Below are positions 1 to 64,000 of a stretch of DNA of 64,000 bases, one piece after another. This DNA comes from Methylobacter sp. GTDB lineage: Bacteria > Pseudomonadota > Gammaproteobacteria > Methylococcales > Methylomonadaceae. The notes below the pieces were generated by a model. The model searched no databases. It was not told the origin of the DNA and was given only the letters and a program-made list of their open reading frames with translations. How positions within the stretch are numbered: position 1 is the first letter of the stretch; each line of letters begins with the position of its first letter. Location of the stretch: the NCBI RefSeq assembly GCF_030680395.1, contig NZ_JAUXVR010000006.1, positions 124,001-188,000 on the forward strand, read 5' to 3'. Made by a program: the position numbers and the translations under genes.

Positions 1-1
1 C

Positions 2-244
2 AAATTGGAAGGATTAGCCGCTTCCCATGCGGAAAAACTTAACTGGAAAGTTTCGATTGTCGATTTGTTAAAATTATTAGGGCTTGACAGCAGTTTAACC
101 GCACGCAAAGAACTTGCGGCAGAATTGGGTTGTCCTGTGCAAGCAATGGCCGACTCATCCCAAATGAATATATGGCTGCATAAAACCGTCTTGCAAAAAC
201 TCGCACAGAACGGCGGTAATATCCCACCGGAGTTGTTGAACTAA
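2..244 (+). CDS. DUF3597 domain protein, C-terminal part (5' end outside window)
   Basis: The reading frame is open to the left edge and ends with TAA at 242-244, so the gene is cut by the window start. The 80 visible residues match the C-terminal half of DUF3597 as I know it: the block NWKVSIVDLLKLLGLDSSL is followed by an ARKELAAELG segment and a final MNIWLHKTVLQKLAENG-like helix (here KLAQNGG). A TTG codon at 5 could serve as a start, but the family normally has about 50 more residues before this point, so truncation by the window is more likely. The function of DUF3597 is unknown. The downstream YidB-LysM gene is in the same direction 83 bp away. Confidence 0.75.
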   Translation, partial: KLEGLAASHAEKLNWKVSIVDLLKLLGLDSSLTARKELAAELGCPVQAMADSSQMNIWLHKTVLQKLAQNGGNIPPELLN

Positions 245-327
245 ACAGCTAAATTCGGGAACTTTATTCATTCCGGAACCGCACTGCTACGAGTTATCTT
301 GTTCGAATTTCATTAGGAGAAAACCTT

Positions 328-1044
328 ATGAGCTTTTTTACAGATATTGTTAAATCCGTCATCGGAGCCAATGATTCTTCAGCACAAACTGAAAACAAAA
401 CCCAAAATTTATTGAACGGCGCGTTGGGAATGCTGGAGAAAATGGGTGGCGTAGACGGGTTGGTTAAAAAATTTCAACAATCAGGCATGGGGGATGTTGC
501 CTCGTCATGGGTTGGAACTGGAGAAAACAAAAGCATACAGCCCGATCAACTGGCCAATGTACTGGGCAAAGACCAGGTTGCTGAGCTTGCTCAACAGGCA
601 GGCATCCCTGAATCTCAAGGCGCATCAGTGCTCTCACAAGTTTTACCCGCCATGGTCGACAAACTGACGCCGGAAGGAAAGGCGCCCGAATCAAGCAATC
701 TCGCAACATGGGGCAAAGTGCTTCTGGGTGCAGCGGGGGCAGCGGGGGCAGCGGTTGTAGGGAAAGCGGCGGCTTCTTATTTCGGCAATAAAGAAGATGA
801 GGAGCAATCGCCCATTTCCGGGCAACAAGCAACAAACGCAAGCGCCGCTGTTGCTGAGACAGGAATGGGATCGGCCGCTACGTCTGTTCGAACCTACACC
901 GTATCCAGTGGCGATACGCTTTCTAAAATTGCCAAACAGTTCTACAGCGACGCCAATCAATGGCCACGTATTTTTGATGCGAATCGGGATATTTTAAACA
1001 ACCCGGATCGCATATCTCCGGGCCAACATTTACGTATCCCTTAA
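328..1044 (+). CDS. YidB-like (DUF937) protein with C-terminal LysM domain
   Basis: This 238-residue protein has two parts. Residues 1 to about 130 resemble the YidB/DUF937 family: FFTDIVKSVIG start, LLNGALGMLEKMGGVDGLV, then a SWVGTGENKSIQPDQL segment and an ALP-like block near LSQVLPAMVDKLTPEG. After an Ala/Gly-rich stretch (about 130-150) and a low-complexity linker, residues about 187-238 form a LysM domain (YTVSSGDTLSKIAKQFY to ISPGQHLRIP), which binds peptidoglycan or chitin-type glycans. No classical signal peptide is visible. A good ribosome site (AGGAGA, about 7 bases before ATG) supports the start. E. coli YgaU and YidB carry related pieces separately or with BON. The exact role is unknown; envelope association is inferred from LysM. 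Confidence 0.85.
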   Translation: MSFFTDIVKSVIGANDSSAQTENKTQNLLNGALGMLEKMGGVDGLVKKFQQSGMGDVASSWVGTGENKSIQPDQLANVLGKDQVAELAQQAGIPESQGASVLSQVLPAMVDKLTPEGKAPESSNLATWGKVLLGAAGAAGAAVVGKAAASYFGNKEDEEQSPISGQQATNASAAVAETGMGSAATSVRTYTVSSGDTLSKIAKQFYSDANQWPRIFDANRDILNNPDRISPGQHLRIP

Positions 1045-1094
1045 AATCAGGCGCACTTAAAGCCGTTCCAGAATTAAAACAGGGCGTTTGTTAA

Positions 1095-1286
1095 GCTAAA
1101 ACCAAGTGGGAAGGCGATGAAGAAAAAAGCCCTGTTGCAGGTCAAACAAAAGCCGACGCTTTCTGTGAGTGCATGTGGAATGAAACCCCGGAAGATTTCG
1201 ATGGCGATTTAGCTAAATTTTCTGAATCAAAAAAAGGCGCAAAATCAAACAAGGTTTGTGAAAAATACTCAAACTGGCACGATTAA
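1095..1286 (+). pseudogene. Possible decayed small Cys-containing protein gene
   Basis: A frame from 1095 to the TAA at 1284-1286 reads like protein (KADAFCECMWNETPEDFDG, later KVCEKYSNWHD), with three cysteines and a hydrophilic, ordered composition. The only in-frame ATG is deep inside, and an in-frame TAA at 1092-1094 separates it from a further protein-like stretch upstream (KAVPELKQGVC). This looks like a gene broken by a stop and without a start, or a chance frame. I do not recognise the family. Confidence 0.3.
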
Positions 1287-1324
1287 ATTGGTCCGTTGAA
1301 TGATGCTTGCGATCGAGCATCTCG

Positions 1325-1362
1325 TAGGGTGCAATAGCCGATTTATCGCATATTGCGCCCTA
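1325..1362. repeat. Short inverted repeat, GCAATA/TATTGCGCC family
   Basis: Arms TAGGGTGCAATA and TATTGCGCCCTA pair with one mismatch around a 14-base loop. A shorter relative (GGCGCAATA ... TATTGCGCC) lies at 58615-58646, so this is a dispersed palindromic repeat rather than a gene-specific terminator. It lies in the gap between the YidB-LysM gene and the convergent GGDEF-EAL gene. Confidence 0.6.
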
Positions 1363-1436
1363 TAATAATATCGCCATCCGACCACACGCTTACTTGACCG
1401 TAAGACTATCAGAGGTGTTTTGGCTCTACACGCCAT

Positions 1437-3890
1437 TCACCAGCGTCGTTCTTCCCGTAACAGATCGATCAATTCGGTCTTGCACAAAGGACGGCTGACA
1501 TAATAGCCCTGAGCCAGATCACCGCCATGGGTGCGCAGGAATTCAAGTTGCTCTTTAGTTTCTACGCCTTCAGCGACGACTTCGAGTCCGAGTTTTTTGC
1601 CTAGCGTAATGCTGGCCTCGACGATGGCCGCGTCATTAGTATCGTTGGTCATGTCGCGTATAAAACTCTGATCTATCTTAAGCGCATCCAACGGGAAGCG
1701 CTTAAGATAAGATAACGATGAATAGCCGGTACCGAAATCGTCGATAGCAATACGAACGCCCAGAGCCCGCAGTTTCTTAAGCGTCTCGGTTGCCGCTGCC
1801 GGATCCTGCATAACGATATTCTCGGTCATTTCCAGCTCTAGCGAATTCGGGGGCATGTTTTCCCGCTTCATAATACAGCTTACCTTGTGCAGCAATTCCG
1901 GGTCGTTGAACTGGGAAGCCGATACATTGACAGAAATACGCATGTTATGAAGCCCCATTTCCCTGAATTCGGCACAGGCCTGACTCAACACCCACTCGCC
2001 CACCGGTATGATCAATCCGGACTCTTCCAGCATTGATACAAAGCCTGCCGGCGATATCAGACCGCGTTGCGGATGCTGCCAGCGGATCAGCCCTTCCATG
2101 GCAATAATGCGGCCGGTACTAAGCTCCGCCTGAGGTTGGTAATAGACAACGAATTCATTATGTTTAAAGGCCAGACGCAGTTCGGTTTCCAGCGTCAGCA
2201 GTTCATGACTGCGCGCATTCATCTCCGGCGCATAAAAACGGTACTGGTTATGGCCCGCTACGACAGCCTGGTACATGGCCGTACCGGCATTGCGCAACAA
2301 GTCTTCGACGCCGTTACCATCATGCGGATAGAGTGCGATACCGGTACAGAAAGTGATGTAAGCTTCCTGCGCACCCAGCAACATCGGGCGCTCAAACGCG
2401 CCATAAACCTTGCGCAACACGGCTAATACATTTTCCGAGCGCGCCAGATCGCCCGCTATTATCACAAACTCGTCACCGCCGTGGCGGGCAACCGTATCGT
2501 TAGGGCGCAAAGCGGCCTGCAACCTATCGGCAATCTGCTGGAGCAAGGTATCGCCGATCGTATGCCCCATGCTGTCATTGATCCTTTTAAAGTTATCCAT
2601 ATCCATAAACAATACGGCAACGGAATTATTGGCATGCCGGGCGCGCTCCACTTCTGCACTCAGCCGGTCCATTAGCAGAACCCGGTTCGGCAGACCGGTC
2701 AGCGTATCGTGGGTAGCCTGATGCTGCAATTCGGCTTCAAAACGTTTGCGTTCGGAAATATCGCGGGCAATCGTGGACAGGTATTCGACCTCGCCGGCTG
2801 CATCGCGATGCACCAGCAGGACTTGCGACACCGGGACTTCTATTTCGTCCATACGCAGCAAGGCGGTTTCACCGGACCAACTGCCGGTACGGTAGGCGAC
2901 AGGCCATGCTTCGCTCTGCAATTGCTGCTTTATGCGTTCCGGAAACAGCTCTGTCAGGCAAAATTTGCTGATATCCACCTTCGGATCGAGGCCAAGCAAG
3001 CGATAACCGGCATTATTTAGATAATTCAGGCAACCGCCGAGATCGAGAATCGCAACCAAGTCAGTCGTGGCCTCCAGAATAGCGACCAGCTGGGCGCGCG
3101 CTTCGTCGGCTTTGACGCGTTCTGTGATATCGCGGCCCGTAGAAACCAAGTGGGTCACACGCCCCTGCTCGTCCTTCAAGGGCGTGATGACTTTCTCCTC
3201 ATAAAACAATTCGCCATCCTTTCTGCGATTGATCAAGGTTCCCCTGAATATCTCGCCCTTGGTCACCGTTTCCCAGATAGCCTGATAAAAAGCCTGATCA
3301 TGGTGACCGGATTTCACCAATGAAGGTTTACCGTCTACTGCTTCGGCTCGTCCATAGCCGGTCATTCGCTCGAAGGCCGGATTGACATATTCGATAAAGC
3401 CGCGAGGGTCGGTAATGAGGACACTGTCGGCCGCCTGTTCTACTACCAGGGACAGTATGCGCACGCTCTGTTCGGCCTGACGACGCTCCCGGCGCTGTTG
3501 CGCTTCTTCAAGTTCACGCGTCACCGCGGGCATCAGGCGCGACAGGTTCCCTTTCATAACGTAGTCCTGAGCGCCGGACTTCATCGCTTTTACGGCCGTA
3601 TTTTCACCAATCGTGCCCGACACAAAGATGAAAGGAAGATCGAGGTCGTGTTGCCTGACCACTTCCAGAGCCCGCATCCCACTTAAATGGGGCATGGTAT
3701 AATCGGACAGCACAACATCCCAATGCTGTTGCAGTGCTTCGGTTAAAGCCTGTTCCGTCTCAACCCGTTGCCAATCGACAGGCCGCTCTCCATCTATCTC
3801 CAATTGATCCACTAACAGCAAGGTATCATCTTCGGAATCTTCAACGATCAGAGTGCGCAATGGTTGTGTCGTATTTATCGGCTTCTGCAT
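1437..3890 (-). CDS. REC-PAS-PAS-GGDEF-EAL cyclic di-GMP signalling protein
   Basis: This 817-residue protein (start MQKPINTTQ) is a multi-domain regulator of cyclic di-GMP. A receiver domain covers about 10-130, with the likely phospho-Asp at D63 in LSDYTMP. Two PAS/PAC domains follow (about 145-260 and 265-385), then GGDEF (about 390-550, intact GGDEF at 471-475) and EAL (about 565-810, with EGL in place of EAL at 599-601, DDFG at 717-720 and EGVE at 774-777). The GGDEF active-site motif looks competent for diguanylate cyclase. EGL at the phosphodiesterase motif occurs in some members, so activity there is open. An earlier ATG exists 40 codons upstream, but it runs through the preceding gene. 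The chosen start has AGGTG nearby and follows the preceding gene's stop by 4 bases. Confidence 0.9.
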   Translation of the reverse strand: MQKPINTTQPLRTLIVEDSEDDTLLLVDQLEIDGERPVDWQRVETEQALTEALQQHWDVVLSDYTMPHLSGMRALEVVRQHDLDLPFIFVSGTIGENTAVKAMKSGAQDYVMKGNLSRLMPAVTRELEEAQQRRERRQAEQSVRILSLVVEQAADSVLITDPRGFIEYVNPAFERMTGYGRAEAVDGKPSLVKSGHHDQAFYQAIWETVTKGEIFRGTLINRRKDGELFYEEKVITPLKDEQGRVTHLVSTGRDITERVKADEARAQLVAILEATTDLVAILDLGGCLNYLNNAGYRLLGLDPKVDISKFCLTELFPERIKQQLQSEAWPVAYRTGSWSGETALLRMDEIEVPVSQVLLVHRDAAGEVEYLSTIARDISERKRFEAELQHQATHDTLTGLPNRVLLMDRLSAEVERARHANNSVAVLFMDMDNFKRINDSMGHTIGDTLLQQIADRLQAALRPNDTVARHGGDEFVIIAGDLARSENVLAVLRKVYGAFERPMLLGAQEAYITFCTGIALYPHDGNGVEDLLRNAGTAMYQAVVAGHNQYRFYAPEMNARSHELLTLETELRLAFKHNEFVVYYQPQAELSTGRIIAMEGLIRWQHPQRGLISPAGFVSMLEESGLIIPVGEWVLSQACAEFREMGLHNMRISVNVSASQFNDPELLHKVSCIMKRENMPPNSLELEMTENIVMQDPAAATETLKKLRALGVRIAIDDFGTGYSSLSYLKRFPLDALKIDQSFIRDMTNDTNDAAIVEASITLGKKLGLEVVAEGVETKEQLEFLRTHGGDLAQGYYVSRPLCKTELIDLLREERRW

Positions 3891-3894
3891 AACA

Positions 3895-4353
3895 TCACCT
3901 TTTCTTACAATCCGGACAATGGGGCGGCGGTTCATTGAGCAGTATCCAGTAAAGCCCGAGCTGACCGGCTGCCCGAACGAATTCGTCAAAGTCGACCGGT
4001 TTGCGGACATAACTGTTGGCGCCCAGCATATAACCTTTGAGCCGGTCCTCCTCTTCGTTCGATGAAGTCAGCAGGACAACCGGCAGCAACCGGGTTTCGT
4101 CATTGGCGCGGATACGACGCAGCACTTCCAGGCCGTCGATCTTGGGCAACTTCAGATCCAGCAGCACCACCAATGGAAAATCGTGGGGGTCGCGTCCGGC
4201 ATAAGCCCCCGTGCCAAACAGGTAATCCAGCGCCTCGACGCCGTTATGCGCCACAACTATCGTGTTATTGATCTTATTTTTCTCGAAGGCATGCAGGGTA
4301 AGTTCCTCATCATCAGGGTTGTCTTCTACCAAAAGAATGGCCTTATTGTTCAT
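3895..4353 (-). CDS. CheY-like response regulator (Rcp1 type)
   Basis: A single receiver domain of 152 residues with no output domain. The acidic pocket is [10 protein letters not shown], the phospho-acceptor Asp lies in [13 protein letters not shown], the switch Ser/Thr in VVLLTSS, and the Lys in VRKPVDF. This short form, with an insertion before the phospho-Asp, is typical of Rcp1-like regulators paired with phytochrome-type or PAS histidine kinases. It ends with PHCPDCKK, a small CxxC tail that is unusual. Its start overlaps the end of the upstream histidine kinase by 4 bases (ATGA), so the two are translationally coupled. The REC-GGDEF-EAL gene follows 4 bases after its stop. Confidence 0.9.
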
Positions 4354-7331
4354 AAATTCTCCCGTGCTTCCAGCGTAAAATAAAAGGTCGCTCCCTTTCC
4401 GACCTCACTGTCGGCCCAAATGCGTCCGCTGTGTTTGTGAATAATCCGTTGCGCAGTCGCCAGTCCGATACCTGTACCGGGAAATTCGCTGGTTTCGTGC
4501 AAGCGCTGGAAGGCTCCGAACAGTTTTTCAGCATAAGCCATATCAAAGCCGGCGCCATTGTCACGCACGAAATAGACCGTCTCATCGTCCTGCCGTTGCA
4601 TGCCGAATTCAATCTGCGCATCAACCCGTTTACTGGTGAACTTCCAGGCATTGCCCAGCAGATTGTCCAGTACGATACGCAATAACCGGGCGTCGCCCCA
4701 GACGATTATCCCTGATTGTATCGTGCACAGTACGGTACGGCTCGGCTCCTGCCTGCGCAGTTCATCAATGACATCGCCTGCAATCGCGCTCAAATCGACC
4801 TCTTCGCGTTTCAATTCAGATCGGGTGATGCGTGATAACTTGAGCATGTCATCAATCAGCGTGGCCATGCGCTGGGCGGCGGCTCGTACCCGTTGCAGCC
4901 GATCCTTGCCAGTGTCATCCAGCCGGTCGGCGTATTCGTCAAGCAGGATGCGGCTGAAACCGTCCACGGCTCGTAAAGGCGCGCGCAAATCATGAGACAC
5001 AGAGTAACTGAAGGCTTCGAGTTCGTGGTTGACCGATTCAAGAACCATGGCCCGCTCACGCAATGCCGTATTCAGTTGCTGGATGTGTCGTTCGGCTTCT
5101 TTACGCTCACTGATATCCTCGATGATGCCGTCATAATAAGTATTGCCGGCGCTGTCTTTTTTCATAGCGGCAGTAACGGATGCAGAAAACTCGCGGCCCT
5201 TTAAAGTAACCAGCGGTATCTCTTCGTTATCGACAAATCCTTGCTGCCTGATTTTATCCATAAACACTTGCCAGCAGCCCTTATCACGACACAAATCAAC
5301 TATCGGGTATGCCTGAAGTTGCTCGGCAGACTCTGCTTCGAACATGGCGATCATAGCCGGATTGGCTTTCGTGAAGCATCCTTTAGCCGGCGTATGGCGA
5401 TAAACGCCAACCCGTAGATTGTTGACAAGTTCTTGATACTTGGCTTGCGCCTCGCGCTGTGCCTGTTCAGCTTGCTTGCGGGTCGTAATATCCCGAATAA
5501 TGCTGATTACGAACATTTCCCGCCCTATCGACAATGGGCTTAAGGTGACCTCTACCGAGAATTCGCTACCATCCTTGCGTCGGCCGTAAAGATCGCAACC
5601 GATGCCCATCGGACGCACCAGCGGGTTCTCCCAATAAGTTTGCCGATATTTCCGGTGGTCTGTATGCAAACGCTCGGGTATCAACAATTCGACCGGCTGA
5701 CCGAGCAGTTCGTCGCGACTATAGCCGAACCAAAGTTCGGTCTGCGCATTGACTAATACAATGCTCCCTTCTTTATCGGCCATGACAATGGCATCGGGCG
5801 CCGATTCGAGCAGCACCTGGAAGCGGACTTCACTGGCGCGGCGCTCTTCTTCTGCATGTTTACGCGCCGAAACATCACGGATGATGCTGGTCACGAGTTT
5901 TTCCTTTTTCGTCTCCAGCGGACTCAGGTTGATCTCCACCGGGAAATCGCTGCCATCCTTGCGTCGGGCATATAGATCCAAGCCTGCTCCCATCAGACGC
6001 ACTACCGGATTATTGGTATAAGCTTGCCGATAGCTCTGGTGGTGCATACGAAAACGCTCGGGCACCAACACTTCGACCAGTTGACCGAGCAGTTCGTCGC
6101 GGCTATAGCCGAACCAAAGTTCGGTCTGCGCATTGACCAATACGATACGCCCTTCTTGATTGACAATGACGATGGCATCGGGCGCTGACTCGACCAAGCC
6201 GCGAAAACGGGCATCGCTGGCACTTGCTTCTTCTTCTATCTGTCGCCGTCGTATACGGTGGTGAGCAATGAGCCAGCTGGCTATGCCTAATAGCAGGGAT
6301 AATTCAATAAATGCAAGCACTCTGGCTTGTATCACATTTCTGGCAAAGAATTTTTCAGCCGGTACGCGGGTGACTAATAGCCAGCGTTCATCGCCGCTAA
6401 CAACGCCTTCGCGGATATCTCCGAACAGCGCTTTCGGCAAGATTTCGCCGTAAGAAAACAAATCGCCGTCGACCATAAACTGTTCTCGCTCGGGGTGTTC
6501 GATAATAGAGCGCCATGCCTCGCCATAGTCGTCGGCGAACAGTCTATTCTTGCGGTCCGGGTACATGAAACTCCACTCGTCTTCCGGGCGATCGCCGATC
6601 AGCCAATAACCTTTGGCGTTTAGCAGCCATAAGCTGCCAATACCTTGCTGGGAAATAGCCTGAAGCCGGTCAATCAGCCTTTGCCCCTGATAGCTAAGCA
6701 GGATAATGCCGCGTTTTTGTCCGTATTGATCGAACACCGGTGTACCGAATCGGATCACGGGCTTGATCGGCTGCTCGATCTTATTATATTCAATGGCAAG
6801 ATCGAATGAAGAAATATAGATAAAGTCTTTATTCAGGGCCAGCGCTTGCTCCACAAAATAGAGATTGGACCTATCCTGCAATTTTCTTGCCGGCACAATT
6901 ACCGGTTGTCGCCGGTCCCTATGAATGCGTACGTTTTCCCGTCCATTTTCATCCAGAAACAGGATACGATCATAGAGCTCCCGGTATTTAACGAAGGCAA
7001 GCAAATCGCCGCTCAAACGGGCCAGATTCTGGGGGGATTCTTTTTCGAGCCAGTCATGCAACACCGGCTGATCTCTTAGATAAAAAATATCGTCGTGGAC
7101 TATACGCAATTCTTCGCTGACGTATTGACTGCTCACTTTTATAGTCTGTCGTTCTTCATCGCGTATGAAGGCCAGCATTGATTTTTCTTGGGCTTTATAG
7201 ACGCTCCAAAAGGCGGTGGCCAAGGCCAGCGTCAACAGCATCCATATTAGAATGAACTGGCGGATTATCAACCAACGTTGCTGATCTGTGTTTGAGCCAA
7301 AAAACTTACCCTTCATAGTGGCTGCCACCAT
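4350..7331 (-). CDS. Membrane sensor histidine kinase with three PAS domains
   Basis: A 993-residue kinase. There is a membrane segment at about 21-43, a long periplasmic sensor (about 45-335, Cache-like by length and position), a second membrane segment at about 338-357, two near-duplicate PAS domains (about 375-490 and 500-615, both containing [17 protein letters not shown]), a third PAS (about 628-745), then HisKA and HATPase. The phospho-His is H780 in [11 protein letters not shown]. The ATP lid and boxes are [10 protein letters not shown] (N891-region), DNGAGFD and GTGIGLA. The two duplicated PAS domains suggest recent internal duplication. A second ATG six codons in (7316, MKGKFFG) has a slightly better ribosome site (GGTGG) and may be the true start. 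It heads an operon with the receiver and the cyclic di-GMP protein. Confidence 0.9.
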
Positions 7332-7953
7332 TTTAGTTTGTCGTTTTTAACATCATGCTAAATCAGTGCAAGGATTTTTTCAGACACCTGCATGGAAACT
7401 TATACTTTATTGACTTTTATTGCAAATCTTACGGTTATAGATATACCGTTAGTTATCCGATCCGGGGGAATTAGCCCGGCGATCAAATATCCGGCATGTA
7501 AGCTTTATCTTGCAAGACTGGAATTTCGTTCAATTGCCCGTTTTATACAGTACAGCCAAATCGATGTTCGCTGCCCGAACCGAATCAAAAGAGTCGGTAT
7601 ATTTCGAAAAGCAAAAATGTGCAGTACAAGTCCTGTGTGCCTTGCCCTATCAGTTTAACGAGAATGTCCAATACGTCGTTCCGGCAGTCCATGCCGGTAT
7701 GACGTGCTATTTAAGCAAAATGACAGATGGCAAGCCTGTGTGCAAAATAGCCTGGAAAATTTGCCGGTTTTAGAACAAAAGAGCATCAATAGTTGCCAGC
7801 TGATAATCGTTAGCTTATTGTTTTTAACGTATAGTCTGTTTTTCTTTTCTTGAAAAAACGGCACTGTATAGTGGAAAAAATTGAAAGCCGTTTTACAGAC
7901 AGATGCTTAGAATGCCGAATTTGCTGGTCAATGATTAATGCGAGTGACCCCAT
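7332..7953. other. Intergenic region without a recognised gene
   Basis: This 622-base stretch separates the minus-strand signalling operon from the plus-strand lipid kinase, so it should hold both promoters. Short open frames exist but do not read like protein. The only clear structure is a palindrome at 7673-7705. Confidence 0.5.
7673..7705. repeat. REP-like palindrome (CCGGCA/TGCCGG core)
   Basis: Arms ACGTCGTTCCGGCA and TGCCGGTATGACGT flank a 5-base loop and pair with two mismatches. The same core, CGTCAT..CTGGCA and its complement, recurs in both arms of the 200-base inverted element at 51399-51598. This supports a shared dispersed repeat family. Confidence 0.6.
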
Positions 7954-8934
7954 ATGCAAGCTGTTACGATAAACCCATTAGCTCCGTTTTTCATAGTATT
8001 CAACGCCGGCTCCGGCCACGATGATGTTGCCGCAACGCGCACAATCATCGAAACTTTATTGACCGAGGCAGGTCGCGAGTATCATGTAATACTGGTCGAG
8101 GATGCTTCCCTGTTGCCGCATATTTCGGCAGAGGCCGTCGCGCGGGCCAAAGTGCAAGGTGGCGTGGTGATTGCAGCAGGCGGTGATGGCACCATTAATG
8201 CCGTCGCTCAAGCAGTATTAGGCAGCGGCTGCCCGTTCGGCGTATTGCCGCAGGGTACCTTCAACTATTTCAGCCGCACCCACGGTATTCCGTCTGATAC
8301 GGCGGAGGCCTTGCAGGTATTGCTGAGTTCACGCGCGCATCCAGTGCAGATTGGACTGGTGAATGACCGGGTATTCCTGGTCAATGCGAGTCTTGGTCTT
8401 TACCCGAAGCTGCTCGAAGAACGCGAAGCCTATAAGGAATGCTACGGCCGCAGTCGGCTAGTAGCTTGGTGTGCCGGCATTATGACGCTGCTGCATGAAC
8501 ACCGGCCAATGCGTATTCATGTCGAGCATGGCGGTCAGGCGTATGAGTTGCGCACACTGATGATTTTTGTCAGCAATAATCGGCTGCAACTTGAGCGCAT
8601 TGGCCTCTCCGAAGCGAAAGCGGTGGAACAAGGCCAACTCGTCGCTACCGTGCTAAAACCGGTAGCTTCGCTGACGCTACTGCGGTTGATGTTGCGCGGA
8701 GCGCTCGGGCAATTGGCTGATGTCGACCATATCGCCAGTTTCGCGTTCCGGCAAATCACGGTAATGCCGGCGTCGACGCTGCTTTATGGCCGGCGTCGTA
8801 TTAAAGTGGCCATGGATGGCGAGGTCTCCTTGCTTACGGCTCCTTTGCGGTTCCGTTTGGCGCCGGAAGAATTGCTCCTGCTCAAGCCCGAGGTTGCGCC
8901 GGGCGAAAATCCGCACGACCCGGACAGCCTATGA
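7954..8934 (+). CDS. Diacylglycerol kinase family lipid kinase
   Basis: The 326-residue product belongs to the YegS/BmrU/DagK lipid kinase family. The nucleotide-binding motif GGDGTIN is at about 76-82, preceded by FIVFNAGSGHDD, the family's N-terminal phosphate loop. GVLPQGTFNYFSRT is the expected substrate-side motif, where GTxNDFAR is usual, so FNYFSR is a variant seen in a subgroup. The C-terminal half is the beta-sandwich lobe. It probably phosphorylates a lipid such as diacylglycerol or a sphingoid-like substrate at the membrane; the substrate is not decidable here. Its stop overlaps the next gene's start by 4 bases, which links it to the metallophosphoesterase. Confidence 0.88.
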   Translation: MQAVTINPLAPFFIVFNAGSGHDDVAATRTIIETLLTEAGREYHVILVEDASLLPHISAEAVARAKVQGGVVIAAGGDGTINAVAQAVLGSGCPFGVLPQGTFNYFSRTHGIPSDTAEALQVLLSSRAHPVQIGLVNDRVFLVNASLGLYPKLLEEREAYKECYGRSRLVAWCAGIMTLLHEHRPMRIHVEHGGQAYELRTLMIFVSNNRLQLERIGLSEAKAVEQGQLVATVLKPVASLTLLRLMLRGALGQLADVDHIASFAFRQITVMPASTLLYGRRRIKVAMDGEVSLLTAPLRFRLAPEELLLLKPEVAPGENPHDPDSL

Positions 8935-9755
8935 CTTTACTGATGCAGATCTCCGATACGCATTTTGGCACCGAACGGCCGGCGGTCGTCGAAGCACTGG
9001 TGCGCCTGGTTCATGAACAAGCGCCCGAAGTCATAGTCGTTTCGGGCGACATCACTCAGAGAGCCACACGCAAGCAGTTCGATGCTGCGCGTGTGTTCTT
9101 CGAGCGACTGGGTAGCATCCCTATGCTGATAATACCAGGCAACCATGATATTCCATTGTTTAATATTGTGGCTCGCCTGTTTGCACCTTTTAGAAACTAC
9201 CAACGTGTATGCGGTACCGATTTGGAGCCGGTGTTTTCATCAGCACGGTGGCTGATCGTCTGTGTGAACACCACACGCGCCTATCGTCATAAGGATGGCG
9301 AGGTGTCTTCCGCACAGATGAAACGGGTAGCCGAACTGCTCCAAACTGCGGCACCTGAGCAATTGCGCATCGTGGTGGTGCACCAACCGGTAGCCGTGAT
9401 AAATGACAGAGATCGCGACAACCTGCTGCACGGCCGAAATGCCGCAGTGCGCTGCTGGGCCGCCGCCGGTGCCGATATTGTCATGGGTGGACACATTCAT
9501 GTACCTTACGTACTGCCTCTGCACGAGTCCCATCATCATTTACCGGGCCGACTTTGGGCGGTACAGGCGGGCACAGCGGTGTCGAAGCGCGTGCGTCAGG
9601 AGGCTGCCAATTCAGTGAATCTGATCCGATATTCCGATAGCCAACAACCACGCCACTGCGTATTGGAACGCTGGGACTGCACAGTACCAGAGATCGGTTT
9701 CCAATGCTTCAACACGCACACGCTGATCTGCGGAATGATGAATGATCGAGTGTGA
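8931..9755 (+). CDS. Calcineurin-like metallophosphoesterase
   Basis: The 274-residue product has the full metallophosphoesterase metal-binding set: ISDTHFG (D, H) near residue 7, VVSGDITQRA (GD) about 35, PGNHDIP (GNHD) about 68, a later VVHQP His, and MGGHIHVPY (GHxH) about 185. The layout is like CpdA and class III cyclic-nucleotide phosphodiesterases, but the family also includes lipid and nucleotide phosphatases. It starts inside the stop of the lipid kinase gene (ATGA), so the two are coupled. Action on a phospholipid product of the kinase is an inference from that coupling. Confidence 0.88.
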   Translation: MTLLMQISDTHFGTERPAVVEALVRLVHEQAPEVIVVSGDITQRATRKQFDAARVFFERLGSIPMLIIPGNHDIPLFNIVARLFAPFRNYQRVCGTDLEPVFSSARWLIVCVNTTRAYRHKDGEVSSAQMKRVAELLQTAAPEQLRIVVVHQPVAVINDRDRDNLLHGRNAAVRCWAAAGADIVMGGHIHVPYVLPLHESHHHLPGRLWAVQAGTAVSKRVRQEAANSVNLIRYSDSQQPRHCVLERWDCTVPEIGFQCFNTHTLICGMMNDRV

Positions 9756-9772
9756 TGTTAATTAACATGTAA

Positions 9773-9943
9773 AATTTTCCAGGTATCAACATAACATTTA
9801 CCTGGGTAATTGAAAGGCAAATTATTGATTCATCAGGACACCCCACAGGCCTCGCCGACGATTACATGCTCTTGCTCGAATCAAACCTCGGTGCCGACTT
9901 CAAACAGAGACGTTTCTCATCCTTAGACGATATTTTTGATTGA
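9773..9943 (+). pseudogene. C-terminal gene fragment, family unknown
   Basis: A frame without a start codon, open from just after the TAA at 9770-9772, reads WVIERQIIDSSGHPTGLADD then LLLESNLGADFKQRRFSS and SLDDIFD before TGA at 9941-9943. The composition is protein-like and ends as a natural C-terminus would. It lies between the phosphoesterase and convergent cydC and has no ATG, GTG or TTG upstream, so it is best read as a gene remnant. I do not recognise the family. Confidence 0.3.
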
Positions 9944-9966
9944 GTAACATCACTTATTGAATAAAA

Positions 9967-11646
9967 TTACAACTCGCACAAATCCCCCTGCTCCATGCCA
10001 TAAACAACATCGACCAAACCCAACCCGGCTTCACGGTGAGTCACCATGATCACGGTTTTATCCTTGGCAAAACCCGCCAGTGCTTTGAATACATCCCGTT
10101 CCGTATCGCTGTCCAAACCTTCGGCGGGTTCATCCAGAATCAATACCGGCGCATTTTTAAGATAAAGCCGCGCCAGCGCGATACGCCGCGCTTCGCCTCC
10201 CGACACTTTCACGCCGCTTTCGCCTACCCAGGTATCAAGACCTTCAGGCAAATAACCGATAAAGTGTTCCAATCCTGCGGCTTTAACGGCAGCATTCAGC
10301 TCTGTTGCCGTGGCGTCCGGTTTGGCAATTAACAGGTTTTCCTTAATAGTGGCGGCAAACAGTTGACTGCGCTGGGACAATACGCCAAAACAGCTCATTA
10401 ATTCATCGGCATCCAGTTGCCTGATATTTTGTCCGGCCAATAAAATACTGCCCTGTTCAGGGTCGTAATAACGCATGATTAGTTGCAATAAGGTGGTCTT
10501 ACCCGAACCGCTAGGGCCGACAATAGCGATTTTCCTGCCCTGCGGAATAGTCAGGCTGATATTGTTCAGCACTCTGCCCTGCTGGTCCGAATAGCGAAAG
10601 CTCACCTCGTTTAACTGCAAATCATAACGGTCCGGCAATGCTGATGGCTGATTCGACTGGGGTGTTGTCGGCAACATTTCTGTAACCTGCCTGATACGCC
10701 GGGCGGCTTTTTGAGTTTTCGCCAGCATTTGCATGGCTTGCGGCAAGGGCGTCACTAACTCGAAAGCCGCTATCACACAAAAAATAACCAAGGCTGAATC
10801 CGCTCCCGATAAAAGGCCGTCTTTAAATGAAATCGCCGCAAGCGCCAATGCCATCAATAATGTTAGCTGCGACAGCAACAAGGTGAATGCCGAAGAAATT
10901 GCCGACAAGCGGTTGTTCTGACGCTGGGTATTGATCATCAAATCGGAAAACTGCCCGAGCTTATCGCTAAACCGTCCGTAAGCCTGATTGGCGATTAAAT
11001 CCGCCAAGCCCTGCATCATATCGAGTTGCCGAATCCTGAAATTTGCAGCCAATATCACGATTTCTTCCGCTCCGGCACGTCCCAATCGATTAAAAACCCA
11101 CGGCACCCAGATTGAGGCAATCATCAACATAAGACCGGTAATCAAGCTGATTAGCGGCGCATAAAAAGCCAAAAATACGGTAACGGCGGTTATGCCAATC
11201 GCCGCTACGACGGCAGGAGCCAACAGCCGCAAATACAACGCGTCCAAAGCGTCAATATCCGCCGTCATGCGTGACAGTAAATCGCCGCTACGTAGTGCCG
11301 ACAAACGCCCCGGAACCAACGGTATAAGCTGCTGAAAAAACCAGCTGCGTATTCCGGCCAATACCCGAAAAGTAGCTTCATGGGTCACGACCCGCTCGCC
11401 GTAACGCCCCAAGGTGCGGCTGATCGCCAAAGCGCGTATTTGCGCGGCAGGCAGCATAAAGTTGAAAACCAGCGTATTGCCGTCAATAGCGATTAATCCG
11501 GCTATCGCGGAAGCGCTGACAAACCAGCCGGACAGCGTTAATAGCGCGATAGAGGCCAATGCAGTCAGCAATGACAGGCTTATCCCGCCCGCTAACCAGG
11601 CGCCATGCGGTTTGAATAATTTCAGGAAAAACCATAAATCTTTCAT
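9967..11646 (-). CDS. cydC: CydC, thiol reductant ABC exporter subunit
   Basis: A 559-residue fused ABC transporter half: a six-helix membrane domain (about 1-300) and an ATPase domain (about 340-555). Walker A is GPSGSGKTTLL, the signature is VSGGEARRIALARL, and Walker B is VLILDEPAEGLD. With CydD it forms the heterodimer that moves glutathione/cysteine to the periplasm and is needed for assembly of cytochrome bd oxidase and periplasmic c-type cytochromes. Its start overlaps the end of cydD by 4 bases. cydAB is not in this window. Confidence 0.93.
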   Translation of the reverse strand: MKDLWFFLKLFKPHGAWLAGGISLSLLTALASIALLTLSGWFVSASAIAGLIAIDGNTLVFNFMLPAAQIRALAISRTLGRYGERVVTHEATFRVLAGIRSWFFQQLIPLVPGRLSALRSGDLLSRMTADIDALDALYLRLLAPAVVAAIGITAVTVFLAFYAPLISLITGLMLMIASIWVPWVFNRLGRAGAEEIVILAANFRIRQLDMMQGLADLIANQAYGRFSDKLGQFSDLMINTQRQNNRLSAISSAFTLLLSQLTLLMALALAAISFKDGLLSGADSALVIFCVIAAFELVTPLPQAMQMLAKTQKAARRIRQVTEMLPTTPQSNQPSALPDRYDLQLNEVSFRYSDQQGRVLNNISLTIPQGRKIAIVGPSGSGKTTLLQLIMRYYDPEQGSILLAGQNIRQLDADELMSCFGVLSQRSQLFAATIKENLLIAKPDATATELNAAVKAAGLEHFIGYLPEGLDTWVGESGVKVSGGEARRIALARLYLKNAPVLILDEPAEGLDSDTERDVFKALAGFAKDKTVIMVTHREAGLGLVDVVYGMEQGDLCEL

Positions 11647-13427
11647 GATACAAGCCGTCCTTGCTGCATCTCTATCCGCCGGTCCATTCGCTGAATCACG
11701 TCCGGATCATGACTGGCGATAATCAGGGTTTTATTGATAAACAGTCGATCGATCACATCCAATAGCAGTGTTTTGTTGACGGCATCGAGATTGGCGGTCG
11801 GTTCATCCAGCAGGATAATGTCGGCGTTTTTTAAAAACGCCCTGGCCAGCGCGATTCTTTGCACCTGTCCGCCTGATAAACCATAGCCCCGCTCGCCAAT
11901 CGGCGTGAGCAATCCTTCCGGTAATTGTGCGCTGAACTCAATGACTCCGGCCGCCTGTGCCGCATTAACAATGCTTTGTTCAGACGCATTGGGATCGGCC
12001 AGCGCGATATTGTCTTTGATAGTGCCGTGGAAGATGTAGGCGTTTTGCCCCACCCATGCGATGGCTTTTGCGGCATGCTCCCGGTTAATGCTTTGGCCGT
12101 TAAGCAATACCCGGCCTTCGGTTGCCGCCTCAAAACCTAATAAAAGGTTTAAAAGAGTCGTTTTTCCTGCGCCAGACTCACCGATCAGGGCGATTTTTTC
12201 ACCGGCGGCAATATGCAGATTGATGCCCGTTAAAATCTGCCGTTTACTATAAATTTTACTGACATTGTTAAATTCAATCAGGCTGATCTTGTCAGCGTAG
12301 GACGCTGCCGAGGCACCAAGCGTATCATTCGCGATTGATGTGTCTGTTTCCAGCGCCTCGGCATCTTGCTCCAGTATCGCGAGGATAGCATCAGTCGCGC
12401 CCAATGCTGCGGCCCGATCATGATAATTAATCGCCAATTGCCTGAGCGGCATAAAAAACTCGGGGGCCAGCAGCAGCACAAACAGCGCCTCACTTAAACT
12501 GATATGCTCAGCCGGGCCGAAATGAACCAGTCCCAATAAGCCCAGCCCGACATAGACCGCCACCAGGGCAACCGCAACCGCACTGAAAAATTCCAGAATG
12601 GCCGATGATAAAAACGCAATGCGCAATACCGCCATGGTTTTTTCCCGAAAACCATCGGCAATCTTGTTGATATTGGCTAATTCTTGGTTGGCTTGTCCGA
12701 ACAGCTTTAATGTGGACAGTCCCTGTAAACGATCCAGAAAATAACCGCTCATTCTTGCCATTGCCAAAAACTGACTGCGATTTGCGGAGGCAGCGCCCAT
12801 ACCGACTAAAGCCATAAAAACCGGCACCAGCGGCCCGGTCACTAAAAAGATCAACCCAACTACCCAATTGATCGGCATGACCACGATAATCATAATGAGC
12901 GGCAATACGCCGACTATCATTTGCTGGGGCAAATAACGCGAAAAATAGCTGTCCAGCGCATCAACCTGTTCCAAGGTAACGGCCGCCAATTCGCCGCTTT
13001 GACGCTGCTTGATAGCGGCAGGTCCCAGCGTTAAAAACTTGTCGAACAGCTGTTGCCTTACCGACGCCCTGACTTGCGCACCGGCTTCAAATCCCCAGGT
13101 TTGATGCCAATAAACGCACACGCCACGTAAAATGAAAACCGCTGCCAATACTATCAATGGGGTAGTTAAAGACGCCCACGGCAGCTTGTCGATAATAACG
13201 GCTTGCAGTGTATAAGCCAGTGCTGCCGATTGAGCAATCACCCCAAAGCCGTTGGCAATACCCGCAATAGCGGCAAATAAAATCGGTTTACGAACGGCTT
13301 TGCTTTGCTCTTTTAACCAACCGGCACAAATTTTTTCTCTGGCCTTGTTTTTATCGAAATAGGCTTGATTATCTGTTTCTGTTAACCGCACTGGTTTTCG
13401 CCACTCGTTGTATTGATGAATAAGCAT
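11643..13427 (-). CDS. cydD: CydD, thiol reductant ABC exporter subunit
   Basis: A 594-residue ABC exporter half with the membrane domain at about 45-330 and the ATPase at about 380-590: Walker A GESGAGKTTLLN, signature LSGGQVQRIALARA, Walker B IILLDEPTANLD, and the H-loop IIASHD. The N-terminal segment AGWLKEQSKAVRKPI is typical of CydD. It is the first gene of the cydDC pair; the next plus-strand gene (OmpA-like lipoprotein) diverges from it. The start is the first in-frame ATG and is not strongly marked by a ribosome site. Confidence 0.93.
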   Translation of the reverse strand: MLIHQYNEWRKPVRLTETDNQAYFDKNKAREKICAGWLKEQSKAVRKPILFAAIAGIANGFGVIAQSAALAYTLQAVIIDKLPWASLTTPLIVLAAVFILRGVCVYWHQTWGFEAGAQVRASVRQQLFDKFLTLGPAAIKQRQSGELAAVTLEQVDALDSYFSRYLPQQMIVGVLPLIMIIVVMPINWVVGLIFLVTGPLVPVFMALVGMGAASANRSQFLAMARMSGYFLDRLQGLSTLKLFGQANQELANINKIADGFREKTMAVLRIAFLSSAILEFFSAVAVALVAVYVGLGLLGLVHFGPAEHISLSEALFVLLLAPEFFMPLRQLAINYHDRAAALGATDAILAILEQDAEALETDTSIANDTLGASAASYADKISLIEFNNVSKIYSKRQILTGINLHIAAGEKIALIGESGAGKTTLLNLLLGFEAATEGRVLLNGQSINREHAAKAIAWVGQNAYIFHGTIKDNIALADPNASEQSIVNAAQAAGVIEFSAQLPEGLLTPIGERGYGLSGGQVQRIALARAFLKNADIILLDEPTANLDAVNKTLLLDVIDRLFINKTLIIASHDPDVIQRMDRRIEMQQGRLVS

Positions 13428-13497
13428 AACACACTGACTTTGATGGAAACCTTTGCCATGTTCTAATGCTTATCAAAAATTGACGACATTTGTTCAG

Positions 13498-13532
13498 TTT
13501 AAATTTATTAAGTGCGTTATATAATTGCAGAC
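13498..13532 (+). promoter_or_regulatory. Candidate sigma-70 promoter for the OmpA-like gene
   Basis: A perfect TATAAT at 13520-13525 is preceded by an AT-rich stretch with TTTAAA at about 16 bases' spacing, a weak -35. A start near 13532 would leave a leader of about 70 bases before the ATG at 13605. The assignment is by eye only. Confidence 0.35.
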
Positions 13533-13604
13533 ACTGCCTCTAAACCAAGAGCGCTTGAATCGACTTCAGTAGAAGTCTCATCCAAATTAACCAAGGTTAT
13601 TCCA

Positions 13605-14498
13605 ATGAAGAAAAAATTATTAACGATAGGTATAAGTTCAGTCCTTTTGACGGCTTGCGTCACCGACCCTTACACCGGACAATCCAGTCTCAGCAAAGCG
13701 GCCATGGGCGGCGGCTTGGGCGCTGCGGCCGGCGCAGGCGCGGGAACGCTGTTCGGCGGCAACGACCTTAAAAATGCCGGATTGGGCGCTTTAGCCGGTG
13801 GCGTTGTTGGCGCGGCTGTGGGCGCTTACATGGATCATCAGCAACAAGAAATGCAGCAATCGTTGCAAGGTACCGGTATCGAAGTGCAAAGAACAGCGGA
13901 AAACACGCTTAACCTAACCATGCCGAGCAGCGTTACTTTTGCGTTCGATTCGGCAACTTTAACGCCACAAGCACAAGGCGCTTTGGATTCGGTAGCGAAG
14001 ATATTAAATCAATATCCCGACTCGACAATCAATGTCACCGGACATACCGATGATGTCGGCTCCGATAGTTATAATCAGTTATTGTCCGAGCGGCGCGCTG
14101 CCAGTGTTGCCGGTTATTTGTCGCAGCATGGTGTAAATTTCTCCCGACTCACCCAACAGGGCATGGGCGAGAGAATGCCGAAAGTGTCTAATGTGAACGA
14201 GGCGAATCGCGGACAGAACCGTCGGGTGGAGTTGGCTATTGTCGCCAATAAAAATGCGGGCGCGCAGCAAGGTCCTTCTCAGCAACAGGGTTACCCGCAA
14301 CAGCAAGGCTATCCCCAACAGCAGCAAGGTTACCCGCAGCAACAGCAGGGCTATCCTCAGCAACAAGGTTATCCTCAGCAACAGCAGGGCTATCCGCAAC
14401 AGCAACAAGGTTATCCTCAGCAGCAGGGTTATCCGCAGCAACAAGGCTACCCCCAACAACAAGGCTACCCGCAGCAGCAATATAATTATCCACAATGA
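13605..14498 (+). CDS. OmpA-family lipoprotein with glycine zipper and QGYPQ repeats
   Basis: The start at 13605 gives MKKKLLTIGISSVLLTAC, a lipoprotein signal with lipobox LTAC (Cys18). A glycine-zipper segment follows (about 32-80, GGGLGAAAGAGAGTLFGG and similar). The OmpA-like peptidoglycan-binding domain is at about 105-215: VTFAFDSATLTPQA, TGHTDDVGSDSYN, LSERRAASV, NRRVELAI. The last 75 residues are tandem GYPQQ/QQ units, low complexity and probably variable in number. It likely anchors the outer membrane to peptidoglycan. An earlier in-frame ATG at 13512 would destroy the signal peptide and was rejected. The stop overlaps the start of thiD by 4 bases, an odd coupling between an envelope gene and a cofactor gene. 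Confidence 0.9.
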   Translation: MKKKLLTIGISSVLLTACVTDPYTGQSSLSKAAMGGGLGAAAGAGAGTLFGGNDLKNAGLGALAGGVVGAAVGAYMDHQQQEMQQSLQGTGIEVQRTAENTLNLTMPSSVTFAFDSATLTPQAQGALDSVAKILNQYPDSTINVTGHTDDVGSDSYNQLLSERRAASVAGYLSQHGVNFSRLTQQGMGERMPKVSNVNEANRGQNRRVELAIVANKNAGAQQGPSQQQGYPQQQGYPQQQQGYPQQQQGYPQQQGYPQQQQGYPQQQQGYPQQQGYPQQQGYPQQQGYPQQQYNYPQ

Positions 14499-15283
14499 CG
14501 TTAAATCGCCCTGTCGTGCTTTCATTTTCCGGTCATGACCCCAGTGGAGGCGCAGGGGTGCAGGCCGACATGGAAGCTTTGATCAGTCATCGCTGTCATG
14601 CCGCCAGCATCATCACCGCCTTAACCGAGCAGGACACCCGGAATGTAAAAAAACTCATCCCGCAAAGTCCGGAAGCCATTATCAGTCAGGCCAACACCTT
14701 ATTGGACGACCTGCCGGTCAAGGCTTTTAAAATCGGTTTAATCGGCCATCATGAAACCGCAGCCGCCATTCATGCGATATTAAAACAACACCCGCATATT
14801 CCGGTGGTCCTGGATCCGGTACTGGCGGCAGGCGGCGGCGCGGAGCTGTCAAACGACCGGCTCATCGCAACTATTGTTGATTTGCTACTGCCCTGCACTA
14901 CCGTGTTAACGCCGAACAGCGAAGAAGCCCGCAAACTGGCCGGATTAACCGACCTGAACGACTGCGGTCTGGCACTGCTGGAAAAAGGCTGCGACTATGT
15001 GCTGATCACCGGCAGCCATGAAGCCACGCCGTCGGTCAGCAATCAGCTGTTCCATGACCGGCGCAGTTGGGAAACCTACACCTGGGACAGATTGCCGTTC
15101 AGCTATCATGGCTCCGGCTGCACGCTGGCTTCCACTATTGCAGCGTTGATAGCGCACGGCCTGGAACCTTTGCAAGCCGTCATCGAAGCTCAGGAATACA
15201 CCTGGAATTCATTAAATGCCGCTTATCATCCGGGCAAAGGCCAGCACATTCCCAACCGGTTTTTTTGGATGGATGAAGAGTGA
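14495..15283 (+). CDS. thiD: Hydroxymethylpyrimidine/phosphomethylpyrimidine kinase
   Basis: The 262-residue product is a ribokinase-fold ThiD. SFSGHDPSGGAGVQADM is the N-terminal substrate loop, LDPVLAAGGG and LTPNSEEARKLAG are mid-domain motifs, and the catalytic region is GSGCTLASTIAALIAHG near the C-terminus. It phosphorylates HMP and HMP-P to HMP-PP for thiamine synthesis. thiE follows in the same direction. It begins inside the stop codon of the OmpA-like gene. Confidence 0.93.
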   Translation: MTLNRPVVLSFSGHDPSGGAGVQADMEALISHRCHAASIITALTEQDTRNVKKLIPQSPEAIISQANTLLDDLPVKAFKIGLIGHHETAAAIHAILKQHPHIPVVLDPVLAAGGGAELSNDRLIATIVDLLLPCTTVLTPNSEEARKLAGLTDLNDCGLALLEKGCDYVLITGSHEATPSVSNQLFHDRRSWETYTWDRLPFSYHGSGCTLASTIAALIAHGLEPLQAVIEAQEYTWNSLNAAYHPGKGQHIPNRFFWMDEE

Positions 15284-15319
15284 TTACAAATCCACCTGGA
15301 GCGGATTTGCACGCGAAGC

Positions 15320-15373
15320 GCCCGCAAGGGTGCGGGCAAGGACAGCCCGCATGAATTTTCCTGCAAGCGGGCT
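15320..15373 (+). promoter_or_regulatory. Two hairpins around the thiE start codon
   Basis: Stem GCCCGCA/TGCGGGC with an AGGG loop (15320-15337) is followed by AGCCCGC (15344-15350) pairing with GCGGGCT (15367-15373). The second pair places the thiE ATG (15351) in its loop. No TPP riboswitch consensus is visible. The elements could hinder or tune thiE translation, or be a small repeat inserted between thiD and thiE. Confidence 0.4.
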
Positions 15374-15968
15374 ATACGCGATCACCCAGACCGGAAATAA
15401 ATCCGGCGACATCATTATTAATGAAGTTGCAGCCGCTATTAAAGGCGGCGCAGTCATTGTGCAATATCGGGACAAGAACCCGCTGGACGCGCCATTTCTT
15501 GCCCGTGAACTGGTCAAAATTTGCCATCAGCATAACGTGCCGTTACTGATCAATGATGACATCGAACTTGCGGCACTGGTTGGCGCTGACGGCGTCCACC
15601 TCGGCAGAGAAGACGGCGCCGTTACTCAGGCAAGAAAGCTGTTGGGCGAGGATGCCATTATCGGCGTTTCCTGCTATAACTTTGTCGAACAAGCCGTTGC
15701 CGCTCAAACGCAAGGCGCAACTTATGCGGCTTTCGGGCGATTTTTCCCGTCCTCGTCAAAACCGCTGGCGGCGCCCGCCCGGATCGAAACATTACGACAA
15801 GCAAAGCGTGTGCTGACTATCCCTATTGTTGCCATAGGCGGCATTCTGCCGGACAATGGCGCACAGTTACTTGCAGCGGGAGCCGATTTGTTGGCTGTGA
15901 TCGGCGGAGTATTCGACCATCAGCCGGAACAGTCGGCTCGGGCTTATAAGGCATTATTCAGTCGCTAA
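15351..15968 (+). CDS. thiE: Thiamine phosphate synthase
   Basis: With the start at 15351 (MNFPASGLYAITQTGN) the product has 205 residues, normal for ThiE. TIM-barrel motifs are in order: IVQYRDKNPLDA, LLINDDIELAALVGADGVHL (pyrophosphate and Mg site), GVSCYN, YAAFGRFFPSSSKP, and PIVAIGGILPDN with AGADLLAVIGGVF at the phosphate site. It couples HMP-PP with thiazole phosphate. The frame is open upstream to 15216, but that stretch overlaps thiD and contains hairpins, and is not ThiE-like. No good ribosome site is visible before either start. Confidence 0.9.
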   Translation: MNFPASGLYAITQTGNKSGDIIINEVAAAIKGGAVIVQYRDKNPLDAPFLARELVKICHQHNVPLLINDDIELAALVGADGVHLGREDGAVTQARKLLGEDAIIGVSCYNFVEQAVAAQTQGATYAAFGRFFPSSSKPLAAPARIETLRQAKRVLTIPIVAIGGILPDNGAQLLAAGADLLAVIGGVFDHQPEQSARAYKALFSR

Positions 15969-15999
15969 ACGCTTTAAACCAAGCCGGGAAAACATAAGC

Positions 16000-16470
16000 A
16001 TGACCGACAATCGTAGAGCATTTATCAAAAAGTCAGTTGCCTTCAGCGGTTATGCAATTTTTGCGACCGGCGGACTGCTTACCTCTCCCGAAGCAACTGC
16101 AGAATGGCTAGCCGAGACCACATCCACCAACATACTGCAACAAACCTTAAAGCGTTTGTTCAAAGACCAAAAAATCATCGAGTCCGATAAAATCGACATC
16201 CGGATTCCCAAAACGGCGGAAAATGGCGCGGCCGTCCCTATTGCGGTAACCAGCAGCCTGAACAATGTTGAAAGCATCGCCATTCTGGTTGAGAAAAACC
16301 CCATCCCTTTGGCCGCTAAATTTGAATTATCTCCAGACCTGGAAGCTTTTGTATCGGTCCGCTTAAAGATAGCCGAATCATCCGCTGTAGCCGTCATCGT
16401 AGAGACTAACGAAGGTTTCTTCACCGCCAGCAAGAAAGTCATCGTCACTCCTGGCGGCTGCGAGATTTAG
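16000..16470 (+). CDS. soxY: SoxY, thiosulfate-oxidation sulfur carrier
   Basis: A 156-residue SoxY protein. The N-terminus carries a twin-arginine signal (NRRAFIKKSV followed by a hydrophobic run), so it is exported folded to the periplasm. The body has the SoxY Ig-like pattern (IRIPKTAENGAAVPIAV, SIAILVEKNPIPLAAKFEL). SoxY carries sulfur intermediates on a C-terminal Cys in a GGCGG tail. Here the end is PGGCEI, so the Cys is kept but the last two Gly are replaced by Glu-Ile. It is followed after one base by soxZ. No soxA, soxB, soxX or soxCD is in the window. Confidence 0.9.
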   Translation: MTDNRRAFIKKSVAFSGYAIFATGGLLTSPEATAEWLAETTSTNILQQTLKRLFKDQKIIESDKIDIRIPKTAENGAAVPIAVTSSLNNVESIAILVEKNPIPLAAKFELSPDLEAFVSVRLKIAESSAVAVIVETNEGFFTASKKVIVTPGGCEI

Positions 16471-16471
16471 C

Positions 16472-16783
16472 ATGTCGAGCATTAAAATCCGCACCAAACG
16501 CATGGACGGAAAAATGCAAATCCGGATGCTGATAGCCCACCCGATGGAACACGGGCGTAATCGTGACGCCAGGACCAACGCACTCATCCCGGCGCATTTT
16601 ATTCAGGAACTAACGGTAAAACATAATAAAAACGTTATTATTACCGGCAACACAGGCGCCAACATTTCCAAAGATCCCTACTTTGCTTTTACGCTAAAAG
16701 GCGGCAACCCCGGCGATAAAATCACCATCAGTTGGGTGGATAACCTGGGCAATGAAGATACTCAGGATCATATTGTTAAATAA
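16472..16783 (+). CDS. soxZ: SoxZ, partner of SoxY
   Basis: A 103-residue protein with the SoxZ pattern: IRTKRMDGKMQIRMLIAHPM, GRNRDARTN, PAHFIQELTVKHNKN, SKDPYFAFTLKGGNPGDKI and a final WVDNLG. It forms the SoxYZ heterodimer that presents the sulfur-loaded Cys of SoxY to the other Sox enzymes in the periplasm. It starts one base after the soxY stop. It has no signal peptide of its own, as usual for SoxZ, which is carried out with Tat-exported SoxY. Confidence 0.93.
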   Translation: MSSIKIRTKRMDGKMQIRMLIAHPMEHGRNRDARTNALIPAHFIQELTVKHNKNVIITGNTGANISKDPYFAFTLKGGNPGDKITISWVDNLGNEDTQDHIVK

Positions 16784-16803
16784 ATGTTCCCTTCCCGGTT
16801 ATC

Positions 16804-17853
16804 CTAAACGCCATGATAGTACCCTCCCTTAGAACCATGACCTGTTGGTAACGATACCGGCAACTCTTTCTGCGGCAATCTTTCATATAGCGCCACCGGA
16901 TTTCCATCCAAAACTGTAAGCGCTTGTGTTAATACTTTCCGGTCAAACTCAGGCATATTTTGCGCCGCGCCGGCTCCAGACTGGCTTGTGGCATGCGCAT
17001 TGGCTTTTTGAATAAGCGCCGATGCCGTCTCTAATTTCTGATCCAGCGTTGTTTCCTCACCTTCCAAATCGGGATGCGCTTCGATATAAAGCGTATTGTC
17101 CAGCCATCCAACCTTGATCGGTTGTTTAACCATATAGACCGGCGTGCCGACCGGAACCGAGTTGTATAAGGCCTCAATGTCTTCAGGGTACATACGCACG
17201 CAACCATGCGTTATCTGCATACCGATACCGTAAATCTTGTCAATATCGGTGCCGTGTATCAAATAGCCGCCGGGAACGGCCAGATGCAGCATATAGGCTC
17301 CCAAAGGATTATGAGGTCCCGGTGGAACCACGGCAGGTAATGGATCGCCATTCGCCGCGTGTTCGCGTCGAATCGATTCCGGCGGATGCCATGCCGGATC
17401 TTTGACTTTCCGCACAATACTGGTTTTACCCAGAGGCGTTTTCCAGTCTTGCCGACCGATGCCATGGGCATAGGACATTACCTGCGGCGCAAGCCCTTTT
17501 TGAGTGGGCGGATAATAATACATCCGGTATTCGGCGATATTCAGGGTAATCCCTTCGTGGGGCGTATCCGGCAAAATGCGCCTGTTGGATAAACGGACAA
17601 TCTCGTCTTTTTTGACTTGCCAACGGTCAACGTTAGGATTCAAGCGCACGATTTCGGTTTGTCCCAGAAGAAAGCGCCTTGCCACATCCGGTAAGGTCTC
17701 GTTTTGTTCTGCGCGCGTTAAAGACACGTCGTCATGAAATTGAGTGATGACGCTATCATTGCTGTTTTCCGGCAAGGTATAGGTCGTGGCACTAGCAATA
17801 CCGCTGATAGCGGACAATAAAATCGAAAAAGCAAACAGCAAACGAACTTTCAT
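16804..17853 (-). CDS. L,D-transpeptidase (ErfK/YbiS/YcfS type)
   Basis: A 349-residue exported protein. Residues 1-22 form a signal peptide. A LysM-like segment lies at about 45-95 (ETLPDVARRFLLGQTEIVRL, NPNVDRW). The YkuD catalytic domain covers about 102-245: LNIAEYRMYYY, GIGRQDWKTPLG, PGGYLIHGTD, and the catalytic ITHGCVRMYPED with its His and Cys. The C-terminal 100 residues form an extra region. It makes 3-3 peptidoglycan cross-links or attaches a lipoprotein to peptidoglycan. It is convergent with soxZ, only 20 bases away, without a clear terminator. Confidence 0.92.
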   Translation of the reverse strand: MKVRLLFAFSILLSAISGIASATTYTLPENSNDSVITQFHDDVSLTRAEQNETLPDVARRFLLGQTEIVRLNPNVDRWQVKKDEIVRLSNRRILPDTPHEGITLNIAEYRMYYYPPTQKGLAPQVMSYAHGIGRQDWKTPLGKTSIVRKVKDPAWHPPESIRREHAANGDPLPAVVPPGPHNPLGAYMLHLAVPGGYLIHGTDIDKIYGIGMQITHGCVRMYPEDIEALYNSVPVGTPVYMVKQPIKVGWLDNTLYIEAHPDLEGEETTLDQKLETASALIQKANAHATSQSGAGAAQNMPEFDRKVLTQALTVLDGNPVALYERLPQKELPVSLPTGHGSKGGYYHGV

Positions 17854-17903
17854 TACGATAATTTTCTCAGGTTTATTAATAAGGATTTAACAGCAGGCAA
17901 TCG

Positions 17904-18659
17904 TTAAGCAATCAACAGGGCAATTCCCCAGGCAATAAAAGCGGCGCCTACCGCTTTGCAAATAAGCTTTGATTGCAGAGGCATGGATTTCTCCAATATA
18001 ACCAATAATGTTATCAACGCCATTCCCAGCAAATTCATCACGCCCACGACAAACATGATCAGCATTTGCGCCCAGCAACAGCCGACACAGTAGGCACCAT
18101 GTTTCAGACCCATATTAAATGCGCCGACTGCACCATTCTGCCATTCGTTTAATAAAAAGCCCATCGGGGTTTTGCAATGTACTAAACAGGCATTTTTTAT
18201 CGGCATAAACTGGTAAAAGCCCGCCAGAAACAAAATACCGGCAGCCGATATTGAATTTTGGTTGTCCATCATCGGTGATAGCCAGGCCAAGCCATGCATT
18301 TGCCATTGCAGCAACGTTAACGCGCCACTAAATAACAGCCATATTCCCAGATAGGCCGAAGTAAACAGGTAAGTCAATTTATAGGACGCTTTGTTTTGTT
18401 GCCTGCAAACACGGGCAAACGCCAGAATCATGGGGATGGCGGAAGGCAGCATCATTGCCGCCATCATGACCGCCCACATAAAATAAACCAAAGCGAAGTC
18501 GATAAAGCGCCAAGCCAAGGGTTCGGAGGGCGGCATCCACATGCTCGACATCGGTTGAGATGTCATTTGATTATGTTGATAAAACAGATAGCTCCAGGCA
18601 GCAAAAACCCATGCCAGCACCATAGCTAAAATAGACGTCTGCGCTTTAACCCAGCCCAT
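17904..18659 (-). CDS. DUF2182 membrane protein
   Basis: A 251-residue integral membrane protein with about six hydrophobic helices, including MWAVMMAAMMLPSAIPMIL and a C-terminal GMALITLLVILEKSMP helix pair. The motif YCVGCCWAQMLIMFVVGVMN is characteristic of DUF2182. The Met-rich helices and Cys cluster suggest metal handling in this family, but no function is established that I know of. Its start overlaps the stop of the DUF1326 gene by one base. The DUF1326-DUF2182 pair is a recurrent neighbourhood, so the two probably act together. Confidence 0.88.
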   Translation of the reverse strand: MGWVKAQTSILAMVLAWVFAAWSYLFYQHNQMTSQPMSSMWMPPSEPLAWRFIDFALVYFMWAVMMAAMMLPSAIPMILAFARVCRQQNKASYKLTYLFTSAYLGIWLLFSGALTLLQWQMHGLAWLSPMMDNQNSISAAGILFLAGFYQFMPIKNACLVHCKTPMGFLLNEWQNGAVGAFNMGLKHGAYCVGCCWAQMLIMFVVGVMNLLGMALITLLVILEKSMPLQSKLICKAVGAAFIAWGIALLIA

Positions 18660-19267
18660 TACGGCTGATAAACGAACGCGGAGAAATAACCGTTACGCTC
18701 AGAAAACTGCCAGTTTTTATCGTAATCCTGATACTGGTAATTTTTTGATTTGGCAACCACCGTGGGATGACTTGTTACCACGCACAACGGCGGATTGTTG
18801 ATGGTTGCTTGCCCGCCTGTTATGCCCTGAATACTTTCAATATCGGCCTGAGCTATATCGGGAATAATCACACACCGACTGTCGCCCTGCTCCTGATAGT
18901 CGATTTTTACTTTTTTCACACCCAAAACTTCACTAACAAAGCTCATTAAAATGGCCGGATGTCCGCCTTGCTGACCGCTAAATATTTTCACAATCGCATC
19001 AAATTGGCTGTCATCGGCTCGCTCGTCTACATATAAAGCCGCTTGCCAATTACCGTCTTTCATATGTCCCGGCGAGTAACAGGCCATCGCAACATTCAAA
19101 CCGTCCAGCGATTGCTCATTCAGATGCCCTTGTTCAATATGCCATGCCACCAGCAGTTTACAATCGCCATTTGTCGGCGGTTGCAGCCATACGCAAGGAC
19201 AGGCGGTTTCACAGTTACAGGTTTCAAAATAACTGCCCTGCAAAATCCAGTTTTTAGTTTCCGACAT
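18659..19267 (-). CDS. DUF1326 domain protein
   Basis: A 202-residue soluble protein with the DUF1326 hallmark near its start, LQGSYFETCNCETACPCVW, carrying a CxC...CxC cluster that could bind metal or act in redox. Later parts (VAWHIEQGHL, SGQQGGHPAILMSF) are typical of the family. The function is unknown. It sits between the SDR gene (8 bases upstream) and DUF2182 (one-base overlap), so it is part of a tight operon likely read from the sigma-54 promoter upstream of the DUF938 gene or from an internal promoter. Confidence 0.88.
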   Translation of the reverse strand: MSETKNWILQGSYFETCNCETACPCVWLQPPTNGDCKLLVAWHIEQGHLNEQSLDGLNVAMACYSPGHMKDGNWQAALYVDERADDSQFDAIVKIFSGQQGGHPAILMSFVSEVLGVKKVKIDYQEQGDSRCVIIPDIAQADIESIQGITGGQATINNPPLCVVTSHPTVVAKSKNYQYQDYDKNWQFSERNGYFSAFVYQP

Positions 19268-19275
19268 GCTGCCTC

Positions 19276-20010
19276 CTAAAACGGCTCTTTAAACGGCCTC
19301 AAATCCAGCTCATGAGTCCATGCGCTGGGATGTTGTTTGTGGATGGCCCAATAGGTTTCGGCGATGGCATCCAGTTGTAACAAGCCATCCTCACCTTTAG
19401 CCTTAACATAGTCCGGGAACTGGCTTCTTGCCCGTTCGCCGTCGATTACCCCGTCAATAACGGTATGCACCACATGGATGCCATGCGGCGAAAACTCTCT
19501 TGCCATGCCTTGCGCCAGCGCCCTTAAACCGGCTTTAGCCGCTGCAAATCCAGTGAACGGCGGTTTTGCTCTTAGTGACGCTGTCGCCCCGGTAAAAAAC
19601 AGCGTTCCCTTTTGCTTATCCTTCATTGCATTAACCGCTTCCTTGCCGAACAAAAAGGCACCCAGGCAATTTTGCTTCCAAAGCGCGGTAAAGGTTTCCG
19701 CATCCGTTTCCAGCAAAGGCGATGGGATGTTGCTATCTACATTATAGGCGGCAATATCAATACTATAACCATCCAATCGAACCACTTTAAATAAGTGCGC
19801 CACGTCACGTTCAATCGTTGCATCGGCAATCACTATGCTGACTAAGCCGCCGTTTTGCCTGATTTTTTCCGCCACCTGTTGAAGCTTGTCTTCACTTCGA
19901 CCGGCTATATAAACGTGCAATCCTTTTGTTGCAAAATATTTGGCAAGTGTTGCGCCTAAACCTTGCTCCGGACCAACCCCGATAATAACGGCTGAACATT
20001 TTTTCTCCAT
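19276..20010 (-). CDS. SDR family oxidoreductase, catalytic Tyr replaced by Phe
   Basis: A 244-residue Rossmann protein with an unusual cofactor loop, GVGPEQGLGATLAKYF, instead of TGxxxGIG. The expected YxxxK catalytic pair reads FAAAK (in GFAAAKAGLRALAQGMAREF), so the Tyr is Phe. The following HGIHVVHTVIDG stretch is known from a subgroup of SDRs with this Phe. Oxidoreductase activity is therefore uncertain. It lies 123 bases downstream of DUF938 and 8 bases before DUF1326 in the same direction. Confidence 0.88.
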   Translation of the reverse strand: MEKKCSAVIIGVGPEQGLGATLAKYFATKGLHVYIAGRSEDKLQQVAEKIRQNGGLVSIVIADATIERDVAHLFKVVRLDGYSIDIAAYNVDSNIPSPLLETDAETFTALWKQNCLGAFLFGKEAVNAMKDKQKGTLFFTGATASLRAKPPFTGFAAAKAGLRALAQGMAREFSPHGIHVVHTVIDGVIDGERARSQFPDYVKAKGEDGLLQLDAIAETYWAIHKQHPSAWTHELDLRPFKEPF

Positions 20011-20099
20011 CGTTAATTCCCTAAACTGAACATTATTGAGAAGGGCTAAAGGCTAAAAAATTGAAATTCACCTCAAACTTAAACGCAAGATTTTAACGC

Positions 20100-20132
20100 A
20101 AGATTTTTTCGCCCTTCGCCCTTCGTCTGTTT
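20100..20132. repeat. Half copy of the CGCCCTTCGCCTG repeat
   Basis: CGCCCTTCGCCCTTCG followed by a T-run matches one arm of the palindromic repeat at 30890-30947. Another half copy is at about 32475-32498. It lies between DUF938 and the SDR gene. Confidence 0.45.
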
Positions 20133-20789
20133 TTAATCCTTTCTGCCAAATATCAGCGAGAAATTATTAGCAGGCATATTAATCTGCTCTTTTAACTCCA
20201 AACCATGATTTTCAGCCGCTTTTTTCAGGTCTGCGACATCCTTTAAGCCCCATTCCGAAACACCTGCAGAACTTAATGTTTCATGAAACTCTTTATTGGA
20301 ATCGGTGGTGAAGGTACCTTCAACCTGAAACGGACCGTAAATCAGCAAAAAACCATTATCATCCAGTAAATGTGAAGCACATTTCATCATGCCGTCGGCA
20401 ATTGAAATAGGCGCTACCTGAAAAATATTGATACAGAAAATGGCCGCAAATGAATGCGGCTTGCCTGCATTAAACCAGGTTTCAGGGTGGGTTAAATCCA
20501 GATGAGCGGGGTCGGCAATATTATCGTTCTTGTGATCGACGGACAGTTTCTTGATATTTTCAAAAACATCCTGATCCTTATCGGAAGGATGAAAATGCAA
20601 ATGCTCGAAATGCGGCGCAAAATAGTTAATATGCATGCCGCTGCCGCTGGCAAGTTCCAAAACATTTGCCGGATCTTTAGGCAGTTTTTCTTTTAAAACG
20701 CCTAACAGCGGTTCGCGGTTGCGGTTTCCGGCCCAGGCAACATATTCGCTTAATGGATGTGGATCTAAAGGTGGTTTATCTTGGTTCAT
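20133..20789 (-). CDS. DUF938 SAM-dependent methyltransferase-like protein
   Basis: A 218-residue DUF938 protein. The motif VLELASGSGMHINYFAPHF (about 38-56) is the family's version of the SAM-binding glycine loop. Further family blocks are LHFHPSDKDQDVF, NIFQVAPI and GFLLIYGPFQVEGTFTTDSN near the C-terminal half. The start (MNQDKPPLDP) has a strong AGGAG about 9 bases upstream. The substrate is unknown. A near-perfect sigma-54 promoter lies just upstream, and a sigma-54 activator diverges from it, so expression is probably inducible by whatever that activator senses. Confidence 0.88.
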   Translation of the reverse strand: MNQDKPPLDPHPLSEYVAWAGNRNREPLLGVLKEKLPKDPANVLELASGSGMHINYFAPHFEHLHFHPSDKDQDVFENIKKLSVDHKNDNIADPAHLDLTHPETWFNAGKPHSFAAIFCINIFQVAPISIADGMMKCASHLLDDNGFLLIYGPFQVEGTFTTDSNKEFHETLSSAGVSEWGLKDVADLKKAAENHGLELKEQINMPANNFSLIFGRKD

Positions 20790-20825
20790 TTTTAACTCCT
20801 CGTTGTTAGTTACAGTTCAGATAAC

Positions 20826-20842
20826 AGCAAGTGTCGTGCCAG
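20826..20842 (-). promoter_or_regulatory. Sigma-54 (-24/-12) promoter for the DUF938 gene
   Basis: Read on the minus strand the sequence is CTGGCACG, then ACAC, then TTGCT. This matches the sigma-54 consensus YTGGCACG-N4-TTGCW at every defined base, with correct GG-to-GC spacing. The predicted transcript would start near 20815, leaving a leader of about 25 bases that contains the AGGAG site of the DUF938 gene. A sigma-54-dependent activator gene diverges from the same intergenic region. Confidence 0.85.
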
Positions 20843-20903
20843 CAATTATCAACCATTTTTCTATTAAATTACAATAACTTGATTTTTAACGTTGCCAGAT
20901 AAA

Positions 20904-20918
20904 TGAAGCCGTGCTTCA
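20904..20918. promoter_or_regulatory. Candidate operator/enhancer, TGAAGC-CGT-GCTTCA
   Basis: A perfect 6+3+6 inverted repeat lies about 65 bases upstream of the sigma-54 promoter (toward the activator gene) and 30 bases before the activator's own ATG. That is where an upstream activating site for a Fis-type activator would be expected. It could serve both activation of DUF938 and autoregulation. Only one good copy is seen. Confidence 0.4.
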
Positions 20919-20947
20919 ATTAAAGAAAATTTACTTCACAAAACATC

Positions 20948-22507
20948 ATGAACAATAACTCTCTTTCCGATTTAACGCCTGTTTTTTTCCTGCAAACTTT
21001 CATCCTTGAGTTGATGCATGCCAGCGAACAACAGGGACAAAAGCACTGCGAGCAATTGATTGAACACATTGCCAAAACTGCCGGATGCTTTTTTGAAGAA
21101 ACCTATCGGGAAGAAACCCATAACAGCGAATTGCTCGACACAGAAAGCTATACCGAACTCATCCTCGGCCTTAAAAACAATATCGGCGGTAAATTTTCAC
21201 TGGTTTCCAGTAATCAAGATTGCATTACCGTTACCAACAGCTGCTGCCCCTTTGGCGACCGGGTTACCAACTTTCCCGAATTATGCAGAATGACATCCAG
21301 CGTCTTTGGCGGCATCGCAGCCAGAAATTTCGGTTACGCCAAAGTGGAAATCAAACAAAGCATCGCCCGCCACGACGGCAAGTGTGAAGTTTGCGTATAC
21401 ACCAACCCGAACGCGGCAAAAGATCATCCGGGCATGGAATACACCGACACCACACCCGTTAAGGAAATGCAGGATATTAACGAGCTGCACTCGCGCATTG
21501 AGCAGAGCATGCAACAAATCTGGCGCAAACAAAGCAAGCAGCCGACAAAAAAACACCAGCCTCCGGCGATTATTGCCAAATCGCCGACCATGCAGAAAAT
21601 ACTGCAGGCCATCGAAGTGATTGCACCGACATTGGCAACCGTGCTGATTCAGGGGCAAACCGGCGTCGGCAAGGAATTGATCGCGCGCGCCATACATGCG
21701 ATGAGCGACCGCTGCAATAAACCCTTTATCCCGATCAATTGCGGCGCAATCCCCGAAAGCCTGATCGAGAGCGCACTGTTCGGACATGAAAAAGGCGCGT
21801 TCACTGGAGCCATCGAAGTGCATCAAGGTTATTTCGAAAGAGCCGAAGGCGGAACCTTGTTTCTGGATGAAGTCGATACCCTGTCTCCTGCGGCACAAAC
21901 CCGACTGCTTCGGGTACTACAGGAAGGCGAACTGGAACGGGTCGGCGGCAAACAAACCCTGTCGGTTGACCTGAGAATAATCTCCGCAACCAATAACAAC
22001 CTGGAACAACTGGTCAAACAAGCCCTGTTCCGCAACGACCTGTATTACCGCATCAACGTAGTTCGGTTAAGCATCCCGCCGCTGTCCGAACGCCCGGAAG
22101 ACCTGCCGTATCTGGTGCAATTGATTGTGCAGCGTTTGAGCAAGAAATATAACAAGGCGGTTGAATCGGTCAGCCGCGAAGTCATGCAGAAAATTCGCGC
22201 TTATCCGTGGCCGGGCAATGTCCGCGAATTGGAAAACATCCTTGAACGCAGCATTTTATTTGCCACCGGCAAAGAACTGACCGAATTGGATTTACCTCTT
22301 CAAACCAAAACACCTAACCTTGAGCAATGGAAAGACATCAAAGAACAGGCCCTTGCCAAGGCCGAACAAGCGTATCTTGAAAGCGCGCTAAAACAGCATC
22401 AGGGCGATGTAAAAAAGACAGCCGAAGATATGGGCATTACTTCGCGGGCTGTCTATACCAAGTTGAAAAAGTATGGGGTTAATTTGGCGGATTATCGTAG
22501 AGCTTAA
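20948..22507 (+). CDS. Sigma-54-dependent activator with MetOD1 sensor domain
   Basis: A 519-residue NtrC-type regulator. Residues about 10-165 form a methanogen-output-domain-1 (MetOD1)-like sensor, rich in Cys (C47, C92, C99, C100, C113, C146, C149; motifs VTNSCCPFGD and GKCEVCVYTNP), so metal, redox or thiol sensing is plausible. A helical linker follows (about 170-195). The AAA+ domain covers about 205-440: Walker A GQTGVGKE (235-242), GAFTGA (283-288, the sigma-54 contact), and Walker B GGTLFLDEVDTL. A Fis-type helix-turn-helix is at about 475-515 (KTAEDMGITSRAVYTKLKKYG). No receiver domain is present, so direct ligand control is likely. It diverges from the DUF938 gene, which has a sigma-54 promoter. 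Confidence 0.93.
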   Translation: MNNNSLSDLTPVFFLQTFILELMHASEQQGQKHCEQLIEHIAKTAGCFFEETYREETHNSELLDTESYTELILGLKNNIGGKFSLVSSNQDCITVTNSCCPFGDRVTNFPELCRMTSSVFGGIAARNFGYAKVEIKQSIARHDGKCEVCVYTNPNAAKDHPGMEYTDTTPVKEMQDINELHSRIEQSMQQIWRKQSKQPTKKHQPPAIIAKSPTMQKILQAIEVIAPTLATVLIQGQTGVGKELIARAIHAMSDRCNKPFIPINCGAIPESLIESALFGHEKGAFTGAIEVHQGYFERAEGGTLFLDEVDTLSPAAQTRLLRVLQEGELERVGGKQTLSVDLRIISATNNNLEQLVKQALFRNDLYYRINVVRLSIPPLSERPEDLPYLVQLIVQRLSKKYNKAVESVSREVMQKIRAYPWPGNVRELENILERSILFATGKELTELDLPLQTKTPNLEQWKDIKEQALAKAEQAYLESALKQHQGDVKKTAEDMGITSRAVYTKLKKYGVNLADYRRA

Positions 22508-22524
22508 GCAAGGTCGGACAACTG

Positions 22525-22553
22525 CGGTTCATCCCCACGGGCGTGGGGAACAG
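22525..22553. repeat. Single type I-E-like CRISPR repeat, no array
   Basis: A 29-base unit, beginning CGGTTCATCCCC and ending GTGGGGAACAG, has the length, stem (CCCCAC/GTGGGG around GGGC) and flanking bases of type I-E CRISPR repeats. No second copy occurs at a spacer's distance on either side or elsewhere in the window, and no cas gene is present. It lies 18 bases after the sigma-54 activator's stop. The hairpin could double as a terminator, but there is no T-run. Confidence 0.6.
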
Positions 22554-22640
22554 CTCGGTAGCAATGAGTGATGGATTTCGTTATCACTCTGCCCATCCTA
22601 CCACGCTATCCCAGAGCTTAATTGATAGAAGCAGAAATGA

Positions 22641-22695
22641 CATGGATACTCAGGATACACAGGATTTTTTATCCTGCTCATCCTGAGTATCCATG
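22641..22695. repeat. Long perfect palindrome with nested stem
   Basis: Arms CATGGATACTCAGGAT (22641-22656) and ATCCTGAGTATCCATG (22680-22695) are perfect 16-base complements. Inside, CAGGAT (22660-22665) pairs with ATCCTG (22671-22676) over a five-T loop. It is inserted between the orphan CRISPR repeat and the hsdS relic. It could be a small mobile palindrome, or act as a terminator for the convergent genes. Confidence 0.7.
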
Positions 22696-22701
22696 TTCAA
22701 G

Positions 22702-22795
22702 CTATTCGCTCCAGACGCGGGCGAGAGTAGCCGGTTTTTTTTCGCGAAGCGGGCAATCAGTTCGCGGTTGGCGGCGATTTCGGATTCTATCTTCA
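22702..22795 (-). pseudogene. Relic of an HsdS C-terminus, frameshifted
   Basis: Downstream of the HsdM-S gene the minus strand reads KIESEIAANRELIARFAKK in one frame and, after a run of eight A, KPATLARVWSE-stop in another frame, ending at 22702. Together this is the typical last segment of type I specificity subunits and M-S fusions (NRELIxxFExKIQATLARVWGE). It overlaps the tail region of the HsdM-S gene in a different frame. A shift in the poly-A run, plus an earlier one, separates it from the gene. Sequencing error in the homopolymer is possible. Confidence 0.55.
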
Positions 22796-24775
22796 CTACG
22801 ATGGAAGAAATGCAGATATGTTGATTCGTTTCTTTGCGGCTTTCAATAATGTTTCTGTTTCGCGTATTACTCTTTCGGCCAACTGGACAATGTCTTTATC
22901 AGATGATGAATCTCGAAGTACTGCTGCTGCCGCTGTCATTGCAGCTGCTTTAGTATTGATCAAATCAGACTCGATGACCTCCTCTTGAAGGGTGATTTTC
23001 GGTACCGGAATCATGACATCGGCAAGTTGGCTACTGTTCATCGTCACGTTTGTCGCTCCGCACATCAGGGGCACCAATAATTCTTGACTCATGGCACTCA
23101 AAAAAATATGGAGGTATTTCGGGTGAATTACCGTTTCATCTTTAACGAATAAAGCGCACATTGTGTTTGCCAACGCAAACTGCCCTTCCTGATAGTGTAT
23201 GCGTTTAATGTCTGCTTTGCCATGACCAGCCGAGGATACAAGAGGAATGCAAACTGCTTTACCTTCAAAGCTCCAATGATCCGCAGATTTTCGATCTTCA
23301 GCAGGTACCACCATTACAAAATTACCGGGTTGAGTGGCCATGTTCGGAGACAATCCATCACGGATCTCACATAGTTCATCAATGCGCATGAGCGGAACCT
23401 CTTTACGATGAATCACTCGATTTGGGAGATCATGCCAGCGTCCCAGCAGATGTACATTCTTGCCACCTGAGAGCACTGCTTTTGATATTGCATAAGACCG
23501 AAGATCGTTATTGGGCCTCTCCCAATGCTGTTTATCGCATATAGATTTTTTGAAGGATTCAATGTGCTTTAGCGCGGCATCGAGCTGGGAACCAGCAATC
23601 GGGTCGCGCGTGTCACTTTGCGAAAAACCATCATTATCAATCTCTATAAACAGAACAGAATCACTTTGTCGGCAGAGACCACGATCAATAATCAAGATGT
23701 GTGTTTTGACGCTAGCATATGGCTTGAAGACTCCATGCGGAAGCGTAATATCTGCGAGCAGAAAACCCTTATCTATCAGTGTTCGCCGTAATTGAGTATG
23801 CCCTCCTTGCGCAACAAAATGTATTCCTTCTGGGATAATAATTCCTGCTCTGCCTGTCGAAGTTAAATGCTCAATAATATAGTCAAGAAACAGAACCTCA
23901 GAACGCTTTGTTGTGATAGAGAAAAGTTTGTGCGGTTTGATGCCGCCTTTCGGCGACATGAACGGCGGATTGGCGAGAATCACGTCGGCATATTCGTTCC
24001 AGCGCTCTTCGGATGTCAGCGAGTCATATTCGAAGATGTGCGGATCGGTGAAGCCGTGCAAGTATAGGTTCACCAGCGACAGGCGCACCATGTCGGGTGA
24101 GATGTCGTAGCCCTTGAAGTTGGTGGCGAGGCGACCTCTTTCATCCGGCGTCAGGGTACTATTGTTATTGGTGTCAGTATTGGTACGCAGAATGTGTTTG
24201 TATGCGGAAATAAGAAAACCCGCTGTGCCGCAAGCTGGGTCAAGGATCACTTCGCCTTTTTTGGGTACCATCACCTCAACGATGAAATCAATGATGTGGC
24301 GCGGGGTGCGGAACTGGCCCGCATCGCCCTGCGAACCGAGAACAGATAGCAGATACTCGAAAGCGTCGCCAAGGCGCTCGGAATGGTCGTAGCTGAATTC
24401 GTCGATGATTTTGAGAAAACTCTTGAGCGTCTCGGGGTCGCGATACGGTAGATAAGCATTTTTAAAAATCTCGCGAAACAGCGCCGGGATGCCGGGATTT
24501 TGCGGCATGGTGGTGATGCCTTCGCCGTAGAGGCCGATCAATTCATGGCCGCCAATACCCGCACTCATCAACTTGGCCCAGCCGTAACGAGCGAAGTCTC
24601 CGGTAAAAAATTTGCGCTTGCCGCCCAGTTCCTCGGCTTCGGCATCCATGTCATCCATGAATTTGTAAATCAGGGCGATGGTGATCTGTTCGACCTGGGA
24701 TTTCGGGTCGGGGACTTTGCCGACGAGAATATCGCGAGCGGTGTCGATACGGCGTTTTGTAGCAGTGTCCAGCAT
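22796..24775 (-). CDS. Type I restriction methylase fused to a partial specificity domain (HsdM-S)
   Basis: A 659-residue N6-adenine methylase. The helical HsdM N-domain covers about 1-135, followed by SAM motif I LDPACGTAGFL (178-188) and catalytic motif IV NPPF (269-272). Residues about 460-650 are not methylase but a specificity-type target recognition domain (LCEIRDGLSPNM, GQFALANTMCALFVKDE, VTMNSSQLADVMIPVPKI) with a C-terminal helix. Only one such domain is present, so recognition would need a dimer or a missing S gene. Downstream lies a frameshifted HsdS end, suggesting the C-terminus has been altered. The start is 15 bases after hsdR in the same transcript. Confidence 0.85.
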   Translation of the reverse strand: MLDTATKRRIDTARDILVGKVPDPKSQVEQITIALIYKFMDDMDAEAEELGGKRKFFTGDFARYGWAKLMSAGIGGHELIGLYGEGITTMPQNPGIPALFREIFKNAYLPYRDPETLKSFLKIIDEFSYDHSERLGDAFEYLLSVLGSQGDAGQFRTPRHIIDFIVEVMVPKKGEVILDPACGTAGFLISAYKHILRTNTDTNNNSTLTPDERGRLATNFKGYDISPDMVRLSLVNLYLHGFTDPHIFEYDSLTSEERWNEYADVILANPPFMSPKGGIKPHKLFSITTKRSEVLFLDYIIEHLTSTGRAGIIIPEGIHFVAQGGHTQLRRTLIDKGFLLADITLPHGVFKPYASVKTHILIIDRGLCRQSDSVLFIEIDNDGFSQSDTRDPIAGSQLDAALKHIESFKKSICDKQHWERPNNDLRSYAISKAVLSGGKNVHLLGRWHDLPNRVIHRKEVPLMRIDELCEIRDGLSPNMATQPGNFVMVVPAEDRKSADHWSFEGKAVCIPLVSSAGHGKADIKRIHYQEGQFALANTMCALFVKDETVIHPKYLHIFLSAMSQELLVPLMCGATNVTMNSSQLADVMIPVPKITLQEEVIESDLINTKAAAMTAAAAVLRDSSSDKDIVQLAERVIRETETLLKAAKKRINISAFLPS

Positions 24776-24790
24776 GATATAAATTGGCCT

Positions 24791-27325
24791 TTAAGCAGCA
24801 AATTGGTTCAAAGACACGTAGTCCTTGATGTAATTGGGTATAAGCGTGCGGAATTCTTTAGGCACAGCCTTGAAATCTTTCAAGGGAAAAATTGAATTGG
24901 TAGCAAGGTCGGTTAGTTCGCCATTATCAATAATGTGGCGAATCTGGTCGCTGGTGACATAGGCTTTGAAATAATTCTTGAGTGCGGGAATAGCCTCAGC
25001 TTCTTCCGGTTTGTAGTCGGCGACAAATTTCGAGAATTCTTCTTCAAGCAGTTCATCCTTGGATTTGAATCGCGGGATTAGGCCGAAGATTTTTTCGAGA
25101 ATTTCTCGCAGGCTGAGGCGGCGATCCACAGCGGCGGCTTTGCGAAGCTTATCGAGATTATAGTACTCGTTAGGCTTGTCAAAAACCTCACGATTCACAT
25201 AATCAATCACACGATCCCACTGGCCTGCCTCGACGGCCTCCACGATGGCCGCGTTCTCTCGCATGGTGTCTTCGAATTTCTCGTAGAACATACGGTCGAT
25301 CTTCATACCCTCGTAGCCGATGGTCTCTTCCTGAATGGTGGAGATAATGTCGGCGCCAAGGTGCTCGTAAGAAGCGCCCGTAGGCCCAGTGCCGCCGCCT
25401 CCGCCTTCGTCTTTCCCTTTTGGTTTTGGGAGCTTGAGAATTTCGTCGTAGTTGAATTCTTCCTCAAAATATTCGCAGTTAGCGAAGAAATCAAAAAGCT
25501 TGTAGGAAGTCTTGCCTGCTTCCTGAATACTTTCCTTGTGATCTTTATCGTGGAGCTCCTCGAGGAAGTTATGTTTGCGGGTGCCGCGCCCTTTTATCTG
25601 GATAAAATCGGTAGGAGAAAAGATCGGGCGGAACAAACCCAAATTGAGCAGGTCCGGGCAATCATAGCCTGTGGTCATCATGCCGACAGCAACGCAAACG
25701 CGAGCTTTGCTGGTTTTGTAGGTGGGCAAAAAGTTAGCCGAGCCGAGCAGGTTGTTATTGGTGAAATTGATAGTGAACTGCTGGGCATCGGTAATTTGTG
25801 ATGTGACCTGCACGGCAAAGTCAGACTGATATTTACCTGGGAACATTATGTCCGCCATAAGATTCAGAATCTGCGCAAGTTTGGCGGCATGATTCTGGCT
25901 GACAGCGAAAATGATGGATTTGCCTATCTCGCCGCTGATGGGGTCGCGGAGCGCATGTTCCAGAAAGGTTTTGCAAAAAAGCTGGTTGGTGCCATCAGCA
26001 AAGAAGCGTTTCTCAAATTCGCGCTGTTTGTAGGTTTCTTTTTGATCTTCGCCTTGGTCATCTTTGAATTCAACAACGAATCCATCTTCCGACAAAAGCT
26101 GCGTAGTGATCTCGCTGCGGGCATCCACAACGGTGGGATTAATAAGAAATCCCTCTTTCACACCATCGAGCAGGGAATAGCGGTAGGTGGGCTGACCATC
26201 ATCGCAGCCGAAGGTGCGGTAGGTGTCGAGCAACAACCGGCGTTCGAACTCACGCGGGTCCCTGGTGGAGGGCTTGGCCTTGTCAAATTTTTTGAGATAA
26301 TCGCGCGGCGTGGCGGTGAGGCCGAGCTTGTAGCCGATAAAGTAATCGAAGACCGCACGAGCATTGCCTCCAATGGAGCGATGGGCTTCGTCTGAGATAA
26401 CGAGGTCGAAGTCCGTAGGCGAAAAGAGCTGCTGGTACTTGTTGTTGAAGAGCAGCGACTGGACGGTGGTAACAACAATCTCGGCGCGTCGCCAGTCGTC
26501 GCGGTTTTCTTTATAAATGACGGTTTGGTAATCGCTGGCGAGCACCTTGTTGAAAGCTTTCTTGGCTTGGTCTTCAAGCTCTAAACGATCCACTAGAAAG
26601 AGAACGCGCCGAGCATTACCCGTACGCAAAAAGAGTTTGATGACGGCCGCAGACGTGAGCGTCTTGCCCGTGCCTGTAGCCATCTCAAAAAGGAAGCGGT
26701 CTTTGCCGTCTTTGACAGCACTTTGCAGCGCGACCATGGCTTTATTTTGGTAGGGCCGCAGGAAACGCAGACTATTGGTTTCGATGAAGCCTGAGCGTTC
26801 GTCCTCATTATTCCAAGCAGCCTCGGCAGCATAGCCGGGACGCTGCGTGAGAACAATGTAGTCGTCGTCAACGGTCTCTTCGATAAGACGCTTGGGATCT
26901 GGAACGGTTTTTTGGTAACCCATCACCGACGTGGGCGACGGAAAGGTTGTGATAACGTAGGGGTTGCCGCGCTCAAGATCCCAGAAATAATGCAGGTTGC
27001 CGTTGGAAAGGATGACGAAGCGGCTGTTCTGAGAACGTGCGTATTTACGGGCTTGTTCCTTACCAACAAGCGGGCTTTTATCTTCAGCCTTTGCTTCAAG
27101 GACTATAAAGGGAAAGCCTTTTTCGTTGAGCAGAAGAAAATCAATAAACCCTTTTGAAGATTTCTCAAAGTTTTCGCCAAGGGCGTCAAGGTCCTGTGTC
27201 TTGATAGTGACACTGGGTTCGAGCTGGATATTTGCAGGTGATTTGCCTTCGGCGAAGAAACGCCAACCAGCAACTTCGAGCAGTTTGTTGATCTTGATGC
27301 GGGCCGTAGCTTCTTTGACTGTCAT
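24791..27325 (-). CDS. hsdR: Type I restriction enzyme R subunit, EcoEI type
   Basis: About 844 residues from MTVKEATARIKINKLLE. An N-terminal nuclease domain has the PD-(D/E)xK pattern FIDFLLL...FIVLEAKAEDKSP. Two helicase lobes follow, with Walker A MATGTGKTLTSA, DEAH ISDEAHRSIGG, SAT-like GLTATPRDY, and motif VI QIKGRGTRK. The C-terminal 200 residues are the EcoEI_R_C region (YEGMKIDRMFYEKFED ... YIKDYVSLNQF). A polyglycine hinge (GGGGG) precedes it. The frame extends upstream to a TTG at 27430 and an ATG at 27361, but homologues I recall begin near KINKLLE, so I set the start at 27325; there is no clear ribosome site. The enzyme translocates and cuts DNA unmethylated at the HsdM-S site. 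Confidence 0.85.
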   Translation of the reverse strand: MTVKEATARIKINKLLEVAGWRFFAEGKSPANIQLEPSVTIKTQDLDALGENFEKSSKGFIDFLLLNEKGFPFIVLEAKAEDKSPLVGKEQARKYARSQNSRFVILSNGNLHYFWDLERGNPYVITTFPSPTSVMGYQKTVPDPKRLIEETVDDDYIVLTQRPGYAAEAAWNNEDERSGFIETNSLRFLRPYQNKAMVALQSAVKDGKDRFLFEMATGTGKTLTSAAVIKLFLRTGNARRVLFLVDRLELEDQAKKAFNKVLASDYQTVIYKENRDDWRRAEIVVTTVQSLLFNNKYQQLFSPTDFDLVISDEAHRSIGGNARAVFDYFIGYKLGLTATPRDYLKKFDKAKPSTRDPREFERRLLLDTYRTFGCDDGQPTYRYSLLDGVKEGFLINPTVVDARSEITTQLLSEDGFVVEFKDDQGEDQKETYKQREFEKRFFADGTNQLFCKTFLEHALRDPISGEIGKSIIFAVSQNHAAKLAQILNLMADIMFPGKYQSDFAVQVTSQITDAQQFTINFTNNNLLGSANFLPTYKTSKARVCVAVGMMTTGYDCPDLLNLGLFRPIFSPTDFIQIKGRGTRKHNFLEELHDKDHKESIQEAGKTSYKLFDFFANCEYFEEEFNYDEILKLPKPKGKDEGGGGGTGPTGASYEHLGADIISTIQEETIGYEGMKIDRMFYEKFEDTMRENAAIVEAVEAGQWDRVIDYVNREVFDKPNEYYNLDKLRKAAAVDRRLSLREILEKIFGLIPRFKSKDELLEEEFSKFVADYKPEEAEAIPALKNYFKAYVTSDQIRHIIDNGELTDLATNSIFPLKDFKAVPKEFRTLIPNYIKDYVSLNQFAA

Positions 27326-27463
27326 TTTATTTTTAGGAATATTTTTTTGAAGCGCATCCATACACTTCAGAAAAGTAGGGACAGGCTTATTTTGCCCGTT
27401 TCTTTTTATATTATCATCAAAGGTGAGCAAACGATTAAGCTACTTACCCCTTACACAACCACT

Positions 27464-27808
27464 TTATTCAAAAAAACCATACAAATACATAACCTCATCC
27501 TCGCCTTCCAATATGAACTTAACGTCATCATCGGAAATCTCAACATCTAGCGGGTAAGGCTCGGCGGCATCATCAAAATAATCGGACTTTATGTAAAACT
27601 CGTCATCGCCCTCTTTTACCAGGACTACCGAATAAACATCTTTGTCTTCGCTTTGATCGATATTTTTTAAGCTAAAACTGACGCTATTACCATCAGAGGC
27701 AACGACGGGATTTTGCTCTGTTTGCTCATATTCGCAGGCTATGTCTTCTTCGTCCATGAACACATAGGTCATGGAAAAGTACTTTAATCGATTAAAATCT
27801 AACGACAT
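27464..27808 (-). CDS. Highly acidic 114-residue protein, unknown family
   Basis: Roughly 27% of the residues are Asp or Glu, against only seven Lys/Arg, with clusters MDEEDIACEYE, GDDEFYIKSDYFDD and EISDDDVKF. There is no signal peptide, membrane segment or Cys motif (one Cys). Its ATG overlaps the nadA stop (TAATG), so it is translated from the nadA transcript and precedes hsdR by about 140 bases. I do not recognise the family. The charge pattern resembles DNA-mimic proteins, and the position next to a restriction system makes an anti-restriction role conceivable, but this is speculation. The linkage with nadA argues equally for a metabolic partner. Confidence 0.75.
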   Translation of the reverse strand: MSLDFNRLKYFSMTYVFMDEEDIACEYEQTEQNPVVASDGNSVSFSLKNIDQSEDKDVYSVVLVKEGDDEFYIKSDYFDDAAEPYPLDVEISDDDVKFILEGEDEVMYLYGFFE

Positions 27809-28905
27809 TACATAACTCCCAACATGTTATCCAACGCTTTCTTGGCATTCTTGGCTATGTCTTCCGGCACCGAAATCCGGTTAACCACATGTCCTGCTGC
27901 CAGGTTTTCCAGCACCCAGGCCAAATGTTGCGGGTCGGTTCTGAACATGGTTGAGCACATGCACAGCGTAGGCGACATGAAATGCACGTTTTTGCCCTGC
28001 GCCCTACACTCTTCATGCAGGCGGTTGACCAGATTCAGTTCCGTCGCAACCAGCCAGCGGGTGTTGGGTTCGGCTTCACGCACTGTTGTTAAAATATACT
28101 CGGTAGAGCCGATGTATTCCGACTTTTGGCATACCTCAAACGAGGCTTCCGGATGCGAAATGACTTTGGTTTCCGGGAAGCGTTTAAGAAAATCGTCAAT
28201 CTGCTCCGGCTTGAATACCTGATGCACGGAGCAATAGCCGTTCCAGAGGATGATTTTGGCGTTGCTGATTTGCTGTTCGGTCAAACCGCCCATCGGCTTG
28301 GTAAAATCCCAAGTAACCATCTCTTCCAAGGGGATGCCCATCCGGTAACCGGTATTGCGCCCCAGATGCTGGTCGGGAAAAAATAGCACTTTCGATTTTT
28401 TGGCAAAACTCCATTCCAATATTTTTTGGGCGTTGGACGAGGTGCAGACGATGCCGTCATGCTTGCCGCAAAAGGATTTAAGGTCGGCCGCAGAGTTGAT
28501 ATAGGTAACCGGGGTAACTTCGGCTTCCACGTCGATCACTTGCGCCAATTCATCCCAGCATTTTTGCACCTTGATCAGATTAGCCATATCGGCCATCGAA
28601 CAGCCTGCCGCCATATCCGGCAAGATCGCAATCTGCTCGGGACGGGACAGTATATCGGCGACTTCGGCCATAAAATGCACACCGCAAAATACGATGTATT
28701 CGGCATCGGATTTTGCCGCATCTCTGGACAGTTTTAACGAATCGCCGGAAAAATCGGCATGTTTGAACACTTCATCGCGCTGATAATGATGTCCGAGCAC
28801 CACGCAACGACGGCCCAACTTGGCTTTGGCGGCGATAATCCGGGCATCGCATTCCTCATCACTGAGTAAGGCGTAATCTTGAATGGGAAATGGGGTATTG
28901 GTCAT
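27808..28905 (-). CDS. nadA: Quinolinate synthase A
   Basis: A 365-residue NadA, which condenses iminoaspartate with dihydroxyacetone phosphate to quinolinate for NAD synthesis. The three pseudo-repeat domains each give a Cys for the oxygen-sensitive 4Fe-4S cluster: FCGVHFMAE, GIVCTSSNA and the late PTLCMCSTMFRT region. Other family motifs are LGHHYQRDEV near the start, LPDMAAGCSMADM, FPDQHLGRNTG and SHPEASFEVC. The upstream neighbour aspS is 160 bases away with a palindromic repeat between. The acidic small protein is coupled downstream. nadB is not seen. Confidence 0.95.
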   Translation of the reverse strand: MTNTPFPIQDYALLSDEECDARIIAAKAKLGRRCVVLGHHYQRDEVFKHADFSGDSLKLSRDAAKSDAEYIVFCGVHFMAEVADILSRPEQIAILPDMAAGCSMADMANLIKVQKCWDELAQVIDVEAEVTPVTYINSAADLKSFCGKHDGIVCTSSNAQKILEWSFAKKSKVLFFPDQHLGRNTGYRMGIPLEEMVTWDFTKPMGGLTEQQISNAKIILWNGYCSVHQVFKPEQIDDFLKRFPETKVISHPEASFEVCQKSEYIGSTEYILTTVREAEPNTRWLVATELNLVNRLHEECRAQGKNVHFMSPTLCMCSTMFRTDPQHLAWVLENLAAGHVVNRISVPEDIAKNAKKALDNMLGVM

Positions 28906-28992
28906 AAATGGTACTCCTCTAGGGAGAAGATTTTGGGAGGATTTTATGTAACCGCTTAATAACAGGTCAATTCATAAAAGAAAAAAGCATAT

Positions 28993-29054
28993 CACCACGA
29001 AGGCACGAAGGACACGAAGTTTTATTTCTTCGTGTCCTTCGTGTCTTCGTGGTG
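28993..29054. repeat. Palindromic repeat of the CACCACGAAGACACGAAG family
   Basis: Two 27-base arms (28993-29019 and 29028-29054) are complementary with one mismatch around an 8-base AT-rich loop. Related copies are at 60935-61025 (interrupted) and 63192-63252, and a half arm near 34938-34957. The copy lies between nadA and aspS and could also end transcripts. Confidence 0.85.
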
Positions 29055-29066
29055 AATAAAAGGCTT

Positions 29067-30857
29067 TTAATCCTTAGCTTTTTCTTTTCCTGCGGGCTTG
29101 ATCAAGCGAATGCCCAGTTCCTTCAATTGCTCATCGGTAACTACCGCCGGTGCGCTGACTAAAGGACAAGCCGCTGACTGAGTTTTAGGGAAGGCGATTA
29201 CGTCGCGAATTGATGTTGATCCCGTCATCAGCATGACCAAACGGTCAAGACCGAAGGCAAGGCCGCCATGCGGAGGCGCGCCGTATTTCAATGCATCCAG
29301 CAGGAAGCCGAATTTTTCTCTGGCTTCGTCTTCGCCGATGCCTAAAATCTCAAGCACGGTTTGCTGCATGGACGTGCGATTGATACGAATTGAACCGCCG
29401 CCGACTTCGGTGCCGTTCAACACCAAATCGTATGCTCTGGATAATGCCGCGCCCGGATTGGCGACCAGCTCTTCGACCGAGCAACTTGGCGCGGTGAAAG
29501 GGTGATGGATGGCATTCCAACGCTGACTTTTCTCATCCCAATCGAACATCGGGAAGTCAATCACCCAAACCGGTTTCCAGTCGCCTTGCAGCAGGTTAAG
29601 GTCGTGCCCTAACTTGACCCGCAACGCGCCCATCGCTTCATTAACGATGCTAGCTTTATCCGCGCCGAAGAAGATTAAATCGCCGTTTTGTGCGCCGGCT
29701 TTGGCTAACACGCTGTCCCATACCTCGGCAGGGGCAAATTTGACGATAGGCGATTGCAAGCCGTCGACACCGGCGGCCAGGTCGTTGACCTTGATATAAG
29801 CCAAACCTCTTGCACCGTAAATGCTGACATACTTGGTTAAGGCATCGATGTCTTTGCGGCTTAAATCGCCTGCATTCGGTACGCGCATCGCAACGACGCG
29901 GCCTTTCGGGTCGTTAGCAGGGGCTGAGAAGACTTTGAAATCGACGTCTTTCATGTCCTCGGCAATATCGACCAATTCCAGCGGAATCCGCAAATCGGGA
30001 CGGTCGACGCCGTAGCGCGATACCGCTTCCTGATGGGTCATGCGCGGAAATTTGTCGCCCAGGTTCACGCCGATCACTTTGATAAACAACTGGCGGATCA
30101 TTTCCTCCATGATGTGCATGATCTCGTTTTCATCCATGAACGAGGTTTCAATATCCAGCTGGGTGAATTCAGGCTGACGGTCGGCGCGCAAGTCTTCATC
30201 GCGGAAACAACGCACGACTTGATAATAGCGATCCATGCCCGCCACCATCAACATCTGCTTGTACAATTGCGGCGATTGCGGCAGCGCGAAAAACGAGTTT
30301 TCGTGGGTGCGGCTCGGCACGATGTAATCGCGCGCGCCTTCGGGTGTGGCTTTGGTCAGGTAAGGCGTTTCAATCTCGAAAAACTCGTTGTCATCGAGAA
30401 AGTTTCTTAACACCCGTGTCACATCGCGGCGCACTTTCATCTTTTCCTGCATTACGGTACGGCGCAAGTCGATATAGCGATAGCGCAAACGCAATTCTTC
30501 GTTGACCTCAATCTCGCTTTCGACCGGGAACGGCGGGGTTTCCGACTCGTTCAGCACGACGATGTCTTTAGCCAGTATTTCAATTGCGCCGGAATGCATG
30601 TTGGCGTTAACCGTGCCTTCGGGACGGTGACGAACCAGACCGGTAATTTGTAATACATATTCACTGCGGACGCTTTCAGCAGTGGCGAAGGTGTCAGCCA
30701 TGTCGGGATCAATCACGACCTGGACCAATCCGGCACGGTCTCTCAGATCGATAAAAATAACGCCGCCGTGGTCTCTGCGTCTATGTACCCAACCGCAGAT
30801 TGAAACAGTTTCGCCTAGCTGTTGTGTGTTTAATTCTCCGCACTTGTGAGTACGCAT
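29067..30857 (-). CDS. aspS: Aspartyl-tRNA synthetase
   Basis: A 596-residue class IIb synthetase of bacterial length. The OB-fold anticodon domain covers about 1-110 ([20 protein letters not shown]). Motif 2 is [20 protein letters not shown], the bacterial GAD insert covers about 280-420, and motif 3 is [15 protein letters not shown] near residue 545. It charges tRNA-Asp. Whether it is strictly discriminating or also charges tRNA-Asn depends on gatCAB/asnS elsewhere and cannot be judged here. A large palindromic repeat separates its start from the upstream zinc-ribbon gene. Confidence 0.95.
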
Positions 30858-30889
30858 AAATTTTCCCTGTTGATTTGATTTAAGGTAAA

Positions 30890-30947
30890 AGGCGAAGGGC
30901 TCAAGGCGAAGGCATGTTTTTTGCCTTTCGCCTTGAGCCCTTCGCCT
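30890..30947. repeat. Palindromic repeat, AGGCGAAGGGCTCAAGG family
   Basis: Left arm 30890-30914 and right arm 30922-30947 are complementary over about 25 bases with a single-base bulge, around a T-rich loop. Half copies (CGCCCTTCGCC plus T-run) occur at about 20110 and 32481. It lies between the zinc-ribbon gene and aspS, which are read in the same direction, so if it terminates transcription it would separate them. Confidence 0.8.
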
Positions 30948-30953
30948 GTTTTA

Positions 30954-31220
30954 TTATTTACAGCTGCCGCCTGAACAGCCGCCGGAGGATGGTGCGGAAC
31001 TTGAACAACTCGCTTCGCCCGCTACATTTTTCTTGGTGCCGCTTTTAAAATCAGTTTCGTACCAGCCGGTGCCTTTCAATCGGAATCCCGCCGCAGAAAT
31101 CTTTTTCATTAACTCCGGCTTACTACAGGCCGGGCAGATAGTTAGGGGCTCGGCACTGAGTTTTTGTAACGCTTCGTGCTCATGACCGCATGATTGACAT
31201 TGGTACTCGTATATTGGCAT
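30954..31220 (-). CDS. FmdB-family zinc ribbon protein
   Basis: An 88-residue protein from MPIYEYQCQSCGHEHE, with a second knuckle TICPACSKPELMKK, so a CxxC...CxxC zinc ribbon of the FmdB/CxxC_CXXC_SSSS family. The C-terminus is Ser/Gly/Cys-rich (SSAPSSGGCSGGSC). The start at 31220 has GGAG upstream; an earlier in-frame start would add a hydrophobic leader that homologues lack. It commonly precedes aspS in this group. The function is thought to be regulatory but is not settled. Confidence 0.88.
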   Translation of the reverse strand: MPIYEYQCQSCGHEHEALQKLSAEPLTICPACSKPELMKKISAAGFRLKGTGWYETDFKSGTKKNVAGEASCSSSAPSSGGCSGGSCK

Positions 31221-31326
31221 TAACCACTCCGATAACAAAAATAATAACCACAATAAGTGCTGCGCTTAGTTTTTCAAGACACTTACTATAAAATAACCGC
31301 CTATTTTACAGAATTTAACTCCAATA

Positions 31327-32358
31327 ATGAAAACATTAACCATCACAAGGCCGGATGACTGGCATTTACATGTCAGAAACGGCGCAGTTTTACAAACCGT
31401 ACTGCCGCATACCGCAAGACAATTTGCCCGTGCGATCATCATGCCTAACCTCAAACCGCCTGTTACGACAGTGGCCCAGGCCTTGACCTATCGGGAAGAA
31501 ATTCTGCAAGCCGTTCCTGCCGGTCTGGATTTTACGCCGCTGATGACGCTTTACCTGACCGGTTCGACGACCGCGGATGAAATCAAAAAAGCCGCCGAAT
31601 CCGAACATATCCATGCCTTTAAACTTTATCCGGCAGGCGCCACCACCAATTCCGATTCCGGTGTTGCCGACATCAAGGCTATTTATCCGTTATTGGCGGC
31701 AATGGAACAATATGATATTCCGTTACTGATTCATGGCGAAGTCACCGATGACGCATGCGATATTTTCGACAGGGAACGGGTATTTATCGACACCTACCTG
31801 ACCGACATCACTAATAACTTCCCCGGTTTGCGTATCGTGGTCGAACATGTGACTACAGCTGAAGCGGTGCAGTTTGTGCAAGATACCGGCAACAATATTG
31901 CCGCAACCATCACCCCCCAGCATTTGCTGTTTAACCGCAATGCGATTCTGGCGGGCGGCATCAGGCCGCACCATTACTGCCTGCCGATCATCAAGCGCGA
32001 GTCTCATCGTTTGGCCTTGGTTGCCGCGGCGACCAGCGGCAACCCGAAATTCTTTCTGGGCACGGACAGCGCGCCGCACCTGACTTCATTAAAGGAAACC
32101 GCCTGCGGCTGCGCCGGTTGTTACAGCGCTCATGCGGCTTTAGAACTTTACGCGGAAGCCTTTGAACGAGCGGACGCCTTGGACAAACTGGAAGGTTTCG
32201 CCAGTTTTTACGGGGCCGATTTTTACCGCTTGCCCAGAAACTCAGGCACGGTCACCTTGAAAAAAACCACGTGGAAAGTGCCGTCCGCTTACGGAGAAAA
32301 CGGGCTGTCCATCACGCCGCTCAAGGCGAATGAAGAGTTGGGCTGGAAGTTGCAATAA
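31327..32358 (+). CDS. pyrC: Dihydroorotase, class II
   Basis: A 343-residue amidohydrolase. The zinc motif RPDDWHLHVRNG opens the protein, MPNLKPPV follows, then the carboxylated Lys region HAFKLYPAGATTNSDSG, a His in LLIHGEVTD, a further His in VVEHVTTA, and the catalytic Asp in FFLGTDSAPH. This is the E. coli PyrC-like short form. It closes carbamoyl-aspartate to dihydroorotate in pyrimidine synthesis. It diverges from the zinc-ribbon/aspS unit. Confidence 0.95.
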   Translation: MKTLTITRPDDWHLHVRNGAVLQTVLPHTARQFARAIIMPNLKPPVTTVAQALTYREEILQAVPAGLDFTPLMTLYLTGSTTADEIKKAAESEHIHAFKLYPAGATTNSDSGVADIKAIYPLLAAMEQYDIPLLIHGEVTDDACDIFDRERVFIDTYLTDITNNFPGLRIVVEHVTTAEAVQFVQDTGNNIAATITPQHLLFNRNAILAGGIRPHHYCLPIIKRESHRLALVAAATSGNPKFFLGTDSAPHLTSLKETACGCAGCYSAHAALELYAEAFERADALDKLEGFASFYGADFYRLPRNSGTVTLKKTTWKVPSAYGENGLSITPLKANEELGWKLQ

Positions 32359-32378
32359 TCTGCCGGAAAACCCCAAGC

Positions 32379-32455
32379 GTAGGGCGTACAGCGCGCCAGA
32401 GATTAGCGTCAATTTAATCCAAATCTAAGGAAAAGGCGCGCACGGCGCGCCCTAC
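32379..32455. repeat. Inverted repeat GTAGGGCG...GCGCGCC family
   Basis: Arms GTAGGGCGTACAGCGCGCC (32379-32397) and GGCGCGCACGGCGCGCCCTAC (32435-32455) are imperfect complements with about 37 bases between. It lies between convergent pyrC and mlaA. A half copy of the CGCCCTTCGCCTG repeat follows at about 32481. Confidence 0.55.
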
Positions 32456-32497
32456 TTTTCAAGGTAATAACGTATTTTTTCGCCCTTCGCCTGTTTT

Positions 32498-33259
32498 TTA
32501 ATACGGCTTAATCGGAGCCAAATTATCCTCATTAAAGTCATCTTCGATCTCCAGATAATCCGCCCCCTCCGGCATATTGCCATCGTGAATCAGGTATTCA
32601 CGATGTTGAAAATAAGCGCTTTTAAAAAACGCATACCGGTCTACAGCCGCTTCCGTCGCTATTTTTTCACTCGTCAAATTGTCTGCGCGCAGGTCGACGG
32701 CATTCAGTCCAAACAGTCCGCCGCTGATAACACCGCTGTCAAGATAGCTGATGGGATTCATCGCCGCATCGCCGACCAGACCACCCACGCCGCGGGGAGA
32801 ACTTGGCCCGAAAAACGGCAGTACCAGATAAGGACCGGTCGGCACACCCCAGACTCCCATAGTTTGGTCAAAATCTTCATTATGCTTGGGTAAATCAATC
32901 ATCGCCGCAACATCAATAAAACCGGCAACACCGGCGATGGTATTAACGATAAAGCGCGATCCATCCATGCCGGTCTGCTCTATCTTAAACTGCAACAGGT
33001 CATTGATGGTTACGCCAATATCATTAATATTGCTGAAAAAATTACTCACACCGCGATCGACAAATGAGGGGGTTATCCACTGATACCCTTTGGCAATAGG
33101 CTTCATCGCATAATCATCAAGCTTATCGTTAAAGGTCTGGACGCCTCTATTCCAGCCTTCCAATGGATCTTGGGGGTCTTTTGCGGTAGTCGCGCATCCG
33201 TCTAACATCCCCAACAAAACAAAACATCCGAGCTGGGTTATCAATTTTTTATGTCGCAT
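32498..33259 (-). CDS. mlaA: MlaA (VacJ) outer-membrane phospholipid-retrieval lipoprotein
   Basis: A 253-residue lipoprotein from MRHKKLITQL, with lipobox MLDGC. The MlaA domain contains DPLEGWNRGVQTFND, the PIAKGYQWITPSFVDRGVSN segment, IDLPKHNEDFDQTMGVWGV and PYLVLPFFGPSSPRG. It removes misplaced phospholipids from the outer leaflet and passes them to MlaC/MlaFEDB. The ATG at 33259 has GAGGAG at good distance. A GTG three codons upstream would overlap that site, so I rejected it. The rest of the mla system is not here. Confidence 0.92.
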   Translation of the reverse strand: MRHKKLITQLGCFVLLGMLDGCATTAKDPQDPLEGWNRGVQTFNDKLDDYAMKPIAKGYQWITPSFVDRGVSNFFSNINDIGVTINDLLQFKIEQTGMDGSRFIVNTIAGVAGFIDVAAMIDLPKHNEDFDQTMGVWGVPTGPYLVLPFFGPSSPRGVGGLVGDAAMNPISYLDSGVISGGLFGLNAVDLRADNLTSEKIATEAAVDRYAFFKSAYFQHREYLIHDGNMPEGADYLEIEDDFNEDNLAPIKPY

Positions 33260-33374
33260 TACATCCACTCCTCAGCGCTATTATTTTTATATATGGGTCG
33301 ATTTTCGCGTAACATATCATAAATCATCGCATTTATTCCTCATCATTTCGACACCTCTTGGCATAACTCAAAAA

Positions 33375-34007
33375 ATGGATACACCTGCAATTCCCTTAAT
33401 TCCCTTAGACAAACGCTTCCGGGGCTTTCTCCCAGTAGTCATCGACATTGAAACAGCCGGGTTTAATCCCAAAAAAAATGCATTACTGGAAATAGCTGCC
33501 GTAATTGTCGAGTTTAACAGCAACAGCGAACTGGAAATTACCGAACGTTATACAACACACGTCATTCCCTTTAAAAACGCCGAGCTAGACGAAGCCGCGC
33601 TCAAGTTTAACGGCATAGATCCGCACCACCCGTTTCGGATGGCTATTGATGAGAAAGACGCGCTGCACATGCTGTTTAAACCCATTAAAGAGGCAGTGAA
33701 GCGTAACAACTGCACCCGGGCAATTCTGGTTGGCCATAATCCTGCTTTTGATATCAGCTTTTTAAATGCCGCCATTCAAAGAACCCAAATAAAACGCAGT
33801 CCTTTTCATCCGTTCAGCACTTTTGACACTGCGACATTGGGGGGATTGGTCTATCAACAGACCGTGCTGGCGAAAATGGCCCAAACAGCGGGATTGGATT
33901 GGGATAACGAAAAAGCGCATTCAGCGCTTTATGACGCCGAAAAGACAGCAGAGCTGTTTTGCATGATAGTCAACCGCTGGAAGCAGCTGGAATCGATCGG
34001 TAGTTGA
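33375..34007 (+). CDS. rnt: Ribonuclease T
   Basis: A 210-residue DEDDh exonuclease: VVIDIETAGFNPKKNALLE (motif I), the LVGHNPAFDISFLNAA region (motif II), and a final HSALYDAEKTAEL (motif III, with the catalytic His). It trims 3' ends of tRNA and other stable RNAs, including the CCA end turnover. The protein length and the motif spacing are standard. A strong hairpin follows between it and convergent grxD. Confidence 0.93.
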   Translation: MDTPAIPLIPLDKRFRGFLPVVIDIETAGFNPKKNALLEIAAVIVEFNSNSELEITERYTTHVIPFKNAELDEAALKFNGIDPHHPFRMAIDEKDALHMLFKPIKEAVKRNNCTRAILVGHNPAFDISFLNAAIQRTQIKRSPFHPFSTFDTATLGGLVYQQTVLAKMAQTAGLDWDNEKAHSALYDAEKTAELFCMIVNRWKQLESIGS

Positions 34008-34018
34008 TAATAAAACCG

Positions 34019-34050
34019 GCACACGGATGACACGATTGTCATCCGTGTGC
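34019..34050. terminator. Bidirectional hairpin between rnt and grxD
   Basis: A perfect 13-base stem, GCACACGGATGAC with GTCATCCGTGTGC, around a 6-base loop lies between the two convergent genes. A-rich sequence before and T-rich after give partial run features for both directions. Confidence 0.75.
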
Positions 34051-34056
34051 TATCGA

Positions 34057-34380
34057 TTATTCCTCTATTGCATCAACCGCAGCCAACATCTTTGCCAACT
34101 CACCTTTCTGGTACAGGTCAATAACGATATCGCAACCGCCGACTAGCTCACCGCCGATATACAGCTGGGGATAGGTCGGCCAGTTCGAATATTCTTTGAG
34201 CGCCTCGCGAAGTTCAGGATCCTCAAAAATATTAACGTACATAAATTTGGCATGGCAAGCCCCCAATATTTGCACAGTCTGGCCGGAAAAGCCGCATTGA
34301 GGAAAATCCGGTGACCCTTTCATGTATAAAACAACCTGATTATTTTCAATCTGGTCTTTAATTCTTTCTATAACGCTCAT
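34057..34380 (-). CDS. grxD: Monothiol glutaredoxin Grx4/GrxD
   Basis: A 107-residue CGFS glutaredoxin from MSVIERIKDQIENN. The active site is PQCGFSGQTV, preceded by YMKGSPDFP, with the glutathione-site TYPQLYIGGELVGGCDI later. It binds a 2Fe-2S cluster with glutathione and acts in Fe-S cluster delivery. The start is supported by AGGTGAT upstream; an earlier in-frame ATG adds a stretch not typical of the family. Confidence 0.94.
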   Translation of the reverse strand: MSVIERIKDQIENNQVVLYMKGSPDFPQCGFSGQTVQILGACHAKFMYVNIFEDPELREALKEYSNWPTYPQLYIGGELVGGCDIVIDLYQKGELAKMLAAVDAIEE

Positions 34381-34410
34381 GCTGATATCACCTAATAAAT
34401 AAAAACCCAC

Positions 34411-35021
34411 TAATTTTATCTACTTTGTAGCGATTAAAAAAGGAAATCTTGCAATCTGCCCTCCAGATAAGCACTTGGCCCAATCTTTGATGCCCATTTA
34501 CTTACGTTCGGTGTGTTTTGATCCTAAGCCGAAACGGGACACGCAAAAGACTTTATATTTATTCTGTAATATTTTTAATCTGGCTTGATAGCAGAGAGAA
34601 AACGTATTACTCCCAACTTATCCTAAAACCGTTTAACTTTAGAACGGGCTATGAAGTCGATTAGCCCGCGCATTTGCAAATCGGTCATGGGCGAACCTCG
34701 TGCCAGTTGATTCTGAATGCGCTCTGGTTTCCATTCGCTTACCAATACTACTTTTGCCAAGCTTTCCTGTCTTGAGGCGCCAGGCGCTGAAGGTGTATTC
34801 TGCGGATCATGTCTCCCCTTAAAGTTTGCTGTTTTGCTAATTTAAAGGCACACGATTTTTAAATCGAATGGGAATAATCAAAAATAATGCTCAATGGCTG
34901 AAAATCATAGTTATCAAGAACACCCAATAACTTCCTGTTCTCCGTGTCTTCGTGGGGTTTTTATGTGGTTTGCGTAACATCAGCGATTAATTAACCTAAC
35001 TCGGCTGAATTCGGCGTTACA
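34411..35021. other. Long intergenic region with a possible small gene and a repeat arm
   Basis: This 611-base gap holds a minus-strand protein-like frame at 34623-34841 (separate entry) and a degenerate half copy of the CACCACGAAG repeat at about 34938-34957. The stretch 34411-34620 has short minus-strand frames without clear meaning. No RNA gene was recognised. Confidence 0.5.
34623..34841 (-). pseudogene. Small protein gene without a standard start (72 codons)
   Basis: The frame reads ISKTANFKGRHDPQN, then SLAKVVLVSEWKPERIQNQ, then ARGSPMTDLQMRGLIDFIAR and SKVKRF before TAG. It looks like a complete small basic protein, but the first codon after an in-frame TAA is ATT, where ATG would be expected. 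Either ATT or an internal TTG is used, or the start was lost by mutation. No ribosome site is clear. I do not recognise the family. Confidence 0.4.
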
Positions 35022-36020
35022 ATGGTATCCATGAATACTAATTTGACTCCTTTTTCAGCCCTGACTCCCGATATCATTTTAAACGCGCTCGACAGTATCG
35101 GCCTGCATAGCGACGGCCGACTGCTGGCGCTTAATAGTTATGAAAACCGCGTCTACCAGGTCGGCATGGCGGACGCATCCTTTATTGTCACCAAGTTTTA
35201 CAGACCCGAGCGCTGGACGACTGCCGCTATTCTTGAAGAGCATGCGTTCGTTCAGGAATTGTTCGAGGCTGAAATCCCTGTCGTATCGGCAATGCCGTTT
35301 GGCGATAATCAAACTTTAATCCACGCTGACGGTTTCCGCTTTTCCGTATTTCCAAGACAAGGCGGCCGTGTACCTGAGCTTGAGGGTCGCGAAAAACTGG
35401 AATGGATGGGACGGTTCATCGCCCGCATTCATGCTATTGGCGCTTTAAAACCTTTCAAGGAGCGTCCGACTCTTGATATCGCCAGTTTTGGCGATGCCCC
35501 CAGGGCTTATCTGCTGAAAAATAATTTCATCCCTGCCGATCTTATCGAAGCTTATCGCAGTGTAACTGAGCACGCGCTGGATGGCGTTAGGCGTTGCTTC
35601 GAACGCGCAGGTAAGGTAAAAACCTTGCGCCTGCACGGAGACTGTTACCCCGGTAATGTTTTATGGACCGATGATGGCCCTCATTTTGTTGACTTCGACG
35701 ACAGCCGGATGGGACCTGCAATACAGGACTTATGGATGTTACTTTCGGGGGATCGCGCCGAGATGACAGTTCAATTAAACCATCTGCTAACCGGTTACCG
35801 GACTTTTTACGATTTCGATACCAGAGAACTGCATCTTATAGAAGCCCTGCGTACTTTGCGCCTGATTCATTATTCGGCGTGGATTGCACGGCGCTGGGAT
35901 GATCCTGCGTTTCCGATGGCGTTCCCGTGGTTTGATACGCCGCGTTACTGGCAGGACAGGATCATTGAACTGCGCGAACAAATCGCGTTAATGAATGAAG
36001 GGCCGCTTGAGTTGGCTTAA
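35022..36020 (+). CDS. srkA: Stress response kinase A (SrkA/YihE)
   Basis: A 332-residue APH-fold protein kinase. [13 protein letters not shown] and [12 protein letters not shown] form the N-lobe with the Lys, and the catalytic loop is [14 protein letters not shown], followed by the metal Asp in [18 protein letters not shown]. It is the SrkA Ser/Thr kinase that counters stress-induced cell death in E. coli. An ATG three codons in (35031, [14 protein letters not shown]) fits E. coli SrkA's length and may be the real start; neither has a strong ribosome site. Its end overlaps the convergent rnhB by 4 bases. Confidence 0.92.
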
Positions 36021-36628
36021 CCTCTGCCTTGCTGCATCAGCATGGTTTTTACCGGATTGAATGTTCTTCTGTGTACGACTAAAAAGCCGAACTGTTCGAT
36101 TTCGGCCAGATGCTGTTTGGTGCCATAGCCCTTATGCACATGAAACGCAAAGTCGGGGTATTGTTGATGATAGCCAACCATCAGTTTATCTCGCTCGACT
36201 TTCGCTAATATTGACGCCGCGCTGATCGCCTGGACCTTACTGTCCCCTTTAACAATAGCCTGAGCAGGCATGGACAATTTAGGGAGCCTGTTGCCATCCA
36301 CTAAAACCTCATCAGGCTGGATGTTCAAGCCCTCTACTGCCCTTTGCATTGCCAATAGTGTCGCCTGAAGAATATTGAATCCATCAATCTCGTTAACGCT
36401 GGCTTGGGCAATTGACCAGCTTAAAGCGGCTTCCTTGATGATGATATAAAGACTGTTCCGTTTGCTTTCGCTAAGGATTTTAGAATCGGCCAATCCGGCT
36501 ATCGGCCGCATCGGATCCAAGATAACCGCTGCCGCGAAGACTGGGCCTGCAAGTGGTCCGCGGCCTGCTTCGTCAACTCCGGCAACAATACAACCTTGAG
36601 GGATTTTTATTGAGAATTCATCATCCAT
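36017..36628 (-). CDS. rnhB: Ribonuclease HII
   Basis: A 203-residue RNase [19 protein letters not shown] (motif with the catalytic Asp-Glu), [28 protein letters not shown], and [16 protein letters not shown] with further acidic residues. It removes ribonucleotides from DNA and RNA-DNA hybrids. It is the last gene of the bamA-skp-fabZ-lpxA-rnhB run, and the lpxB gene that usually sits between lpxA and rnhB is absent. Confidence 0.94.
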
Positions 36629-36684
36629 AACTTTTTCGGTCTTGAGGCAATTTAAGCGCGATTTTACTCACACCAAGGCGGCAC

Positions 36685-37455
36685 CTAGCGCAATATGCCG
36701 CGATTTACATTACGTAAAAAGCTGACCATATCAGACAATTCTTTGCTTTCACCGGCCAAGTCTTCCATTTGATCAATGGCATCTTCCAGGCGCAGATTGG
36801 TCTTGTAAATTATCTTGTAAGCTTTTCTGATTAATCTGATGTCTTCAGGAGAAATGCCGTTACGTTCCATACCGACTGAATTGATACCGTGCGGCCTGGT
36901 AGGCTTGCCACCGACCATAACAAAGGGGGGAATATCCTGGGTAATCGCACTGCCCATCGCAGCAAAGCTGTACTGGCCTATTTGGGTAAACTGATGCACC
37001 AAGGTAAACCCACCCAAGATGGCATGACTATGTAAATGCACATGCCCGGCCAATGAGGCCCCGTTTGCCATAATGACATGATTGCCAATGATGCAATCAT
37101 GCGCCACATGGGTATACGCCATAAACAGGTTGTCATTGCCTATCTTGGTAAGGCTTTTATCCTGCTTAGTACCCCGGTGCATAGAGGTGTATTCACGTAT
37201 CGTATTTCTATCGCCAATTTCAAGCCGGGTTATTTCAGCCGCATACTTTTTGTCTTGGGGATCTTCGCCAATGGAGGTGAATTGATAGATACGATTATGT
37301 TTACCTATCGTAGTGGGGCCTTTGATAACAACGTGGGAACCTATCACCGTACCGGCGCCGATTTTTACATCGGCCCCTATGACGGAAAAGGGGCCAACCG
37401 ACACGTCATCAGCCAGCTCTGCCTTACTATCAACTATCGCTGTTGGATCGATCAA
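36685..37455 (-). CDS. lpxA: UDP-N-acetylglucosamine acyltransferase
   Basis: A 256-residue left-handed beta-helix protein, first step of lipid A synthesis. The hexapeptide repeats run from about 5 to 185 (IDPTAIVDSKAELADDVSVG and so on). The catalytic His lies in FMAYTHVAHDCIIGN, and the C-terminal helices follow GINSVGMERNGIS. Its start is one base after the fabZ stop, a tightly coupled pair. Confidence 0.95.
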   Translation of the reverse strand: MIDPTAIVDSKAELADDVSVGPFSVIGADVKIGAGTVIGSHVVIKGPTTIGKHNRIYQFTSIGEDPQDKKYAAEITRLEIGDRNTIREYTSMHRGTKQDKSLTKIGNDNLFMAYTHVAHDCIIGNHVIMANGASLAGHVHLHSHAILGGFTLVHQFTQIGQYSFAAMGSAITQDIPPFVMVGGKPTRPHGINSVGMERNGISPEDIRLIRKAYKIIYKTNLRLEDAIDQMEDLAGESKELSDMVSFLRNVNRGILR

Positions 37456-37456
37456 A

Positions 37457-37900
37457 TCAATTTACCACTGCTGCACATCGGATTTCGGCACTTGCGACGA
37501 ACTCACCATCAACTTCTGCACGGCATTCAAATGCCCAGATATTACGCTTGCTTTTAAGGAATCTTGCTTCCAGCATCAATTGATCGCCAGGCACAACGGG
37601 TCTTTTAAACTTGGCCTTATCAATACCGACCAGATAATAAATCATACCCGCTAACTCATCCCCTGCTGTTTCTGACGCCAGCAATCCCGTGGATTGAGCC
37701 AGAGCTTCCAAAATCAGCACACCCGGCATAATAGGTTTTTGTGGGAAATGTCCTTGGAAAAACGGCTCGTTATAAGTAACGTTTTTTACTCCCAGTAATC
37801 TAACGCCAGGTTCACACTCAATAACCTTATCAACTAATAAAAAAGGGTAACGATGCGGCAAGAATTCTTGTATTTGTAAAATATCTAACTTAATGGACAT
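37457..37900 (-). CDS. fabZ: 3-hydroxyacyl-ACP dehydratase
   Basis: A 147-residue hot-dog dehydratase: [19 protein letters not shown] carries the catalytic His, and [20 protein letters not shown] the catalytic Glu. It dehydrates 3-hydroxyacyl-ACP in fatty acid synthesis and competes with LpxA for the same substrate, which explains their conserved linkage. The gene lpxD, normally between skp and fabZ, is missing here; only 64 bases separate the two. Confidence 0.95.
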
Positions 37901-37964
37901 ATATGAGGATGCTTCTCTTAAAAGTTGATGACTATGCGATTAAAAAATAAAAACCTGTGTGTAA

Positions 37965-38465
37965 TTATTCCGGCATAGTTGACAACTTTTGTTGAACTTG
38001 ACTGGTTACGTCGATTTTTTCACTGGCATAAATAACGCCATCAGTCAGTAACAAATCAAAATTTTGAGCCTTGGCTATCTCCCGAATAGCTTCAACGATA
38101 CGACGTTGTAATTTGCCCAATTCTTCATTACGACGCGCATTAAAATCTTCGCTGAATTCCTGCTGGGCTCTTTTTGCATCTCTTTTCTTATTTAAAATAT
38201 CTTTTTCCAGATTGGCTCGCGCTGACTCACCCATCACTGCAGCATCTTTGGTCATTCTTTCGTCCATGTTTTGGATTTCTTTTTGCTGGGCGACTAATTG
38301 CTTATCTCGCGGTGAAAACTCTTGCTCCAGACGTTTTTTGGCTTTTTCTGCTTGGGGCGCTTTTTCAAGAACGGCTGGTATATTGACAAAGCCAATTTTT
38401 AAATCAGCATAGCTCACATTAGCTGCAAGCAACAATCCTAAGAATAAAGCAATTTTCGTTTTCAT
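37965..38465 (-). CDS. skp: OmpH/Skp-family periplasmic chaperone
   Basis: A 166-residue exported protein with a signal peptide (MKTKIALFLGLLLAANVSYA), then a long charged coiled coil at about 40-125 (KAKKRLEQEFSPRDKQLVAQ onward), which is the Skp tentacle. The family trimer holds unfolded outer-membrane proteins for BamA. It follows bamA in the same direction with a 120-base gap containing a perfect palindrome. Confidence 0.9.
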   Translation of the reverse strand: MKTKIALFLGLLLAANVSYADLKIGFVNIPAVLEKAPQAEKAKKRLEQEFSPRDKQLVAQQKEIQNMDERMTKDAAVMGESARANLEKDILNKKRDAKRAQQEFSEDFNARRNEELGKLQRRIVEAIREIAKAQNFDLLLTDGVIYASEKIDVTSQVQQKLSTMPE

Positions 38466-38541
38466 TGTTAAACAGGTCTCTGGTGAAATTAAAATAAATA
38501 ATAATTAAAAATGCGACTATTTCGTTAAATTATAACCGTAG

Positions 38542-38563
38542 GGGACTACCGGCCGGTAGTCCC
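38542..38563. terminator. Perfect 22-base palindrome between bamA and skp
   Basis: GGGACTACCGG is followed directly by its complement CCGGTAGTCCC with no spacer. In RNA it would be a GC-rich hairpin with a minimal loop. There is no T-run, so it may be a processing or attenuation site rather than a full terminator. On the minus strand a TATAAT-like sequence follows (about 38530-38535), which could give skp its own promoter. Confidence 0.45.
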
Positions 38564-38585
38564 TATAAAACAAAAACAACTTCTT

Positions 38586-40886
38586 CTAGAAATTTTGCCC
38601 GAAGTTGAATTGAAACATCTGTTTTTGATCCTCTACAGCGCCAACGTCTGATGATGTCGACGTAGCATTTAACGGCAATGCGGCACTGACGGATAAAGCG
38701 CCGAAGGGCGACAACCACTCACCTGAAACCCCGACAGAATATTTCAGATTGTCCACTTTAAAGCCATTGTTGATTGATCCAGCGTCCAAAAAGGTACCTA
38801 ACCTGACTGATTTTGTCTCCGGCATAAAAGGCACCGGAAAAAACATTTCAGCATTGCCGATAATTTTACTGGAGCCTCCAAATGGATAACCATTGGAGTC
38901 TCTCGGACCTACAGTGTTATTCCTGAAGCCGCGTATAGACCCCGTGCCGCCGCCAAAATAATTTTCAAAGAAAGGCAAGCTGTTTGTCTTTCCATAACCG
39001 TCCCCATAGGCCGCTTCAGCTTGCAGTCTGAACGTAAAATCTTTAGCCAGTGGAAAATAAAGTTGATGTTTATAGCCGACTTTATAATATTCCAAATCAC
39101 TACCCGGCACTGTCGCCAACGCAGAAAAACGCTGCTGTTGACCCCTATTCGGGAAAATTGCCCTGTTAAGCGTATCGTGAGTCCAACCCACTGCCGGGGC
39201 CAGTGTTAGAAACGTACTACCTTGCTCATTAATAAAATCTCGAATTTGTGTGGATGAATAATCAGTAGTACTCAGCTCAGTATGTTTTCCATCAACATCA
39301 AAACGCAAACTGTCGAATTCATTTAAGGGGATGCCGAAATTCACCCCGGCATTCATTACATTGGTTGAATAATTGGCAATATTGATTTGCCCGGCATTTC
39401 GTTTGGTATAGCCCAAGTTATAGCCCTGACTTACACCATCTACTGTGAAATATGGATTGAAAAAACCAAACTGATAACTTGTAGCATAAGAACTATTATT
39501 AAAGGCGACATTCACCCGTTTGCCCGACCCAAAGACGTTATCCTGGGCAATATTGGCATTCAGCACTATCCCTTGAGTTTGGGAAAACCCTATACCTGCC
39601 GACAAATTGCCGGAAGGTTTTTCCACTACCGTATAATTAACATCAATCTGGTCGGCAGTGCCCGTAACCGGAGGTGTTTCAACATTCACTTCTTCGAAGT
39701 AGCCCAAGCGTTCCAGGCGCGTTTTCGACCGTTCAATTTTTGAACTTGAGGCCCAACTGGACTCCATTTGTCGCATTTCACGGCGTAGCACCTCATCACG
39801 GGTTTTGCTATTGCCTTTCATGTTAATCCGTCTGACATAAACGCGTTTGCCCGGATCGACAAAAAAAGTCATATCAACTGTTTTTTGGGCTTCGTTGATT
39901 TCCGGCACCATATTAACGTTTGCAAAAGCGTAGCCGTCATCGCCTAAGCGGTCAGAAATTGCTTTAGAAGTTTCGGTAGCGTTTTTTCTGGAAAAAACTT
40001 CTCCCGGGCCGACCTTTACCAGTTTAATAAGCTCCGGAGGAGCAACCACCAGATTACCGGCTAATTTAACTTTTTCCAGTTTATAAACGTCGCCTTCTTT
40101 GACATTGATAGTGACATAAATATCTTTTTTATCCGGGGTAATAGCCACTTGCGTGGACTCGATGTTAAAGTTGATATAGCCGCGATCCAGGTAGTAGGAA
40201 CGCAAGGATTCCAAATCTGCCTGCAATTTTTGTTTGGAATACTGATCGTCCTTGGTGTAGAACGACAATAAATTGGACGTGTTCAACTCAAGATTTCGCA
40301 ACAGCGTTTTATCGTCGAAAACAGTATTGCCGACAACATTAATCTGCTTGATCTTGGCTACTCTGCCCTCCGAAATTTTGATGTGAATACCAACCCGGTT
40401 CCGCGTAAGATTGGATACTTCGGTAGTAATTTTTAAGCCGTATTTACCATGACTGAAATATTGACGGCTTAGTTCCTGCTCGACTTTATCAAGCACCTGC
40501 TGGTCGAATACCTTGCCTTCAGCCAAACCGATCTTCTTTAGGGCCTTAGTCAAGTCATCCTTACTTAAGTCTTTATTGCCTTCAAAAATAATTTTTGCGA
40601 TGGAGGGTCGTTCTACCACATTAACAATCAGCGTTGACCCTTCTCTTTCCAGAGAAATATCCTTAAAAAAACCGGTCTTGAATAATGCTTTGATTGCCGG
40701 GGCTACATTATCCAAAGAAAATTTTTCACCCACATTAACGGGGAGATAATTATAAACGGTACCTACCGAGATGCGCTGCAGGCCCTTGACTTGAATATCC
40801 TCTACAACAAACTCTTCATCACCTTTGACCGCCTGGGAAACAAGTAGAAATAACAATAGCAAGCAAGAAAGAGTATTTAATTTCAT
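38586..40886 (-). CDS. bamA: BamA outer-membrane assembly factor
   Basis: From MKLNTLSCLLLLFLLV the product has 766 residues: a signal peptide (about 1-22), five POTRA domains (about 23-420: EEFVVEDIQVKGLQRISVG start), and the 16-strand barrel (about 430-766). The lid/L6 motif is GGGTGSIRGFRNNTVGPRD, with the conserved RGF. It ends in Phe (FNFGQNF), the expected outer-membrane signal. An upstream in-frame ATG was rejected because it places 11 residues before the signal peptide. It inserts beta-barrel proteins with BamB-E. Confidence 0.95.
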   Translation of the reverse strand: MKLNTLSCLLLLFLLVSQAVKGDEEFVVEDIQVKGLQRISVGTVYNYLPVNVGEKFSLDNVAPAIKALFKTGFFKDISLEREGSTLIVNVVERPSIAKIIFEGNKDLSKDDLTKALKKIGLAEGKVFDQQVLDKVEQELSRQYFSHGKYGLKITTEVSNLTRNRVGIHIKISEGRVAKIKQINVVGNTVFDDKTLLRNLELNTSNLLSFYTKDDQYSKQKLQADLESLRSYYLDRGYINFNIESTQVAITPDKKDIYVTINVKEGDVYKLEKVKLAGNLVVAPPELIKLVKVGPGEVFSRKNATETSKAISDRLGDDGYAFANVNMVPEINEAQKTVDMTFFVDPGKRVYVRRINMKGNSKTRDEVLRREMRQMESSWASSSKIERSKTRLERLGYFEEVNVETPPVTGTADQIDVNYTVVEKPSGNLSAGIGFSQTQGIVLNANIAQDNVFGSGKRVNVAFNNSSYATSYQFGFFNPYFTVDGVSQGYNLGYTKRNAGQINIANYSTNVMNAGVNFGIPLNEFDSLRFDVDGKHTELSTTDYSSTQIRDFINEQGSTFLTLAPAVGWTHDTLNRAIFPNRGQQQRFSALATVPGSDLEYYKVGYKHQLYFPLAKDFTFRLQAEAAYGDGYGKTNSLPFFENYFGGGTGSIRGFRNNTVGPRDSNGYPFGGSSKIIGNAEMFFPVPFMPETKSVRLGTFLDAGSINNGFKVDNLKYSVGVSGEWLSPFGALSVSAALPLNATSTSSDVGAVEDQKQMFQFNFGQNF

Positions 40887-40965
40887 GTAGAAGTCTAAAA
40901 ATAAAACGGCATTGCCCAATGTTAAAAATCTGACGGATTATATCACAGTAAATATTTAAACGGGC

Positions 40966-41943
40966 TTAAGCCCTGTGAATAGGAAAACTAAGCACATCCT
41001 CAATGGACGCACTGCCCGACAACAGCATCAACAAACGATCTAAACCAATAGCCACACCTGAGCATTCCGGCAATCCCGATTCCAAAGCCGAAATAAGACG
41101 CTTATCTTTAACGAAAACAGGGAGTTTGTGTTGCTGCCTGATAGCCAACTCCTTATCAAAGCGCCTACTCTGTTCTTCGGCATCGGCCAGTTCGTAGTAG
41201 CCATTGCCCAATTCAATACCATTGATAAACAATTCAACCCGGTCAGTAATAAGCGAACATTGCTCATTGATTCTTGCTAATGACGACTGGCAACTGGGAT
41301 AACCGTAAACCATACACAAAGCATTGTCGCCCAAATGCGGTTGGACTTTATGACTAAATATAAAATCCAGCCATACTGCATGATCGTGTCCGCAAATATC
41401 CACTGCCTCAAATAACTGACATTCTCTGGCAAAAGCACAATAGTCCTGATATGAAAATACCAAAGGATCCAAGCCGGTAAACGAACAGAATACCTCCTGA
41501 TAACTGACTTTTTGTGTTTCTTGTAACGACTGACCACTAAACAGCCCGGCAATCAGCTCGGCGATTTCATTCATTAGTTGAAGCAATGTAAAACCGACCC
41601 GATACCATTCAAGCATCGTAAATTCAGGATTATGAAACCGCCCCGACTCGCCGTTTCTGAATGCTTTGCCTATTTGATAAATAGAACCGCTACCGGCTGC
41701 AAGTAGCCGTTTCATTGCAAACTCAGGCGATGTTTGCAAAAACAGTGTTTGCCGCAACGGCAACGAGCAATGCTCAGTTGTAAAAAACTCCAACTGCGGA
41801 TCTGTTCCAATGCTGTGACTGAGCAGCGGCGTCTCCACCTCCAGCACCGATCTTTCAGCAAAGAATTGACGTATCTCGGCAAGCATCTGCGCTCTTAAGC
41901 GCATCAACTCCAGGGAGCATGTCGGCCGCCAGTCTTGCAGCAC
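40966..41943 (-). CDS. epmA: EF-P-(R)-beta-lysine ligase
   Basis: A 325-residue class II LysRS-like paralogue (PoxA/GenX/YjeA) without an anticodon domain. Motif 2 lies at YQIGKAFRNGESGRFHNPEFTML with the aminoacyl-site FTMLEWYR, and motif 3 is GVAIGLDRLLMLLSG. It attaches (R)-beta-lysine to Lys34 of elongation factor P. It starts at the last base of efp's stop codon, and epmB diverges just beyond efp, so the whole modification set is here. Confidence 0.95.
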   Translation of the reverse strand: MLQDWRPTCSLELMRLRAQMLAEIRQFFAERSVLEVETPLLSHSIGTDPQLEFFTTEHCSLPLRQTLFLQTSPEFAMKRLLAAGSGSIYQIGKAFRNGESGRFHNPEFTMLEWYRVGFTLLQLMNEIAELIAGLFSGQSLQETQKVSYQEVFCSFTGLDPLVFSYQDYCAFARECQLFEAVDICGHDHAVWLDFIFSHKVQPHLGDNALCMVYGYPSCQSSLARINEQCSLITDRVELFINGIELGNGYYELADAEEQSRRFDKELAIRQQHKLPVFVKDKRLISALESGLPECSGVAIGLDRLLMLLSGSASIEDVLSFPIHRA

Positions 41944-42512
41944 TATTCTTTTACGCGGGAAACATATTCGCCGGTACGAGTATCGACTCTGATCAATTCA
42001 CCGATTTGCACAAACAAGGGCACCCTGACTACCGCGCCTGTCTCTAAAGTCGCGGGTTTACCGCCGCCGCCCGAGGTATCGCCACGGACACCGGGATCAG
42101 TTTCAGTAATTGCCAAATCGACAAAATTAGGCGGAGAGATGGCAAGAGGCGCATCATTCCACAAGGTTACCGTACAGGAATCCTGATCTTTAAGCCATTT
42201 ACCGGCGTCACCCACAACTTTTTCATCGGTCTGATACTGTTCAAAAGTATCCGGCACCATAAAATGCCTGAATTGACCGTCGTTATAGAGATATTGCATC
42301 TCGACATCGACAACATCCGCACCTTCAAGCGACTCTCCCGACTTAAAAGTTCTTTCAATCACCCGGCCAGTTTTCAAGTTCCTGATTTTTACCCTGTTAA
42401 AGGCCTGACCTTTTCCAGGCTTTACAAATTCATTTTCAATAATTGCACAGGGATCGTTATCCAACATAACTTTTAACCCGGCTTTAAACTCATTAGTGCT
42501 ATAACTGGCCAT
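41943..42512 (-). CDS. efp: Elongation factor P
   Basis: A 189-residue EF-P from [12 protein letters not shown], with three beta-barrel domains. The modified lysine is K34 in [11 protein letters not shown]. The C-terminal barrel carries the family signature [28 protein letters not shown]. It relieves ribosomes stalled at proline runs. An upstream in-frame ATG adds eight residues and was rejected. The neighbours epmA and epmB supply its beta-lysine modification. Confidence 0.96.
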
Positions 42513-42550
42513 TTTATCCTCAAAGATGACAAACAATGTAAAACTTAACT

Positions 42551-42558
42551 ATTATAAT
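42551..42558. promoter_or_regulatory. Overlapping -10 elements for efp and epmB
   Basis: The sequence ATTATAAT reads TATAAT on the plus strand (42553-42558) and TATAAT on the minus strand (42551-42556), in the short gap between the divergent efp and epmB genes. Clear -35 boxes are not visible, so the call is tentative. Confidence 0.3.
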
Positions 42559-42594
42559 AGAGGCAACAACCGATAGAAACTTTAATAATCCCTC

Positions 42595-43605
42595 ATGTCT
42601 GAGTCACAGCCCGAAATCCGCCACTTTGCTAAAAACTGGCAACAACAACTTGCCGAAGCTTTTAATAACATTGAAGACCTTTGCCGTTACCTGCACTTGT
42701 CGCCGGATGACTTGCCGGTTTCAGTCGCTGCTGCCGAAAATTTTCCGTTACGCGTCCCGTTAAGTTTTGCAGCCTGCATGGAAAAAGGCAATCCGCATGA
42801 CCCTTTATTACGCCAGGTATTGCCTATTAAAGAAGAGCTGTTCGCCTATCCCGGCTTTAGCCATGACCCTGTCGGCGATCTTGCATCAGCCACCCAGACC
42901 GGTGTTTTACATAAATATCACGGCCGGGTTTTATTTATCAATACCGGCAGCTGCGCCATCAACTGCCGGTATTGTTTCCGCCGCAATTTTCCGTACGCTG
43001 ATTTGCAACTTAGCAAACAAAAAGAAGATGCCGCCATCAAAACCATACAAAACGACACAAGCATCTCGGAAGTTATTTTAAGCGGCGGCGACCCCTTGCT
43101 GCTAAGCGAGTCGAGACTGGCTCGGCTTATTAAACAACTGGACGGTATTAAGCATCTGAAACGCATTCGAATACATAGCCGATTGCCTATCGTTCTGCCT
43201 GCCCGAATAACCGATGATTTCATTAACACCCTAACCCAAAGCCCCAAACAAATCATCATCGTCATGCACTGTAATCATGCCAATGAAATTAATGATCGCG
43301 TCATTGCTGCCTGCAATTCGCTGAGAAACAGCGCTATCACCTTATTTAATCAATCGGTGCTGTTAAAAGGCGTGAATGATAATGCAGAAGTCCTATGCGA
43401 GCTGAGCGAACAACTGTTCAGCCACGGCATCATCCCTTATTATCTGCATTTATTGGACAAAGCGACGGGAACGGGACATTTTGAAATTTCTGAAGCCGAA
43501 GCTCTGGCGCTTATGCGTCAAGTTCAAGCCGCCCTGCCCGGCTATCTGGTTCCGAAATTGGTCAAAGAACAGGCGGGAGCTACTTCAAAACAGACTATTT
43601 TATAG
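42595..43605 (+). CDS. epmB: EF-P beta-lysylation protein, lysine 2,3-aminomutase type
   Basis: A 336-residue radical-SAM enzyme. The cluster motif is GSCAINCRYCFRRNFPY (CxxxCxxC), followed by EVILSGGDPLLLS. It converts (S)-alpha-lysine to (R)-beta-lysine with PLP; the PLP-binding Lys is expected in the C-terminal part (near VPKLVKEQAGATSKQ). It supplies EpmA. It is divergent from efp with only 58 bases between the annotated starts plus the leader. Confidence 0.94.
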   Translation: MSESQPEIRHFAKNWQQQLAEAFNNIEDLCRYLHLSPDDLPVSVAAAENFPLRVPLSFAACMEKGNPHDPLLRQVLPIKEELFAYPGFSHDPVGDLASATQTGVLHKYHGRVLFINTGSCAINCRYCFRRNFPYADLQLSKQKEDAAIKTIQNDTSISEVILSGGDPLLLSESRLARLIKQLDGIKHLKRIRIHSRLPIVLPARITDDFINTLTQSPKQIIIVMHCNHANEINDRVIAACNSLRNSAITLFNQSVLLKGVNDNAEVLCELSEQLFSHGIIPYYLHLLDKATGTGHFEISEAEALALMRQVQAALPGYLVPKLVKEQAGATSKQTIL

Positions 43606-43606
43606 C

Positions 43607-44512
43607 TTAGTCTTTCCGGTTAGTGATGCCATGCGGCACATGTGCCGCAGTAACATGCCGGGCGGCAGACTCACAATGACCTTTTTGATCATCAAAGAAA
43701 ATATCCGCACCGAATGCTTTCAAAAAAGCGCCTTTGTCTATGCCGCCCAAAAACAGCGCTTCATCAATACGAATACCCCAAGCTCTTAATGTTCTGACTA
43801 CCCGCTCATGAGCCGGAGCGGCTCGGGCGGTCACTAATGCCGTTCTTATGGGCGACGATTGGGGGTCAAACTGCATTTGGATATGATGCAGGGCACTTAA
43901 AAAGTCCTTAAAAGGCCCGCCCGGCAAGAGCTTTTTAGCTTCATTACGCTCATTTTCGGTAAATACATCCAGGCCGCGCTGTTGATAGATCCGTTCCGAC
44001 TCATCCGAAAATAATACCGAATCACCATCAAAAGCGATGCGCAGCTGATCGGAATGATGCGTCATGGAAGGCCCGCAAAGAATAGTCGCCGCTGCAAAAC
44101 CCGCACACAGAGCCTTAGCCACATCATCGGCATTGGTTGATAAAAACAAATGCGCACCGAATGCAGGAATGTAACTGTATGGAGATACGCCGCTGGTGAA
44201 TGCCGCGCGGATGATTTTCAACTGGTAATGAGCAATGGAATTAAAAATTCTTAACCCCGTATCAGCGCTATTTTGTGATAACAGGATAATTTCGACCAGA
44301 GGATCATCGGGGCAGCTGTCATTTAGGCTCAAAAACTTTTTGACCAGGACGAAGCCGTAGCCCGGCTCCAAAGTTTCATCTTCATGTTCTATTTGATAAC
44401 GGCAAAAAGCTTCCTTGCCTTGCGTTTCAAATATCGCATGCGATTCATCCAGATTGAACAGCGCTCTGGATGAGACCGCTACAACAAGTTTTTTCTCTCT
44501 CATAACCGGCAT
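43607..44512 (-). CDS. 5'-nucleotidase (NT5C1-like)
   Basis: A 301-residue protein of the cytosolic 5'-nucleotidase family found in animals (NT5C1) and scattered bacteria. The acidic metal site is in IAFDGDSVLFSDESE, and other family parts are AVSSRALFNLDESH at the start and IFFDDQKGHCESAA near the end. It dephosphorylates nucleoside monophosphates such as AMP. It is convergent with epmB (1 base apart) and lies 5 bases after the acidic SPOR protein's stop, so it may share its transcript. Confidence 0.85.
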   Translation of the reverse strand: MPVMREKKLVVAVSSRALFNLDESHAIFETQGKEAFCRYQIEHEDETLEPGYGFVLVKKFLSLNDSCPDDPLVEIILLSQNSADTGLRIFNSIAHYQLKIIRAAFTSGVSPYSYIPAFGAHLFLSTNADDVAKALCAGFAAATILCGPSMTHHSDQLRIAFDGDSVLFSDESERIYQQRGLDVFTENERNEAKKLLPGGPFKDFLSALHHIQMQFDPQSSPIRTALVTARAAPAHERVVRTLRAWGIRIDEALFLGGIDKGAFLKAFGADIFFDDQKGHCESAARHVTAAHVPHGITNRKD

Positions 44513-44517
44513 CAGCT

Positions 44518-47466
44518 CTAGTTATCACTTACCCAAACTGAATCCAAATTAAGTGTCTGTTTTAACCTATCCGTATTGGAAAACGCTTCCGCTTTGCTTT
44601 TAAAGCCCCCGACTCGCAGTCGGTACATTGTTGTATTCTTTTCACGGACCGGAATTACTTCAGCAAAAACACCCAGGCGTGCAAATTCAGCCGCTTTGCT
44701 TTTGGCAAACCATTCCTGTTTGAATGCCACCAGATTTACCCCCCACTTGGCGGCAGCAGTTGTTGTTTGCTTGCTTGGCTTTATAGATTCCTCTTTAACA
44801 ACAGTTTTCGGCGGTGTTATTGGTTTGGCCGGCACTGCCTCAGGTTCAGTTTTGGCAGGCACGGTTTCAGGCACAGCCTCTACTTTAACAGGCGTTGCCT
44901 CATGCTTGGCTCTCTCTTTGGTCGGCGCAATCCCATGTACATTTTCTTCTTTAGCCGGTGCATGCTCATGCACCGCTTCAACCTTAACAGATTCAGCAAC
45001 CAATGGTTTCAAAGGCATCTTTCCTTCCGCCCCTCCCATTTTGACCTGTAACATGTCAAGCGCCTTACTTACCATATCCTGTTTTGCCACAATATCAGAT
45101 ACTTTGTTATTTAATAAATCAACAGGAAACTGGGCATTTTCTTTGAGCTGCGTTATAAATCCATAGACCTGATGATTCAACTGCACAACAGAATTCATCA
45201 CCGCGTTAATTTCTTCATTAGGATTATTTTCAACACTTTTTGCCAAGCCTGCCTCAAGGGTTGAAATCTGTTCAGTTAATTTTGAAACTTCAGACTTTGC
45301 ACCATAAGTCATTACACCCAATCCAGCTGCTGCGCTTAACGCAACAGCACCGAACCCCAATGCTATGTAACTGAAGAGTTTTGCTTTTTTAACTTTATTT
45401 TCAGCGTCTTCCAACTGCTTTTTAATATCTTCCTGTTCAAAGCCCAAAGGACTCGTCTTTGCGCTTTCAATATCGTCTATAGCTGTATCGGCAGCCTGTT
45501 TCGGTTGAGATTCGAAAATCGCTTCGTCGTCACCGGGCGATTTGAACCCCGATATTTCCGGCTCAAAAGCTTGGACGACTTCATCGTCGTCCAAGAAATC
45601 AGTGTCGCCAAAAGCATCGGTCAAGTCATCGTCTTTAACACCTGAATTACTTCCTATATTAGACATTTCCATATCCGCAGTGATATCGAAATCAGGCAAA
45701 AGAAAATCATCTTCATCTTGAATTGATTGCTCTGTCTCTGCTAACTGATCCGCCTCTGTCTCCCTGGAAAAATCGTCACTCACTTCATCCAATTGAAAAA
45801 AGTCGTTAATTTCACTTAAATCCGCGTCATCGCCAAACACATCTTTCTTCTCGACTGTTTGCTCTAACCCATCCTCCACATCAAAATCGGAATCCATGAG
45901 CAGACTGTCAATGCCATTTTCATCACGCTGCAAATCATTAAATGATTGTTCGACTGCTGCCTGCTGTCCCTGATTGGATGCGCTTAAATCCGTTTCAGCC
46001 TGAACCGGCTCATCAGCCTCGTCATCCTGAATCAGATCCGATTCGTCGAAATCATCGCCAAAGCCGGAAAAATCATCAATTTCATCCGACAAACCCGCAT
46101 TATCAACAAACTCATCCGATTCCCCGACCGTTTGTTCTAACGCATTTCCCGAATCAAAACCGGCATCGGAGAGTAAGTTTTCGATGGCATCTTCATCATG
46201 GGAGGGTTGCCCAACTACTGCCTGCTGTTCCTGATTGGATGCGCTTAAATCCGTTTCAGCCTGAACCGGCTCATCAGCCTCGTCATCCTGAATCAGATCC
46301 GATTCGTCGAAATCATCGCCAAAGCCGGAAAAATCATCAATTTCATCCGACAAACCCGCATCACCAACAAACTCATTCGATTCCCCAACCGTTTGCTCTA
46401 ACGCATTTCCCGAATCAAAATCGGCATCGGAGAGTAAGCTCTCGATGGCATCTTCATCATGGGAGGGTTGTTCGACGGCTGCCTGCTGTCCCTGATTGGA
46501 TGCGATTAAATCCGTTTCAGCCTGAACCGGTTCATCAGCCTCGTCATCCTGAATCAGATCCGATTCGTCGAAATCATCATTAAGGCTGGAAAACTCATCA
46601 ATTTCATCAGACAAGCCAACAGCATCAACATGCGTGGCCAAGTTTTCTGTACCTTGTTCAGACTCATCAATTTCTACCGGAATTATGTCCGGTTCATTGA
46701 AATCACTAAAGTCCGAAAAATCATCCAGTTCTTCATCCGTACCAATATCATCCTCTACATCTGATTCTTCAATGCCCGCCATAGCCGAAACCGGCGCTTC
46801 AACCTCACCCTCATGAAGCATATCCGATTCTTCAACATCATCAATTTCGCCGGGTAAATCTACATCATCAGCAAGCGAGGATAGACTCTCCATAATCAGC
46901 TCAGGCTCATCATCAACTTCTTCAACTGCGACCGTGCGTGCTGAGTCCTGCAGAACCATTTCCGGCTCGTTGAAATCACTAAAATCAGAAAAATCGGAGA
47001 AATCATCCAACTCTTCAAGCGCATTAACATCATCCTCGGTTACTTGCTTTAACGCATCATCCGCATCAAATCCGGCATTCATCAACAATCTGTCAATGGC
47101 ATCTTCGTCATCCTGACGCTCATTTGACGAAGCAAGAAACGAATCGCCTATAGTCTGTTCTAACTCCATAGCTGCCTGAGTTTTTTCCGGTTCGTGGAAA
47201 TCATCTCCAAAGTCGTCAAAACCTAAAAAGTCATCAAGCTCATCATGTAAGTCGATATCTTTCACGACATCCGCGTCTTTTTTCAGTTCTGATTGTATTA
47301 ATGCATCATCCGAATCAAAACCGGCATTCATCAGCAATCTATCAATAGTATCTTCATCGTCCTGAAACTCATTCATTGGGGCAAGAGAAGATTCCGCATC
47401 GTCCAGCATGGCATCCAAATCAACATCGAGATTATTGCGTTTTTCTTTTGATTTTTTATCAGTCAT
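44518..47466 (-). CDS. Giant acidic repeat protein with membrane anchor and SPOR domain
   Basis: From MTDKKSKEKRNNLD the product has about 982 residues. Residues 1 to about 640 are extremely acidic and repetitive, built on short units DEDAIDRLLMNAGFD and DEIDDFSGFGDDFDESDLI. Three copies of an 87-residue block are nearly identical. A single membrane helix follows (LFSYIALGFGAVALSAAAGL), then a coiled-coil stretch, a Pro/Ala/Lys-rich linker with AP(V/A)K repeats, and a C-terminal SPOR domain (KWGVNLVAFKQEWF ... YRLRVGGFKSKAEAF). The topology puts the acidic part in the cytoplasm and SPOR in the periplasm on septal peptidoglycan. The layout recalls FimV/DamX-like polar or division proteins but is not a clear member. 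A role at the cell pole or septum is inferred. Confidence 0.85.
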   Translation of the reverse strand: MTDKKSKEKRNNLDVDLDAMLDDAESSLAPMNEFQDDEDTIDRLLMNAGFDSDDALIQSELKKDADVVKDIDLHDELDDFLGFDDFGDDFHEPEKTQAAMELEQTIGDSFLASSNERQDDEDAIDRLLMNAGFDADDALKQVTEDDVNALEELDDFSDFSDFSDFNEPEMVLQDSARTVAVEEVDDEPELIMESLSSLADDVDLPGEIDDVEESDMLHEGEVEAPVSAMAGIEESDVEDDIGTDEELDDFSDFSDFNEPDIIPVEIDESEQGTENLATHVDAVGLSDEIDEFSSLNDDFDESDLIQDDEADEPVQAETDLIASNQGQQAAVEQPSHDEDAIESLLSDADFDSGNALEQTVGESNEFVGDAGLSDEIDDFSGFGDDFDESDLIQDDEADEPVQAETDLSASNQEQQAVVGQPSHDEDAIENLLSDAGFDSGNALEQTVGESDEFVDNAGLSDEIDDFSGFGDDFDESDLIQDDEADEPVQAETDLSASNQGQQAAVEQSFNDLQRDENGIDSLLMDSDFDVEDGLEQTVEKKDVFGDDADLSEINDFFQLDEVSDDFSRETEADQLAETEQSIQDEDDFLLPDFDITADMEMSNIGSNSGVKDDDLTDAFGDTDFLDDDEVVQAFEPEISGFKSPGDDEAIFESQPKQAADTAIDDIESAKTSPLGFEQEDIKKQLEDAENKVKKAKLFSYIALGFGAVALSAAAGLGVMTYGAKSEVSKLTEQISTLEAGLAKSVENNPNEEINAVMNSVVQLNHQVYGFITQLKENAQFPVDLLNNKVSDIVAKQDMVSKALDMLQVKMGGAEGKMPLKPLVAESVKVEAVHEHAPAKEENVHGIAPTKERAKHEATPVKVEAVPETVPAKTEPEAVPAKPITPPKTVVKEESIKPSKQTTTAAAKWGVNLVAFKQEWFAKSKAAEFARLGVFAEVIPVREKNTTMYRLRVGGFKSKAEAFSNTDRLKQTLNLDSVWVSDN
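45950..46620 (-). repeat. 261-base tandem repeats inside the acidic SPOR gene
   Basis: The 20-base stretch starting GTCATCCTGAATCAGATCCG recurs at 46021, 46282 and 46543, exactly 261 bases (87 codons) apart each time, within long near-identical units. Sequence identity at DNA level is very high, so copies arose recently or are kept alike by recombination. The number of units is likely to vary between strains. Confidence 0.9.
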
Positions 47467-47633
47467 ATTCGGGCTCGGTAATGAGTTGTAAGATAACCAC
47501 AAAGTTTAAATGCAGCGCTCAGTGTTTATCGACAGAAGAACAATTTTAATCATTCTAATACCAAATAAACTTAATGTTCATCAAGTTTCAGCCATTTAAT
47601 GCTAAACTTTCAAAAAAACTTCTAAGAAAAAAA

Positions 47634-48158
47634 ATGCAACTAGCTATCACAGCCTTAGGCAACCATCAGATTAAATTTATTGCCGAAATATTACCCGCCG
47701 TGCGCGACTGTAAATGTAATATTTTGGAAATAAGATCATCCCGCCTCGCTCAGTCTACTGCGGCATACCTGCTTATTCAGGGCAATTGGAACCAAATTGC
47801 CAAGTTTGAAAGTACTCTGGACATTATCCAGAGACGACTGGACATCAAAATCCACACCTTACGGCCTGACCAAAAAGACAAGATCAAAGAGTGCGTTCCC
47901 TACTCATTGGAAACAATATCCCTGGATCGCGATAATGTCACAGAATCCATTACTTCCTTTCTATTTGATCGCGAAATAGATATTGAAGAAATAACCGGCA
48001 GTTGCTATCAGGCGCCCTATATTCAAACATCAGTATTCTCGACCAAATTTGTAATTTTGATCCCGCCGCAACTTCACCTGTTATCGCTACGCGAGGAGTT
48101 CCTGGATTTTTGCGACCAGTTAAATATAGACGCCATTCTTGAACCCATAAAACGATAA
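47634..48158 (+). CDS. gcvR: GcvR-like protein with two ACT domains
   Basis: A 174-residue protein from MQLAITALGNHQIKFI. Two ACT-type domains (about 1-80 and 92-170) match the glycine cleavage system regulator GcvR. The pair gcvR-bcp is a common neighbourhood in gamma-proteobacteria, and bcp follows 8 bases later. An earlier frame-open start (47574) would add a basic leader unlike the family. The regulatory target in this organism is unknown, since gcvA or the glycine cleavage genes are not visible. Confidence 0.8.
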   Translation: MQLAITALGNHQIKFIAEILPAVRDCKCNILEIRSSRLAQSTAAYLLIQGNWNQIAKFESTLDIIQRRLDIKIHTLRPDQKDKIKECVPYSLETISLDRDNVTESITSFLFDREIDIEEITGSCYQAPYIQTSVFSTKFVILIPPQLHLLSLREEFLDFCDQLNIDAILEPIKR

Positions 48159-48166
48159 ACTTGATA

Positions 48167-48637
48167 ATGATAACTCTCGGTAACACTGTACCCGATTTTG
48201 AGGCTTCATCTACCGGCGATAAAACGGTAAAACTAAGCGACTACCAAGGTAAATACTTTATTATTTATTTTTACCCCAAAGACAATACGCCCGGTTGCAC
48301 TCAGGAAGGCCAAATTTTTCGCGATAACATCGACAAATTCACCGCATTCAATGCTGTCATAGTAGGCGTATCCCGTGATACTGTCCGTGTTCACGAAAGC
48401 TTTAAATGCAAACAGGAATTCCCTTTTGACCTGCTTTCAGATCCGGATGAAAAGCTGTGCCAACTGTTTGACGTTATCAAAATGAAAAACATGTACGGCA
48501 AGCAGGTGCGAGGCATCGAACGCAGCACTTTTCTAATTGACCCTCAAGGCGTACTTGTCCATGAATGGCGCAAAGTAAAAGTTAAAAGCCATTGCGAAGA
48601 AGTTCTACAGGCCTTACATGACCTTACAAGCAACTAA
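48167..48637 (+). CDS. bcp: Peroxiredoxin Bcp/PrxQ
   Basis: A 156-residue thioredoxin-fold peroxidase. The peroxidatic Cys is C44 in YPKDNTPGCTQEGQIF. The resolving Cys five residues later, typical of alpha-type PrxQ, is a Gln here, so the enzyme is either 1-Cys or uses a distant Cys (for instance in FKCKQEF or KLCQLFD). It reduces hydroperoxides. It is preceded by gcvR and followed by phoH. Confidence 0.93.
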   Translation: MITLGNTVPDFEASSTGDKTVKLSDYQGKYFIIYFYPKDNTPGCTQEGQIFRDNIDKFTAFNAVIVGVSRDTVRVHESFKCKQEFPFDLLSDPDEKLCQLFDVIKMKNMYGKQVRGIERSTFLIDPQGVLVHEWRKVKVKSHCEEVLQALHDLTSN

Positions 48638-48640
48638 ACT

Positions 48641-50056
48641 ATGAATATTCAAACATCGCCGGATAAAAAACTGTTTGTCCTGGACACCAACGTGCTGATG
48701 CACGATCCAGCATCCATCTTCCGTTTTAAGGAACATGACATTTTTATTCCGATGATTGTTCTGGAAGAACTCGATCATGCAAAAAAAGGCTTAACCGAAC
48801 TGGCACGCAATGTAAGACAGGTCAGCCGGTTTCTGGATGAATTAATCTGCGACGCCAACCAACAAACCATCAACGATGGCCTACCGTTGTCCAGCATAAA
48901 GCATGGACCGGGTATCGATACGGTTGACGGCGGACGCTTATATTTCCAGACCAGCGCCATGACCGCACTGCTGCCTGAAAGTATGCCCGGTAACATTGCC
49001 GACAACTCCATACTCAGAATCGTCTTGGCGCTCACCAAAAAACTGCCTGGAACCAACGTTATTCTGGTGTCAAAAGACATCAACATGCGCATCAAGGCAG
49101 CGACCTTGGAGTTGCTTGCCGAAGATTATCATAACGACCAGACCCTGGACGATATTGACCTGTTATACAGCGGCGCCATGGTATTGGAAAAAGATTTCTG
49201 GGAAGTGCATGGCACCAAAATGGAATCCTGGCAGGAAAAAAACCGCACTTTTTACAGACTGGAAGACCCTATCGTCAGCGAATGGTACCCCAACCAGTAT
49301 TTGTACATAGAAGACGAAACCAATTTTGAAGCTATCGTCAGGTCTTGCGACGGACAAATCGCAGTATTGGAACTGGCAAAGGATTACCGTGTAAAACATA
49401 ACAATGTATGGGGCATAACGGCGAAAAATCGGGAGCAGAACTTCGCTCTCAATGTCTTGTTAGATCCCAACATCGATTTTGTTACCTTACTGGGCACGGC
49501 GGGCACCGGAAAAACCCTGTTGGCCTTGGCCGCAGGACTTAACTTGACCCTGGAAAACAAAACCTACCAGGAAATCATCATGACCCGTGAAACCGTCCCT
49601 GTCGGCGAAGACATAGGCTTTTTGCCCGGTACCGAAGAAGAAAAAATGGCTCCGTGGATGGGCGCGTTAATCGATAACCTTGAACTGCTGGGTCAAAATG
49701 CGGAACACGGCGAATGGGAACAAAGCGCAACCAGCAACATCATTATGAACCGGGTCAAAATCAGGTCGCTTAACTTTATGCGCGGACGGACATTCCTCAA
49801 TCGCTTCCTGATCATTGATGAGGCTCAAAACCTGACTTCAAAACAGATGAAAACACTGATAACACGGGCAGGTCCCGGAACAAAAATCATCTGTATCGGC
49901 AACCTGTCGCAGATCGACACCCCTTATTTAACGGCGACAACCTCCGGACTCACTTATGTTGTAGACCGCTTTAAAACCTGGCCGCATGGAGCTCATATTA
50001 CCTTGCGGCGCGGCGAACGCTCGCGATTAGCCGATTACGCTTCAGATATTTTGTAA
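48641..50056 (+). CDS. PhoH family protein with N-terminal PIN domain
   Basis: A 471-residue PhoH2-type protein. A PIN nuclease domain is at about 8-145 (FVLDTNVLMHDPAS, DNSILRIVLAL, LVSKDINMRIKA) and a PhoH helicase-like ATPase at about 250-465 (Walker A LGTAGTGKTLLALAAG, Walker B RFLIIDEAQNLTSKQMKTL, IGNLSQIDTPYL). PhoH2 proteins unwind and cut RNA. It starts 3 bases after bcp. Confidence 0.93.
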   Translation: MNIQTSPDKKLFVLDTNVLMHDPASIFRFKEHDIFIPMIVLEELDHAKKGLTELARNVRQVSRFLDELICDANQQTINDGLPLSSIKHGPGIDTVDGGRLYFQTSAMTALLPESMPGNIADNSILRIVLALTKKLPGTNVILVSKDINMRIKAATLELLAEDYHNDQTLDDIDLLYSGAMVLEKDFWEVHGTKMESWQEKNRTFYRLEDPIVSEWYPNQYLYIEDETNFEAIVRSCDGQIAVLELAKDYRVKHNNVWGITAKNREQNFALNVLLDPNIDFVTLLGTAGTGKTLLALAAGLNLTLENKTYQEIIMTRETVPVGEDIGFLPGTEEEKMAPWMGALIDNLELLGQNAEHGEWEQSATSNIIMNRVKIRSLNFMRGRTFLNRFLIIDEAQNLTSKQMKTLITRAGPGTKIICIGNLSQIDTPYLTATTSGLTYVVDRFKTWPHGAHITLRRGERSRLADYASDIL

Positions 50057-50103
50057 ATAGTTGTCCATGAGTTGACGAGGACATAGTCCCCGCCACAAAG
50101 TCC

Positions 50104-51204
50104 TTAAAAATCCGTAGTCATACTATCATCGCCAATCCGTGGCCAGGCCGTCAGCACCGCCTTGACAACGGTCGCTAATGGAATTGCCAAAAATACGCCC
50201 CAAAAGCCCCACAAACCGCCAAAAAACAAAATGGCGACGATGATTGCGACGGCATGTAAATTAACCGCCTCGGAAAATAACACCGGCACTAATACGACGC
50301 CGTCCAGCGCCTGAATAATTGAGTATGCAATAACAACCCACATAAACTCATCGCCGCTTAATCCCCACTGAAAATAAGCAACCCCCAACACCGGGAAGGT
50401 AACCAGCGTTGCACCGATATAAGGAATAATGACCTGCAAGCCCATCAAAACAGCCAGCAGCATTGCATAATTCAGGCCCATTGCTGCGTAAGTTACATAA
50501 CTGACAGCCCAGAGTATAAAAACCTCGGCAAACTTGCCGCGCACATAATTGCCGATCTGTATATCGACCTCTTCCCAAACGCGCACGGTCAAACGTCTGT
50601 CCCTGGGCATAAACTGCAAAAACCAGGACACTAGCATCTGTTTGTCTTTTAAAAAGAAAAAGACCATCATCGGTACCAGGAACAGATAGATCATTACACT
50701 GACCAGTCCCACAACAGATGCGGCTGAACGCGACAATATATTTTGCCCGTAAGTTAACAATTCCCGCTGCACGGCAAACATCATCTGCTGAATTTTGCTT
50801 TCTGAAATAAATTGCGGATACATTTCCGGCAAGCTCATGATTCCGATTTGCGCCCTGTTAAGTATCTCCGGGATATGTTGAACGAGCTCGACGGCCTGTT
50901 GGGAAACTATTGGTATTAAATAAAACAATAAAAAACCCAAGCAAGCCATAAACACTGAAAATACCAGATAGATGGCCGGCAGACGCGGCATTTTCATGCT
51001 TTCAGCCTTGCTTACCAGACCTTCCAGCAAGTACGCCAACACGATTGACACGAAAACCGGCATTAACAGGTCAGACAATGAATAAATCAGCACAAAACTG
51101 ACAATCAGAATAATTGCCAACGCGACAGCCTGGGGATTTGGCAAAAAACGCTTAAAGGAGTCTCTTAGAAAACGTCGATTTATAGGTTGGGCTTGAGGTG
51201 TCAT
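50104..51204 (-). CDS. AI-2E family transporter (PerM-like)
   Basis: A 366-residue membrane protein of the AI-2E/PerM family with about eight helices, ILIVSFVLIYSLSDLLMPVF and SIVLAYLLEGLV early and a C-terminal hairpin LFFGGLWGFWGVFLAIPLAT with a conserved Pro. Members export autoinducer, act as Na+/H+ antiporters or have unknown roles, so the substrate is open. It converges on phoH with a short gap (47 bases) that contains no strong terminator. Confidence 0.88.
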   Translation of the reverse strand: MTPQAQPINRRFLRDSFKRFLPNPQAVALAIILIVSFVLIYSLSDLLMPVFVSIVLAYLLEGLVSKAESMKMPRLPAIYLVFSVFMACLGFLLFYLIPIVSQQAVELVQHIPEILNRAQIGIMSLPEMYPQFISESKIQQMMFAVQRELLTYGQNILSRSAASVVGLVSVMIYLFLVPMMVFFFLKDKQMLVSWFLQFMPRDRRLTVRVWEEVDIQIGNYVRGKFAEVFILWAVSYVTYAAMGLNYAMLLAVLMGLQVIIPYIGATLVTFPVLGVAYFQWGLSGDEFMWVVIAYSIIQALDGVVLVPVLFSEAVNLHAVAIIVAILFFGGLWGFWGVFLAIPLATVVKAVLTAWPRIGDDSMTTDF

Positions 51205-51626
51205 CGATAACCGGTATTTATTTTTATTTACGCCATTCTACATCCAATAAGGTGCTCGGCAGGAACTATAAAATCAATGGCAGGGTACAGCCAATATTCG
51301 GCTCTGTATATCCGATTCTTTTATTCGCCACGAAAGACAAGAAGCTTATGGTTTTATACGTATTTTTGATGTCTTGATGGCGCATCAATCTGCCTACTGA
51401 TTAGCAAGATGCTTCAGCTAGCGCCAAAAAGCTCGTCATTCTGGCAGGGATGCCGGAATCCAGTCACATGGATGTGAGACTATGGCTTGGCATCAAGCCT
51501 AAATCATGCCACAGCGGCATCGGAAAGTTACCATCCCTGGCTCTGGATACTGGCATCCCTGCCAGTATGACGGTGCTAGCTGAAGCAGCTTGCTAATCAA
51601 GATCCGCCTTAAATCTTAAACTAAGC
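51205..51626. other. Intergenic region dominated by a 200-base inverted element
   Basis: The 422 bases between the divergently placed permease and the ctaA end hold the inverted element at 51399-51598 (separate entry). The stretch 51205-51398 shows no gene or structure I can name. Confidence 0.6.
51399..51598. mobile_element. MITE-like 200-base inverted element
   Basis: Outer arms begin GATTAGCAAGATGCTTCAGC and end with the complement (GCTGAAGCAGCTTGCTAATC). Inner parts CGTCATTCTGGCAGGGATGCC and the complementary GGCATCCCTGCCAGTATGACG extend pairing to about 70 bases per side with a few mismatches and one 8-base insertion in the left arm. The centre (about 60 bases) is unpaired. No coding frame is inside. 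The core is shared with the palindrome at 7673-7705. This is a miniature inverted-repeat element; no clear target duplication is visible. Confidence 0.6.
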
Positions 51627-52643
51627 CTACTTTTTTGACGACTGCATGGATACAGGAGATGGAGCAATGACCGAGGCGTAATTCAGACAGCTGAAAAGAA
51701 AAAACTGCACACCGAAAATGAGATTGGCCATCAACAGGTGTATCGGTTGGGCAACCGGTGGCATGCCCAATCTGTCCAGGCTGATACCTGCAAGAATGGC
51801 CATAATTACCAAGGCGGCCAGAGATAATCCAATACGCCGTAACAAGCTTTTTTTATCGACAGACCGAACAATCTTCCAAGCTAACCAAAGATTGGTGAAT
51901 AAAATAATTGAGGAGAATGATCTGTGTATGTAAAAAATGACCGGAAAATCATCCCGCCAGTATTGGCGCTCGATATAAGCATAATTATGAGCAATAAAAT
52001 CCACCGCTTCCCTGACTTGGGTCCCCATAGCTACTTGTAACAGGGTCATGATCATTGCCGCGATCAAGACAATTCTAAATTTATCCGGCAGCGGCCGAAT
52101 ATCAATGAGGGCGATAACATCACGTTGCGAACGGGCAATCGTATAAATAAGCAATGCGACTATAAACAAAGCCAGCAACATGTGTAAGGTGATCATCAAG
52201 GGCTTGAGATTGCTTGCCACAACCGTAGAACCAAGCCATCCTTGAAAACCGACCAACAAAAACACACTGACCGCCAAGTAAAAAATGGTTTTGTCAGTTT
52301 TAAGATAAATACGCGATGACCAAGCCGTCAGCAAAATCAAAAATCCAATCGTCACACCGACCAGGCGATTGGTGTACTCGGTCCATGTTTTTACCGGGTT
52401 AAACTGGGTATTTTCATAACCACGCTCTGCATAAATCTGATGATAGTTGGCGGGTAGCTGGGACTCATCAGTAGGCGGCACCCACTGTCCAAAGCAAGTC
52501 GGCCAGTCGGGGCAGCCCATGCCTGAGCCGGAAGCCCTTACGATCCCTCCGACCAGGATGACAAAATAAACGGCAAAAATTGTAATGGTGCCCAATCGGC
52601 GAAAATGTGCGGCGGCTTCAGTATTAATCATAGTATTAAACAT
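51627..52643 (-). CDS. ctaA: Heme A synthase (CtaA/Cox15)
   Basis: A 338-residue membrane protein with eight predicted helices in two homologous four-helix halves. Heme-ligand His regions are NYHQIYAERGYENTQF with KTWTEYTNRLVGV, LMITLHMLLAL, FYIHRSFSSIIL and AQPIHLLMANL. GCPDWPTCFGQWVPP carries the typical Cys pair of the first loop. It oxidises heme O to heme A for cytochrome c oxidase. The last residues (APSPVSMQSSKK) are encoded by a copy of a dispersed repeat (51637-51669), so the C-terminal tail is repeat-derived. Confidence 0.9.
   Translation of the reverse strand: MFNTMINTEAAAHFRRLGTITIFAVYFVILVGGIVRASGSGMGCPDWPTCFGQWVPPTDESQLPANYHQIYAERGYENTQFNPVKTWTEYTNRLVGVTIGFLILLTAWSSRIYLKTDKTIFYLAVSVFLLVGFQGWLGSTVVASNLKPLMITLHMLLALFIVALLIYTIARSQRDVIALIDIRPLPDKFRIVLIAAMIMTLLQVAMGTQVREAVDFIAHNYAYIERQYWRDDFPVIFYIHRSFSSIILFTNLWLAWKIVRSVDKKSLLRRIGLSLAALVIMAILAGISLDRLGMPPVAQPIHLLMANLIFGVQFFLFSCLNYASVIAPSPVSMQSSKK
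51637..51669. repeat. Copy A of the ACTGTATGGATACAGGAGG repeat (inside ctaA 3' end)
   Basis: GACGACTGCATGGATACAGG continuing AGATGGAGCAATG matches the repeats at 57728-57759 and 60970-61016 with few differences. It overlaps the last codons of ctaA, so the repeat has been incorporated into the reading frame. Confidence 0.6.
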
Positions 52644-52861
52644 TTTTAGGAGAGCATGCTTCGGGCAATTTCCAATATTTCAGTGTTAGCGGAAAATCCG
52701 GGCTTGGTAAGAGGGTAGAACAAATCATTCACCCTTTTCGCAGGGTACAATTTTTCCAGCAATTTAGGCTATCCCTAAGTTCCGGAATATTCCCGGTTAG
52801 CGTGCGTAACGTAAGTAAATTGCATTCTCGGGGCATCTTTTGATAAAAATACACGCCAAAA

Positions 52862-53845
52862 TTATAAGGTTAATAAAGTAATTTTATCTTGGTTATGATT
52901 TTTTAGCTTCAAATTATCAGCATTGGTATCAACACCATTTTGCAGGATAACCAGCATCTTGCAAGCATCCCGTCCTTTTTGCGCATACAGTACTTTACCT
53001 GCACTTTGTTCTGTGCCCGTACTGTCATCAATGATGGTTGAATTAGGCTCAGGAGGCGTTAAGACATCACATTCAGCGAGAAACATTTCCCTTTTGGCCT
53101 TACCCAAATAATGAGTCCGGGCAACAATTTCTTGGCCGGTATAACAGCCCTTGGTAAAACTAATGCCGCCTAACTTATCCAGATTAAGCATTTGCGGAAT
53201 AAACTCTTCCGATGTTTCTGCAGTAAGCCAAGGAATCCCGGAGATTATATCGAGATAGCGCCATTGTGCCGAATCGTCAGCTTGGAAGCCTAGCTTAACC
53301 TGTTCTTCCCAAAGCGCCTGAGCGTTATCAGCCTCGGCAATAATCAAGCTGCGGTTTTGAAAATCAACAACGATATTTTCCTGTCTGCTTGTTGCAAAGC
53401 TATGTTCCGACACCTCGCCGGATTGCGATGCCTCATCGCATAAGCCGATTAAACATAATTCATCCGAACTATCGGTTAAGCTTACATTTGATCGCAACAC
53501 GTACATCTGTAGTCTTTTTTTGACTGACGCCAATAATTCTTTGGGTAGAATCATCAAAAAAGCATCGGCGCTTTTAACCAGTAAAAAAGTAGTAATCGCC
53601 CTGCCCTTAAGATTGCATAACGCACCGAGACTGCTTTTTATATCGGTTATGTCATTAATATTACAAGTCATTTGACCCTGTAAAAATTTTGCCGCATCAA
53701 TCCCTGCAACCGTTAAAACACCCAGCTGTGTAATGGGGTAAATGCGTTTATTGCCTTCATGTTCAGGTGATAGAAAAACAACGTTGATATCGTTGTCAAA
53801 TACTGCATTCTTAGAAAGCAGGAAGTTTTTCCAGTTGGGGTTCAT
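52862..53845 (-). CDS. ygfZ: YgfZ/GcvT-like folate-binding protein
   Basis: A 327-residue member of the YgfZ family. The signature KGCYTGQEIVARTHYLGKAKR is present, with the conserved Cys. An N-terminal GcvT-like folate fold covers about 30-220. YgfZ supports assembly or repair of Fe-S enzymes such as MiaB, with folate as cofactor. It diverges from the YgfX-like gene; in E. coli ygfX, sdhE (ygfY) and ygfZ are neighbours, so this is a rearranged version of that locus without sdhE. Confidence 0.9.
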   Translation of the reverse strand: MNPNWKNFLLSKNAVFDNDINVVFLSPEHEGNKRIYPITQLGVLTVAGIDAAKFLQGQMTCNINDITDIKSSLGALCNLKGRAITTFLLVKSADAFLMILPKELLASVKKRLQMYVLRSNVSLTDSSDELCLIGLCDEASQSGEVSEHSFATSRQENIVVDFQNRSLIIAEADNAQALWEEQVKLGFQADDSAQWRYLDIISGIPWLTAETSEEFIPQMLNLDKLGGISFTKGCYTGQEIVARTHYLGKAKREMFLAECDVLTPPEPNSTIIDDSTGTEQSAGKVLYAQKGRDACKMLVILQNGVDTNADNLKLKNHNQDKITLLTL

Positions 53846-53977
53846 TAGTAAATAAGATAATGGATTTTAAAGTATTTTGATTATATCGCTGTTTGAACAA
53901 AGACAAAAAACCTATGTGCTCATTTGTATTGCGTTCAAACACACGTATCATCAACGAAAAAATAAGGAGCGCCCAAC

Positions 53978-54397
53978 TTGTCCAAAAAACACGAACCTTC
54001 GTTATTGGTAGAACTTAAGCCATCCCAACGATTAAAGCAGTTACTGATTATTATGCATATGCTGGCATTGGCTTCAAGCATCGCCAATGCTTTACCGATT
54101 ATCGTCAAATTGGCTCTGCTGACAGGGATTTACATGCATCTTCAGTTTATTATTAAACGCTTAAAAAACGAGCCTTATAAAATCAAACATACTGAAGCAT
54201 CGGGTTGGGAAGTATCCAGCGGCGATGACTTTAAATCGATCCAAATCCTGAATTCAACAGTCATCACCCTATTCGCGGTATTTTTGCATTTTAACAACCA
54301 AGCACATAAGCAGTCCGTGCTGATAGTCAACGATGCATTAAATGAGGATGATTACCGGCGCCTTATCGTTAGACTGAAAACGGCTGATAAAAAATAA
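53978..54397 (+). CDS. YgfX-like inner-membrane protein
   Basis: A 139-residue protein with a TTG start supported by AAGGAG nine bases upstream. Two adjacent hydrophobic helices (about 23-58, LLIIMHMLALASSIANALP then ALLTGIYMHLQFII) are followed by a soluble beta-rich domain (GWEVSSGDDFKSIQIL, VLIVNDALNEDDYRRLIVRL). This layout and the ygfZ neighbour fit YgfX/CptA, whose E. coli member affects cell shape and pairs with SdhE. No sdhE is seen. Confidence 0.75.
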   Translation: MSKKHEPSLLVELKPSQRLKQLLIIMHMLALASSIANALPIIVKLALLTGIYMHLQFIIKRLKNEPYKIKHTEASGWEVSSGDDFKSIQILNSTVITLFAVFLHFNNQAHKQSVLIVNDALNEDDYRRLIVRLKTADKK

Positions 54398-54409
54398 GCG
54401 CCAACCCTG

Positions 54410-54904
54410 CTAGACTTTCCGGAAGATTGGAATTGATTTTTCAGAAGAACGCCGCGCCTTAAGTCCCCAAGCCAAAAGATATTCAATCTTGCGATTCCCT
54501 GTATTCAGGCGTTTAAAAAGTATTTCAAACAACTTCTTGTAAAACGAATAGCCTTTACTGGGATGACCATCCAGATACTCGCCAAGTCTCTCCCCATTGA
54601 TTTCCAATAAACAGCCATCGGAAATGGCTATAACGGAAGCGGTTCGTACCGATGACTCATGGAGACACGTATCGCCAAAAAGGTCTCCTTTACCCAAATC
54701 GCCGACTCCCGTTTTTATGTTTCGGCGTTCTTCCAGTTCCACATGCACAGACACTCGTAATTGACCGCTCTCAATGAAGAACAGGGACTTGGCCACATCG
54801 CCTTCCTTAACGATGGTTTCATTAGCATGAAAATACCAACGCTTCCAAGCAGCCCCTTGAATAAACTTTGGATCATTGATTATTTCTTTAATTAAATTTT
54901 CCAA
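54410..54904 (-). CDS. Cyclic nucleotide-binding domain protein without DNA-binding domain
   Basis: A 164-residue protein consisting of a Crp-like cyclic-nucleotide-binding domain (about 20-130: ETIVKEGDVAKSLFFIESG, GDLFGDTCLHESSVRTASVIA). The phosphate-binding cassette FGD..LHESSVRTA has the R that contacts cyclic-nucleotide phosphate (FGDTCLHESSVRTAS) and is near canonical. No HTH follows; the last 30 residues are basic (GNRKIEYLL, LKARRSSEKS). Likely a stand-alone regulatory subunit or adaptor. It is downstream-convergent with the YgfX-like gene. Confidence 0.82.
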   Translation of the reverse strand: MENLIKEIINDPKFIQGAAWKRWYFHANETIVKEGDVAKSLFFIESGQLRVSVHVELEERRNIKTGVGDLGKGDLFGDTCLHESSVRTASVIAISDGCLLEINGERLGEYLDGHPSKGYSFYKKLFEILFKRLNTGNRKIEYLLAWGLKARRSSEKSIPIFRKV

Positions 54905-54968
54905 GGTCGCATACCTCTACTACACGCAATTATTTAACAAATAGCCAGTGTAAATTGATAGCTTTCCA

Positions 54969-57200
54969 TCACTCGCACTCCAAGCCATCAACCCGCTGAA
55001 AGCCTCTGGGTAATGCCAAACCCCGTTTGGCGCGACTGCCGGAATAATGCTCAATATCCGCGCCTTTAAGCGTCAACTGCCGTTTACCGGCAATGATTTT
55101 CAACTGGCTGTTTTCAGGCAGCGCCACGGCCGCGACCACGTAATCCTTTCCAGCGGTCAGGTCAGGCGTCGGAATTTGAATCAACTTATTACCTTTGCCT
55201 TTAGCCAGGGCGGGCAACTCGGCCACCGGAAAAATCAACAAGCGGCCTTGTAAAGTCACTACCGCAAGTGAATCGGCTTCACTGCGGATCGGCACGGGTT
55301 TTAATACTTTGGCGCCATCAGGCAGCGTGATCAGCAGCTTGCCTGCCTTGTTTTTACTCAATAATTCTTTAAGCTGAACCCGGAAGCCATAACCGAAATG
55401 ACTGGCCAGCACATACCAATCGTCCGGCTGCCCCGCCAGAAGATGCACAAATAGCGAACCGGCAGGCGGATTAAGCCGTCCGGTCAACGGCTCGCCCTGG
55501 CTCCTGGCCGATGGCAGATCATGCGAAGAAGTACTGTAAGCCCGCCCGGTCGAATCGAGGATATAAACCGGCTGCGTCGTCCTGCATTTAACCGCATCCA
55601 GAAAGCCGTCGCCGGAACGGTAACTAAGACTGGCAACGTCAATATCATGGCCTTTTGCCGCCCTGATCCAACCTTTGTCCGACAGGATAACGGTTAACGG
55701 CTCGTTGGTGATTAACGCCGTTGTATCCAAAGCTTGGGAAGCATCTCTGGCAACAATCGGAGAGCGGCGGTCATCGCCGTATTTTTCTGCATCGCGCTCC
55801 AGTTCTTTCCTGATCAGGCGATTGAGCAAGCGCGGCGAACCCAGCGTTTTTTCCAGCGCGGCGCGTTCCAGCTCCAGTTCATCCTGCTCGCCGCGGATCT
55901 TCATCTCTTCGAGCTTGGCCAGATGCCTTAATTTTAATTCCAGTATCGCTTCGGCCTGAATATCGGTGATACCGAAGCGCGCCATCAGCACCGGTTTGGG
56001 ATGGTCTTCACTGCGAATAATGGCAATGACTTCATCGATATTCAGATAGGCAATCAGCAAGCCGTCCAAAATATGCAACCGCGCCAGCACCTTGTCCAAC
56101 CGGTATTGCAGGCGTTTTCGCACAGTTTCGGTACGAAACGCCAGCCATTCGACCAGTATGTCCCTAAGACCTTTAACCTTGGGCCGCCCGTCCAGGCCGA
56201 TCATGTTCATGTTGACGCGATAGCTTTTTTCCAGATCGGTCGTCGCAAACAGATGCGACATCACCTCATCCGCATCGATCCGTTTTGAGCGTGGAATCAC
56301 CAGCAAACGGGTCGGATTTTCATGATCCGATTCATCGCGCAAGTCTTCAATCATCGGCAGCTTTTTCGCCAGCATTTGCGCGGCTATCTGCTCCAGCAAT
56401 TTAGCGCCGGAAACCTGATGCGGCAGCGCGGTGATGACAATATTGCCGTCTTCCTGCTCGTATTTGGCGCGCATTTTTATCGAGCCGCCGCCGCTGATAT
56501 ACATTTTTTGTATATCCTCAGCCGAGGTGATGATTTCCGCATCGGTCGGGTAATCGGGTCCCTTGATATGGGTAAACAGCATGTCCAGCGTACTGTTCGG
56601 ATCATCCAATAGCTGGATGCAGGCATGAGCAACTTCCCGCAGATTATGCGGCGGTATATCGGTCGCCATGCCGACCGCAATGCCCATGGTGCCGTTCAGC
56701 AAGATATTCGGCAGTCGCGCAGGCAGCAATACCGGCTCTTTCAAGGTGGCGTCAAAATTATCCGACCATTCAACCGTACCCTGCCCCAATTCGCTTAACA
56801 AGGTTTGCGCATAAGCGGTCAAGCGGGATTCAGTGTAACGCATCGCGGCAAAGGACTTGGGATCGTCCGGCGACCCCCAATTGCCCTGCCCGTCAACCAA
56901 CGGATAGCGATAGGAAAAGTCCTGCGCCATCAATACCATCGCTTCATAGCAGGCGGAATCGCCGTGCGGATGATATTTACCCAACACATCGCCGACTGTT
57001 CTGGCCGATTTTTTAAACTTGGCCGTCGCTGTCAAACCCAGCTCGGACATGGCATAAACAATGCGCCGTTGCACCGGTTTTAAGCCATCGGCGATATGCG
57101 GCAAAGCCCGGTCCAAAATCACATACATGGAATAATCCAAATAGGCTTTTTCAGCAAAATCCTTTAACGGCAGTTGTTCAAAATTTCCCTGCATAATCAT
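54969..57200 (-). CDS. parC: DNA topoisomerase IV subunit A
   Basis: A 743-residue ParC. The quinolone-region start [33 protein letters not shown] and the catalytic Tyr (Y122 in [15 protein letters not shown]) are present. The breakage-reunion core covers about 10-480, followed by a shortened beta-pinwheel C-domain. The absence of the GyrA box supports ParC over GyrA. It acts with ParE to decatenate chromosomes; parE is not in the window. The start is 3 bases after the thioesterase stop. Confidence 0.94.
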
Positions 57201-57203
57201 AAA

Positions 57204-57701
57204 TTACAGCTCATCCTTTAATAACTCCACATGCATGGCACGATTTTTCTCCAGGCTTTCCTGGCGTATTTTTTTGCGCATTTCTGCCGCTTCGTAAAGT
57301 TTTATTTCCACATCATTATCCAGTTGTAATCTCGGAACTTCCACAGTTTGTCCGTGTTCATCCATCGCTACCATCGTAAAATAGCAGGACGTCGTATGCC
57401 TTTTTTCATCGGTTCTTAAATCCTCGGCAAACACCTTGACCCCGATTTCCATTGATGAATGGCCGACATAATTGACATGCGCATAAAAGGTGACCAGCTC
57501 ACCGACATTGACCTGTTGCTTAAAGAACACCTGATCGAGCGCCGCGGTCACCACGTATTTTTTACAATATTTTGCCGCACAGGCATAAGCCACCTGATCC
57601 AGCAATTTCAATAAAGAGCCTCCGTGAACGTTGCCGGAAAAATTAGCCATGTCCGGCGTCATCAATACCGTCATCGTTAGGGATTTTTCTTGTTTGGTCA
57701 T
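57204..57701 (-). CDS. Acyl-CoA thioesterase, hot-dog fold (YciA/BFIT type)
   Basis: A 165-residue thioesterase from MTKQEKSLTMTVLMTPDMAN. NFSGNVHGGSLLKLLDQVAYACAAK is the hot-dog active-site helix with its Asp and N-terminal loop. A second block VNYVGHSSMEIGVKVFAEDL and the C-terminal AMHVELLK tail complete the family. It hydrolyses acyl-CoA. The frame continues upstream through a dispersed repeat, so I chose the ATG with GAGAG nearby. It precedes parC by 3 bases. Confidence 0.88.
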   Translation of the reverse strand: MTKQEKSLTMTVLMTPDMANFSGNVHGGSLLKLLDQVAYACAAKYCKKYVVTAALDQVFFKQQVNVGELVTFYAHVNYVGHSSMEIGVKVFAEDLRTDEKRHTTSCYFTMVAMDEHGQTVEVPRLQLDNDVEIKLYEAAEMRKKIRQESLEKNRAMHVELLKDEL

Positions 57702-57718
57702 TAAACTCTCAGTCCATA

Positions 57719-57777
57719 GGATGGATACGACTGCAAGGATGCAGGAGGTAGCGCAACGCATACAGTCGTACCCATCC
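57719..57777. repeat. Copy B of the ACTGTATGGATACAGGAGG repeat with palindromic ends
   Basis: Outer arms GGATGGATACGACTG (57719-57733) and CAGTCGTACCCATCC (57763-57777) pair with one mismatch. The interior CGACTGCAAGGATGCAGGAG continuing GTAGCGCAACGC matches copies at 51637 and 60970. It overlaps the promoter region of the thioesterase gene. Confidence 0.6.
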
Positions 57778-57783
57778 GCTTAC

Positions 57784-58074
57784 TCATTTTTCAATTATTT
57801 CCTGATTATTATTGTCATAACGATAATTAATAATTTCTCCATTAATTAAAAGTTTAACTGCTGTTTCTATGGTATGTAAGGGCACTATAAACCATTCTCG
57901 CGGGGTATGAAACATCAGGGCACGAGACTTTCCCGACGCAGGCGGCGCTTTTAGCAATAGGTATTACGCATTCCGTTCAGCATAAGCGCAGGCTTGCATC
58001 TCGCGCATTCCCATAGGGTTGGTAGATGTGCTTTGGCCTGTTTGTGCATAGGTAACATCGACAAGATTGGGCAT
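57784..58074 (-). pseudogene. Relic of a DEAD-type helicase fused to a PREWF-type C-terminus, one internal stop
   Basis: A continuous frame of 97 codons from ATG at 58074 reads MPNLVDVTYAQTGQS, MGMREMQACAYAERNA, then a TAA (57964-57966) where homologues have Gln, and continues YLLLKAPPASGKSRALMF. That is the N-terminus and Walker A (PPASGKS) of a family of DEAD/DEAH helicases associated with restriction or defence loci. Straight after it, still in frame, comes HTPREWFIVPLHTIETAVK and LLINGEIINYRYDNN, which looks like the C-terminal part of a GIY-YIG/DUF4357-type protein. The body of the helicase is missing, so an internal deletion joined the pieces, and a nonsense mutation followed. Neither family name is certain. 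Confidence 0.6.
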
Positions 58075-58080
58075 TATTAT

Positions 58081-58290
58081 TTATCCTTTGCCGGTGACTT
58101 CTTGTATTAGCGATATATCTTTACGCAATAATTCGTTAATTAATGATTGCAGATTAACGCCTTTCATTTTTGCCTTCTCCGCAAACCAGCTTTCAACATC
58201 CTGATCCAAATAAACCGGGATATTTAATTGCGCATCAGGGCGATAAAAGCGCCCGCGTTCGGCATTGGAAAAATCATATTCGTCTTTCAT
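58081..58290 (-). CDS. BrnA-like antitoxin
   Basis: A 69-residue protein: YRPDAQLNIPVYLDQDVESWFAEKAK, then GVNLQSLINELLRKDI, which is a CopG/BrnA-type ribbon-helix-helix dimerisation and DNA-binding module. Its start overlaps by one base the stop of the BrnT-like toxin gene; toxin before antitoxin is the usual brnTA order. It would bind and neutralise the toxin and repress the operon. Confidence 0.85.
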   Translation of the reverse strand: MKDEYDFSNAERGRFYRPDAQLNIPVYLDQDVESWFAEKAKMKGVNLQSLINELLRKDISLIQEVTGKG

Positions 58291-58580
58291 TATGAGCCCT
58301 CATAGTGTTTTTGTTCATGTCGTGTCGCAGGTCTTGCAGAAATAATGCGTATAGTGACTTGGTCTTGGTGATAGGTCATAAAAGTATGCACCACTAAACG
58401 TAATTGATGAACTCGGGTATTGCCCAAGGTAATCCATCGCGCTTCCAATTCACTCTGTTTATCAGGCATAGATAATTGTAAAGGATCAAGAAATATTTCA
58501 GCCGCTTCCTCAAAACTGACGCCATGTTTTTGTAAATTGGTTTTAGCTTTAACCGGGTCCCATTCAAAATGATACTGCAT
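58290..58580 (-). CDS. BrnT-like RNase toxin
   Basis: A 96-residue BrnT protein: FEWDPVKAKTNLQKHGVSFEEA is the family N-terminus, and RWITLGNTRVHQLRLVVHTF is followed by IRIISARPATRHEQKHYE, with the catalytic-fold Arg/His/Lys typical of this RelE-like family. It would cleave RNA when the antitoxin is lost. It forms a one-base-overlap pair with the BrnA-like gene downstream. Its start has no strong ribosome site. Confidence 0.88.
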   Translation of the reverse strand: MQYHFEWDPVKAKTNLQKHGVSFEEAAEIFLDPLQLSMPDKQSELEARWITLGNTRVHQLRLVVHTFMTYHQDQVTIRIISARPATRHEQKHYEGS

Positions 58581-58614
58581 GGCTTATTTATCCTCTGCCT
58601 GGATCATATCACTC

Positions 58615-58646
58615 GGCGCAATACGCGACAAAGCTGCTATTGCGCC
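58615..58646. repeat. Short inverted repeat GGCGCAATA/TATTGCGCC
   Basis: Nine-base arms perfectly paired around a 14-base loop, in the gap between the BrnT-like gene and the ribbon-helix-helix antitoxin gene. It is related to the repeat at 1325-1362. Confidence 0.55.
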
Positions 58647-58659
58647 CTACGGAACTTGG

Positions 58660-58896
58660 TTACAACTCATCGCCAGAAAGCACTTCACGCTCTGGAACTT
58701 TAGCCAACAAGCGTTGAAAAGCCTGTTTATCAGCCCGTTGCGCACGTTGCTGCAAATAATCTTCCGTTGCTATAGCCGAGACCTTTTCGGCAACCGCACT
58801 GGAGATAAACTGGTTAATGGACACCCCTTCTTGCTGGGCGAGCTCTTTAATATGCCGATGAACAGAATCCGGTAAACGCAGGCTTAATGCACTCAT
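58660..58896 (-). CDS. Ribbon-helix-helix antitoxin (partner of PIN toxin)
   Basis: A 78-residue protein: LSLRLPDSVHRHIKELAQQEGVSINQFISSAVAEKVSA is a classical Arc/CopG/HicB-C-type RHH module, followed by a helical tail (DYLQQRAQRADKQAF) likely to wrap the toxin. Its ATG overlaps the toxin's stop by one base. It represses the operon and blocks the PIN toxin. Confidence 0.85.
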   Translation of the reverse strand: MSALSLRLPDSVHRHIKELAQQEGVSINQFISSAVAEKVSAIATEDYLQQRAQRADKQAFQRLLAKVPEREVLSGDEL

Positions 58897-59306
58897 TACA
58901 AACGCTCCAATAAAGTTTTAGGAACAATGGCTTCAACACCAAATTTATCAATACCAACAAAATCTTTTAAATTATGGGTGACGATGGTTTTAACCTTTGC
59001 AGTCACCGCCAATTCCAGCACCAAATCATCCTTGGCATCAGGCAAACAAGGCCTCCATAAAAAATACACTTTCTGAAATCGACTAAAAGCACAGAAGCTA
59101 TCTAAAACAACATTGATGTCCTCATCCAGCAAGTTCAACTCCGTTTGATTACGTTTGAGGACATCTTCATATTCAAATAATAAAGGCGTCGATAACGCCA
59201 ACTGAATACGTCCCGCAGAAAGATGCTCCAATATTTTAAAGGATGCGCCGCTTGCCGAATATAACCCGGAAAACAGGATATTGGTATCCATGATAATTTC
59301 ACTCAT
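58896..59306 (-). CDS. PIN-domain toxin
   Basis: A 136-residue PIN nuclease of the COG1569 type: IIMDTNILFSGLYSASGASF gives the first Asp, LLFEYEDVL carries the Glu, and CLPDAKDDLVLELAVTAK the further acids; TIVTHNLKDF ends the fold. It is first in a toxin-antitoxin pair with the RHH gene. No other genes belong to the unit. Confidence 0.88.
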   Translation of the reverse strand: MSEIIMDTNILFSGLYSASGASFKILEHLSAGRIQLALSTPLLFEYEDVLKRNQTELNLLDEDINVVLDSFCAFSRFQKVYFLWRPCLPDAKDDLVLELAVTAKVKTIVTHNLKDFVGIDKFGVEAIVPKTLLERL

Positions 59307-59737
59307 ACCATATACAGTATCATATAAAATATTATTGCAGCAATTGGCTGTTTTTAAGGTGTAAAGGGGTGTTTATCTCATGGCTGTTTAATTCAATGGT
59401 TACTGTTGCCACAGGACAGTTTCATCTACGGTGGCATGAATGCCGGATTCGTTCATTTTGGACCAACGTAGCCAAAAGTCGGGCACTTAGGCTAAATCGC
59501 CCCACATAGATGCAGTTATTCGTGACCTTATGGCTTAAGGATGCGTAAGGGTAGAACGGATTTACTGATGATGTGTTGATTCTGAAGCCTCACAACGCTT
59601 TTAAGTTGTTGTTTTTTGACAGCATTGATGCTATCAAAAAGTTGCAGGAAATTTATGATGCGACTAGCATAGCAATAGCCAGCTTCAAATATGTGGTGGT
59701 ATTTCATTTTCTTTCAATCAGTTACCGGGAGATTATC
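59307..59737. other. Intergenic region without a recognised gene
   Basis: The 431 bases between the PIN toxin start and the small membrane protein hold short frames without clear protein character. One frame is open into the downstream gene from 59573, but the product's start is at 59738. Any promoter for both neighbours should lie here. Confidence 0.5.
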
Positions 59738-59980
59738 ATGTCAAACCAAGACGACCATTCCGACAAAAACGACCAACCCCAGTCCTCAACGGATTCAGAC
59801 GATCCTGTAGAAAATGTTGTGGGGAATTTTAAGACATTTTTAATATCCATCGGCGGTGTAGCGCTGATTTTAGCCATACTTGTATTACTACCGATGTTGC
59901 TTACCTATTTATCTGAGGGAGATTATCGCCCTGTAGGAGAGCCTCATCCAGGCCTAAGCAGTCAAAGTGACTATAAGTGA
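59738..59980 (+). CDS. Small single-helix membrane protein, unknown
   Basis: An 80-residue protein from MSNQDDHSDKNDQP with GGGA-type ribosome site (CGGGAG) 7 bases upstream. A hydrophilic, Ser/Asp-rich N-terminus is followed by one helix (ISIGGVALILAILVLLPML) and a short tail (EGDYRPVGEPHPG). Resembles the short cytochrome-oxidase or cytochrome c associated membrane proteins in length only; no firm family. It is convergent with folP, with a hairpin between. Confidence 0.65.
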   Translation: MSNQDDHSDKNDQPQSSTDSDDPVENVVGNFKTFLISIGGVALILAILVLLPMLLTYLSEGDYRPVGEPHPGLSSQSDYK

Positions 59981-60009
59981 AACCTGATAAATAGGGAATA
60001 GTTGTAAAC

Positions 60010-60033
60010 GGTGGGCAGAAAAACCTGCCCACC
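60010..60033. terminator. Hairpin between the small membrane protein and folP
   Basis: GGTGGGCAG (60010-60018) pairs with CTGCCCACC (60025-60033) around a 6-base loop. It lies in the short gap between convergent genes, ends one base before the folP stop and has no long T-run. Confidence 0.55.
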
Positions 60034-60882
60034 CTATCTGCTCTGTTTAATCGCCCAAGCCACATCGGCTGCCTGCCGGTTTTCCTTGACATCATGAACC
60101 CGAAACATCTGTACCCCCGCCATCACCCCTAAAGCCGTGGTCACTGCAGTGGCTGTAACCAGTTCCGAGGGTTCGGTTACATCGCAAATCGTACCCATAA
60201 AACGCTTGCGACTGGTGCCTAACAGCACAGGAAAACCGGTCGCCACCAACGCATCAAGATGCGCCAGCAAATCAAGATTATCCTGCTTGCGTTTACCGAA
60301 ACCTATGCCCGGATCGATCGCAATAGCTTCTTTTTTAATGCCCGCCTTTAATGCTGCCTCAATGCTTTCATTCAAGACATCAAGCACTTCCTGCACCACA
60401 TTTTCATAATGCGGATTGTCCTGCATGGTTTTTGGCATCCCTTGGCTGTGCATCAAAATTATCGGCACACCGGTTTGGGCAGCCAGCGTCAGGATAGCCG
60501 CATCCTCCCTGCCCCCGGAAACATCGTTGATAATATCGGCTCCGGCATCCAGCGCCGCTTTGGCGACCTCGCTTAAGGTCGTGTCGATACTGATTAAAAT
60601 ATCGCTCGCCAATTGCTGCCTGATGGCTTCAATCACCGGAACGACCCGCTGAATCTGTTCCTTAGCCGTAACCGGATCAGATCCGGGACGGGTTGATTCT
60701 CCGCCTATATCGATAATATCCATGCCTTCGGACAACATCAGCTCAACCTGTTGCAAAGCCGCATTGAGACCTGAGAATTTACCGCCATCGGAAAAACTGT
60801 CCGGCGTCACATTTAAAATCCCCATAATCAGTGGTTTGGTGTGTGTGCAGCAAGATAATTGGGAACTGGCGCGACTGAACAT
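60034..60882 (-). CDS. folP: Dihydropteroate synthase
   Basis: A 282-residue FolP from MFSRASSQLSCCTHT. The family motifs are LIMGILNVTPDSFSDGG, DIGGESTRPGSDPV, NDVSGG, IAIDPGIGFGK and GTSRKRFMG. It condenses pABA with the pterin pyrophosphate for folate. The start has AGAGG well placed; an earlier ATG is poorly supported. It diverges from the tetrahydromethanopterin genes, one of which encodes a protein with a related dihydropteroate-synthase-like fold. Confidence 0.93.
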   Translation of the reverse strand: MFSRASSQLSCCTHTKPLIMGILNVTPDSFSDGGKFSGLNAALQQVELMLSEGMDIIDIGGESTRPGSDPVTAKEQIQRVVPVIEAIRQQLASDILISIDTTLSEVAKAALDAGADIINDVSGGREDAAILTLAAQTGVPIILMHSQGMPKTMQDNPHYENVVQEVLDVLNESIEAALKAGIKKEAIAIDPGIGFGKRKQDNLDLLAHLDALVATGFPVLLGTSRKRFMGTICDVTEPSELVTATAVTTALGVMAGVQMFRVHDVKENRQAADVAWAIKQSR

Positions 60883-60934
60883 TTCGTAACCTCTGATTAA
60901 TAACAGGTGCATCTACAAAAGCTTAAAAGAATAT

Positions 60935-61025
60935 CACCACGAAGACACGAAGGAATAAATCTTCGTGTCTCGGCAATTGCTCCTGCATTGCTCTACCTCC
61001 TGTATCCATACAGTCGTTCGTGGTG
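60935..61025. repeat. CACCACGAAG palindrome interrupted by another repeat
   Basis: The left arm (60935-60952) pairs with a right arm split in two: CTTCGTGTC (60961-60969) and TTCGTGGTG (61017-61025). Between them lie 47 bases (60970-61016) that match, in reverse, the ACTGTATGGATACAGGAGG repeat found at 51637 and 57728. One dispersed repeat has thus inserted in another. Confidence 0.8.
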
Positions 61026-61148
61026 AATAAAAGATTCTTAAATCATGCAACCATCGTGGGTTACAACATTTTCTAAAAGCCCAGCGTGCGAAATCGGCGT
61101 ATTGATTGATGTATAATACCCAAATGTTTTCGACTCTGATTGAATTTA

Positions 61149-61685
61149 ATGGATAAGCCACGATTAGCCTGGGCCATTACCGGCTCCGGTCATTATATAG
61201 AAGAATGCCTGGACTTCCTGCTGACGCTGGATAATGTTGACCTGTATTTAAGCCAGGCCGGACAAGAAGTGTTGCTTATGTACGGCATCAACCTCGACGA
61301 CATCCGCAAAAAAATGTCGGTATACCGCGACAAAACCGCTTCAGCGCCGCCGGTCGGGCATTTTTACAAGGGCTATTACCATACCTTTGTCATGGCGCCG
61401 ACCACGTCCAATACGGTTGCCAAATGCGTGCTGGGCATTGCCGACTCGCTGGTCACAAATCTTTATTCCCAGGCCGGGAAATGCAAGGTTCCGAGCATTG
61501 TTTACCCTTGCGATATAGCCCCGGAAATGGAAACCACTGCGCCGGGCGGCAAAGTCATGGTTTATCCGCGTAAAATCGACCTGGAAGGCACCGCCAAATT
61601 ACGCACTTTTGAATATACGAGCGTCGTTGAAAGTGTGGATGAATTGATTATTACAGTTAAAGAACGGCTTAAATCGTTAACATGA
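61149..61685 (+). CDS. Archaeal-type flavoprotein (AfpA/DmrA-like)
   Basis: A 178-residue flavodoxin-like protein from MDKPRLAWAITGSGHYI. FMN-site features are ITGSGHYIEECLDFL near the N-terminus, VMAPTTSNTVAKCVLGIADS in the middle, and SIVYPCDIAPEM later. Relatives include archaeal flavoproteins and dihydromethanopterin reductase, which fits the H4MPT context. A TTG three codons upstream is possible. Its stop overlaps the next gene's start (ATGA), so it is coupled to the DUF6513 gene. It probably reduces a pterin or flavin in H4MPT synthesis; that is inference. Confidence 0.85.
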   Translation: MDKPRLAWAITGSGHYIEECLDFLLTLDNVDLYLSQAGQEVLLMYGINLDDIRKKMSVYRDKTASAPPVGHFYKGYYHTFVMAPTTSNTVAKCVLGIADSLVTNLYSQAGKCKVPSIVYPCDIAPEMETTAPGGKVMVYPRKIDLEGTAKLRTFEYTSVVESVDELIITVKERLKSLT

Positions 61686-63121
61686 GCGAACATATCCTTT
61701 TTCTTACCGGCAGACTGGCAGAAAAACAGTTGCATAATATCCTGCAAAAAATGCAGCCCGAATTCACTTATACCGTGCATCAGCTGGGTCTCAAAGTCGC
61801 GGCATTAATGACCGCAGACATGATCGGCCGCCGCTTGACCGACACCTTCGGCGCGGATCGCATACTGGTGCCCGGACGCTGCCGAGGCGATCTGGAAGCT
61901 TTGTCCAAAGACTTGGGCCTGCCGATTGAACGCGGCCCGGACGAACTTAAAGATTTGCCGATGTTTTTCGGTCAAGCCGCGCACAAGATTGATTTAAGCC
62001 GCTACAGCGTCAAAATCTTTGCCGAAATCGTCGATGCGCCCAATGTCAGCGTTGAAGAGGTGGTCAAACGCGCCTACTACTACAAACGAAACGGCGCGGA
62101 TGTGATCGACATAGGCTGTCTGCCGAGCACCGATTTTCCGCACATGGAAGACATCATCCGCACCTTGAAGCAGGAAGGTTTCACCGTCAGCATCGATTCG
62201 CTGGAAGCGGACGATTTGCTCAGGGGCGGCAAGGCGGGCGCCGATTACATGCTCAGCCTGCACGAAAGCACCTTGTGGGTTGCCGATGAAGTCGCCGCAA
62301 CACCTATCCTGATCCCGGAAAAACATGAAGATTTGGCTTCGCTTGATAGGGCCATCAACATCATGCAGGCAAAAAACCGCGATTTTATCGTCGACCCGAT
62401 TTTAGATCCGCTGCATTTTGGCTTCACACAATCCATCGTGCGTTATCATGAAGTCAGAAAGAATCATCCCGATATTGAAATGATGCTGGGAGTCGGCAAC
62501 ATCACCGAACTGACCCACGCCGACACGCTGGGTATGAATGCCTTGCTGCTGGGCATCTGCTCGGAACTTAACATCAACAGTATTTTGGCAACCGAAGTCA
62601 GCAAACATGCCTGCCGTGCGGTCAAAGAAGCGGATCTGGCGCGCCGCATCATGTTTGCGGCCAAAGAGCATGGCATGCTGCCCAAGCATATCGATCCGGG
62701 TTTAATGGCTTTGCATGAGACTTCACCCTTTCCTTATAATTTGGAAGAAATCAAGGAACTGGCCGGGCAAATCAAAGACCCCAGTTTTCGGGTTCAAATC
62801 AGTGCCGAAGGCGTGCATATTTTTAACCGTGACGGCATGCACAGCGCCACCGACCCGTTCGACCTGTTTCCAAAGCTGCATGTTGAATCCGATGGCGGCC
62901 ATGCTTTTTATCTGGGCGTTGAATTGGCGCGCGCTGAAATAGCCTGGCAATTGGGCAAACGCTATACCCAGGATCAAGCATTGCAATGGGGCTGTGCAAC
63001 CGATAGCACAGAACCCACCGTTGACCTGCATACCTTTAAACCGGCCGGAACCACTTTCGCCGCGCCCGCTCCCGGCGGGCCTGCGGCATACACACCATCC
63101 CTGGCGATAAAAAAACACTAA
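61682..63121 (+). CDS. DUF6513 / dihydropteroate synthase-like protein (H4MPT synthesis)
   Basis: A 479-residue protein found in organisms with tetrahydromethanopterin. An N-terminal domain of about 130 residues (HILFLTGRLAEKQLHNILQ) precedes a TIM-barrel resembling dihydropteroate synthase at about 135-370 (GADVIDIGCLPSTDFPHMED, VSIDSLEADDLL, FIVDPILDPLHFG, MLGVGNITELTHADT). It is thought to serve in making the methanopterin precursor, in the role of a pteroate synthase. The pair with AfpA-like and DUF447 genes is the usual methylotroph gene order. Confidence 0.88.
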   Translation: MSEHILFLTGRLAEKQLHNILQKMQPEFTYTVHQLGLKVAALMTADMIGRRLTDTFGADRILVPGRCRGDLEALSKDLGLPIERGPDELKDLPMFFGQAAHKIDLSRYSVKIFAEIVDAPNVSVEEVVKRAYYYKRNGADVIDIGCLPSTDFPHMEDIIRTLKQEGFTVSIDSLEADDLLRGGKAGADYMLSLHESTLWVADEVAATPILIPEKHEDLASLDRAINIMQAKNRDFIVDPILDPLHFGFTQSIVRYHEVRKNHPDIEMMLGVGNITELTHADTLGMNALLLGICSELNINSILATEVSKHACRAVKEADLARRIMFAAKEHGMLPKHIDPGLMALHETSPFPYNLEEIKELAGQIKDPSFRVQISAEGVHIFNRDGMHSATDPFDLFPKLHVESDGGHAFYLGVELARAEIAWQLGKRYTQDQALQWGCATDSTEPTVDLHTFKPAGTTFAAPAPGGPAAYTPSLAIKKH

Positions 63122-63191
63122 TGATTACATCCTTTCATTACCCACAGGCGGAACCAACTGCTGCTAAACAGGTGATTAAAAGCTTTTTATT

Positions 63192-63252
63192 CACCACGAA
63201 GACACGAAGACACGAAGAAATAAAACTTCGTGTTCTTCGTGTCTTCGTGGTG
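63192..63252. repeat. Intact CACCACGAAG palindromic repeat
   Basis: Arms at 63192-63217 and 63226-63252 are complementary with one bulge around an 8-base loop. It lies between the DUF6513 and DUF447 genes, which are otherwise read as one unit, so it interrupts the operon. Confidence 0.85.
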
Positions 63253-63302
63253 ATACTTTTTTAATCATTTTTTGATTTACCTGGTTTAATAAGAAATTAC
63301 TA

Positions 63303-63926
63303 ATGATTCAAGAAACCATCGTCATCACTCAAAACAGCTCGGGCGTGGCGCATATTGCGCCTATGGGCATACACATACCCTATGAATCGCAAGACGAATT
63401 TATCATCCTGCCGTTCCGCCCATCAACCACGCTCAATAACTTGCTGGAAAGCAAAACCGCAGTCATTAATTATTGCGATGATGTGCGGGTTTTTGCCGGC
63501 TGCCTGACCGGACGGCGCGACTGGCCGCTAAAACCGGTAGAAAAAATCAACGGTCAAGTACTCAGCTGCGCGTTGGCCCATACCGAAGTCGAACTGGTTC
63601 GCGTTGAAGACGACGAGACCCGGCCCAAGTTATTCTGCAAAGCCGTACACACCGCCAATCATGCGCCCTTTAAAGGCTTTAACCGCGCCCAATATTCGGT
63701 GCTCGAAGCGGCGATTTTAATCAGCCGGTTAAACATGATTCCGCTGGAAAAAATACAAGCCGAAATCGACTATCTGCGCATCGGCCTGGAGAAAACAGCC
63801 GGAGACCGGGAACTGGAAGCCTGGGGTTGGTTGATGACCGTCATTGAAAACTTTATCGCCAAGGATGGTGTGTATGCCGAGAACCTGCCGGGAGCAGGTT
63901 CGGCAAAAGCCGGGATCAACTCATGA
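63303..63926 (+). CDS. DUF447 flavin-binding-like protein (H4MPT synthesis)
   Basis: A 207-residue DUF447 protein with a split-barrel flavin-reductase-like fold: HIAPMGIHIPYESQDEFIILPFRPSTT in the N-domain, NAxxN-like VINYCDDVRVFAG, and a C-terminal helical region (LEAAILISRLNMIPLEKI). Its members co-occur with tetrahydromethanopterin genes in methylotrophs and archaea. Its reaction is not established. Its last codons overlap the start of mfnB. Confidence 0.86.
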   Translation: MIQETIVITQNSSGVAHIAPMGIHIPYESQDEFIILPFRPSTTLNNLLESKTAVINYCDDVRVFAGCLTGRRDWPLKPVEKINGQVLSCALAHTEVELVRVEDDETRPKLFCKAVHTANHAPFKGFNRAQYSVLEAAILISRLNMIPLEKIQAEIDYLRIGLEKTAGDRELEAWGWLMTVIENFIAKDGVYAENLPGAGSAKAGINS

Positions 63927-64000
63927 CCGGAATGCTTGCCAGCGTTAACAGCGTAGAAGAAGCCTTGCAGGCGTTGACTGCGAATGTCGATATTATCGAC
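63923..64000 (+). CDS. mfnB: MfnB-like (5-formylfuran-3-yl)methyl phosphate synthase, N-terminal part
   Basis: An ATG at 63923 overlaps the DUF447 stop by 4 bases and opens a frame running off the window (MTGMLASVNSVEEALQAL, then ANVDIID). This matches the start of the MfnB/DUF556 family, MxxMLASV..xEEALxALxxxADIID, the first enzyme of methanofuran synthesis (two glyceraldehyde 3-phosphate to the furan phosphate). Only 26 codons are visible. Confidence 0.8.
   Translation, partial: MTGMLASVNSVEEALQALTANVDIID

Follow-up and report, generated by a model that had tools for sequence, protein, structure and literature searches.

A divergent sigma-54 promoter module with a MetOD1-sensor activator in Methylobacter sp. 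and its association with CS2/COS-hydrolase-like genes

The stretch of Methylobacter sp. DNA analysed here (64,000 nucleotides, hereafter the window) carries, between a DUF938 gene and a divergently oriented activator gene, a sigma-54 box and a pair of tandem dyads which, together with the activator and as judged from the sequence, almost certainly constitute a real promoter architecture. The locus is best explained, with a confidence slightly better than even, as a divergent, self-contained sigma-54 circuit, whose activator would belong to a MetOD1-sensor family dedicated to sulfur stress of the CS2/COS type. Sequence comparison supports the architecture and its conservation, as well as the gene associations and the presence of RpoN; what we infer from them concerns the ligand and the sensor's metal or Fe-S state, the use of IHF, autoregulation, and the function of DUF938, of a short-chain dehydrogenase/reductase (SDR), of DUF1326 and of PpoB2.

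Promoter, dyads and regulator in the window

A full-consensus sigma-54 box on the minus strand upstream of the DUF938 gene had been claimed in the first-pass annotation, and such a -24/-12 promoter (CTGGCACGACACTTGCT) is indeed present at about 20826-20842; it reads CTGGCACG-ACAC-TTGCT (20842-20826), or TGGCACGACACTTGCT (20841-20826), with the GG of the -24 and the GC of the -12 element separated by 10 bases. It is the single match to TGGCACGNNNNTTGCW with zero mismatches in the window, where simple arithmetic gives a chance expectation of about 0.015. With up to two mismatches the window contains 8 matches, fewer than the 13.3 that shuffled sequences give on average, while a looser box is found 30 times genome-wide versus 7 for the reversed control pattern; since the looser box is common and the matches in the window do not exceed those in shuffles, the motif alone proves little. 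A chance match was nevertheless rejected on grounds of position and conservation, though the motif by itself is not rare. The DUF938/regulator locus is the only place in the genome where a dyad and a box are combined at a distance of 55-85 nt. Counting from the GC of the -12 element, transcription is predicted to start near 20815, and the DUF938 gene starts at 20789, behind a GAGGAG; RpoN is encoded in the genome (PF04552, E 1.6e-66).

Reading the minus strand from the ATG of the regulator, the order of the elements is distal dyad, proximal dyad, IHF consensus and box. The distal dyad (TGAAGTAAATTTTCT, 20924-20938, minus strand) is imperfect and lies 9 nt before the ATG; the proximal one (TGAAGC-CGT-GCTTCA, TGAAGCACGGCTTCA, 20904-20918, minus strand) lies 20 bp from it, and its edge is 62 nt from the box. 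Between dyads and promoter, on the same strand as the box, a perfect IHF consensus is found (AATCAAGTTATTG, that is WATCAANNNNTTR, 20872-20884, minus strand). The proximal dyad is the inverted repeat previously proposed as the activator site: the repeat is there and is conserved, but the candidate site is a tandem pair rather than a single repeat. A terminator scan had flagged the repeat at 20904-20918; its partner dyad and the fixed spacing point to a binding site instead. The distal dyad lies 5-17 nt from the start of the regulator in 115/127 relatives, and this abutment suggests that the regulator may control its own expression through it.

The divergent gene (20948-22507, plus strand) encodes a sigma-54-dependent activator of 519 aa, with an N-terminal MetOD1 (V4R/Bet3-like) sensor and a Fis-type HTH. 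The domains matched in Pfam (MetOD1, Sigma54_activat, AAA lid and HTH_8), with no Pfam match to a receiver domain, agree with the initial description of a sigma-54 activator with a Cys-rich MetOD1 sensor and no receiver. The PF00158 match has an E-value of 4e-69; GAFTGA (283-288), G236/G241/K242 and D307/E308 are invariant in 24/24 regulators, and the AAA+ domain, GAFTGA, Walker motifs and HTH that characterise an enhancer-binding protein are all found. The sensor is a MetOD1 member (PF18546, 49.1 bits against a cut-off of 23.8), with C100, C113 and C146 invariant in 29/29 sequences; it is 97% identical to the sensor of M. tundripaludum SV96, the genome of the window being Methylobacter-like. 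No solved relative of the sensor was retrieved by sequence search at E up to 1; its AlphaFold2 model (mean pLDDT 75) has a predicted V4R/Bet3-like fold, with TRAPP subunits as the best matches (E 2e-4) and DmpR (6iy8) at rank 12 (E 2.5e-3).

An N-terminal V4R/Bet3-like sensor, an AAA+ domain, a Fis HTH and no receiver are features shared with the V4R activators DmpR, XylR and MopR, and DmpR and XylR likewise have paired upstream sites. Unlike DmpR and XylR, the regulator is matched by MetOD1 and not by XylR_N or V4R (Pfam, E 0.001), and its neighbours are not aromatic-degradation genes; it would therefore work like these activators without being a member of the group, the known kind being the V4R-type sigma-54 activator, from which sensor, neighbour set and host range differ. 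A second MetOD1 protein, a SufR-like HTH-MetOD1 regulator, is encoded in the window's own genome (L002, 1189-1812, plus strand), beside genes that by eye are ferredoxin-like and globin-like; it matches SufR at 79 bits, below the cut-off of 178.8, and MsvR weakly. PMC6034842 gives C203, C216 and C244 (spacings 13 and 28) as the SufR ligands, and the three Cys as needed for function; in the sensor studied here the spacings are 13 and 33, the first being the same, whereas the DNA-binding part and mode of SufR and MsvR differ from those of the regulator. A direct homology between the sensor and SufR was considered and rejected: a profile of the regulator sensor family gave no match in L002, so that kinship of the Cys sites is only a lead.

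Conservation of the cis-regulatory module

Searches for the sensor gave matches in 104 of the 237 family genomes and in 126 of the 311 order genomes covered; 160 loci were reduced to 134 distinct regions upstream of regulator orthologues, and dinucleotide shuffles, 6700 in total, served as control. With counts that are not independent, orthologous sequences being related by descent, tandem dyads 19-21 bp apart are found in 104/134 regions versus 0/6700 shuffles, at least one TGAAN7TTC in 129/134 (2.7% of shuffles), and a box matching at 10 or more of 12 positions in 99/134 (1.5% of shuffles). The best box has GG-N10-GC in 130/134 regions (8.7% of shuffles), that is, the -24/-12 bases are kept where the gene pair is kept, which is the outcome anticipated when a comparison with related genomes was first proposed. 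It is this conservation across orthologous regions that lifts the box above chance.

The spacing between the elements is constrained as well. The centre of the proximal dyad is 67-73 bp from the box in 99/134 regions and 60-62 bp in 11/134, with none at 63-66 bp, the second class lying about one helical turn nearer the box; under the strict pattern the distal dyad stands alone in 17/134 regions and neither dyad is well placed in 7/134, which have no dyad 60-100 bp from the best box. By position, the dyads are conserved upstream sites at looping distance and on the same helical face, at which binding is predicted. In a subset of 45 regions, selected so that similarity stays below 60%, the outer arms of the dyads carry 1.75 and 1.49 bits/column, the box 1.1, the spacer 0.3 and the downstream sequence 0.17; dyads and box served as anchors and are favoured in this comparison, the shuffle test being the fair one. 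A 9/9 IHF consensus is present in 27/127 regions, versus 1% of shuffles.

Partner genes and the wider regulator family

In the window, the minus-strand operon begins with the DUF938 gene (PF06080, 20133-20789), whose product has a predicted class I SAM-dependent methyltransferase fold; the best fold matches are O-methyltransferases, which do not tell the substrate, and no solved relative was found by sequence at 0.001. A 122-nt gap (20011-20132) follows, at the position occupied in many relatives by a beta-carbonic-anhydrase-like (beta-CA) gene; a remnant of this gene was searched for in the gap and none was found. The next genes, all on the minus strand, encode by domain match the SDR (19276-20010) and DUF1326 (PF07040, 18659-19267), and then PpoB2 (PF09948, 17904-18659; DUF2182 until renamed in Pfam), a membrane protein of a copper-chaperone family. 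PpoB2 (COG5486) is described in PMC2855505 as transferring copper to tyrosinase in Marinomonas; the family is the same as in the PpoB1-PpoB2 operon of that organism, but the neighbour of PpoB2 is here DUF1326, and no tyrosinase domain was found among the eight genes scanned. SoxY and SoxZ genes (16000-16783, plus strand) face the end of the operon and represent a possible link to sulfur.

Enzyme names of the partner genes (beta-CA; CS2H for CS2 hydrolase) were assigned by homology. Of the genes encoded opposite to the regulator and no more than 5 kb from it, DUF938 is found at 97/134 loci, a 190-aa beta-CA at 61/134 and CS2H at 25/134; at least one of the three occurs at 130/134 loci, the four exceptions being L049 (SDR only), L073 (contig end), L219 and L227. 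The CS2H of L064 is a fragment. At L227 (4115-4882, minus strand) a second regulator copy of Nitrosomonas supralitoralis faces a gene with a MEDS/DcmR sensory domain, with a similar box. Regulator and cis-module face either a DUF938-(beta-CA)-SDR-DUF1326-PpoB2 operon, in which the beta-CA frequently lies between DUF938 and SDR and in which many relatives have SDR, DUF1326 and PpoB2 behind DUF938, or a CS2H-like gene; in closer relatives, CS2H-like or beta-CA genes occupy the position of the window operon. Both arrangements are combined in L053, where, going out from the regulator, CS2H comes first and the DUF938 operon next, each with a separate site and box; in three genomes (L143-L145) a DUF938-SDR-DUF1326-PpoB2 operon that does not adjoin the regulator has a copy of dyads and box in front of it.

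These counts bear on the narrower reading of the first-pass annotation, namely that the circuit is inducible and serves a DUF938 methyltransferase, sulfur gases playing no part in it. Its promoter, activator site and divergent regulator stand, as does the notion of a local, self-contained circuit probably extending to the SDR, DUF1326 and DUF2182 genes, and DUF938 is both the first operon gene in the window and the commonest partner of the orthologues (97/134; at 45/134 loci it is seen with neither CA nor CS2H, contig ends truncating some of these). The regulator family does not, however, always target DUF938: the cis-module faces CS2H without DUF938 at 24/134 loci, and ten distant members (see below) are partnered by CS2H or CA with no DUF938 match, so that the narrower reading appears highly improbable.

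The family assignment of the CS2H-like proteins bears on a second alternative, which takes the beta-CA and the CS2H-like proteins for ordinary carbonic anhydrases of a CO2/bicarbonate circuit, with a sensor responding to inorganic carbon or redox. Both proteins do belong to the Pro_CA family, and the 190-aa beta-CA is closer to 5ztp, 6jqc and 1ylk, deposited as carbonic anhydrases, than to the COS hydrolase 3vqj, its scores against 3vqj and against the CS2 hydrolase 3ten being lower. The 217-aa CS2H of a nitrifier (L184), on the contrary, has the archaeal CS2 hydrolase 3ten as its best solved match (E 7.2e-53; next chain, E 2e-23), with 97/180 aligned residues identical (about 54%); the zinc-site motifs C-x-D-x-R and H-x2-C are kept, and closest solved relative and zinc motifs alike place the L184 and L053 proteins with the CS2 hydrolases. 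A need for CO2 would, moreover, leave DUF938, SDR and PpoB2 unexplained, and we regard the inorganic-carbon circuit as quite improbable. In PMC7308577, COS hydrolase and CS2 hydrolase are clade D beta-CAs, the latter from Acidianus and Acidithiobacillus; the resemblance to these enzymes (identity of about 54%, motifs kept) concerns nitrifier and a few methanotroph genes, whereas the CS2H-like gene differs in facing a sigma-54 activator, in occurring in ammonia and methane oxidisers, and in that its activity is predicted. A CS2H-like gene 70% identical to that of Nitrosomonas lies on a plasmid of Mycobacterium paragordonae (L249, NZ_CP025547.1, 6001-6843), where the incomplete gene table annotates no MetOD1 sigma-54 regulator within 6 kb.

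The genome of the window has no counterpart of CS2H: three matches to the CS2H query were obtained, none above 35% identity, the best being a beta-CA at 33%. PF00484 marks four places of the carbonic-anhydrase family in this genome; the beta-CA just mentioned, which is clade-D-like and shares 83% identity with the type found in the operon (L155), is on contig C14, with no combined dyad-box pattern within the 3.4 kb examined. Since a beta-CA gene occurs in 209/237 genomes of the family, its presence alone says little; with no CS2H, and no beta-CA in the operon, the visible output of the window circuit is the DUF938 operon alone.

Methanotrophs have the module, and so do Nitrosomonas and its kin, whose sensors are 76-84% identical. 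In a named genome set, 256 entries encode a relative, and the best 80 loci, which were kept, comprise 45 Methylo- names, 29 Nitroso- names and 6 others (L166, L180, L190, L205, L207 and L213). All 33 examined loci with nitrifier or unclear labels, a few of them near-duplicates of one another, have a box at 10 or more of 12 positions, 107-116 nt from the regulator, facing a divergent CS2H in 26 cases (including L216), the DUF938 operon in 6 and the MEDS-domain gene in 1 (L227). In a quick regulator tree, with long branches and open forks, 11 thinned nitrifier-labelled rows group together and L187 stands apart, both among methanotroph rows, L180, L190 and L213 being only presumed nitrifiers. One or more transfers between methanotrophs and nitrifiers are likely.

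Beyond the close orthologues, ten paralogues (L133-L142, sensors 38-45% identical) have a CS2H match nearby in 10/10 cases, with a box at 10 or more of 12 positions upstream of CS2H in 9/10; at the tenth locus (L141) the CS2H frame is of 134 aa only and no good box was found. ZIP transporter genes are present at four paralogue loci. MetOD1 occurs in 16 plasmid records, one of which is a Methylobacter plasmid with a paralogue (L248, NZ_CP091425.1), where a paralogous cluster of carbonic anhydrase (CS2H), zinc ribbon, ZIP, regulator and cupin genes lies beside iscB and IS elements; the others hold annotated MetOD1-containing proteins or regulators, from Cereibacter and others. A sample of the class (369 genomes) gave sensor matches in 32 genomes, 14 of which have the sensor within an open frame longer than 500 aa; ten of these 14, with sensors 36-44% identical, have within about 4 kb a CS2H (nine, at 63-92% identity) or a beta-CA (one, at 76%), and in 10/10 a GG-N10-GC box at 10 or more of 12 positions is found in the 350 nt upstream of that gene. 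None of the ten has a DUF938 match. That the regulator family is tied to CS2/COS-hydrolase-like genes, as an association between sequences, is thus highly probable.

The same sample bears on a third alternative, a copper/sulfide stress circuit in which the invariant cysteines would respond to Cu(I), to sulfide or to a metal/Fe-S state, with an operon serving to protect or reload copper enzymes, CS2/COS-hydrolase-like genes belonging to it because their product is sulfide. Methanotrophs and ammonia oxidisers use copper monooxygenases, and names of these two groups make up most of the best 80 named loci; PpoB2 is of a copper-chaperone family, three Cys are invariant in the sensor, and soxYZ is nearby. 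PpoB2 is, however, missing at many loci that keep the promoter, and the ten distant members keep CS2H or CA and the box while giving no match to the copper-monooxygenase family PF02461; a copper/sulfide circuit seems accordingly rather unlikely. A general tie between regulator and copper monooxygenase was also rejected: PF02461 occurs in 11/369 genomes and the full-length regulator in 14/369, with both in 4 only, three of them from one order, and 7/11 PF02461 genomes have no regulator. It is thus the hydrolase-like genes, and not the copper monooxygenase, that the regulator accompanies; a tie to the latter would hold at most for close orthologues.

Proposed circuit and flanking observations

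In the CS2/COS-type sulfur-stress circuit that we favour, a signal would reach the cysteine-bearing MetOD1 sensor and release the AAA+ domain; the activator, bound to the two 15-bp dyads (TGAAN7TTCA, 20 bp apart), would contact, through an IHF-bent loop, the sigma-54 RNA polymerase seated some 70 bp from it on the -24/-12 box; formation of the open complex would then switch on the minus-strand operon. These steps are modelled on the standard mechanism of the regulator family; at the distal dyad, the activator would probably also limit expression of its own gene. Since genes like those of CS2 hydrolase and COS hydrolase accompany the regulator family, the trigger would most likely be a small C1-sulfur compound (CS2 or COS), or else sulfide derived from one; judged from this gene company, we give such a trigger an even chance. 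The switch may accordingly be a defence, raised on demand, against small sulfur poisons. In the genome of the window, the DUF938-SDR-DUF1326-PpoB2 output may represent a downstream arm (methyl transfer and copper handling), and its putative role in the downstream handling of sulfur and copper is the weakest part of the reading.

CS2 is a known inhibitor of ammonia monooxygenase, and inhibits ammonia oxidation; the ammonia monooxygenase of Nitrosomonas europaea is reportedly the subject of a 1990 paper on CS2, which PMC7170481 lists among its references. A more specific proposal, to which we assign somewhat less than an even chance, is that of a dedicated CS2/COS-responsive switch, in which ammonia oxidisers would have acquired a regulator-promoter-CS2-hydrolase module from methanotrophs, and the module would shield their copper monooxygenase against CS2. 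If true, it would provide the first transcription factor for CS2; an inducible CS2-hydrolase circuit common to nitrifiers and methanotrophs would bear on nitrification inhibitors, on the soil COS/CS2 sink and on the sulfur tolerance of methane oxidisers, and DUF938, DUF1326 and PpoB2 would be placed in a testable regulon. In a literature search with subscription journals mostly outside its scope, nothing was found that joins MetOD1 or 'methanogen output domain' with sigma-54, CS2 hydrolase with sigma-54, or 'carbon disulfide hydrolase' with Nitrosomonas, nor anything on DUF938, DUF2182 or DUF1326; 'CS2 hydrolase' and methanotroph co-occur as terms in one paper, unconnected in the passages concerned.

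Two further features lie beyond the regulator gene. A perfect 27-nt stretch, which we take to resemble a type I-E CRISPR repeat, is located 18 nt past the stop codon of the regulator (22526-22552, plus strand), and is the sole copy in the window at up to three mismatches. Two long ORFs (22796-27430, minus strand) read by eye like HsdM and HsdR of a type I restriction-modification system.
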